Origin: Prevotellaceae bacterium
GTDB taxonomy: Bacteria; Bacteroidota; Bacteroidia; Bacteroidales; UBA932
DNA: 33,523 nt
Assembly (NCBI GenBank): GCA_031278545.1
Contig: JAITKF010000009.1
Coordinates: forward strand, 1-33,523
Direction: 5' to 3'
The notes beneath the pieces are model-generated. The model did no database searches. It had not been told where the DNA came from and worked only from the letters and a program-made list of their open reading frames with translations. Shown here piece by piece: positions 1-33,523 of the stretch. The first letter of the stretch is position 1. Each line of letters starts with the position of its first letter. Made by a program: the position numbers and the translations under genes.

Positions 1-2
1 CC

Positions 3-1280
3 GACCAAAAAGCTATCATAGCCACTGCTCAAGGAAAATTTGACGCCGGCAAAGAAGCATGGGAAGAGGCAAAAGAAAGCTATCTGGGAGCTGTAAGCGG
101 AGTGAATACCGCTGTAGACGGCTTGAGGGCGCAATTAAGCGTATGGCAAACAGGTGTTGACCTGATAAATGCTGCGGGCAGTACAGTAACGGATATAACC
201 GAAAACCAAAAAACAGCTATTTTCAGTGCCATAAAGACTTATTATGTAACACGGTATAATTTCGACCGCAAAACGTCTGTCGTGGCGAATATACCGACGA
301 CGTGGGCTGGTCTTAATGATGTAGCTGTTTTTAGCAGAGATATATTCTTTAGTAGTGTTGCAGTAGTAGATTACCAGACCTATATAAATAACCTCAAGAC
401 CGACTCGGACATTAAAATTAGAAATAACTACGAGTGGCGCAACTATGAAGACAATGCGGATGTAACAAGTGGTAATGCAATCATTCTTGTAGGTTTCCCC
501 GCTTCTACCAGTACCGTTCCAGAAGCTTATGTAAACAGTACCATAGGTAAGTACCTGTATTTGTCCCGGAACGTGTACGGCGCAAGCGCACTCGCTGACG
601 TACATTATTACCTCCCGTATAACGTACGGCCACTGCCGACCGAGCAAGCGCCCAATGTTCCGAGTTATCCAGATATAAATAATTACAATTCTTCCCTCTT
701 TAAGATTTTGGCTGACGCGAAAAACGTTCTTGCTGAATTGGAAGCCAATGCTGCCAATACGTTCTATGTAGAAAACTACAAGAGCGTGCTGGGCGTAGTG
801 AACCGCACGATTGCTTACTATGAAGGTCTGAAGACGGAATATGAAGCAAAGGTTGTTGAAATCAACGCGGAAATCGAAGCGCAACAGGCGGTAGTAGATG
901 CTAAAAAGGCAGCGAAAGACGCTGCGCAATTAGCGTCTAACAAAGCAACTGTTGACTACGACGCAGCGAATACCTATGCCGGTACGTTGGGGTATATTTA
1001 TGACCAGTTGAAAGACGTCACCGGAACAACGTTGTACATCATTAAAGAAGCCATTGCAACGCAAGAAACGAAAATCAATGCTTTGGTTACGGCTTTGAAG
1101 AATGCCGAAAACGCATTGCGCGAATATAGGGCAAGTGGTGATGCCGGCGATTTAATTGCCAAGCTGGTAGCCGAAAAAGAAGCTAAAATTGCTGCAATAG
1201 ACGCTGAAATCGCTATTTTGGAAATAGCCATTGCAGAAATTGAAGCCAAAATGGAAGAGTTATTGAAAGACGACGAATAG
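3..1280 (+). CDS. Coiled-coil protein, 5'-truncated by the window; possible S-layer-type partner of the BT1926 barrel
   Basis: The reading frame is open from base 3, so the gene begins upstream; the GTG at 102 is not needed as a start. About 425 residues are visible. The first half is rich in Tyr, Asn and Thr and looks globular. The last ~190 residues are Ala/Glu/Lys-rich with heptad-like spacing (for example EAKVVEINAEIEAQQAVVDA and EIAILEIAIAEIEAKMEELL), predicting a long coiled coil, and the protein ends in an acidic KDDE. No C-terminal T9SS sorting domain is visible. A terminator follows, then a BT1926-family barrel gene on the same strand. In Bacteroides thetaiotaomicron BT1926 lies behind BT1927, a phase-variable S-layer-type protein; by position this could be the counterpart. 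I do not recognise the sequence itself as a named family, so the function is inferred only from its neighbour. Confidence 0.6.
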   Translation, partial: DQKAIIATAQGKFDAGKEAWEEAKESYLGAVSGVNTAVDGLRAQLSVWQTGVDLINAAGSTVTDITENQKTAIFSAIKTYYVTRYNFDRKTSVVANIPTTWAGLNDVAVFSRDIFFSSVAVVDYQTYINNLKTDSDIKIRNNYEWRNYEDNADVTSGNAIILVGFPASTSTVPEAYVNSTIGKYLYLSRNVYGASALADVHYYLPYNVRPLPTEQAPNVPSYPDINNYNSSLFKILADAKNVLAELEANAANTFYVENYKSVLGVVNRTIAYYEGLKTEYEAKVVEINAEIEAQQAVVDAKKAAKDAAQLASNKATVDYDAANTYAGTLGYIYDQLKDVTGTTLYIIKEAIATQETKINALVTALKNAENALREYRASGDAGDLIAKLVAEKEAKIAAIDAEIAILEIAIAEIEAKMEELLKDDE

Positions 1281-1294
1281 TACTTTATTTGTGT

Positions 1295-1328
1295 AAAACC
1301 GCCTGCGCTGCAGGTGCGGGCGGTTTTT
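1295..1328 (+). terminator. Rho-independent terminator after the coiled-coil gene
   Basis: A 12-bp stem (AAAACCGCCTGC at 1295-1306 with GCGGGCGGTTTT, one G-T pair) closes on a short loop and runs into a T tract. It lies 15 bases after the stop. It probably trims rather than abolishes read-through into the barrel gene, because no clear promoter box is visible before that gene. Confidence 0.8.
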
Positions 1329-1382
1329 TCAAAAAACGCCTTCCACAAGGCAAATAAAAAACTTAAATAAAGATACTATACT

Positions 1383-2204
1383 ATGACAAAAAAAATACTC
1401 TTATTCGTTTTACTCGGGGTATTGTTCCTGCCGCTGCGGGCACAGGAAGCCGCCGCCGGCGGAAGCGACTATGCGCCGAAAGCGGGGAACTATCAAGTGA
1501 ACCTCCTGCTGGGTAAAGGATTTTTCTACTCGGCGGATAATATTTTGCTGGTTCAGCAGAATGCTACCGTAGTGGGAAGCGGTCTTACCACCGACTTGCC
1601 GGCTTACTTGACGCTGAGCGACCCGAACAGTAATTCATTGCTCAATATGATAGGTATCGAAGCGAAATACTTTATTACCGGTCAAATTGCCGTGTCGTTG
1701 AGCGGGGCGGGGTACATCAACAACACCCCCTGGCGCGAAGCAGTGGATCCTACGGTGTCCGGCGATGTTACCGTATTCCCGAAATATGTCAATATTGACG
1801 CCCAGTTAAAGACGCGCGTTGTTGCGAATGTGGGCGGGCAATATTATTTTACGGTGGGCAACAACCGTATTCACCCGTATGCAGGCGTATTCGGCACGTT
1901 CCAGTTTGCCAGCCTGTCGGCGCAAAGTACCTATGCCGGCTTCGATGGCGCAAGTTTGGAAGCCGACAAACGGGATGCGGGCGTTCGCACCGGCCAGTTA
2001 TTTGGTTGGGCGGCGTCGGCGGTAGCCGGTATCGAATACAGCCTGTTCCCCGGATTAACCGCAGGCTTTGAAATCAAACCCTTCAGTTATTACTATTCCG
2101 GCTTGACGCTCTTTGCGCAGCCCGGCTTAGATGCAATGACGGGAGAAAATCAAGACTATGCTATTTTTGCACAACCTGTTTTTAAAATAGGATTTAGGTT
2201 TTAA
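1383..2204 (+). CDS. BT1926-family outer membrane beta-barrel protein
   Basis: 273 residues. A signal peptide (MTKKILLFVLLGVLFLPLRAQ) is followed by a mature protein starting near APKAGNYQVNLLLGKG. Alternating beta-strand patterns run throughout, and the protein ends in PVFKIGFRF with a C-terminal Phe, the usual Bam-recognised end of an outer-membrane barrel. The segments NMIGIEAKYFITGQIAVSLS, HPYAGVF, SAVAGIEYSLFPGLTAGFEI and KPFSYYYSG match what I know of the BT1926 barrel family of Bacteroidales. In B. thetaiotaomicron that family member is co-transcribed with a phase-variable S-layer-like protein that affects complement resistance. Here it follows the coiled-coil gene by about 100 bases and is closed by a strong terminator. 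It probably anchors or supports a surface layer; that role is inferred from the family. Confidence 0.8.
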   Translation: MTKKILLFVLLGVLFLPLRAQEAAAGGSDYAPKAGNYQVNLLLGKGFFYSADNILLVQQNATVVGSGLTTDLPAYLTLSDPNSNSLLNMIGIEAKYFITGQIAVSLSGAGYINNTPWREAVDPTVSGDVTVFPKYVNIDAQLKTRVVANVGGQYYFTVGNNRIHPYAGVFGTFQFASLSAQSTYAGFDGASLEADKRDAGVRTGQLFGWAASAVAGIEYSLFPGLTAGFEIKPFSYYYSGLTLFAQPGLDAMTGENQDYAIFAQPVFKIGFRF

Positions 2205-2221
2205 TTTGGTAGTTTTTTCTG

Positions 2222-2255
2222 AAAATTGCCCCGCTTTCATGGGGCAATTTTTTTT
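2222..2255 (+). terminator. Rho-independent terminator after the BT1926-family gene
   Basis: A perfect 11-bp stem (AAAATTGCCCC at 2222-2232 with GGGGCAATTTT at 2241-2251), an 8-base loop and a run of T. It lies 17 bases after the stop codon. Confidence 0.9.
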
Positions 2256-2265
2256 GTTCCGACAC

Positions 2266-2404
2266 AATGGGAACGGATAACGGTGAACGGATAACGGGGA
2301 ACGGAGAATGGGGAACGGAGAACGGGGAACGGAGAACGGGGAACGGAGAACGGATAACGGAGAATGGGGAACGGATAACGGAGAACGGGAAACGGAGAAC
2401 GGGA
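2266..2404. repeat. Heptanucleotide tandem array, about 20 copies of AACGGRN
   Basis: From 2266 the sequence is an unbroken series of 7-base units: AATGGG, then 19 units such as AACGGAT, AACGGGG, AACGGAG and AATGGGG. Every unit keeps the AAYGG core, with variation mostly at the last two positions. It is non-coding: the ORFs it creates are simple repeats. It sits between the terminator of the barrel gene and the 3' end of the convergent DUF5103 gene. The copy number is expected to vary by replication slippage. Confidence 0.9.
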
Positions 2405-2443
2405 AATCCCTTACAAACTGGAAAAAGATAGTGCGCTTGCCGC

Positions 2444-2467
2444 AACTTTCAACTTTCAACTTTCAAC
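2444..2467. repeat. TTTCAAC heptamer array (about 3.4 copies)
   Basis: 24 bases of perfect 7-base period (AACTTTC). It lies about 30 bases outside the stop codon of the minus-strand DUF5103 gene. The same heptamer recurs at 3871-3900 next to the stop codon of another minus-strand gene. Confidence 0.85.
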
Positions 2468-2495
2468 TGTTCCGGCGTCAGCCCAAATCCGTAAC

Positions 2496-3767
2496 TTAAT
2501 TTATTCCTGTTGAAAAGAAGCCTGCCAGCCGGTCGTAGCGGTCGCGGACAGAACGGAAATAAACATAGATGTGGTAACTGTTTTCCGTTTCGGCGTAGCA
2601 GCCTTCAATCGCCGTCCAGTCGATGCGCCCCTGTTTATCCAACAGCACATAGCGGTAATTGTACAGTCCCTGTTTCACGAGCGTATTTAATTCATAGGCA
2701 TGCAGCGAAGCGTTGTACTCCATACGGAAAGCGGGATGCAACGCAAAGCCGGTGAGTGCGCCGAAGACATATACCTCGCCGTCGAACGGTTCGGGGACGT
2801 TCAACGTAAAAATAGTTGTTACATAATCGGCTTCCAGGAGGCGGTCGGCTGTGCGGTAGGCGTCGATATAAAAACGGCCGTTCATTTCGCGTTCATAGGA
2901 ATATTGCCTGTTACGCGGCGCATCGGGTTGCAGGAGGGCGTAGACAAAGCCGTCGCTGTCCGTACGCATCTGCACTACGCCGCGCCCGCTGAATTCCAGA
3001 TTCCGCGTATCAAAAAAACGAAATTCATTTCCGCCGGGATACCACAGGCGGTCGGCTAGCGAATAGTCCGTGCGACCAATGTCCGTGAATGTTGGCTCCG
3101 GATGAGGCGTCAGGGGAAGCCGGTAGCCGTTTTGCTCTACCCGCACCTTTAACTCGCGGAACGCGTTGCGCACCTCCAACGAAGAGTGGTTAACGGCAAG
3201 TTCCAGTTGTTGCAGGCAGCTTTCGCCGGTAACTGCCGGACCGCGCATACGCAGCGTGGCGGCGGTTTTCAGCTCTACCACCGAAAAACCGCGTACGAAT
3301 ACGGGGGCGTTTGCATCCGTTTCATATACTTTCAGCAAATAATTTCCCGACACTTTCAATTGCACGTCATTATTGGGGATGTGCAATTCATAATGCGTAT
3401 AATTCACCCGCGTAAGGTGCGAATGTTTGAAATCATTCAGCCGGTTTTCCGCAAAACCTTCGAGGTAGTCGGTAACGAAGAGGTTGTCTTCTTCCCAGTC
3501 GGCGGTGCAATGCACAATGGTGTAGCGCAGCGACGAGCGGTTTTCCGACAGGTCGTCGAACCATAACGTCAGTTGCTCGCCGGCATTCCATACCAGCGTC
3601 GGCAACGACTGTTCATTGCCGCCCTTGAATAGCTGAATGCTGCGGATATGCGGGTCATGGCACATATTCTTCCATGCCGCCTGCCGGTTGAAACGCGCTT
3701 CCTCCTGCGCCGCCGCCGGAAACGGCAACGCCAAGTACATTATCCCAAAAAATAACCAGTGTTTCAT
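2496..3767 (-). CDS. Type IX secretion system plug protein (DUF5103)
   Basis: 423 residues from the ATG at 3767. A longer frame would start at a TTG at 3779 that overlaps a -7 box, so the ATG is preferred. A signal peptide (MKHWLFFGIMYLALPFPAAA) precedes a mature region that fits the DUF5103 family: an N-terminal beta domain with IRSIQLFKGGNEQSLPTLVWN and LWFDDLSENRSSLRYTIVHC, then LRGPAV-like and DTRNLEFSGRGV segments, and a C-terminal part ending in YDRLAGFFSTGIN. This family is annotated as the plug that closes the SprA translocon of the type IX secretion system when no Plug-PorV exchange is occurring. It implies the host has a T9SS elsewhere. The gene stands alone between repeat arrays. 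Confidence 0.8.
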   Translation of the reverse strand: MKHWLFFGIMYLALPFPAAAQEEARFNRQAAWKNMCHDPHIRSIQLFKGGNEQSLPTLVWNAGEQLTLWFDDLSENRSSLRYTIVHCTADWEEDNLFVTDYLEGFAENRLNDFKHSHLTRVNYTHYELHIPNNDVQLKVSGNYLLKVYETDANAPVFVRGFSVVELKTAATLRMRGPAVTGESCLQQLELAVNHSSLEVRNAFRELKVRVEQNGYRLPLTPHPEPTFTDIGRTDYSLADRLWYPGGNEFRFFDTRNLEFSGRGVVQMRTDSDGFVYALLQPDAPRNRQYSYEREMNGRFYIDAYRTADRLLEADYVTTIFTLNVPEPFDGEVYVFGALTGFALHPAFRMEYNASLHAYELNTLVKQGLYNYRYVLLDKQGRIDWTAIEGCYAETENSYHIYVYFRSVRDRYDRLAGFFSTGIN

Positions 3768-3776
3768 AGCTGATGG

Positions 3777-3784
3777 CAAATTTA
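3777..3784 (-). promoter_or_regulatory. -7 box of the DUF5103 gene
   Basis: On the minus strand TAAATTTG matches the Bacteroidetes -7 consensus TAnnTTTG. It ends about ten bases before the ATG at 3767, so the 5' leader would be very short. No clear -33 TTTG was found. Confidence 0.4.
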
Positions 3785-3796
3785 CGGAAAAAATTT

Positions 3797-3855
3797 GTTT
3801 AATGTGCTAATTGTTTAATGTGCTAATGTGACTAATTATTTAATGTGACTAATTA
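3797..3855. repeat. Degenerate TTTAATGTG(C/G)ACTAATT-type repeats
   Basis: Two near-identical copies of GTTTAATGTGCTAAT (3797-3811 and 3813-3827) are followed by GTGACTAATTA and TTTAATGTGACTAATTA. The unit is AT-rich and similar words are common in Bacteroidales intergenic DNA. It lies between the DUF5103 promoter and the second TTTCAAC array. Confidence 0.7.
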
Positions 3856-3870
3856 GCTGGCGCGGCAGCC

Positions 3871-3900
3871 ACTTTCAACTTTCAACTTTCAACTTTCAAC
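3871..3900. repeat. TTTCAAC heptamer array abutting the S41 peptidase stop codon
   Basis: 30 bases of perfect 7-base period (about 4.3 copies). Its last base is the first base of the stop codon of the minus-strand peptidase gene (stop at 3900-3902), so the transcript would run straight from stop into GTTGAAA repeats. Confidence 0.85.
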
Positions 3901-5507
3901 TAATCACTGACCGTTAACAGTTCCCGTTCGTAGCGGCTCCAGTTGTTGAGTACTTCTACGGCTTTGATAAATTCCTTATCGAGGTGTTTATTGATTATTT
4001 CGTAATAAGCGCTGGAGTTCCAAAGCGTGCGGGCGATGAGGGCTTTCAGTTGCAGCCGCATGTCATTGCCGGATATTTCCAGTCCTTTCTCATCGCGTGC
4101 TATTCCCTGCGCTTCGGCGTAGGCGAGGAATTGTTCAAACAGGTCGCCGGCGACGTGGAACTGTTTGTCAAATGCGGCAACAGTTTTATAACTTTTTTCC
4201 AACCGGCTGCGGTGCGTATCAACATATTTCAACGTAAACTGGTTGAAAAGCCCGGCGCGGCTAAGGTTACTGTAATATTTGGAGTAGGAAGCCGTATCGT
4301 GCGGCATGAAAATATCGGGCATGATACCGCCGCCGCCATACACCGTCCGCTGTTTCACAAGGGTATAATATTTCAGGGAATCGGGAAAGCGGATGCTGTC
4401 GCGGCTGTAGTATTCGCCATGCACTGCGCGTTTATATAAATCGGCATAGTATTTTTCCGTTTCGCCGGCATTGTAGGGGCGTTGGATGACGCGACCGGTA
4501 GGCGTATGGTAACGGGCAACGGTGAGGCGGATTTGCGAACCGTCGGTGAGGGGCAGCAGTTGTTGCACCAGCCCTTTCCCATAGGAACGGCGACCGATAA
4601 GGATACCTCTGTCCCAATCCTGAACGCAGCCGGCAACGATTTCACTTGCCGACGCAGAGCCTTCGTCCAGCAACACTACTAAATTCCCGGTTTGGAAAAA
4701 CCCGCCTTTGCCGGACAATTCTATGGTTTTCGGGTAATGCAGCCCCTCGCTGTATACCAGCAGGCGGCCGGAGTCGAAGAATTGGTTGCACAAGTCGGCG
4801 GACGTCTTGAATATCCCGCCGCTATTGCCCCGCAGGTCGAGTATCATGGACGCCGGCGCTTTTTTGAATTTCTTTTTCAGGGCTTCGTTTATTTCGTCCA
4901 GCGTGGTTAGCGCAAAACGCCCAAGCCGGATGTACGCCATACCCGGCTGCACTTCGTAGGCGGCGTCCACGCTATGGATAGGAATTTTATCACGCACCAC
5001 CGTAAAGCGCAACGGCTGCAGAACGCCTTTGCGGACAACGGTCAGCAACACCTTTGTACCTTTCGGTCCCCGCAGGAATTTTAGCACCTGCGCATTCGTC
5101 AGCCCGACGCTGGCGATATTTTCATTATCTACGGCAATGATGCGGTCGGAGGCGCGGATGCCCACCGCCTGCGACGGACCGCCGAAGATGGGCGACACCA
5201 CCGTCAGCGTGTCGTTCAAAATATTAAATTCGATGCCCACGCCTTCAAAGTTGCCATGTAGCGATTCATTCGACGACTTGACTTCGTCGGCAGTGAGGTA
5301 GGTGGAGTGCGGGTCTAAATTTTGCAGCGTATTGATAATGGCTTTCTCTGTGAGTTTACCGATACTGGCGCTATCCATGTAATGACTGTCGATATACAGC
5401 AGCAACTGCGCAAATTTTTGATAATTTTGGGTTACTTCGGGATTGGTTTGCGCTGCCACAGGCAGGGAAAACAGCAGGACAAAGGCAAAACAAGTGATCT
5501 TTTTCAT
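3900..5507 (-). CDS. S41 family C-terminal processing peptidase (Ctp/Prc type)
   Basis: 535 residues with a signal peptide (MKKITCFAFVLLFSLPVAAQ), so a periplasmic or envelope serine protease. A helical N-terminal region (25-80) includes LDPHSTYLTADEV. A PDZ domain follows (about 85-170: EGVGIEFNILNDTLTVVSP, GIRASDRIIAVDNENI). The S41 catalytic core follows (about 190-345), with DLRGNSGG, the Ser-containing GSASASEIVAG (Ser286 by analogy with E. coli Prc) and Lys311 in SYGKGLVQ, giving the expected Ser-Lys spacing of 25. A C-terminal domain of about 190 residues extends to VSD. Members trim C-termini of envelope proteins. The gene is monocistronic and has a TAnnTTTG promoter overlapped by a palindrome. 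Confidence 0.93.
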   Translation of the reverse strand: MKKITCFAFVLLFSLPVAAQTNPEVTQNYQKFAQLLLYIDSHYMDSASIGKLTEKAIINTLQNLDPHSTYLTADEVKSSNESLHGNFEGVGIEFNILNDTLTVVSPIFGGPSQAVGIRASDRIIAVDNENIASVGLTNAQVLKFLRGPKGTKVLLTVVRKGVLQPLRFTVVRDKIPIHSVDAAYEVQPGMAYIRLGRFALTTLDEINEALKKKFKKAPASMILDLRGNSGGIFKTSADLCNQFFDSGRLLVYSEGLHYPKTIELSGKGGFFQTGNLVVLLDEGSASASEIVAGCVQDWDRGILIGRRSYGKGLVQQLLPLTDGSQIRLTVARYHTPTGRVIQRPYNAGETEKYYADLYKRAVHGEYYSRDSIRFPDSLKYYTLVKQRTVYGGGGIMPDIFMPHDTASYSKYYSNLSRAGLFNQFTLKYVDTHRSRLEKSYKTVAAFDKQFHVAGDLFEQFLAYAEAQGIARDEKGLEISGNDMRLQLKALIARTLWNSSAYYEIINKHLDKEFIKAVEVLNNWSRYERELLTVSD

Positions 5508-5534
5508 CGGGATATGTATGATTGAATATTTTCT

Positions 5535-5552
5535 TTTGTGATCACAAAGATA
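5535..5552 (-). promoter_or_regulatory. Promoter -7 box of the S41 gene overlapped by a 14-bp palindrome
   Basis: The minus strand carries TATCTTTG at 5545-5552, a perfect TAnnTTTG box, 38 bases before the ATG. Overlapping its 3' side is the perfect palindrome TTTGTGATCACAAA at 5535-5548. This position, across the transcription start, suits an operator. The half-site TGTGA resembles CRP/FNR half-sites, but without their usual spacer. Confidence 0.55.
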
Positions 5553-5607
5553 CGAATTTAGTTGAGAACAACGGTTAGCGCGGCTGGGGAGTTATGAGTT
5601 GGCAGAT

Positions 5608-6584
5608 TCAAGTACCCACTGTCACCGACTTATTCAAGGCGGAGGAAAAAACCTTCCACGGCGAGTCAAAGTTAAGTAATTTTCTTGGTCTACGGTTAAT
5701 CTTATATTGAAATTTTAATATTTCGTCATCAGAAAAAGCATTAAAAGATGCTTTTTTAGGAATATACTGTCTGATAAGTTTGTTAGTGTATTCATTTAAT
5801 CCCCTTTCCCATGACGAATAGGGATGTGCAAAATAAAATGCTGTATCTAACAATTTTGCTATTTTTTTGTGTCATAAAATTCACTTCCATTATCGGAAGT
5901 GATAGACCATACCATTTTCTTATAAGGCAAGAGTAAGTAAAATAACTCCATAGCTAAATCTTTCGCATTTTTACCTTTTGGTAATTTTTTAATCAACAGG
6001 AAGCCTGTTTTTCGTTCTGTGACCGTTAAGATAGCTCCTTTGTTTTCTTTCCCAACGATGGTATCAATTTCCCAATCACCCACCCGTTCCCTCTTGTTAA
6101 TGATCACCGGCCGCAGGTCAATAGACACTTTATCAGGTATTACTACTTTCTTTCCCCCGACAGGTCGCTTACGATGTTTAAGCCGGTGTCGCAGGTGTGT
6201 ATAAAGTGTTCCACCCTGTCGTTTATCTTCCCGGATAAATTGATAAATCCGCTCATGGCTCACCATAGGTATAGCGTCTCGTTTGGCTTTCCCTGCAATT
6301 TGTTCCGGCGACCACTGTTCTTCGGTAAGCTCTTTAATAATCTTTTGTTTGACATGTTCGGTAAATTTTCGTTTTTTAGCAAACCGTTCTTTCCGTTCAT
6401 CGGCGTATTCCTGTGCCAGGCGTGGGGAATATCCCCGCTTGTGGCTGTTCCGCTGAAGTTCCCGGCTGAGTACTGATTTGTCCTTGCCTGTGGCAATACA
6501 GATTTCTTTTCTGGTACCTCCAGCTTCCAACATCCGGGAAATTGTGTACCTTTGTTCTTGAGTTAAATGTTTTTTTGTTTTCAT
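5608..6584 (-). CDS. IS30-family transposase, split by a -1 shift at an A7 run
   Basis: Part 1 runs from the ATG at 6584 (a TTG at 6590 is also possible) to TAG at 5859-5861. Part 2 continues in the -1 frame to TGA at 5608. Part 1 has the N-terminal helix-turn-helix region (LTQEQRYTISRMLEAGGTRK, IATGKDKSVLSRELQRN), the linker EQWSPEQIAGK and SHERIYQFI, then the DDE core with DWEIDTIVG (Asp ~176) and TSDNGSEF (Asp ~233). Part 2 supplies AHPYSSWERGLNEYTNKLIR with the catalytic Glu, plus INRRPRKLLNFDSPW. Joined by a -1 slip, the pieces read ...FYDTKK-IAKLLDT... with nothing missing, about 325 residues, normal for IS30. The junction is A-AAA-AAA followed directly by TAG. It is either a simple loss of one A or a programmed frameshift. 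Confidence 0.85.
5859..5868 (-). other. A7 slippery heptamer followed by in-frame TAG
   Basis: On the minus strand the last 0-frame codons are ACA AAA AAA TAG. This gives X-XXY-YYZ = A-AAA-AAA (5862-5868), the classic -1 slippery heptamer in the correct phase. A -1 slip continues as ATA GCA AAA and restores the rest of the transposase. I did not see a strong stimulatory stem-loop just downstream. Confidence 0.6.
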
Positions 6585-6611
6585 ATACAACTAAAATAAG
6601 ACTTTTTTCTC

Positions 6612-6645
6612 AATCGTGTATCGGGGGTACCCCCGATACACGATT
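6612..6645. repeat. Perfect 34-bp palindrome
   Basis: The left arm AATCGTGTATCGGGGGT (6612-6628) is exactly matched by the right arm ACCCCCGATACACGATT (6629-6645), with the centre between 6628 and 6629 and no loop. It lies 28 bases upstream of the transposase start. It may be a fusion of two IS ends or a palindromic target site. Confidence 0.85.
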
Positions 6646-6693
6646 CTTTTCTTATCTCAGTTGCATTTACCGGGTCCTATTTTTTGCATTTTA

Positions 6694-6725
6694 TTTGTAT
6701 TGTGTTAAATTTTTGCTTACTTTTG
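6694..6725 (+). promoter_or_regulatory. Promoter of the Rpn-type gene
   Basis: A -33 TTTG (6694-6697), a 20-bp spacer and a -7 TACTTTTG (6718-6725) fit the Bacteroidetes sigma consensus TTTG-N19-21-TAnnTTTG. The ATG at 6750 is 24 bases downstream. It may also serve the sigma-factor gene behind it. Confidence 0.7.
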
Positions 6726-6749
6726 CTTGCCATAAAAAATCGTTAAATC

Positions 6750-7730
6750 ATGCAAACACGTAATTTAGTATCTTTCGATTGGGCTATGAAACGGCTGCTG
6801 CGCAATAAAGCAAATTTTGCCGTACTTGAAGGCTTTTTGAGCGAATTATTGAAACGCCAAATCATCATCAAGCAGATTTTGGAGAGTGAAAGCAACCAGA
6901 AGTCGATTGAAGACAAGTTTAACCGAGTCGACGTGCTGGCTGAAGACTCTAACAAGGAATTGATGATTATTGAAGTGCAGTACAATAGTCAAGTCGATTA
7001 TTTTCTTCGGATGCTCTACGGAACAAGCAAGGTCATCACTGAACGAATCAACAAAAGTAGCCCGTATGGGGTGATTCGAAAAGTCTATTCCATCAACATC
7101 GTATATTTTGATTTGGGGCAAGGCAATGATTATATATATCATGGCAAGACCCACTTCAAGGGCTTGCATACCCATGAAACACTACAACTGTCTGAAAAGC
7201 AACGCGAAAAATTCGGATATACCGAAGCGGGCGACTTGCATCCGGAATATTATATTATAAAAGTAAATCAATTTAACGACGTGGCTAAAGATACGTTGGA
7301 CGAGTGGATTTATTTTTTAAAAAACAATGAAATTAAATCCGATTTTAAGGCGCAAGGGTTGGATTTAGCCTGTGAGGTTATGGCCTACGACCGGCTCACG
7401 GTAAAAGAACTACGCGCGTATGAACGTGCCCTCGATACCAAATGGCTCGAAGACGATATTGTGTCAACGGCCGAAGATAGGGGATTGCAACAGGGTCTTA
7501 AAAAAGGATTAAAACAGGGTCTTGAAAAGGGGTTGAAGAGAGGATTGAAAAAGGGCATGCAGCAAGGTATGCAGCAAGGCATAGAAAAGGGTGTAGAAAA
7601 AGGCATAGAAAAGGGCATGCAGCAGATCCAAATAGAAATAGCCCGGCGTATGCTATCGGAGAATGAACCGGTCGAAAAAATAATGCAGTATACCGGCTTG
7701 TCTGCTGAGCAAATAGAAAGCCTGCACTAA
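6750..7730 (+). CDS. Rpn family PD-(D/E)XK nuclease / putative transposase
   Basis: 326 residues. The N-terminal ~220 residues match the PDDEXK_2/Rpn family: SFDWAMKRLLRNKANFAVLE at the start, then NRVDVLAEDSNKELMIIEVQ, which supplies the nuclease motif D61...E75-V-Q77, then YFLRMLYGTSKVI. Rpn proteins are DNA endonucleases that promote RecA-independent recombination in E. coli; many relatives are annotated as transposases without transposition evidence. The C-terminal region (about 248-300) is a run of GL(K/Q/E)(K/Q)G-type four-residue repeats such as GLKKGLKQGLEKG, ending in an ARRMLSENEPVEKIMQYTGL helix common in this family. The gene has its own promoter and ends 13 bases before the sigma-factor frame. 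It sits beside an IS30 element, in keeping with its mobile distribution. Confidence 0.88.
   Translation: MQTRNLVSFDWAMKRLLRNKANFAVLEGFLSELLKRQIIIKQILESESNQKSIEDKFNRVDVLAEDSNKELMIIEVQYNSQVDYFLRMLYGTSKVITERINKSSPYGVIRKVYSINIVYFDLGQGNDYIYHGKTHFKGLHTHETLQLSEKQREKFGYTEAGDLHPEYYIIKVNQFNDVAKDTLDEWIYFLKNNEIKSDFKAQGLDLACEVMAYDRLTVKELRAYERALDTKWLEDDIVSTAEDRGLQQGLKKGLKQGLEKGLKRGLKKGMQQGMQQGIEKGVEKGIEKGMQQIQIEIARRMLSENEPVEKIMQYTGLSAEQIESLH
7482..7626 (+). repeat. In-frame 12-bp-unit repeats in the Rpn gene
   Basis: Degenerate 12-base units (for example GGATTGAAAAAG, GGTATGCAGCAA, GGCATAGAAAAG) encode GLKK, GMQQ and GIEK tetrapeptides about a dozen times. Since 12 is a multiple of three, slippage would change length without breaking the frame. 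Confidence 0.75.
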
Positions 7731-7743
7731 TATAAAACGAGGT

Positions 7744-8325
7744 TTGTTTTTTACAACCAAAATAACCGCCTGTTCCGATAAAGAACTATTGGCATTGTTT
7801 CGCAAAACTAAGAATGTCGACTATTTTGCCGAATTATATAGCCGCTACATTCCGTTAACCTACGGGTTGTGCCTGAATTATCTGAAGACAACTGGCGATG
7901 CGCAGGACGTGGTTATGGAGTTGTTTGAAGAAATACAACAAAAGGTGTTTCAGCATGAAGTACAGACTTTTCATACATGGCTTTACAGTGTGGTAAAAAA
8001 TCATTGTATAAAAGTACTGCGAAAAAATGACCGGCAAGTTTATGTCGCTTTCCAACCTGTATTTATGGAATCGGACAATCTTCCGGCTCTATTCAGTGAA
8101 GATAACAGGGAGGAAAATTTCCGGTCGCTCCAAAAGTGTATGGAAAAACTTCCGGAATCGCAACAAGTGAGTATAAAATTGTTTTTTATGTCCGATAAAT
8201 CGTATGCGGATATTGCCGACATAACGGGGTTCCATTTAAAAAGTGTGAAAAGCTATATCCAAAACGGTAAGCGGAATTTAAAAATATGCATGGATAATGA
8301 CAGCAAAGCGGCATCGCATCATTGA
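7744..8325 (+). CDS. ECF-type RNA polymerase sigma factor (sigma-70 family)
   Basis: 193 residues from a TTG at 7744. No in-frame ATG exists between the Rpn stop (7728-7730) and the conserved start, so TTG, or an even rarer ATA at 7732, must be used unless the gene is 5'-truncated. Region 2 spans YFAELYSRYIPLTYGLCLNYLKTTGDAQDVVMELFEEIQQKV and TFHTWLYSVVKNHCIKVLRK (about 27-100). Region 4 is LQKCMEKLPESQQVSIKLFFMSDKSYADIADITGFHLKSVKSYIQNGKRNLK (about 128-185). This is the two-region layout of extracytoplasmic-function sigma factors. The stop overlaps the next gene by 29 bases, which suggests that gene encodes its regulator. Confidence 0.88.
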   Translation: MFFTTKITACSDKELLALFRKTKNVDYFAELYSRYIPLTYGLCLNYLKTTGDAQDVVMELFEEIQQKVFQHEVQTFHTWLYSVVKNHCIKVLRKNDRQVYVAFQPVFMESDNLPALFSEDNREENFRSLQKCMEKLPESQQVSIKLFFMSDKSYADIADITGFHLKSVKSYIQNGKRNLKICMDNDSKAASHH

Positions 8326-9412
8326 GTATTTACAAGGCACGCAAAAAGGAAAAACGGCTAATCGAATAGAACGAGAAGCGCAGCAAGACCCTTTTTTGGA
8401 GGAAGCGTTTAGCGGGTACGACAAGCACGACGACAACCATGCAGCAGCTATCCTGCTCCTTCAGCAACGATTGAAAACGCAGGCGGCAAAACAGAAAAAA
8501 CCGGCATGGATATGGGCGGCAGCCGCCTGTATTGTAGTGTTAGTCGGAGCAGGGCTTCTATTGTTATTACGGCAAGCGCCCGTGGCAGACACACTCCCCG
8601 TTGCGAAGCTATTGATGACAGACACACTCCCTATCGCGAAGTTACCCGACAGGCATGAACCTGCCACCGTGCAATCTCCGCTATCAATCGAACGCAAAAG
8701 TACAATCGTGCAAAAAGAACCGGACGTTCATCTAAAACCGCCGCATCCGAATTCACCTGAAAAGGATATGTCGTCCGACGGTCATGTGACGATAATGGAG
8801 TTTGCCAAAAACGCCGTCCCCGCAGTATTGGTCGACAAATCGATGAAAGTCGCTACCGGTATTGTATCCGAAGAAGGTGCTCCGCTGGCGGGTGCGTCGG
8901 TGAGCATTAAAGGCGCGCCGACGGCCGTGTTGACGGATATGGGCGGGCATTATGCTATTCCTGTACAAGATAGCAATACGTTGGTGTTTTCTTTCATTGG
9001 TATGAATACAGAAGAAATTCCGGTGGCTGGAAAAACGACGATTGATGTTAATCTGGTCGCCGATGCAATAGAGCTGGAAGAAGTAGTAGTCGTTGGATAC
9101 GGCGTAATGAAACGTACTTCTATACCGGACACCGCCGACGAAACTGCCGTCCCGCTTATCGGCAAAAAGGCCTACCGGAATTATTTGAGACAAAGTATAC
9201 GACAGCCGTCCGATTCCTTATGCATTAAGGCGAAAGGAAAAGTAGAACTTCTATTTTATATAGACGTACAAGGAAATCCGTTCAATATTGAAATAATAAC
9301 CAGCCTGTGTCCCTCGTGCGACGAAGAAGCCATCCGGCTTATCAAAGAAGGCGGCAAATGGACGCTCAGCAAACGCCCTGTAAAGCAAACAATACGATTC
9401 CGAGGACGGTAG
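8297..9412 (+). CDS. Single-pass membrane protein: putative anti-sigma-like N-terminus, CarboxypepD-regulatory domain, TonB-C-like end
   Basis: 371 residues, start ATG at 8297 inside the sigma-factor gene. A cytoplasmic N-terminus of ~68 residues (HRIIEYLQGTQ...DPFLEEAFSGYD) precedes one membrane segment (WIWAAAACIVVLVGAGLLLLL, ~71-91). A Pro-rich linker carries a 10-residue duplication (DTLPVAKLLM/DTLPIAKLPD). Residues ~185-255 form a CarboxypepD_reg-like beta domain (TGIVSEEGAPLAGASVSIKG). It is followed by ELEEVVVVGYG, the motif that in SusC-type receptors leads into the plug. Residues ~310-371 (GKVELLFYIDVQGNPFNIEI...EEAIRLIKEGGKWTL) resemble the TonB C-terminal domain. The order suggests an inner-membrane protein reaching across the periplasm toward an outer-membrane receptor, perhaps relaying a signal to the sigma factor. 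The function is inferred. Confidence 0.75.
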   Translation: MTAKRHRIIEYLQGTQKGKTANRIEREAQQDPFLEEAFSGYDKHDDNHAAAILLLQQRLKTQAAKQKKPAWIWAAAACIVVLVGAGLLLLLRQAPVADTLPVAKLLMTDTLPIAKLPDRHEPATVQSPLSIERKSTIVQKEPDVHLKPPHPNSPEKDMSSDGHVTIMEFAKNAVPAVLVDKSMKVATGIVSEEGAPLAGASVSIKGAPTAVLTDMGGHYAIPVQDSNTLVFSFIGMNTEEIPVAGKTTIDVNLVADAIELEEVVVVGYGVMKRTSIPDTADETAVPLIGKKAYRNYLRQSIRQPSDSLCIKAKGKVELLFYIDVQGNPFNIEIITSLCPSCDEEAIRLIKEGGKWTLSKRPVKQTIRFRGR

Positions 9413-9507
9413 TCGTTTTTTTAGTAGCCCGTCAGCAGTAGGCTGCAAAATCCATTTCCGGTTTCCGAAATAAGTAGATCAAGATAGTAAAATTCATTCC
9501 GATTTCC

Positions 9508-9606
9508 GGAACGAAAGAATCCGGATGATAGAGTTTATTCTTGTGAATGGAATGAAAGAATTTATGCGACGGAGCTTGTCACGGCGAGTGGAATAAAAAA
9601 ATCCGG
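9508..9606. repeat. Degenerate 41-bp periodic repeat
   Basis: GGAACGAAAGAATCCGG (9508), GGAATGAAAGAATTTAT (9549) and GGAATAAAAAAATCCGG (9590) begin exactly 41 bases apart. By my hand alignment, units 1 and 2 agree at about 24 of 41 positions. The region lies between the TonB-like gene and the 3' end of aroC and contains no credible gene. Confidence 0.4.
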
Positions 9607-9645
9607 TACTCCTGACTGTTGCTGCCTTATACGGGCAAGGCATAC

Positions 9646-10641
9646 TTATCCCTGCTGTTGACTGTTGCTGTCGACTGAAAAGTGTCCGAAATCCGCCAGT
9701 GCAATAGCTGTTATCGCTTCGACTACTACCGGCAGGCGAAGGGCGAAACAGGCGTCGTGGCGGCCGGGGATGAGAAGGTCGGTCATTTGGCCGGTGGTCA
9801 TGTTGAGGCTCCGCTGTGGACGGGCGATGCTGGCTGCCGGTTTGACCGATATGCGGAAATACAGGTCATTGCCGCTGGTGATGCCGCCGTTGATACCGCC
9901 GGCGTTGTTTGTCGTGGTTGTGCCGTCGGCGGCGACGAAGCAGTCATTGCGGGTAGAGCCACGCCGTTGTGTGGCGGCAAATCCGTCGCCAAATTCAATG
10001 CCGTTGACGCCGGGAATGGCAAATGCCAATCGGCTGATATGCGATTCGACCGAGTGGAAGAACGGCTCTCCCCAGCCGATCGGCATCCGTCGCGCCGTGC
10101 AGCGTATGATACCCCCGATGGAGTCGCCTGCCGCTATGGCCTGGTCGATGGCATCGGCAATAGTTATTTGCCCACCGGCTTCTTCCAGTTCGGCTGTGAT
10201 GACTACCGGCGTCAGTATTTTTTTTGCAACGACGCCCGCCGCCACCAGCAACACCGTCAGGCGTCCCGACAGGTGTCCGCCGCCCCGCAAATCGTTAAAG
10301 CCGTTCCATTTTCTTGTAGCGGTAAAGTCGGCGTGTCCCGGACGAGGCGTGTCGCGGAATGCGGCGTAATCGTCAGCACGGGTATCGTCGTTGTCGAACA
10401 AGATGGCTACCGGTGCACCGGTTGTATGGCCATTGTAGACGCCGCCGCTCAGGTGTGGGATGTCGGCTTCGGCGCGAGCGGTAGTGCCACGGAAGCCGCT
10501 TTGCCGGCGATGCAAGTCGTGCAGGAAGTCGTCGGTGGAAAGCGGCAGCCCGGCCGGACAGCCATCGACTATAACGCCCATCCGCTCGCCATGCGATTCT
10601 CCGAAAAGACTTATTCTAAAAAGATGTCCGAAAGAATTCAT
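9646..10641 (-). CDS. aroC: Chorismate synthase
   Basis: 331 residues. It converts 5-enolpyruvylshikimate-3-phosphate to chorismate using reduced FMN, the last step of the shikimate pathway. The N-terminal signature FGHLFRISLFGESHGERMGVIVDGCPAGLP is clear, as are RRQSGFRGTTARAEAD, RPGHADFTATRKWNGFNDLRGGGHLSGRLTV and the C-terminal GRHDACFALRLPVVVEAITAIALADF. The length is about 20-30 residues below the usual ~355, with a short Gln-rich end (SNSQQQG). It reads more like the RPGHAD type found across many bacteria than the RPSHAD type I recall in Bacteroides. It follows aroA by 9 bases and is the last gene of the operon. Confidence 0.95.
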   Translation of the reverse strand: MNSFGHLFRISLFGESHGERMGVIVDGCPAGLPLSTDDFLHDLHRRQSGFRGTTARAEADIPHLSGGVYNGHTTGAPVAILFDNDDTRADDYAAFRDTPRPGHADFTATRKWNGFNDLRGGGHLSGRLTVLLVAAGVVAKKILTPVVITAELEEAGGQITIADAIDQAIAAGDSIGGIIRCTARRMPIGWGEPFFHSVESHISRLAFAIPGVNGIEFGDGFAATQRRGSTRNDCFVAADGTTTTNNAGGINGGITSGNDLYFRISVKPAASIARPQRSLNMTTGQMTDLLIPGRHDACFALRLPVVVEAITAIALADFGHFSVDSNSQQQG

Positions 10642-10650
10642 GATGTCTTG

Positions 10651-12045
10651 TTATGATTTATCCTGCTTTTCCTTTGCCAGCCGTTCTTGTTGTTCCGGTG
10701 TCAGTTGTTCCTGTGCCAGCAGTTTCAGCCGCTCCTGCTCTTTCCGAACGCTCAACTGTTCCCGCTCTTGTGTCATGTCGACTATGCGCGCCATATCTCG
10801 GGTAAAGGATGGATAAGATTTGCGGATACAGTGCATGTCGTCAATCAGTACCGGCTCTGGAATAAACAATCCGGCACAGGCGGCGGCCATTGCAATTCGA
10901 TGGTCATTGAACGAGGACACACGACCGCCGTGCAATTCTACATTCCCCGCGATGTCTCCGACGATGAGCGAGTCGTCTTGAAGCAAGACGTGCACACCCA
11001 ACGTCTGGAGCATGCTCAGCAGCGCTTCGGTGCGGTTGCTTTCCTTGAAATAAAGCCGCCGGACGCCGGTGATGCAGGAAACACCCTTACAAAAGGCCGC
11101 CAACAATGCCAGCGGCGGGAACAAATCGGGACAGTCGGACGCATCGAAGTGGAAGGCCTGCGGCTGACCGTTTCGCAGGACTATTAAGCGGTCGCCATCC
11201 CACCGGTATTTTACGCCGGCCATTTTGAGCACCTTTAAAATAGCCCTGTCCGCCTGACGGCTTTTTCTGTGCAGGCCGTCGACCTCTATGCGTCCGCCGA
11301 TAGCTCCGACCACCAGCCAGTAGGCTGCGCTACTCCAGTCGCCCTCGACTATATAGGTTTGCGGCGTATAGCGTTGCCCTCCGGGGATATGGAAGCGACT
11401 ATAATCTCTTTTATACGAGATGTGAACGCCGAAGGTCTCCAGCATTTCCAGCGTCATATCAATATACGGATGGCTGACCAGACTGTGCACTACCAGCGTC
11501 GAATCGCCGGAGAGCCGCGGCAAGGCCATCAGCAGTCCCGACAGCGTCTGCGAGCTGTGGAGCGCCGTTATTGACGCCGTGGCGGGGGTCAACAAGCCGC
11601 TCAGGTGCATCGGGAGGTTGAGGGATGCGTGCGCGGTAGCGCGTACGCCGAATGCCGCCAGCGCCTCTACCAGTTCGTCCATCGGTCGTTGCCACAAGTT
11701 GCCACTGCCGATGACTTTGACCGATGGATATGTTACCGCCGCTACCGGTGCAAATAACCGCGCACATAACGCCGACTCGCGGCAATACAATGTAGGCGTA
11801 CTTTTCCGTTGGATGGTGGCAGGCGAAATGTACCATACTTTTTCTTGCCGGACGACCTCCGCTCCCAACGCCTCGGCAATGTCTGCGGCGGCCAGTGCGT
11901 CGTCGCAATCCGACGGGTTGATGATACAACTTTCGCCCTGCGCCCCCAGAGCGGCGGCTACCGCGCGTTGCGTCATGCTTTTCGACGGCGGCGCTGTAAT
12001 CCGTGCATTGAAGGAAAATAATGTATGGAGTCTTTTGTTTTGCAT
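10651..12045 (-). CDS. aroA: 3-phosphoshikimate 1-carboxyvinyltransferase (EPSP synthase) with a charged C-terminal tail
   Basis: 464 residues. It transfers enolpyruvyl from PEP to shikimate 3-phosphate. Visible family features are APPSKSMTQRAVAAALGAQG at the N-terminus (Lys and Ser of the substrate site), SSQTLSGLLMALPRLSG, GDWSSAAYWLV, LYFKESNRTEALLSML and SSFNDHRIAMAAACAG. The enzyme core ends near SYPSFTRDMARIV at about residue 425. About 40 extra residues follow that are rich in Glu, Gln, Lys and Arg (TQEREQLSVRKEQERLKLLA, LTPEQQERLAKEKQDKS) and should form a single charged helix; typical AroA lacks this. It lies between the DAHP synthase gene (59-base gap) and aroC (9-base gap). Confidence 0.95.
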   Translation of the reverse strand: MQNKRLHTLFSFNARITAPPSKSMTQRAVAAALGAQGESCIINPSDCDDALAAADIAEALGAEVVRQEKVWYISPATIQRKSTPTLYCRESALCARLFAPVAAVTYPSVKVIGSGNLWQRPMDELVEALAAFGVRATAHASLNLPMHLSGLLTPATASITALHSSQTLSGLLMALPRLSGDSTLVVHSLVSHPYIDMTLEMLETFGVHISYKRDYSRFHIPGGQRYTPQTYIVEGDWSSAAYWLVVGAIGGRIEVDGLHRKSRQADRAILKVLKMAGVKYRWDGDRLIVLRNGQPQAFHFDASDCPDLFPPLALLAAFCKGVSCITGVRRLYFKESNRTEALLSMLQTLGVHVLLQDDSLIVGDIAGNVELHGGRVSSFNDHRIAMAAACAGLFIPEPVLIDDMHCIRKSYPSFTRDMARIVDMTQEREQLSVRKEQERLKLLAQEQLTPEQQERLAKEKQDKS

Positions 12046-12104
12046 TTGGATATTGGATTGGTTACCTCTCCTCTGCGAGGCTAAAAGTCCGTTTATCGTT
12101 TCAT

Positions 12105-13181
12105 CTATTTTTCATCACCCATCACATGTATTTGCCGGTTGATTGATTCCTGATGAATGAGTTCAAACAGTTCTTCGATAAAACCGACCGTAAAACCGGC
12201 AGCAGCGCCTTTGTCCAGTGCTTGTTGCAACATTTCGTTCCGGCGATGCGGCTGTAAGATGGCCACGCCGCTCCGTTTCTTTTGCCGTCCGATAGCCTCC
12301 GACACTTTCATTCGTTGCGCCAGCATGTCTATCAGTTGCTCGTCAAAACAATCCAACTCTGCCCGCAACTGCCGCAACCTATCTATGAAACCGACATCAG
12401 ATGAGGTGTCGGCGCGTCGGACGAGAGTTGCCAGCAGCGCGGTCAATGCCTGCGGCGTGATTTGCTGTGCAGCGTCGCTCCATGCTTCGTTGGGGCGGAT
12501 ATGCGTTTCTATCATCCAGCCATCGTAGCGCAGGTCGACGGCGCGTTGCAGGAGTTCCGGTAGGTATTCCCGCTTACCACCAATATGGCTCGGGTCGCAG
12601 AGGAGCGGGATGCCGGGCAGACGCTGCGTCAGCGACAGTGGAATTTGCCACAGCGGTTGATTCCGGTAGGGCGTTTTCTGGTAGCTCGAAAATCCCCGAT
12701 GCACCGCCGCCACCGCCGGCACGCCAGCCTTCAGTAGACGTTCAACAGCGCCTACCCACAACGCCAAATCGGGCGCTACGGGATTTTTGACCAACACCGC
12801 AGTGTCCACGCCTCGCAAGGCATCGGCGATTTCCTGCACGGCAAATGTGTTGGTCGTCGTCCGTGCGCCTATCCAGAGAATGTCAATACCATACCGCAAA
12901 GCCGCTTCCACATGCCGCACGTTGGCCACCTCTGTAGCCACAGGCAGATGAAATTCATCACGTACCTGCGCCAGCCACGCCAGTCCTTTTTCACCTACGC
13001 CCTCGAAGCAGTCGGGCTGTGTACGCGGTTTCCACACGCCGGCGCGAAACACATCCGTCAACCCTCCGGCAGCCAGTTCCCGCGCTGTCGCCATGACTTG
13101 CGCCTCCGTCTCTGCACTGCACGGCCCCGCCAGAACCATCCATTTACCGGGATTCTTTAGTATATAGGAAAACTTACTCAT
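12105..13181 (-). CDS. Bifunctional DAHP synthase / chorismate mutase
   Basis: 358 residues from the ATG at 13181; an upstream TTG at 13196 would add five residues and is less likely. The N-terminal domain (1 to ~245) is a type I KDPG-aldolase-like DAHP synthase: WMVLAGPCSAETEAQVM, FRAGVWKPRTQPDCFEGVGEKGL, DILWIGARTTTNTFAVQEIA, VLVKNPVAPD and LLCDPSHIGGKREYLPELLQ. It condenses PEP with erythrose 4-phosphate. The C-terminal domain (~255-350) is an AroQ-type helical chorismate mutase: FIDRLRQLRAELDCFDEQLI, LAQRMKVSEAIGRQKKRSGV and FIEELFELIHQESINRQ. The fusion gives both entry to the shikimate pathway and the branch to prephenate, and allows feedback control through the mutase domain. It is the first gene of an operon with aroA and aroC. 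Confidence 0.95.
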   Translation of the reverse strand: MSKFSYILKNPGKWMVLAGPCSAETEAQVMATARELAAGGLTDVFRAGVWKPRTQPDCFEGVGEKGLAWLAQVRDEFHLPVATEVANVRHVEAALRYGIDILWIGARTTTNTFAVQEIADALRGVDTAVLVKNPVAPDLALWVGAVERLLKAGVPAVAAVHRGFSSYQKTPYRNQPLWQIPLSLTQRLPGIPLLCDPSHIGGKREYLPELLQRAVDLRYDGWMIETHIRPNEAWSDAAQQITPQALTALLATLVRRADTSSDVGFIDRLRQLRAELDCFDEQLIDMLAQRMKVSEAIGRQKKRSGVAILQPHRRNEMLQQALDKGAAAGFTVGFIEELFELIHQESINRQIHVMGDEK

Positions 13182-13202
13182 AATTCGTCTATGCAACGGC
13201 TA

Positions 13203-13210
13203 CAAAGATA
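13203..13210 (-). promoter_or_regulatory. -7 box of the chorismate operon
   Basis: TATCTTTG on the minus strand, 21 bases before the ATG at 13181. No well-spaced -33 TTTG is seen. Its position also argues against the longer TTG start of the first gene. Confidence 0.55.
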
Positions 13211-13320
13211 CTTAAAATTTACAAATTGAATATTGCCTGCAACAACAGGGTTGTCGTATTTCTACCAACATGTCGTCCCTGTGGAGCGGTCGGCACATTA
13301 CGACCATACTCTATAACGAA

Positions 13321-13350
13321 GATCCCCGACAGCATACACTATCGGGGATC
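13321..13350 (-). terminator. Terminator-like hairpin after the MFS gene
   Basis: GATCCCCGA (13321-13329) pairs perfectly with TCGGGGATC (13342-13350) around a 12-base loop. It lies 26 bases downstream of the minus-strand stop codon. The following T tract is weak on the minus strand (TTCGTT). Confidence 0.6.
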
Positions 13351-13376
13351 CTCTTATTTATTATGAAAACGATGTG

Positions 13377-15029
13377 TCATTTCTTATTCGGCAGCTCGAG
13401 GCCGTACCCTTTTCGACGGTCTTCGGCTTTGAGGATAAATCCTAACACTAATGCCGCGACTCCAAGGAAGGCCAACATCAGCATCGGATATAAATAATCG
13501 TATGACACGGCCGCCACTTCGGGCGTCATGGTTTTATCTCGTAATGCTTGCGCGACGGCCGGGTTAGAAGCGTCCAAAATTTTGCCTATCAACAGCGGGA
13601 AGAGCCACAGGCCGATATTCTGTATCCAAAATATCAAAGCATACGCCGATCCGATTACTTTATTATCGACCAGTTTCGGTACGCTGGGCCACAACGACGC
13701 CGGCACTAACGAGAACGACGAGCCTAATACCAGTATGGTGATATAAGCTATCAGGATACCGCCCACGGCGCTCCCTTTGAACATCGGCAATATGAATGCA
13801 AATGTCAAATGACAGGCGATGAGGAGCAGCGAGCCTATCATCAGCATCGACGCCGCTTTGCCTTTATTATCGACATATTTTCCGATGATGGGTGTAATAC
13901 CGACCGCCAGTAACGGAAATACGGCAAATACCGTTTCGGCCGACTGCCGCATGTATCCCATGTAACAGAACACCACAAGGAGCGCGACGGATACGGTCAA
14001 CAGAGCTGTTTTAACGGTTCGTTTACTGAAATTACTGGCAAATGCAGCGGCAGCCACTACCAACATGACCAGATATTGTATGATAGTGCATAGGTTCGAT
14101 GCCCAAAAAGAGCCGGCAGCCGGAGGGGTGAATGTCAAATTGCATTGCAGCATATTGACTGCGTATTTCTGAAAAGGGAAAATCGCCGAATAGTACAGCA
14201 CACATAGCAGTGCCACTAACCAGAAGCCGCGACTACGAAGAATTGTGCCGATGTCTTTAATTTGAAACAGGTCGTCTTTTTCTTCCACCGCGCCGGTTTG
14301 TGCATCTAATCTTCTATCCATAAAGAAATAAACGATGAACATAATCAGCGCAATGATCAGTAGGATGACGCCGAATGCTACCGACCGCGAAACATCAATA
14401 TGTCCGCTCCATTTGGCAAACACGGGCGAGAATATCATACACGTCGCCACGCCCAGACGCGCCAACGCCATTTCGGATCCCATAGCCAGCGCCATTTCTT
14501 TTCCTTTAAACCATTTGACAATACCACGCGATACGGTGATGCCGGCCATCTCGACGCCACAGCCGAAAATCATAAATCCTATTGCCGAGAATTTGGCTGA
14601 GGCTGGCATTCCTTCGTAGAAGGGCGACACGCCTAATTCGTCGAACAGCGGTATGTAATTCAGGTGAATGGTAAACCAGTGTTCCAGGGCAGAGCCGGCG
14701 AACATGTCGGTTACGGCGTACCAATTGATTGTCGCGCCGACGAGCATGACAAAGCCCGATAATATCGCGGTGAACCGGACGCCCATTTTGTCCAAGATAA
14801 TACCGGCAAAGATTAGGAAAAAGATGAACACGTTTAAAAATGTTTCCGCTCCCTGCATCGTGCCGAAGGCCGTCGAGTCCCATCCGCGGGTTGATTGCAT
14901 CAGATCCTTAATCGGTGAGAGTATATCCATAAAGATATAGGAGCAAAACATGGCAAAGGCCAGTAGTACTAACGCCGTCCAGCGCATGGCCGGGGAGTCG
15001 CTTAAGATTTGTTTCGTTTTTTCAACCAT
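13377..15029 (-). CDS. Major facilitator superfamily transporter, MFSD1-like
   Basis: 550 residues from the ATG at 15029 (MVEKTKQILSDSPAMRW). Upstream in-frame codons would add a non-hydrophobic stretch that overlaps the preceding gene in another frame, so they are rejected. About 12 hydrophobic segments are seen, beginning WTALVLLAFAMFCSYIFMDI and VFIFFLIFAGIILDKMGVRF (MFS loop 2-3 G-x-x-x-D-K-x-G-x-R). The C-terminal half has SLVPASLWPSVPKLV and IGSAYALIFWIQNIGLWLFP, which to me recalls the MFSD1 dipeptide transporter group; that assignment is a guess. A charged central loop (MDRRLDAQTGAVEEKDDLFQIKDI) separates the halves. It is 56 bases behind the barrel gene and may be the last gene of the yajC transcript. 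Confidence 0.85.
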   Translation of the reverse strand: MVEKTKQILSDSPAMRWTALVLLAFAMFCSYIFMDILSPIKDLMQSTRGWDSTAFGTMQGAETFLNVFIFFLIFAGIILDKMGVRFTAILSGFVMLVGATINWYAVTDMFAGSALEHWFTIHLNYIPLFDELGVSPFYEGMPASAKFSAIGFMIFGCGVEMAGITVSRGIVKWFKGKEMALAMGSEMALARLGVATCMIFSPVFAKWSGHIDVSRSVAFGVILLIIALIMFIVYFFMDRRLDAQTGAVEEKDDLFQIKDIGTILRSRGFWLVALLCVLYYSAIFPFQKYAVNMLQCNLTFTPPAAGSFWASNLCTIIQYLVMLVVAAAAFASNFSKRTVKTALLTVSVALLVVFCYMGYMRQSAETVFAVFPLLAVGITPIIGKYVDNKGKAASMLMIGSLLLIACHLTFAFILPMFKGSAVGGILIAYITILVLGSSFSLVPASLWPSVPKLVDNKVIGSAYALIFWIQNIGLWLFPLLIGKILDASNPAVAQALRDKTMTPEVAAVSYDYLYPMLMLAFLGVAALVLGFILKAEDRRKGYGLELPNKK

Positions 15030-15085
15030 AGTATTTAATGTAAGAAGTGAATGATTTTTCAATAGAATATGGTACCGGGCGCCGA

Positions 15086-15709
15086 TTAAAATACGATACC
15101 GACGCGTACGACCGGCGTCCATGAGTAGGGCGTGCCGTCCGAATGCCACAGTTCCCAAAGGGCGGTAAAGGACATCCGGCTGCGCGGGCTAATGGGGATG
15201 TATATGCCTACGCCTGCCTGTAGCGCATGACGGTTGTCGTAGCTATTGGGCTGGTTACCGTTGTAGCACCGGCTGTAGCGCATATAGTCGTATTCGGCAT
15301 GGGCATAAATGCCGCTGCCGGATTGCTGCAGGAAGGGGACAGGGGCTTCGTAACGGGTAAACAGTCCGCCGCCGATGCCGTATGATTTGGCTGTGGCGGT
15401 TTGGTTGTTTAGCGAGTAGTCATACGCATAGTATTCTATCTCCAGTTGCAGTCCTGCCGACCAATCGGGGGTTATGCGGAAGCCGGCCATTGGCGTTACA
15501 GACAAGCGCGTTTGCTCATCGGTAAAGACCATTCCTATGTGGCCGCCATAGAAAAAACGTTGTGCAAACGATGGCGGCGCGTCCGGCGATGAGTTTGACG
15601 ACGGTTTGTCCTTTTCGCTTTGTGCCCATGCGCCTACCGCTTGTAAAAGCAGCATTGCGACGATTAATACAGTCTGTTTAATTAGCGGGAAGTTCATCGG
15701 GAGATTCAT
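15086..15709 (-). CDS. Small outer membrane beta-barrel protein
   Basis: 207 residues from the ATG at 15709; a second ATG at 15697 is equally possible. A signal peptide (LIKQTVLIVAMLLLQAVGAWAQ) is followed by a short Ser/Pro linker. The rest consists of about eight amphipathic strands (FFYGGHIGMVFT, LSVTPMAGFRIT, WSAGLQLEIEYYAY, GIYAHAEYDYMRY, HALQAGVGIYIPI, RMSFTALWELWH) and ends VVRVGIVF with a terminal Phe. This matches the general small porin-like barrel pattern; no specific family is recognised. Its start lies inside the 3' end of the DUF5606 gene (32-base overlap), so it is probably translated from the same mRNA. Confidence 0.75.
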   Translation of the reverse strand: MNLPMNFPLIKQTVLIVAMLLLQAVGAWAQSEKDKPSSNSSPDAPPSFAQRFFYGGHIGMVFTDEQTRLSVTPMAGFRITPDWSAGLQLEIEYYAYDYSLNNQTATAKSYGIGGGLFTRYEAPVPFLQQSGSGIYAHAEYDYMRYSRCYNGNQPNSYDNRHALQAGVGIYIPISPRSRMSFTALWELWHSDGTPYSWTPVVRVGIVF

Positions 15710-16127
15710 TTTGGGTTGTCGGGGCGTCGGCCTCCGGTTCTTCGATGTCCAACATATTATTTTGCTGAAGCAAGTTGTACCAGTCCAGTATCTTTTTCAT
15801 GTGTGAAAGATAAAACCGTTCGCGGTCGTAGTCGGGCAGTACTTCTTCAAAGAATGCCCGTACGGCAGCCTCCGGCGATTTGGAGTTGATAGCCGGTTGT
15901 CCCTGCTGTTTGTCTTTTATTTTCAGCAGCACCTTGCTCAGGGGTAAATCTTCGGTATCGGTGTAGACGGCGATGTCCGACAGCAGGGATACCCGCATGG
16001 TCGACATGGCGCACATTCGTTTCCCGTCTATCAGCGACTCGACGATGATTCCGTTTTTTCTTTGTGAAAGATGACGGTATAGGCCAGGGTAGTGCGGGAT
16101 GGTAACTATTTTCTTTAAATCGGTCAT
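15678..16127 (-). CDS. DUF5606 domain protein
   Basis: 149 residues from the ATG at 16127; a longer frame would need a TTG inside coaE. The first ~125 residues match DUF5606 as I know it in Bacteroidota: LKKIVTIPHYPGLYRHLSQR, GIIVESLIDGKRMCAM, VSLLSDIAVYTDTEDLPLSK, VRAFFEEVLPDYDRERFYLS and MKKILDWYNLLQQNNMLDI. An acidic Pro/Ser-rich tail follows. There is no signal peptide, so it should be cytosolic. The function is unknown. The gene is 13 bases behind coaE, a conserved neighbour in this phylum. Confidence 0.85.
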   Translation of the reverse strand: MTDLKKIVTIPHYPGLYRHLSQRKNGIIVESLIDGKRMCAMSTMRVSLLSDIAVYTDTEDLPLSKVLLKIKDKQQGQPAINSKSPEAAVRAFFEEVLPDYDRERFYLSHMKKILDWYNLLQQNNMLDIEEPEADAPTTQNESPDELPAN

Positions 16128-16140
16128 GGTTGTTGAGTTG

Positions 16141-16731
16141 TTATCTGTTTGTTGCAAGTTGTAATTGTCGATTTATTGTTTGTAATTGCGGGAGGAGTGG
16201 TTGTTGCCCGTCGTTTGTAACGATGAAGTCGGCGCGGGCGGCGCGTTGTTCGTCGGACCACTGGTGTTTCATACGTTGGCGGACGGTGGCTTCGTCGACA
16301 TTATCGCGCGCCATGACCCGCTGTATTCGTATTGCTTCCGGCGCTTGGATGACGATGGTTCGGTGCATTTGTTGCCCGATGCCGCTTTCAAAGAGTATCG
16401 CCGCTTCCAGTACGACGCAGGGGGCTTGTTGCTCGGCGGCGTACCGGAAGAAGCGTGTCATGATGAGCGGGTGTACGAGCGCTTCAACGCGGGTTAATAA
16501 CGATACGTCGGCAAAGATTTTTGCGGCCATTACCGGACGTTGCAATTGTCCATCGCAGTAGATATCGTTGCCGAGCAGGGCGGTCAGTTTGGCGCGGAGG
16601 GCGGGGTCGTGCTCGTAACATTTTTTAGTTTCGTCGTCGGCGTTGAATACGGGTGTTCCGAGGGTAGAGAGGATTTTCCCTGCCAGCGTTTTGCCGCTTC
16701 CGATGCCGCCTGTCAATCCTACGTACAACAT
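16141..16731 (-). CDS. coaE: Dephospho-CoA kinase
   Basis: 196 residues. It phosphorylates the 3'-hydroxyl of dephospho-CoA, the last step of coenzyme A synthesis. The P-loop is LTGGIGSGKT at residues 6-15. It is followed by LGTPVFNADD (the conserved Asp region), the LVHPLIMTRFF motif, VVLEAAILFESG and the lid/adenine-binding part AIRIQRVMARDNVDEATVRQRMKHQWSDEQRAARADFIVTNDG. The length is normal. It is 5 bases behind the YbbR-like gene and 13 bases ahead of DUF5606. Confidence 0.95.
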   Translation of the reverse strand: MLYVGLTGGIGSGKTLAGKILSTLGTPVFNADDETKKCYEHDPALRAKLTALLGNDIYCDGQLQRPVMAAKIFADVSLLTRVEALVHPLIMTRFFRYAAEQQAPCVVLEAAILFESGIGQQMHRTIVIQAPEAIRIQRVMARDNVDEATVRQRMKHQWSDEQRAARADFIVTNDGQQPLLPQLQTINRQLQLATNR

Positions 16732-16736
16732 GTCGG

Positions 16737-17225
16737 TCAGTTTGAAGATGAGTGTACGACGTGGTTGCCGTAAATCATGTTCTCGTCGTCGGGGATGTCG
16801 TCCGGCTTGACGCCTTGAAAGAAGAGGGTATCGCGGGCGTAGGATTCGATTTGCATGTCGTCGCTTAGCAGTTGCCTGATTTCGTCCTGTACGGTAGCGG
16901 TGAGCAGGTAATAGTGCGTGCCGGTCTGCCGGGGGCGTTTGTTTTTGATGTCAATCATTACCGTCGGGGGTGTTGACAGGCGTTGCCGCAGGATATAGAA
17001 TCCATTGGCGCGGGCTATCACCGGCAAGGCCGAGGTGGTAAACAGTTTCGATTCATGCTTGTGTTGGCTGTCGTAGAGGCATACATTGACCAGCATTTCG
17101 GCGCGGTATTCGTTCGAGAGCCGGTTGATGAACCATGCGACAAAGGCTAACGCTACAAACCAACAAAACATTAATGTCCGTTTGTTAAGCAGCGACGATA
17201 GTGTTTTTTTTAGCTTGTTTTGCAT
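16737..17225 (-). CDS. Short YbbR-like membrane-anchored protein
   Basis: 162 residues from the ATG at 17225; an upstream TTG at 17243 is rejected. One N-terminal membrane segment (TLMFCWFVALAFVAWFINRL) is followed by about 120 extracytoplasmic residues with beta-strand character (EYRAEMLVNVCLYD, FYILRQRLSTPPTVMIDIKN). The position between yajC and coaE and the N-terminal anchor agree with the YbbR-like gene of Bacteroidota. Those are usually about twice as long, so this copy seems to keep only one YbbR-type repeat. The family assignment rests mainly on context and topology. Confidence 0.65.
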   Translation of the reverse strand: MQNKLKKTLSSLLNKRTLMFCWFVALAFVAWFINRLSNEYRAEMLVNVCLYDSQHKHESKLFTTSALPVIARANGFYILRQRLSTPPTVMIDIKNKRPRQTGTHYYLLTATVQDEIRQLLSDDMQIESYARDTLFFQGVKPDDIPDDENMIYGNHVVHSSSN

Positions 17226-17264
17226 AGTTCCTGTTTGCGGCAAGCGATGTTCGACGGCGGTCGG

Positions 17265-17606
17265 TTACTTGTTAGTCGGCGCGTCCGACATGTCTTTCAG
17301 GATTGTGCTCCGGTCGATGCGCAGTTTTACATTCTGGTCGACTTCTACCAGTACGTAGCGATCTTTTAAGTCGACTATCGTGCCGTAGATACCGCCGGAG
17401 GTAACGATTCTATCGCCTTTTTGCAAGCTTTCGCGCCAATGGCGCATTTCTTTCTGCTTTTTCTGCTGGGGCCGGATCATGAAGAGGTACATTACCACAA
17501 AAATCAGCAGCATCATAAGCAGAAAGCCACCCTGTCCGCCGAATAAGCCGCCGCTTTGCGGGGCCGCTGCCGGCGGGTCTTGTAAGAATACTAATAATGA
17601 TTTCAT
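17265..17606 (-). CDS. yajC: Preprotein translocase subunit YajC
   Basis: 113 residues. A Gln/Gly-rich N-terminus leads into one membrane helix (GGFLLMMLLIFVVMYLFMIR), then the hallmark RPQQKKQKEMRHWRESLQKG and DRIVTSGGIYGTIVDL. YajC associates with SecDF and the SecYEG translocon. It is the first gene of the cluster yajC, YbbR-like, coaE, DUF5606. A -7-like TACCTTCG lies about 30 bases before the ATG on the minus strand, a one-base variant of TAnnTTTG. Confidence 0.95.
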   Translation of the reverse strand: MKSLLVFLQDPPAAAPQSGGLFGGQGGFLLMMLLIFVVMYLFMIRPQQKKQKEMRHWRESLQKGDRIVTSGGIYGTIVDLKDRYVLVEVDQNVKLRIDRSTILKDMSDAPTNK

Positions 17607-17642
17607 TTTAATTCATTTTTTAATAATTTGACTGCGAAGGTA

Positions 17643-18292
17643 CGAATTATTTATGAATTATAATGTATGATGTATGAAGGATGTCACGGTGCTTCAGTTA
17701 CACCTACTATATTGGATAATGATTGGGATTGTCCGGCTACGCTTACGGTAATGTCATAAGCTATACGAGCGAAGGCGACTATTGTTGGTCTTCTATGGGG
17801 TATGATAGCGATGAAGCATACATCTTGTACCACAGTAGTTCCTTCGAGAGCGTGAGCGAACCCACCTACAAAAGTTTGGCTGCTGTGGTGCGATGCGTGC
17901 GCGATGCACAGTAAGTTACTCAACGATCCACCTACGGCCATATTCGACAAGATATTAACCGGACAGTGAAAAGGTCTTTAACCGGGCAGTGAGAAGGTAC
18001 CTCGCCGAGCGGTGGCGCCTTCGCATCTAAGGCTTTCTGCATTAAGTAGCCACTGCCGGATTCGAGGAAAAGCCTTTATCTGTGAACTATGAACTCAGAA
18101 CTATTCCACCCCCGCCAGCTGGGGACAGCTATGCAGGCTGCGCCTATTGGAGTTCCGCCGCACGGCTTAGCAGCGTGTAAAGAGGAGGTTAATGTGTGCA
18201 TTTGCTACCAAAGCGCCTGAAAGTGGCACGGAGCAAAAGATTCCCTTATCTATGAACGCCGCCATCTGTACGGGGGCGTTTTGTTTCAAGAT
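17643..18292. other. 650-base gene-poor region
   Basis: No intact gene is seen. The left part holds a decayed fragment (17690-17914). Two direct repeats of about 22 bases, TTAACCGGACAGTGAAAAGG and TTAACCGGGCAGTGAGAAGG, begin at 17955 and 17978 (period 23). A segment at 18110-18142 (CGCCAGCTGGGGACAGCTAT and on) loosely resembles 26427-26455. A hairpin AACGCC...GGCGTT with a T-rich 3' side lies near 18256-18286. No tRNA or known riboswitch was recognised. Confidence 0.6.
17690..17914 (+). pseudogene. Decayed C-terminal fragment, possibly a FISUMP-type (Fibrobacter succinogenes major paralogous domain) protein
   Basis: The frame from 17723 reads GDYCWSSMGYDSDEAYILYH, continues through SFESVSEPTYKSLAA and ends VVRCVRDAQ and a stop. 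WSS...YDS..AY.L and a terminal (S/V)VRCV(R/K)D are typical of the C-terminus of FISUMP/DUF1566-like surface proteins. Just upstream, in another frame, GASVTPTILDNDWDCPATLT looks like the end of a bacterial beta-sandwich repeat. Stops (TAA, TGA at 17717-17722) separate the two pieces. No start or promoter is seen. The reading is suggestive, not firm. Confidence 0.4.
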
Positions 18293-19198
18293 TTAGATAG
18301 CTACCTCTGCTATCATGCACCGTACGCTGCCGCCGCCGTGTCGTTCGATGGTTTGCACGTCCGACGAAAGTAGGGGGTTATAGCGTGCCAGCGTTGACTG
18401 TTGTGTGGCGGTCAGGGCGCGGCGGGCGGAGGAGGAGAGGGCAAGGAAGGGTTGTCCGGCGGTGCTTTGTATTTGTAGCATGTTACCGGCGAAACAAGCC
18501 ATTTGCTTCTGCGAAATGGCTATTATGTTTTTTCCCGTAGAGGTTAAGGTGTCGGTTAGTTGGGCGCGTTCCTGCGGGTCGGTGATGCTTTCGAGGCAGA
18601 CGACGGCATATTGGTCAGCTACGCACATCATTACATTGGTGTGGTAGATAGCCTGTCCGTTGGCGTCGACGGCGTGGAAGACGAGCGGTCGGTAGTCCGT
18701 TTGCCGGCAGAAATCGGCCAGTACATCAGGGTGGGTGCGGGGTGAGAGGCAGGCGTAGGCTATTCGTCGCTGGCGGTCGAGTACCATGCTGCCCGTGCCT
18801 TCCATGAATAGTCCTTGCGTTTCGTAGTGTGTCAGGTCGATAAGATGGCGGATGGGGATGCGGCGTTGTATTTCCGCCAGCGCTTTGCGTTCGCGCCGCC
18901 GGTTGGGGGCAAACATGGGGTAGAGGCAGGCGGTGTCGCCGTGGAACGAAATCCAGTTGTTCGGGAATATGGCGTCGGGCGTGTGCGGTTCGGGTGTGTC
19001 GTCTATGATGGTTAGCGTTATGTCGTGGGCGCGCAGGAGGGCTACCCATGCATCGAATTCCTGCACTGCCGCCGCCTGCACGTCGCCGCCGGCTTGCTGG
19101 AAGGCGTTATTGACCGCCGTCTCGGCATTGTATCCGAACCGTGCCGGACGGATTAGAAGTAATGGGGTATTGAGTGTGGGGTGTGGGGTATCGGGCAT
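18293..19198 (-). CDS. ctlX: Arginine deiminase-related hydrolase, CtlX type (citrulline utilization)
   Basis: 301 residues. It belongs to the guanidino-group-modifying superfamily: RPARFGYNAETAVNNAFQ at the N-terminus, the substrate-site motif DAIFPNNWISFH, FMEGTGSMVLDRQRRIAYAC, AIYHTNVMMCVADQYAVVCL (His region) and the C-terminal Cys in HGGGSVRCMIAEV (Cys ~295), the expected nucleophile. In other genomes CtlX sits beside ornithine aminotransferase and is proposed to hydrolyse citrulline to ornithine. Here it lies 49 bases behind rocD on the same strand, which supports that role. It has no signal peptide, so it is cytosolic. Confidence 0.88.
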   Translation of the reverse strand: MPDTPHPTLNTPLLLIRPARFGYNAETAVNNAFQQAGGDVQAAAVQEFDAWVALLRAHDITLTIIDDTPEPHTPDAIFPNNWISFHGDTACLYPMFAPNRRRERKALAEIQRRIPIRHLIDLTHYETQGLFMEGTGSMVLDRQRRIAYACLSPRTHPDVLADFCRQTDYRPLVFHAVDANGQAIYHTNVMMCVADQYAVVCLESITDPQERAQLTDTLTSTGKNIIAISQKQMACFAGNMLQIQSTAGQPFLALSSSARRALTATQQSTLARYNPLLSSDVQTIERHGGGSVRCMIAEVAI

Positions 19199-19247
19199 CG
19201 GTTTTATTGTGGAGTTGTGGGGTTGTTCGTCTGCACGGTGATTTTCC

Positions 19248-20489
19248 TTATGGTCTGCTGCTACTGTCTACGGCGTGTTTTATAATGTCTACGGCTTCGT
19301 GTAGTTGTTCTTCGGTAATTACCAGTGGAGGGGCAAGGCGGATGATGTGGCGGTGCGTCGGTTTTGCGAGGAGTCCGTTGTCGGCCATTTTCAGGCATAC
19401 ATCCCATGCTTCTTTGCCGTTGGTTGGGGCGATGACGATGGCATTCAAGAGTCCTTTGCCGCGTATGGCGCGGATGAGCGGCGAGCGTATTTTGCCCAGT
19501 TCTTTGCGCAGGATGAGTCCCATGTAGTCGGCGCGTTCGGCCAGTTGTTCGTCGCGTACGACGTCGAGGGCGGCCATTGCTACTTTGCATGCTAGCGGGA
19601 AGCCGCCGAAGGTCGAGCCGTGTTCGCCCGGGCGGATGGTGAGCATTACTTCGTCGTCGGCCAATACTGCCGATACGGGTAGTACGCCTCCCGAAAGGGC
19701 TTTTCCAAGGATGAGGATGTCGGGGTGTACTTGCTCGTAGTCGCAGCACAGGAGTCGTCCGGTGCGTGCGATGCCGGTTTGCACTTCGTCGGCGATAAAC
19801 AGTACATGGTGTTGCCGGCATAGTTCGTAACATGTTTTTAAGTAGCCGCTGTCAGGGATTACGACGCCGGCTTCGCCTTGTACCGGTTCTACGAGGAAGC
19901 CGGCTATCCGTGTTCCTTGCGCTTCGAGTGTATGCGCCAATGCTGCCGTGTCGTTATATGGGATATTGATAAATCCGGGTGTAAATGGTCCGAATTGGGT
20001 GTATGCATCGGGGTCGTTCGACATGGATACGATGCTGATTGTGCGGCCATGGAAGTTTCCTTCGCACACGACAATCAGCGCTTCGTTGTCCGGGATATTC
20101 TTTTTTACGTAGCCCCATCGCCGCGCCAGTTTCAATGCTGTTTCTACCGCCTCGGCGCCGGTGTTGACGGGCAATGCGCGGGGGTAGCCGAAATAGTCGG
20201 CCAAGTATTTTTCGTATACGCCCAGTGTGTTGTTGTAAAATGCCCGCGATGTGAGGCAGAGCGTTTGCGCCTGTTCAACGAGCGCTTGTATTATTTTCGG
20301 GTGGCAGTGTCCCTGGTTGACGGCAGAGTAGGCCGACAGGAAATCGAGGTATCGTTTTCCCGCGACGTCCCACACATGTACTCCCTGTCCGCGCGCCAGT
20401 ACTACCGGCAACGGATGGTAGTTATGCGCTCCGTGGCGGTCTTCCAGTTCTATGTAGTGGTTTGCGGGCCAATGTTTTTTTGATGTCAT
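19248..20489 (-). CDS. rocD: Ornithine aminotransferase
   Basis: 413 residues, class III PLP aminotransferase. It converts ornithine and a 2-oxo acid to glutamate 5-semialdehyde and the matching amino acid. Features are the N-terminal [99 protein letters not shown] (PLP-binding Asp ~234), [17 protein letters not shown] (Lys ~263 as Schiff-base lysine) and [17 protein letters not shown]. Its ATG overlaps the stop of the DUF3109 gene as ATGA, so its translation is probably coupled to that gene. CtlX downstream would supply ornithine. Confidence 0.95.
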
Positions 20490-21070
20490 AAATGAGTGGT
20501 TAGTGTTTCGGCTACTTGTTCCAGTTCGTGGTAGAATGTTTCTCCGAAACGGTGGATGAGTGGTTCACGGAGGAAGCGGAATACGGGTGTCTGTTGTTGT
20601 TCTCCTTTTTCGCGTGCGCCCCGGCAAAGGTGCGCCCGGTCGTAGTTTAGTGCGATATTATCGCCTATCCGTGTCAGGCGGATGGGGTAGAGCCAGCACG
20701 AGATGGGTTTGCGAAAGGTAGTCTTTCCTTCGCGACAGGCGCGTTCGATGGCGCAGTAGCAGGCGCCTGCCATGTCGAAGTAGGTGTATGCGCATTCTTT
20801 TCCTGCTATCAGGGGCGTTACCAGGTCGCCGTCGGCGTCGCGTGTGGCTACGCCTTGCGTGGTTACCGCTTGTATGCCTTCCGGCGTCATATAGGGTGTG
20901 AGGTGTGGATATTCCCGTTGCAGTATGTTTTTCTCGGCGATTTCCAGGGGCGCTCCGCTATCGCCCCACACGCAGCATATACCGGCGCATTCTGTCAGGT
21001 TGCATGTAAAATGTTGCCGCCATATTTCGGCGCTGACCAGTTTGTCATCTATTTGGATGATGGGGCTCAT
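20486..21070 (-). CDS. DUF3109 family protein
   Basis: 194 residues from the ATG at 21070; the frame is open further upstream inside the preceding gene, but that part is an Arg/His-rich shadow. It matches DUF3109 as known in Bacteroidota: [79 protein letters not shown] and [12 protein letters not shown]. At least eight Cys lie in clusters (C..C...CC, then C...C.C....C), suggesting a bound metal or Fe-S centre, as in related YkgJ-like proteins. The function is unknown. Its start overlaps the stop of the DUF4838 gene (ATGA) and its stop overlaps the start of rocD (ATGA). Confidence 0.85.
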
Positions 21071-23298
21071 TGTACTACTATTTCGTCGATGAAGAACCAG
21101 CAGGGGTGTCCGACGCCGTAGTGCCAGTGCGGGCAGGTTTTCGTGCCGGTGATTTCTACTTTGATGTAGCGTGCGGTGAGTGGTTGGGGGTTCCGGCTGG
21201 AGAGTTCGACGAATTTCACTTTGCTTTCCCTGTCTTCTGGCTGGTCGACGGCGCCGATTTCGTGGAAGGTGTCGCCGTCGTCGGAGATGGAATAGCGGAT
21301 ACATTTCGGTAGGAGAATCCATGCACCTAATTGGTGGAGAAAGTCTGTGCGGATTTCGGAGAATGATTGGGGTTCGCCCAGGTCGAGGATAAAGGCGCCG
21401 TCAATGCCTTCCCAGCCTATCCAGCTTTCGCCGAAGGTGGCGCCGCCGTAGAGGCCGTCGGTGAGGGCTGTGTTGCCCGGCGTGGCGTAGCGGCCTGTGG
21501 GTGGCGTGAGGAAGCGCACGGTGGCGCCGGCTGCTATGTTACGTTCTGTGCGTGGCATGTAGCGGGTGCGGTAGAGGGTGGCATATTCTATCGGCGTGTT
21601 ATAGCGTTCGTTGAGCATGGGTACGTCGAACAGTGTCGCCCGTTGTTCGAACAGCGCCAGTTTGCGCGAGATGGCGGTGGTATCCATCGTCGTTTCGGTG
21701 CGGGCAATGTCGAGTTCGGAATATAGCAGCGGAAGGCGTGTGCGCCGGATGCGGGCAAGGTGGATGCTGTCGCCGGCGACGGCGGCTTCGGCGTGGTCGA
21801 ACAGGTCGGCGTAGCGCCGCATCAACGCCGGTTTGAGCATACCTTGCTTGTGCGATACGGGCGAGTCATATATCCACAGCCGCTGTCCGCTGCCCATTAG
21901 AGCGCCTTCGAGCATTTTAATATACCGGTAGATGTATGGCGCTCCGTCGCCGTAATACCCGTTGAGGAAGACCGTCATCAGCGAGTCGGTATCGTATTGT
22001 GGGTTCCACATGAGTTTGGATACAATCCACGTGCGCATTTCGGCAAAGTCGCCGCCGCGGACGCTGGCAATCTGCGAGAAGTGCATGGTAACGTTGTTTT
22101 GCTTAAACAGCCGGATGTTGTCGGCCAGAATGTGGAAGTTGGGAAAGGGCGTAAGGTAGTTGTCGAAGTTAATGCCATAGTCCCACACAAAGATGTTATC
22201 CGAGACGCGGCTCCATCCTTCGATGGCCCTGACAAACTCGCGTCCCGATGCGTTTTCGGTCAGCGACACTTCGCGGTCGCAGTCGATGCTGCATAGCATA
22301 ATGTTGACGTTTGGTCGCGGTTTGACGTGTTTCGGCGGTCGCATGGTGTAGAGGTAGGCCAGTGTCGAGATTTCCTTGTCGGGAAAGCGGTCGGCTAATT
22401 TGTTGAGGAAATGGATGAGGCTACCCGACGGGGCGCCTTCGTGCTCGTCGAGGGCTTTGCAGTGTTCGCACTGGCAGTTGGTATAATTGCCGTCGTTTTG
22501 GCTTACCGACAGGATATGTTGTTGAGGATGGGCTTTGAATATCGAATCGAGCTTTGCGGTTACGATTTCCAGTACGTCGGGATTGCTCAGGCACCACTGG
22601 CTGGCCTTGCCCGGATGTCGTTGGCCGTTGAAGTACGAATAGTATTCGGGGTGCGCTTCTCCATACACTGCCGAGGGCAGCAGCCGGTCGAAGGTATGTA
22701 CCCAGTAGCCTCCGGCGAATACGTCGCCGGGGGACTCCAGCCGCATCCAGAGTGTATAGAGGCTGTCGGTAGCCATTGCATAATGCTGGCTCTGTCGGTA
22801 GCGGAATGCCGGATTTTCGGCTATGTTGATAGCTGGCAGCGCGACGGTCTTCGCCGGCGTGAGCGAATACTCGTGATCGCCCCAATAGCGGATGCCCAGA
22901 AAGCGTTCGAGCAGGGTGATCGCGCCATAGATGGCGCCCTTGTCGCCTCCGCTGACGATATGCAGCCGTCCGTCGCCGTTGGTCAGGCGGAAGCCGTCTT
23001 CCGACAGGTCGACGGTCGGCACGGTGTTATTCGGCGCGCCGTTGCCGATGACAATGTCGCCTTTGCGCGATGTGGTTTCGTGCCGGATTTCCATCCGCGC
23101 ACCGCTGATGCGCTGGATAAAATCTTGCAGCAGCGCGGCGGCCTGCCGGTCAGCGGCCTCGTGCGTGGTTACGATAATCCGTCCCTGTGGACGACCGTTC
23201 TCGACTAACGTCATAGTGACGTTATCTTTCCTTGCATTTGCCGCCAGGCCAAATAGTAGGAAGAGAAGAGTGATGATTGAATATCGGCTATAGTTCAT
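21067..23298 (-). CDS. DUF4838 domain protein, putative periplasmic/surface glycoside hydrolase
   Basis: 743 residues. A signal peptide (YSIITLLFLLFGLAANA) is followed by a GH20/GH67-like N-terminal accessory domain (~25-150: IIVTTHEAADRQAAALLQDF, DIVIGNGAPNN, GAIYGAITLLERFLGIRYWG). The DUF4838 domain (~170-470) includes HTFDRLLP, HPEYYSYFNGQR, QWCLSNPDVLEI, SVSQNDGNYTNCQCEHCKAL and NIFVWDYGINFDNYLTPFPN. A helical part and a C-terminal discoidin-like (F5/8) beta domain follow (~610-743: ALTDGLYGGATFGESWIGWE, FILDLGEPQSFSEIRTDF, RYIKVEITGTK). The family is thought to be a (beta/alpha)8 glycosidase-like group; the substrate is unknown. Its start overlaps the GH92 stop as ATGA, and the DUF3109 start overlaps its stop in the same way. 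Confidence 0.85.
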   Translation of the reverse strand: MNYSRYSIITLLFLLFGLAANARKDNVTMTLVENGRPQGRIIVTTHEAADRQAAALLQDFIQRISGARMEIRHETTSRKGDIVIGNGAPNNTVPTVDLSEDGFRLTNGDGRLHIVSGGDKGAIYGAITLLERFLGIRYWGDHEYSLTPAKTVALPAINIAENPAFRYRQSQHYAMATDSLYTLWMRLESPGDVFAGGYWVHTFDRLLPSAVYGEAHPEYYSYFNGQRHPGKASQWCLSNPDVLEIVTAKLDSIFKAHPQQHILSVSQNDGNYTNCQCEHCKALDEHEGAPSGSLIHFLNKLADRFPDKEISTLAYLYTMRPPKHVKPRPNVNIMLCSIDCDREVSLTENASGREFVRAIEGWSRVSDNIFVWDYGINFDNYLTPFPNFHILADNIRLFKQNNVTMHFSQIASVRGGDFAEMRTWIVSKLMWNPQYDTDSLMTVFLNGYYGDGAPYIYRYIKMLEGALMGSGQRLWIYDSPVSHKQGMLKPALMRRYADLFDHAEAAVAGDSIHLARIRRTRLPLLYSELDIARTETTMDTTAISRKLALFEQRATLFDVPMLNERYNTPIEYATLYRTRYMPRTERNIAAGATVRFLTPPTGRYATPGNTALTDGLYGGATFGESWIGWEGIDGAFILDLGEPQSFSEIRTDFLHQLGAWILLPKCIRYSISDDGDTFHEIGAVDQPEDRESKVKFVELSSRNPQPLTARYIKVEITGTKTCPHWHYGVGHPCWFFIDEIVVQ

Positions 23299-25601
23299 CG
23301 TTCTTTGCTAAATGAATAAGGGGCGTCGGTCTCCTTTATCCCGCGTTCGGTATTTGGCTTGTCCGACATACGGATGTCGATGTCGAGGCCGACGGTCAGT
23401 TCGTCGTGGGTAAGATAATTACGGGTCGACGTGTAGCCGTTAAGCGAGAGGGAACGGATGTATTTGCGGGCGTCGCTGTTGTCCGGCGCATTGATTCTGA
23501 TGGTGCGACCGTTCTCTAAGCGGACGGTCGCCTTTTTAAAGAGGGGTGCGCCGACGACGTACTGGTCGGTCGCGGGGCAGACGGGGTAGAAGCCGAGCGC
23601 CGAAAATACATACCACGCCGATGTTTGCCCGTTATCCTCGTCGCCGCAATAGCCGTCGGGCGCAGGGGAGTAGAGGCGGTTCATCACCTCGCGCAGCCAG
23701 TATTGGGCTTTCCATGGCTGTCCTGCATAATTATACAGGTATATCATATGCTGGATGGGCTGGTTGCCGTGTGCGTAGTTGCCCATGTTCATGACGGTCA
23801 TTTCACGGATTTCGTGGATGACGTGCCGGTAATAGCTTTCGTCGAATACCGGCGGGACGACGAACACCGAGTCGAGCATACGGAGAAACGTTTCGCGTCC
23901 GCCCATGAGGTCAATCAGTCCTTGCGGGTCGTGGAATACCGACCATGTATAGTGCCAGCTGTTGCCTTCGGTGAACGCATCGCCCCATTTGAAAGGCGAA
24001 AAAGGCGACTGGAACGAGCCATCGGCATTCCGTCCGCGCATCAGGTTGGTCGAGGGGTCGAACACATGGCGGTAGTTTAGCGCGCGGGCGGCAAAGCGGT
24101 CGATTTCTTCCTGCGGGCGTTGCAATGCTTGCGCCATCCGGTAAATGCACCAGTCGTTGTAGGCGTATTCGAGCGTGCGTGCAGCATTTTCATTAATGCC
24201 CACGTCGTAGGGAACGTACCCCAGCCGGTTGTAATACTCATGCCCGCGTCGTCCGGTGGACAATACCGACGGATGCACCGCTTCCGTCCCGTGCAGCAGC
24301 CCCTTGTAAAGCGTTTCCACATCGTCAACGCGCACGCCTTTGAGATAGGCATCGACGAGGACGGAGGCGGAGTTGTTGCCTATCATACAATTGCGATGTC
24401 CGGGACTTGCCCATTCGGGGAAAAAGCCGCTCTCGCGGTAAGCATTCAGCAGGCCTTCCTGTATTTCTTTATTGACCGACGGATACACGAGATTGAGGAG
24501 CGGGAACAAACTGCGGAATGTATCCCAAAAACCGGTATCGGTATAGAGGTAGCCCGGCAGGACTTTCCCGTTGTAGGGACTGTAATGCACAATCCGGCCG
24601 TCCGCCGTTATTTCGTACAGCTTGCGCGGGAACAGAGTAGCGCGGTACAGGCATGAGTAAAACGTCCGATACTGGTCGAGCGTACCACCTTCGACGGTGA
24701 TTTTTCCCAGCACCTCATTCCATGCCTGCCGGCCTTTAGCAACGAGCGCATCAAACGAATCGTCGCCGAGTTCTTTCAAATTCTGCCCGGCCTGTTCCCA
24801 ACTGATAAACGACGACGCTACGCGTGCCTGCACCACCTCGCCACGGCAGGTAGAGAAGCCGACGACCGCCCCGGCATGTCCCTGCCGGATGCCTTCCCCG
24901 GTGGTCGAATCGCCGGATTCAAGCGCCCTTTCGCTCAACACGTCATTAGCAAAGGTCGCAGTACTGGCAAACGGTCTATCGAACTGCACCACGAAATAGT
25001 TTCGGAAGTTGGCCGGCACGCCGCCGCTATGACGTACGGTGTAGCCCACAATTTTATTTTCTTCGGGAATAATTCGGATATACGACCCGCCGTCGAAGGC
25101 GTCGACCACCACAAACGAGCGGTCGTTTTCGGGGAATGTAAAACGGAACAGAGCGGCGCGGTCGGTCGGCGTCATTTCGGCCACCACGTCATGCTCTGCT
25201 AGATACACCTTATAGTAATACGGTGTAGCCGTTTCGCCCTTATGCGAAAACCAGCTGGCACGCTTATTTTCGTCGAACTCCGGTTTCCCGACGACCGGCA
25301 TCAGCGAAAACTGCCCATAGTCATTAATCCAAGGGCTGGGCTGGTGCGTTTGCTTGAAGCCCCGTATCTTCTGCGCCGTATAGCTATACTGCCACCCGTC
25401 GCCCATCCGACCAGTTTGTGGCGTCCAAAAATTCATCCCCCACGGACGGGCAATAGCCGGATAGGTATTACCTGTCGAAAAGGCATAATTAGAAAGCGTT
25501 CCCATCAGCGGGTTGACGTAATCCACCGGCGCTTGCATGCCCCGGTCGGCTTGTCCTGCGCACGCTACGCATAAAACGGAAAGTAAAAAGACTTTTTTCA
25601 T
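23295..25601 (-). CDS. GH92 family alpha-mannosidase
   Basis: 768 residues. The N-terminus (MKKVFLLSVLCVACAG) is a signal peptide, possibly of lipoprotein type (Cys 14). The N-terminal beta-sandwich domain has YVNPLMGTLSNYAFSTGNTYPAIARPWGMNFWTP and GWQYSYTAQKIRGFKQTHQPSP, typical of GH92. The helical catalytic domain has YLYTDTGFWDTFRSLFPLLN, SGFFPEWASPGHRNCMIGNN, FTEGNSWHYTWSVFHD (Glu ~545, the proposed general acid region) and the C-terminal signature GDEDNGQTSAWYVFSALGFYPVCPATDQY. GH92 enzymes are Ca-dependent exo-alpha-mannosidases that act on N-glycans or fungal mannan. It is the first gene of a tightly coupled operon. Confidence 0.95.
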   Translation of the reverse strand: MKKVFLLSVLCVACAGQADRGMQAPVDYVNPLMGTLSNYAFSTGNTYPAIARPWGMNFWTPQTGRMGDGWQYSYTAQKIRGFKQTHQPSPWINDYGQFSLMPVVGKPEFDENKRASWFSHKGETATPYYYKVYLAEHDVVAEMTPTDRAALFRFTFPENDRSFVVVDAFDGGSYIRIIPEENKIVGYTVRHSGGVPANFRNYFVVQFDRPFASTATFANDVLSERALESGDSTTGEGIRQGHAGAVVGFSTCRGEVVQARVASSFISWEQAGQNLKELGDDSFDALVAKGRQAWNEVLGKITVEGGTLDQYRTFYSCLYRATLFPRKLYEITADGRIVHYSPYNGKVLPGYLYTDTGFWDTFRSLFPLLNLVYPSVNKEIQEGLLNAYRESGFFPEWASPGHRNCMIGNNSASVLVDAYLKGVRVDDVETLYKGLLHGTEAVHPSVLSTGRRGHEYYNRLGYVPYDVGINENAARTLEYAYNDWCIYRMAQALQRPQEEIDRFAARALNYRHVFDPSTNLMRGRNADGSFQSPFSPFKWGDAFTEGNSWHYTWSVFHDPQGLIDLMGGRETFLRMLDSVFVVPPVFDESYYRHVIHEIREMTVMNMGNYAHGNQPIQHMIYLYNYAGQPWKAQYWLREVMNRLYSPAPDGYCGDEDNGQTSAWYVFSALGFYPVCPATDQYVVGAPLFKKATVRLENGRTIRINAPDNSDARKYIRSLSLNGYTSTRNYLTHDELTVGLDIDIRMSDKPNTERGIKETDAPYSFSKER

Positions 25602-25633
25602 CTGTTGTGTGGTTTTAATTTAAAATTTGAGAA

Positions 25634-25641
25634 CAAAGATA
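25634..25641 (-). promoter_or_regulatory. -7 box of the GH92-ctlX operon
   Basis: TATCTTTG on the minus strand, 32 bases before the GH92 ATG. No convincing -33 TTTG at the right distance was found. Confidence 0.5.
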
Positions 25642-25731
25642 ATCAAATTTTTCAGCACGCAGCCGATGCGGATTTTGAAAGATTGCCAGCGCCAAGCAAC
25701 ACCGGTCGGTGCGTATTATTATAAAATACAC

Positions 25732-25739
25732 TATCTTTG
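25732..25739 (+). promoter_or_regulatory. -7 box of the nitroreductase gene
   Basis: TATCTTTG, 41 bases before the ATG at 25781. An AT-rich leader follows. The -33 region is weak. Confidence 0.55.
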
Positions 25740-25780
25740 CGACATAAATATTAGTAATAATTAAATAAATTCAAAAAAAC

Positions 25781-26311
25781 ATGCACTTTTTAGATCTTGT
25801 AAAATTGCGTCAGAGCAATCGTGCCTACGGGGACACAGTCGTCGAACGGGAGAAAATCGAACGTGTACTGGAAGCAGGGCGGTTATCGCCATCGGCAAAC
25901 AATGCACAGAGTTGGACTTTTGTGGTGGCCAACAATGCGGAAACAAAGAATCGTGTAGCAGACGCAACGCATACGTTAGGCGGATCTTTTGTCCGTCAGG
26001 CGCCGGTTATCATTGCCCTTGTAGCGGAAAAACCTATCCTGATTTCGCGATTTGGTTCTGCGTTTAAAAAAATTGATTTCACCTCGCTCGATATAGGCAT
26101 TGCTGCCGCACACATTTGCCTGCAAGCCGCCGAAATAGGTTTGGGAACATGCATGCTCGAAAGTTTTGATGAAAAGAAGGCAAAAATCGCGCTGGGTGTT
26201 CCTGACAATCGCCGGATTGCCCTGCTCATCACACTTGGTTATCCTGCCGACCGGCAGCGCGAAAAGAAACGGAAAGCATTCGATGATGTAGTAAGATGGA
26301 ACAGGTATTAG
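25781..26311 (+). CDS. Nitroreductase family flavoprotein
   Basis: 176 residues, the short NfsA/FRP-like nitroreductase fold. The N-terminal FLDLVKLRQSNRAYGD carries the FMN phosphate-binding Arg and Ser-Asn-Arg. It is followed by RVLEAGRLSPSANNAQSWTF (AxLSPSANNxQSW), DIGIAAAHICLQAAEIGLGTCMLESF and ALLITLGYPADRQREKKRKAFDDVVRW, all typical of the family. It should bind FMN and reduce nitro compounds, quinones or similar acceptors with NAD(P)H; the natural substrate cannot be told. It is a single gene with its own promoter, and converges with the M3 peptidase gene. Confidence 0.93.
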   Translation: MHFLDLVKLRQSNRAYGDTVVEREKIERVLEAGRLSPSANNAQSWTFVVANNAETKNRVADATHTLGGSFVRQAPVIIALVAEKPILISRFGSAFKKIDFTSLDIGIAAAHICLQAAEIGLGTCMLESFDEKKAKIALGVPDNRRIALLITLGYPADRQREKKRKAFDDVVRWNRY

Positions 26312-26414
26312 CCACACGCGGCTATCGCACGTTTTACGTATTCCCCGTCGGGGTTAATGATATTTATAGAAAATTAATAACCAAGGTCGGGCACCCCGCA
26401 CACGTCCACCCCGC

Positions 26415-26499
26415 CCTACGGCCACCGCCAGCGGAGGAGAGCTACGCAGGCCAGTCCCGCAGGGACGACCCTTTATTAACCGTATGCTTTAGCTTACGG
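26415..26499. repeat. Possible dispersed intergenic repeat with two palindromes
   Basis: The palindrome GTCCCGCAGGGAC (26454-26466) is followed by the imperfect inverted repeat CCGTATGCTTTAGCTTACGG (26480-26499). Both recur at 33355-33412 in inverted order: CCGTAAGCTGAAGCATACTGG, then GTCCCGCAGGGA. Two sites in 33 kb suggest a small dispersed, structured repeat. Confidence 0.55.
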
Positions 26500-26516
26500 A
26501 CACGGACAATAAAAAA

Positions 26517-26538
26517 ACAAGGGGCCGACGCCCCTTGT
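26517..26538 (-). terminator. Strong rho-independent terminator of the M3 peptidase gene (probably bidirectional)
   Basis: ACAAGGGGC (26517-26525) pairs perfectly with GCCCCTTGT (26530-26538) around CGAC. On the minus strand a run of seven T follows, making it a canonical terminator about 50 bases after the peptidase stop. On the plus strand a weaker T-rich stretch follows, so it may also end the nitroreductase transcript. Confidence 0.88.
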
Positions 26539-26589
26539 CATCTTTTATCTCTTGTCTTTGCCTCTATCGGTCTCTCATCGGTCTCCCGT

Positions 26590-28671
26590 TTACTTTAATC
26601 CTCTCTTTACTAACAGCGCATTGCCGTCCGGATCTTTGCCACGGAAGGCTTTATAAAGAACGGAAGGGTCTTCGCTGCCGCCTTTTTCCAAAATGTTCTT
26701 GCGGAACGATTGGGCAGTGGCTTGGTCGAATATGTCGCCGGCATCGAGAAACGCTTGGAAGGCATCGGCGTCCAATTGTTCAGCCCACAGGTAGCCGTAG
26801 TAGCCGGCCGCATAGCCGCCACCGAATACATGGGTAAAGTACGTGCTACGGTAACGCGGAATAATCGCGTAGGTCAGTCCGATTTTGTCCATAGCTGCTT
26901 TTTCAAACGCTTCCACATCCTGGTATTCAGCTGTACGCAATGTATACCAGTTCATATCCAGAATAGCGGCGGCCAACAACTCGGTCGTCGTAAAACCCTG
27001 ATTGAATTTTCCGGTCGCCTGTATTTTCCGAATCAGCGAATCGGGAATGACGTCGCCCGTTTGGTAATGTTTGGCATAGCGTTTCAGCACGTCGGGATGC
27101 ATCGCCCAGTTTTCGTTTATCTGCGAAGGCAGTTCCACAAAGTCGCGCAGCACATTGGTGCCGGAGGTAGAGATGTACCGGCATTGCGAGAGGAATCCGT
27201 GAATGGCGTGCCCTAATTCGTGGAACAGCGTTTCCACTTCGTCGATATTCAACAATGCAGGAAGATCGCCCGTCGGTTTGGTAAAATTAGCGATGTTGAC
27301 AATCACAGGCCTTACCGTACCATGTTGTTCGCGGATATTGTTCATCCAGGCGCCGGCGCGTTTGCTGGCACGGGGGAAGTAGTCGGCATAAAATACGCCC
27401 AACTCGCTGCCGTCAACATCCTTCACCAAATAGGCGGTCGCTTCGGGATTGAATTTCGGAATGTCTTTGATTTCTTCAAACGAAATGCCGTATAACTTGT
27501 TGGCAACCATAAATGCACCGGCAAGTACATTTTCTAAGCGGAAATAGGGACGCACCGTTTCGTCGTCGAAATTATAGCGCGCTTTGCGCAGTTTTTCGGT
27601 ATAGTACCACCAGTCCCACGGTTCAATCCGGTCGGTTTGCCCGAGGGTAGCGGCGATTTTTTGTAGTTCCGACAATTCTTTTTCGGTTACCTTTTTCGTT
27701 GGCTCCCACAGTTTTTGAAGGAAGGCATTGACCGTCTCGGGGGTTTTCGCCATGCGGTTTTCCAGCACAAACGACGCATAATCGGGATGGCCCAGCAACA
27801 CAGCCTTCCGGTATTCCAGTGAAGCGATTTTCTGAACGATTTCCTTATTGTTATTGGCATTATCGTTGTTACCCTTGTGGGCATAGCCATCCAGCATCCG
27901 TCGGCGCAAGTCGCGGTTATCGGCATATTGCAGTACCGGGATACGGCTGACGGCATCTAATGTAAACGCCCATTTGCCGTCGAGGCCTTCGTCGGTCGCC
28001 CGTTGGGCAGCGGCCCGTACGACAGCCGGCGGCAGCCCCGACAATTCGGCTTCGTTTTCTACGACGATACGGAATGCGTTATTGTCTGCCAGTACATTCT
28101 GCCCGTATTTGACGCTTAATAGCGACAACTCTTCGTTTATTTTCCGCAATTTAGCCTGATCGTCGTCGTTCAGGTTGGCTCCGCTACGGACGAAGGTCTT
28201 GTACGTTTTTTCCAGCAGCGCCGACGATTCTGCATCTAAATTCCATTGCGCTTTTTGGTCATATACGGCTTTGACACGGGCAAAAAGCGTGGCATTCAGG
28301 TAAATATCGTCCACGCTTTTGGTTAGTTTCGGCGAAATAGCTTCTTCGATAGCCTGCCGTTCGGGGTCTGAATCCGATTCGACGACATTCATAAACACGC
28401 CGTTCACTTTAGCTAGCAATGCGCCGGCGTTGTCCAGCGTTACAATGGTATTCTCGAACGAAGGCGCTTCGGCATTGGCGACAATCCAGTCGATGTCGGT
28501 TTGCAATTGCAACAACGCTTCTTCATACGCTGGCATAAAATGCGCGTTCTTAATTTGGTCAAAAGGCGGCACGCCATAAGGCGTCTGCCATTCCGTAAAA
28601 AACGGATTTTCATTACTGCATGCTGTAAAAATTCCTGCCATACTAAAGGCGATTAAAAGTAATTGTTTCAT
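26590..28671 (-). CDS. M3 family metallopeptidase (peptidyl-dipeptidase Dcp-like), lipoprotein
   Basis: 693 residues. The N-terminus MKQLLLIAFSMAGIFTAC ends in a lipobox (FTAC), so it is a lipoprotein acting in the periplasm or at the surface. The zinc motif is ETLFHELGHAIHGF (HELGH at 484-488), with the downstream Glu region typical of thimet/Dcp-type enzymes. Other family segments are PPFDQIKNAHFMPAYEEALL at the N-terminus, FENTIVTLDNAG, VFYADYFPRASKRAGAWMN, HPDVLKRYAKHYQTGDVIPD and FTHVFGGGYAAGYYGYLWAE. The length is normal. It should release dipeptides from the C-terminus of peptides, fitting an asaccharolytic, peptide-using lifestyle. It is monocistronic with a TAnnTTTG promoter and a strong terminator. 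Confidence 0.95.
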   Translation of the reverse strand: MKQLLLIAFSMAGIFTACSNENPFFTEWQTPYGVPPFDQIKNAHFMPAYEEALLQLQTDIDWIVANAEAPSFENTIVTLDNAGALLAKVNGVFMNVVESDSDPERQAIEEAISPKLTKSVDDIYLNATLFARVKAVYDQKAQWNLDAESSALLEKTYKTFVRSGANLNDDDQAKLRKINEELSLLSVKYGQNVLADNNAFRIVVENEAELSGLPPAVVRAAAQRATDEGLDGKWAFTLDAVSRIPVLQYADNRDLRRRMLDGYAHKGNNDNANNNKEIVQKIASLEYRKAVLLGHPDYASFVLENRMAKTPETVNAFLQKLWEPTKKVTEKELSELQKIAATLGQTDRIEPWDWWYYTEKLRKARYNFDDETVRPYFRLENVLAGAFMVANKLYGISFEEIKDIPKFNPEATAYLVKDVDGSELGVFYADYFPRASKRAGAWMNNIREQHGTVRPVIVNIANFTKPTGDLPALLNIDEVETLFHELGHAIHGFLSQCRYISTSGTNVLRDFVELPSQINENWAMHPDVLKRYAKHYQTGDVIPDSLIRKIQATGKFNQGFTTTELLAAAILDMNWYTLRTAEYQDVEAFEKAAMDKIGLTYAIIPRYRSTYFTHVFGGGYAAGYYGYLWAEQLDADAFQAFLDAGDIFDQATAQSFRKNILEKGGSEDPSVLYKAFRGKDPDGNALLVKRGLK

Positions 28672-29043
28672 ATTCGTTGTGTGATTTTAGTGTTTTGCGT
28701 GCAAAGATACGATTTTTTTTGAATGGCCTTAGAGGAGGTAGGGGCAAGCAGGGGCAACACATTTAAATTGGGGGTAGTTTAATAACGAAAATGGGTCGAC
28801 TCCCAATAAGATGTGTACTACACAATCAGCCTGTGTATTCCAATAGACAGGCGATAGCCCTCTGCGCTTCTTAAAACCGGACAGAGTTAGCCGGTAAGCA
28901 AAAAACAGGGGATACCTCCCTGCGTCCCCTGCATTTTACCCCGCATAAATCTGTTTTATCCCTGAAAACAGCGTTTCGTCCCTTTTGCAATCTCCTCAGC
29001 CCTTTTATTTGGATAGGATGATTTTATACTGTTGCTTTGTTGC
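28672..29043. other. 372-base divergent intergenic region with three hairpins
   Basis: The left end holds the peptidase promoter. Further right are three consecutive inverted repeats: GCCTGT/ACAGGC (28829-28852), ACCGG/CCGGT (28876-28895) and CAGGGGA/TCCCCTG (28906-28931). The last is followed on the minus strand by TTTTTT, like a terminator. No ORF of note is present. It may be the structured leader of the hydrolase gene or a minus-strand small RNA. Confidence 0.45.
28702..28709 (-). promoter_or_regulatory. -7 box of the M3 peptidase gene
   Basis: TATCTTTG on the minus strand, 30 bases before the ATG at 28671. Confidence 0.55.
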
Positions 29044-30189
29044 ATGAAATTCATTGAACGCTATCGGAAATTGGCCGCTTTATTTTCTTATGAGAGGACT
29101 GTAAATATAGACGACCATTTGCTGGAGATACGTCCGTTCCGCTTTAATCAGGCGTTCATAGGGCCGGAAATTAAACAAATTCAAAAGACGATTTCTGCGA
29201 CGGCATTTTGTGCCGTCGCAGATGACCACATCGAAGAAAACAAGACATTTACCTATCTTGTTTTTGTACCGAAAGGCGCGGTGAAAACCGATAAGGCTAT
29301 TTTGCTATTGCACGGTCTAAACGAGCGCCGTTGGGAAAAATACCTGCCATGGGCGGAAGCATTAGCCTTTCAAACAGGCAGGGCTGTCATCCTGTTTCCC
29401 ATTGCCTTTCACATGAACCGCACGCCCCAATACTGGAATAACCCGAGGGCCATCTTACCCTACGTAAACAACAGGAAAGAACGGTTTATAGGGTCGGACA
29501 ATACCACGTTTGTCAATCTGGCGTTAAGTAGCCGCCTCTCCGAACATCCTGTGCGCTTTTATGTGTCGGGGAGAGAATCCGTGTTTAACCTCTGGCAATT
29601 GATACACGAAATAAAAACCGGACAACATGCGTTATTCAAGGAAAACACATCGGTCAACCTGTTTGCATACTCTATTGGCGCTTATTTAGCGCAGGTCTGG
29701 TTATTGTCCGACCCGGAAAAACTGGCTTCCGACAGTCGCCTGTTCCTGTTTTGCGGCGGCTCGCTGTTCAGCAGGATGGATGGCAGCTCGCGCGATATCA
29801 TGGACCGTGAATCGTTTCAAAAATTACAGGACTATCTCCTGAACGATTTTATCCACGACGGGACAGGCAACGGGAAAGAGGATTTTATAGAAAAGGCGTT
29901 TAAATCCATGTTGTCGTTCCACAAATACCGTTCCTACCGGGAACGTTTTTTTCGAGAGAATCAAAATCGTATAACAGCCGTCACACTGAAAAAAGATACG
30001 GTAATTCCCACGCTTGGCGTAGAAGAAGCGTTGGGTAAAAAATGCGCCCGCAGGATGTTGTCCGAGCTGGACTTTCCCTACGCCTATGCACACCAGACTC
30101 CTTTTCCCGTTCACAATCGCGTACCGCCGGAAATCGTCCAACAATGCTTCTCGGAAGTCTTCGACCGCGCCGCCACTTTCCTCGCCTGA
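29044..30189 (+). CDS. Alpha/beta-hydrolase-fold protein of unknown substrate
   Basis: 381 residues from the ATG at 29044 (MKFIERYRKL); an in-frame TTG at 29032 is less likely. There is no signal peptide. Features fit an alpha/beta hydrolase: AILLLHGLNERRWEKYLPWA (HG oxyanion strand), FQTGRAVILFPIAFHMNRTP, and the nucleophile elbow VNLFAYSIGAYLAQVW (A-Y-S-I-G instead of the usual G-x-S-x-G). A possible acid (KKDTVIP) and His (AHQTPFPVHNRVP) follow near the C-terminus in the correct order. It may belong to a Bacteroidota-specific DUF group (DUF6051-type), which I cannot confirm. It stands alone, between a structured intergenic region and the receptor gene. Confidence 0.65.
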   Translation: MKFIERYRKLAALFSYERTVNIDDHLLEIRPFRFNQAFIGPEIKQIQKTISATAFCAVADDHIEENKTFTYLVFVPKGAVKTDKAILLLHGLNERRWEKYLPWAEALAFQTGRAVILFPIAFHMNRTPQYWNNPRAILPYVNNRKERFIGSDNTTFVNLALSSRLSEHPVRFYVSGRESVFNLWQLIHEIKTGQHALFKENTSVNLFAYSIGAYLAQVWLLSDPEKLASDSRLFLFCGGSLFSRMDGSSRDIMDRESFQKLQDYLLNDFIHDGTGNGKEDFIEKAFKSMLSFHKYRSYRERFFRENQNRITAVTLKKDTVIPTLGVEEALGKKCARRMLSELDFPYAYAHQTPFPVHNRVPPEIVQQCFSEVFDRAATFLA

Positions 30190-30308
30190 TAAAGAATCAG
30201 GCATTGCGACAAGTGGAAAATAGCCTCTCGTTGGCTCTTTTTTCCGTTTGCGCCGGCTGTTTGTCCGTTTCGGAGGCAGGGTGGGGCGGATTGGTCATCG
30301 CTTTTTTG

Positions 30309-30316
30309 TACTTTTG
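30309..30316 (+). promoter_or_regulatory. -7 box of the TonB-dependent receptor gene
   Basis: TACTTTTG fits TAnnTTTG and lies 28 bases before the ATG at 30344. It falls inside the longer open frame from 30248, which supports the later start. Confidence 0.55.
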
Positions 30317-30343
30317 CCATTGTTTTTAGTATACGGAACGATT

Positions 30344-33250
30344 ATGTATAAAATATTATTGCTTTTCCTGTGCCTGTCCGGTGTAACGGTGTCCGCGACG
30401 GGGCAGTCCCCGACGGCGACCGTGCAGGGAAGTGTGCGCGACAGCGCAACGACCGCGCCGCTGGAGTTTGCCACCGTCGCCCTGCAAACGCGCGACGGAC
30501 GCACCGTCGGCTATACGGCTACCGGCGCTGATGGTCGGTTTGAAATTCGGAATGTCGCGGCGGGCAGCTATGTGTTGTCGGTGTCGTTTGTCGGCTATGT
30601 CGCCCTGACGCGTCCGGTGCGGGTGGCGGATGCTACACTCGATGTGGGCGTGCTGCGTTTATCGTCCGATGCCGTGCGTCTCGGAGAGGTAGTGGTGTCG
30701 GGCGTCGGAAATGCCATGATCATAAAGAAGGATACGGTTGAATACAACGCCGCCTCGTACCGTGTGACGGAGGGTGCAATGCTCGAAGAGCTGGTGAAGA
30801 AATTAGATGGCGCAGAGGTCGACAGCGACGGGAAAATTACCGTAAACGGGAAGGAAGTTACAAAGGTGCTGCTTGACGGGAAGACCTTCTTTTCCGACGA
30901 CCCGCAGATTGCTATGAAGAACCTGCCGGCGAATATTGTCGACCGCGTACAGGTCATCGACCGGAAGTCGGAGCAGGCGCAATTTACAGGCATCGATGAC
31001 GGGAACGAAGAGACGGTGCTGAACCTCACCGTCCGCCCGGGCATGAAGAACGGCTGGTTCGGCAATGCCAGCGCCGGCGCCGGATATGAAAACCGCTATC
31101 AGGCAGGCGGATTGCTGTCGAACATCAAAGACGACCGGCAACTGTCGCTGCTCGTCTCGGGCAATAATACGAACAACCGCGGCTTTTTCGACTTCACCGG
31201 CAATATGATGCAACAGGGACGCGGTGGCAGCGGCGGCAGTATTGGCATCGGCGGTGGCGGTGGTGGCGGGTCGCAGGGAGGCATGAATATGAACGTCGGC
31301 GGCTCACGGATGAATATCGGCGGCAACGGCATCACCACCTCATGGCTCGGCGGACTCAACGCCTACGACGAATTTGGCGACCGTCTGAAAGCAACCGGCA
31401 ACTATTTCTATAACGGCGCTGATACGCGCCTCAACCGCGACAGCTACCGGCAAAACCTCTTCGGAAACGACAGCTCGTCCTACTATAACCAGCAGACACA
31501 ATCGGTCTCCACCACACAGGGACACCGTGCCGCCGCCGAACTGGAGTGGACAATAGACTCGCTTAATTCCATTATCTTTAAACCGAATATCAACTACGGC
31601 ATCGGCCGTTTCGACGAAACCTCGCAGTACGTGACGCTGGCGGCAGGACTTGATACGGTCAACGACGGCAGGAGCCGCTCGGCGGGTGACAATACCTCCT
31701 TGTCATTCACCGGAGACCTCCTGTACCGGCACAAATTCAGGACGGCAGGGCGCACGTTTTCGGCCAACGTAGTATTGGGCTACAGCAGCAACATAACGGA
31801 CGGGAACAATTATTCGCTTACACGTGTCGCTGGACAACAGGGGCGGACGGACGTCATCGACCAGCAATTCCGCACCGACAACATGGCCTATTCGGCTAAC
31901 ACCCGTCTGTCGTACACCGAACCACTGGGAAATAATTACTTTGCCGAAATAGCCTACGGCGCACGCATCAGCCGTAACACCTCGGACAAGCAGACATTCG
32001 ACACCGACCTTAACGGGGAATATACGCGCCTCGACAGCACCTACTCTAACCACTATCGCAACCTGTTTGTGAACCAGCGCGCTGAAATCAACATCCAGCG
32101 AGTGCACGAAAAATACAACTGGATGCTGGGCGTACAGGCGCAACCGACCTACCTGCGTAGCGAGCGCGAAGGCGAACCCTCCTTATCGCGCAATGCCGTG
32201 AACTTTTCGCCAACCGGCAACTTTGTCTATTACATTACCGACCACAAGCAATTCCGAATCAACTATCGCGGTAATACCAGCGAACCTTCCATCTCGCAGC
32301 TACAACCCGTGCCCGACAACTCCAACCCCCTGCTGGAGCGACTGGGCAATCCCGACCTCAACCCAGAGTTTTCGCACAACCTGCGCCTGATGTACCGCAC
32401 GACCGACCTCCAAACATTCCGCACCATCATGACCTCGCTCGATGCGTCGATGACAAACAATAAAATCGTCAATACCACCATTTACGAATCGACCACCGGC
32501 AAACAGTTGATTGTGCCGGTCAACGCCGGCGGTGTATACACGCTCCGCAGCTTCTTAATGCTGACGACGCCCTTCCGGCGCGGCTCGCCGTTTTCCATCA
32601 TGTCGAACACCTCCGTGAATTATTCCCAAAACGTAAGCCTGTCGCGCACCTTAACCGACCTCTCCGCTATCTCGCACCGGCCCGACGACCTTCTCGCCGG
32701 CAGCGACCGGAATACGACCCGCAGCCTCTCCCTAAACGAAATGCTACGATTAGGCTATAAGGGCGACCGGATAGACGTCAACCTGATGGCACGCGCCGGA
32801 TACTCCCGCGCATGGTATTCGCTCAACAACCGCGACCAGCCCACATACTGGAACAATAACGTTGGTGTCGACTTCAACTGGTCACTCCCATGGGACCTCT
32901 CGTTGGCCTCTGACCTCAACTACGCCTTCTACATCGGATACCCCGAAGGCTATAATCAGCCGACTTGTGTATGGAATGCCGAAATCTCCAAATTACTCTT
33001 CCGCCAAAAGCAAGGCACACTCAAAGTCCGCATATTCGACCTCCTCAACGAAGGCCGCGGCATTACGCATACCACTACCGATAACTACATCGAAGACGTA
33101 TCAGTAAACACCTTAGGACGATATGTGATGTTTAGTTTCACCTACCGCTTTGGTTCGTTTGGCAACAGTAGCAACAGTAACGACCGCAACAACCGTGTCA
33201 ACCGCGGCAATCGTCCTCCCGAAGGCGGCATGTTCCCCCCGCCCCGTTAA
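30344..33250 (+). CDS. TonB-dependent receptor / outer membrane beta-barrel family protein
   Basis: 968 residues from the ATG at 30344 (MYKILLLFLCLSGVTVSATG, a signal peptide); the longer frame from 30248 is rejected. A CarboxypepD-regulatory domain follows (~28-110: TVQGSVRDSATTAPLEFATV, TGADGRFEIRNVAAGSYVLS). Next are LGEVVVSGVGNAMIIKKDTV and a plug (~120-230: MLEELVKKLDGAEVDSDGKI, KVLLDGKTFFSDDPQIAMKN, VQVIDRKSEQAQFTGIDDG). The OMP_b-brl_3-type barrel makes up the rest. A Gly/Met/Asn-rich insert (about 295-330, GGGGGGGSQGGMNMNVGG) is probably an external loop. The C-terminus is an Asn/Arg/Pro-rich tail (NRGNRPPEGGMFPPPR) after the last strand YVMFSFTYRFGSF. The ligand is unknown; no SusD gene follows within the window. 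Confidence 0.9.
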   Translation: MYKILLLFLCLSGVTVSATGQSPTATVQGSVRDSATTAPLEFATVALQTRDGRTVGYTATGADGRFEIRNVAAGSYVLSVSFVGYVALTRPVRVADATLDVGVLRLSSDAVRLGEVVVSGVGNAMIIKKDTVEYNAASYRVTEGAMLEELVKKLDGAEVDSDGKITVNGKEVTKVLLDGKTFFSDDPQIAMKNLPANIVDRVQVIDRKSEQAQFTGIDDGNEETVLNLTVRPGMKNGWFGNASAGAGYENRYQAGGLLSNIKDDRQLSLLVSGNNTNNRGFFDFTGNMMQQGRGGSGGSIGIGGGGGGGSQGGMNMNVGGSRMNIGGNGITTSWLGGLNAYDEFGDRLKATGNYFYNGADTRLNRDSYRQNLFGNDSSSYYNQQTQSVSTTQGHRAAAELEWTIDSLNSIIFKPNINYGIGRFDETSQYVTLAAGLDTVNDGRSRSAGDNTSLSFTGDLLYRHKFRTAGRTFSANVVLGYSSNITDGNNYSLTRVAGQQGRTDVIDQQFRTDNMAYSANTRLSYTEPLGNNYFAEIAYGARISRNTSDKQTFDTDLNGEYTRLDSTYSNHYRNLFVNQRAEINIQRVHEKYNWMLGVQAQPTYLRSEREGEPSLSRNAVNFSPTGNFVYYITDHKQFRINYRGNTSEPSISQLQPVPDNSNPLLERLGNPDLNPEFSHNLRLMYRTTDLQTFRTIMTSLDASMTNNKIVNTTIYESTTGKQLIVPVNAGGVYTLRSFLMLTTPFRRGSPFSIMSNTSVNYSQNVSLSRTLTDLSAISHRPDDLLAGSDRNTTRSLSLNEMLRLGYKGDRIDVNLMARAGYSRAWYSLNNRDQPTYWNNNVGVDFNWSLPWDLSLASDLNYAFYIGYPEGYNQPTCVWNAEISKLLFRQKQGTLKVRIFDLLNEGRGITHTTTDNYIEDVSVNTLGRYVMFSFTYRFGSFGNSSNSNDRNNRVNRGNRPPEGGMFPPPR

Positions 33251-33338
33251 GCGCAATACGCGACGTAATCAGTCCTCACCGTCGTTAGGGGGGCATATTA
33301 GTTTACACGTTTGATTCTGCAGTTTAAAATGAAGGTCG

Positions 33339-33412
33339 TATTTTTGTACCCTATCCGTAAGCTGAAGCATACTGGCCCGCCACAGCCACTATCCCCCTAA
33401 GTCCCGCAGGGA
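33339..33412. repeat. Second copy of the dispersed palindromic repeat, with a TAnnTTTG-like box beside it
   Basis: CCGTAAGCTGAAGCATACTGG (33355-33375) and GTCCCGCAGGGA (33401-33412) match the motifs at 26454-26499 in inverse order. A TATTTTTG box at 33339-33346 precedes it, but the nearest TTTG (33310) is 25 bases away, too far for a standard promoter. Confidence 0.45.
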
Positions 33413-33478
33413 AAGCGGAGGGCAGGAGAGACATCTTCCACCGCGCCTCCAAAAAAAATAGCCAAAACCAAAAGAAAA

Positions 33479-33511
33479 TTTTGCGCATTAAGAAAAAATA
33501 GTATATCTTTG
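33479..33511 (+). promoter_or_regulatory. Promoter reading out of the window
   Basis: A -33 TTTTG (33479-33483), a 20-bp spacer and a -7 TATCTTTG (33504-33511) make the cleanest Bacteroidetes promoter in the window. Its gene starts beyond 33523. Confidence 0.7.
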
Positions 33512-33523
33512 CTGCGTTGTTGT

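Follow-up and report, generated by a model that had tools for sequence, protein, structure and literature searches.

What is the role of a gene that begins inside an ECF sigma factor gene and encodes, in one membrane-anchored chain, a SusC-type domain, a TonB box and a TonB-like end? The gene in question, P0001, lies in a window of 33,523 nucleotides, i.e., the whole stretch of DNA that was analysed (Prevotellaceae bacterium, assembly GCA_031278545.1, contig JAITKF010000009.1). A sequence-only reading had proposed that the protein imitates a SusC receptor and passes a signal to the sigma factor. The features of the locus are as follows.

7744..8325, + strand: ECF sigma factor gene, TTG start, 193 aa, C-terminal end ...YIQNGKRNLKICMDNDSKAASHH
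8297..8325, + strand: overlap of the sigma and anti-sigma genes, 29 nt
8297..9412, + strand: putative anti-sigma factor gene P0001, ATG start, 371 aa, stop included; carries NTE, TonB box and TonB_C
8297..8494, + strand: cytoplasmic N-terminal domain, residues 1-66 (NRIEREAQQDPFLEEAFSGY...), putative zinc-less relative of the ZAS (zf-HC2) anti-sigma domain; profile family of 69 proteins
8504..8572, + strand: single transmembrane helix, about residues 70-92 (AWIWAAAACIVVLVGAGLLLLLR), from a hydropathy scan
8573..8848, + strand: periplasmic linker, residues 93-184, variable; the sole gap of the alignment with the copy in L011 falls here
8861..9091, + strand: NTE / CarbopepD_reg_2 domain (PF13715), residues 189-265
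9074..9103, + strand: TonB box LEEVVVVGYG, residues 260-269; PWM score equal to that of SusC boxes
9161..9409, + strand: TonB C-terminal domain (TonB_C), residues 289-371, from PF03544 and a family HMM

Domain architecture of P0001

The architecture read from the sequence, namely a short cytoplasmic part, one helix, a CarboxypepD_reg domain, a VVVVGYG motif and a TonB-like end, was borne out by matches to PF13715 and PF03544, a single hydrophobic segment and the box. PF13715 (CarbopepD_reg_2) matched residues 189-265 with an E value of 1.8e-14 and 53.9 bits (cut-off 32.2). In the same profile search PF03544 (TonB_C) matched residues 309-366 (E 7.4e-6), and with 26.8 bits the proposed TonB-like end passed the curated cut-off of 24.6. 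This domain scored 92 bits against the family HMM made in this analysis, which has P0001 itself among its seeds, and its match to the NCBIfam model tonB_Cterm falls under the cut-off of that model. The top NCBIfam match of P0001 was the SusC model TIGR04056 with 92 bits, far under its full-length cut-off, and the alignment joins residues 185-276 with model positions 3-94 of 981 only, by which P0001 was ruled out as a receptor.

Since a stretch rich in lysine and arginine precedes the helix, the N-terminus is probably inside. AlphaFold2, run with two-sequence input, gave a pLDDT of 36 for full-length P0001, a low-confidence model that places the helix at residues 71-92, and a pLDDT of 46 for residues 259-371. 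Pfam returned no FecR-family domain in P0001 at E up to 1, in agreement with the earlier statement that this is no standard FecR anti-sigma factor. TonB_C holds three cysteines (C309, C338 and C341; window 9221-9319), including an SLCPSCDEEA stretch common to several family members. These cysteines could form a redox-sensitive disulfide.

The overlapping sigma gene and its surroundings

Both PF04542 and PF08281 pass their cut-offs in the sigma ORF (7744-8325). We place its start at TTG 7744 because relatives have an in-frame xFFTxKI start of the sigma protein in common; one of them starts with GTG. The overlap with the ECF sigma gene that had been noticed before amounts to 29 nt (8297-8325). 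It is also kept in L046 and likely brings about translational coupling of the two genes.

The closest relative of P0001 is an 84% identical counterpart at locus L011 in a second genome of the genus. Window and L011 have the same gene order, i.e., a PDDEXK_2 gene, sigma, anti-sigma and homologues of the ORFs at window 9646-12045. Between the two copies, dN/dS was 0.28 for P0001 overall and 0.11 for the sigma gene. The values by part are rough, the compared regions being short; they range from 0.05 around the TonB box and 0.11 in the NTE to 0.32 in both the N-terminal domain and TonB_C and 0.40 in the linker. The overall value, together with those of NTE and box, therefore indicates a constrained gene and no chance ORF.

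The PDDEXK_2 (Rpn-type) transposase gene of the window (6750-7730, + strand) has a long run of GxxKG repeats and stops 14 nt before the sigma gene. It occupies the site at which many relatives have a divergent VWA gene, and genome G008 is arranged likewise. Further upstream, an IS30-like transposase (5608-6590, - strand; assigned by reading) is split into two reading frames of 243 and 81 aa and is therefore probably a broken insertion element. It is adjoined by a PDZ/S41 protease gene (3900-5507).

The N-terminal domain marks a family paired with ECF sigma factors

The family was defined by the profile of the N-terminal domain alone (alignment A1). This profile matched in at least 43 of 392 genomes sampled across the phylum and in at least 45 of 198 from the order, both counts being lower bounds because scoring took the best candidates per genome only. 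The supposed pairing with a sigma factor was found throughout: each of the 69 family proteins extracted has an ECF sigma gene of the same type directly upstream, recognised in 66 by the ...QNGKRNLK... motif and its variants and in the last three by profile. As the search used the N-terminal domain only, this pairing was not built in. The N-terminal domain is thus the mark of a Bacteroidota-wide family. The N-terminal profile had no credible match in the PDB, and no relatives of P0001 were found in viral contigs.

Three of the 69 members (L114, L116 and L117) carry HxxxCxxC, which replaces an ExxxxDPFL stretch at the same alignment position; the motif is absent from P0001 and most other members. 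Pfam assigns these three to zf-HC2, with L114 (29.3 bits, cut-off 22.2) the sole one above the cut-off, and finds no direct zf-HC2 match in P0001 itself. A profile made without the zinc members scores them at 27-31 bits, and hhalign of the zinc-less profile with the zinc members gave 97% over 69 columns. Because the HxxxCxxC members align, match zf-HC2 and score in this way, the most fitting reading of the N-terminal domain of P0001 is a class I anti-sigma domain of the ZAS type that has lost or lacks the zinc ligands. Other class I (ZAS-type) anti-sigma factors without zinc are known. This link to zinc-binding anti-sigma domains strongly supports an anti-sigma role, and P0001 very probably holds the sigma factor encoded by the overlapping gene inactive.

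P0001 is predicted to act in the manner of class I anti-sigma factors, with a sensor that is unusual; all tested features except the zinc ligands are present. In common with the class (ZAS / zf-HC2), it has a small cytoplasmic N-terminal domain, a membrane helix and a gene right after that of an ECF sigma factor, and it is related to the class by profile via the zinc-bearing family members. It differs in lacking HxxxCxxC and in having NTE, TonB box and TonB_C as its sensor. FecR-type regulators (FecI/FecR/FecA) likewise link a membrane anti-sigma logic to components of the TonB system. However, the pair studied here has neither a FecR domain nor an adjoining receptor gene, and the TonB-like and receptor-like parts sit in the regulator. 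Dma/Reo resembles P0001 in that its anti-sigma factor, likewise from Bacteroidota, has a long part facing the envelope and is encoded behind the sigma gene, but the C-terminus of Dma is an outer-membrane beta-barrel whereas that of P0001 is TonB_C. Identity with Dma was rejected, as the N-termini did not match (hhalign probability 22.8% over 12 columns, two Dma2-like N-termini, the comparison loci having been found through DUF4943). Dma/Reo has a sigma partner of the ECF21 group; the sigma factor of the window is 25% identical to a Das2-like sigma factor.

The remainder of the protein varies across the family. Six members consist of the N-terminal domain and a C-terminal membrane helix only (117-121 aa) and several others end in TPRs, from which it follows that the anti-sigma module stays the same and the part in the envelope is exchanged. 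With Pfam at E up to 0.01, TonB_C was found in 43 of the 69 members and CarbopepD_reg in 22; the TonB_C count rises to 54 with the family HMM, which was seeded from the same proteins. Along the sigma tree the periplasmic part was swapped freely, with 24 changes.

The TonB box lies beside the TonB C-terminal domain

The TonB box is the handle for powering outer-membrane transport. In the SusC protein Bt1763, the VDEVVV element after the NTE is a TonB box, as proven by mutation (PMC7782687). P0001 resembles SusC/RagA (Gray et al. 2021, PMC7782687) in that a PF13715 domain is followed by a TonB box. It differs in having no plug or 22-strand barrel, in its inner-membrane anchor and in the TonB_C that comes later in the same chain.

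With a search matrix built from 21 SusC boxes, the box was found 9-44 aa before TonB_C in 19 of 21 members with an NTE (L061 and L062 assigned by eye). Eight further members without a recognisable NTE keep a box 15-41 aa before TonB_C, with linkers of 139-290 aa, and represent eight separate branches of the sigma factor tree. The motif is absent from all 15 members that lack TonB_C (Fisher p 2e-4 for a box only with TonB_C). It is also missing from about half of the TonB_C-bearing members, and several copies are degenerate.

Two readings remain, i.e., that the box is retained as TonB_C uses it, or that it is a remnant of repeated NTE loss. Members with a box but no NTE occur singly and scattered, so that their box could be what is left of a decaying element, and the degenerate copies favour decay in those lineages. 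The constraint on the window's own gene, in turn, favours use of the box. For P0001, we judge the chances that TonB_C reads a box to be about even.

M56/BlaR1-type proteins of Bacteroidota are also inner-membrane proteins with TonB_C at the end and, in some, an NTE, but have an M56 peptidase instead of the anti-sigma domain. The box was found in 0 of 29 of them, although twelve have TonB_C, and they were rejected as carriers of the same cassette. One M56 peptidase protein with NTE and TonB_C (676 aa, L217:11658-13685) adjoins a VWA/sigma/anti-sigma locus.

A VWA protein as candidate counterpart

Many relatives have a partner gene that is divergent from the sigma gene and encodes a secreted protein of 613-737 aa with NTE, TonB box, vWF_A, VWA and YfbK_C. 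This partner occurs at 17 of 25 box-type loci versus 4 of 21 others (Fisher p 0.001, uncorrected for relatedness). The 25 include the window, L200 and L203, all three without an adjoining VWA gene. The single YfbK protein that a search found in the genome of the window is encoded on contig C120, away from the window, and has the box LDEVVVVGYGIQRK.

Within a locus, the anti-sigma box and the VWA box resemble each other more than boxes in shuffled pairs do (p 3.5e-4), and also when shuffled inside class/order groups (p 0.009), which does not fully remove shared ancestry. Paired NTEs are likewise more alike than shuffled ones (p 5e-5), the own partner ranking first in 7 of 13. Outside the anti-sigma family, the nearest NTE belongs to a VWA protein in 13 of 13 cases, with 21 SusC proteins compared. 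For the NTE of P0001, the best outside match is the VWA protein of its own genome, by the small margin of 87 bits versus 81 for the top SusC protein. The idea that P0001 imitates a SusC receptor therefore needs correction, since the nearest match of its NTE lies in a YfbK-like VWA protein, which most box-bearing relatives encode beside the sigma gene. As judged from these comparisons, the VWA protein appears to be the better candidate counterpart than SusC. That it is the ligand of TonB_C in P0001 we hold only tentatively, at slightly under even chances.

Part of the matching may have another origin. Gene conversion between anti-sigma and VWA genes is visible at L091/L214. A 61-column segment with 67% identity is common to the linker of the anti-sigma factor and the VWA protein of L214, indicating that sequence moved between the genes and that conversion can explain part of the matching. 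The likeness of NTE and box within a locus could hence arise from gene conversion, not co-selection.

In five other genomes of the class (L265, L266, L269, L273 and L276), a YfbK/VWA gene stands behind another kind of ECF sigma/anti-sigma pair and has the same orientation. This looks like a second, independent link between VWA and ECF genes and suggests that the link is older or was made twice. At L289:2007-3830 and L290:2599-4443, divergent NTE proteins of 608-615 aa without a VWA profile match take the position of the VWA partner. TonB and inner-membrane-tethered vWA force transducers (PMC12204202) share with this system the TonB_C fold and the YfbK-like vWA fold of the partner protein; P0001 differs from TonB in having none of the TonB-type helix and spacer features. 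The text of PMC12204202 mentions neither 'sigma' nor 'anti-sigma'. In the literature, we found no account of anti-sigma factors that carry TonB_C, and none that links YfbK with ECF; an earlier mention in ECF classification or Dma1 work is possible.

Fusions to complete TonB in sister genomes

In four sister genomes (G004, G005, G008 and G033) the anti-sigma domain is joined to a complete TonB, with a sigma gene directly upstream (loci L048, L049, L051 and L057, the last being G008:C140:4046-5071). The anti-sigma domain of L057 is 52% identical to residues 6-71 of P0001. Residues 91-351 of this fusion, the one that was compared, are 61% identical over 262 aa to the TonB that the window's genome encodes on contig C110, which has a proline-rich spacer and ExbB/ExbD-like neighbours (assigned by reading the sequence). 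A second TonB-type gene (frames of 271-325 aa) on the opposite strand adjoins the fusion in 4 of 4 genomes. The fusions thus indicate that a TonB-type periplasmic part was repeatedly chosen for this anti-sigma family. TonB-like binding by the TonB_C of P0001 is plausible and is supported by this joining of the same N-terminus to a full TonB.

A model and its alternatives

The model that we prefer, with a probability somewhat below one half, is that P0001 is an anti-sigma factor and uses its TonB-type domain to read a box. This box would most likely belong to the VWA partner, and the box of P0001 itself would compete with it in cis. Sigma binding, box binding, the direction and trigger of signalling and the proteolysis for release are steps that we infer. 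The zinc-less ZAS-type domain (residues 1-66) would hold the sigma factor in the cytoplasm, and the periplasmic TonB_C would be the sensor, gripping a TonB box. The input would most likely be the box of the secreted YfbK-like VWA protein, and the anti-sigma factor's own NTE and box might serve as a competing or resting-state ligand in cis. Changed occupancy of the box, or a pull on it, would then release the sigma factor, probably through regulated proteolysis. It counts against the VWA protein in this model that its gene does not adjoin in the window and is absent from several box-type loci, and that five other genomes have a similar VWA gene next to another sigma/anti-sigma type.

An unlikely alternative, though the one that survives best, is that TonB_C binds the boxes of loaded SusC-type receptors and so senses receptor traffic, the VWA gene being merely a member of the regulon. 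The SusC type of box and NTE in P0001 would fit this, as would the sister genomes in which its anti-sigma domain is joined to complete TonB, and the many SusC-like proteins in this genome (own-genome paralogues being counted by search). However, it is the VWA gene and not a receptor gene that is conserved beside the module, and the NTEs match VWA proteins above SusC proteins, although for P0001 itself only by 87 versus 81 bits.

The free swapping of the periplasmic part on the sigma tree, with its 24 changes, and the presence of TonB_C in box-less M56/BlaR1-type proteins would also suit TonB_C and NTE as generic modules for envelope interaction (dimerisation or cell-wall contact), with no TonB-box logic and only the anti-sigma part of importance. 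A box that is sited beside TonB_C, kept without an NTE and matched to the box of the partner makes this improbable.

Even less probable is that TonB-ExbBD captures and pulls the anti-sigma factor's own box, the force opening the periplasmic part for proteolysis and TonB_C masking the box at rest. The very strong constraint on the box (dN/dS 0.05), its short distance to TonB_C and a TonB gene adjoining ExbB/ExbD-like genes in the genome are in keeping with such pulling, but about half of the TonB_C-bearing members have no box and the masking is without structural support.

Finally, that P0001 is a specialised TonB energising transport and merely co-expressed with the sigma factor is highly improbable in spite of its TonB_C and the complete TonB fusions in sister genomes, as P0001 has no proline-rich spacer, no histidine in its membrane helix and no adjoining ExbB/ExbD, whereas the TonB on C110 has the spacer and such neighbours; identity with a transport TonB was ruled out on the absence of a TonB-type helix, spacer and ExbB/ExbD neighbours.

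Extended to the phylum, the preferred model of box reading by an anti-sigma factor becomes more speculative, and we consider it rather doubtful in this wider form. It would amount to a phylum-wide system in which contact between TonB box and TonB domain serves as a switch and not for transport. A secreted YfbK-like VWA protein would present its box to the TonB-type domain of an anti-sigma factor that itself has a matching box; a complete TonB would have replaced the switch in some lineages, making the energy transducer the anti-sigma factor.

If true, the model would mean that the TonB box serves Bacteroidota in signalling as well, with an anti-sigma factor as its reader. The three-gene module of VWA, ECF sigma and anti-sigma genes, which is uncharacterised and occurs in several families, would thereby gain a function, and a role for YfbK-like proteins would be suggested. 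The anti-sigma/TonB fusions would form a direct link between transport energisation and transcription. In the gut-type bacterium studied here, P0001 may permit sensing of the state of the envelope, and such envelope-state sensing would be directly testable in cultured relatives.
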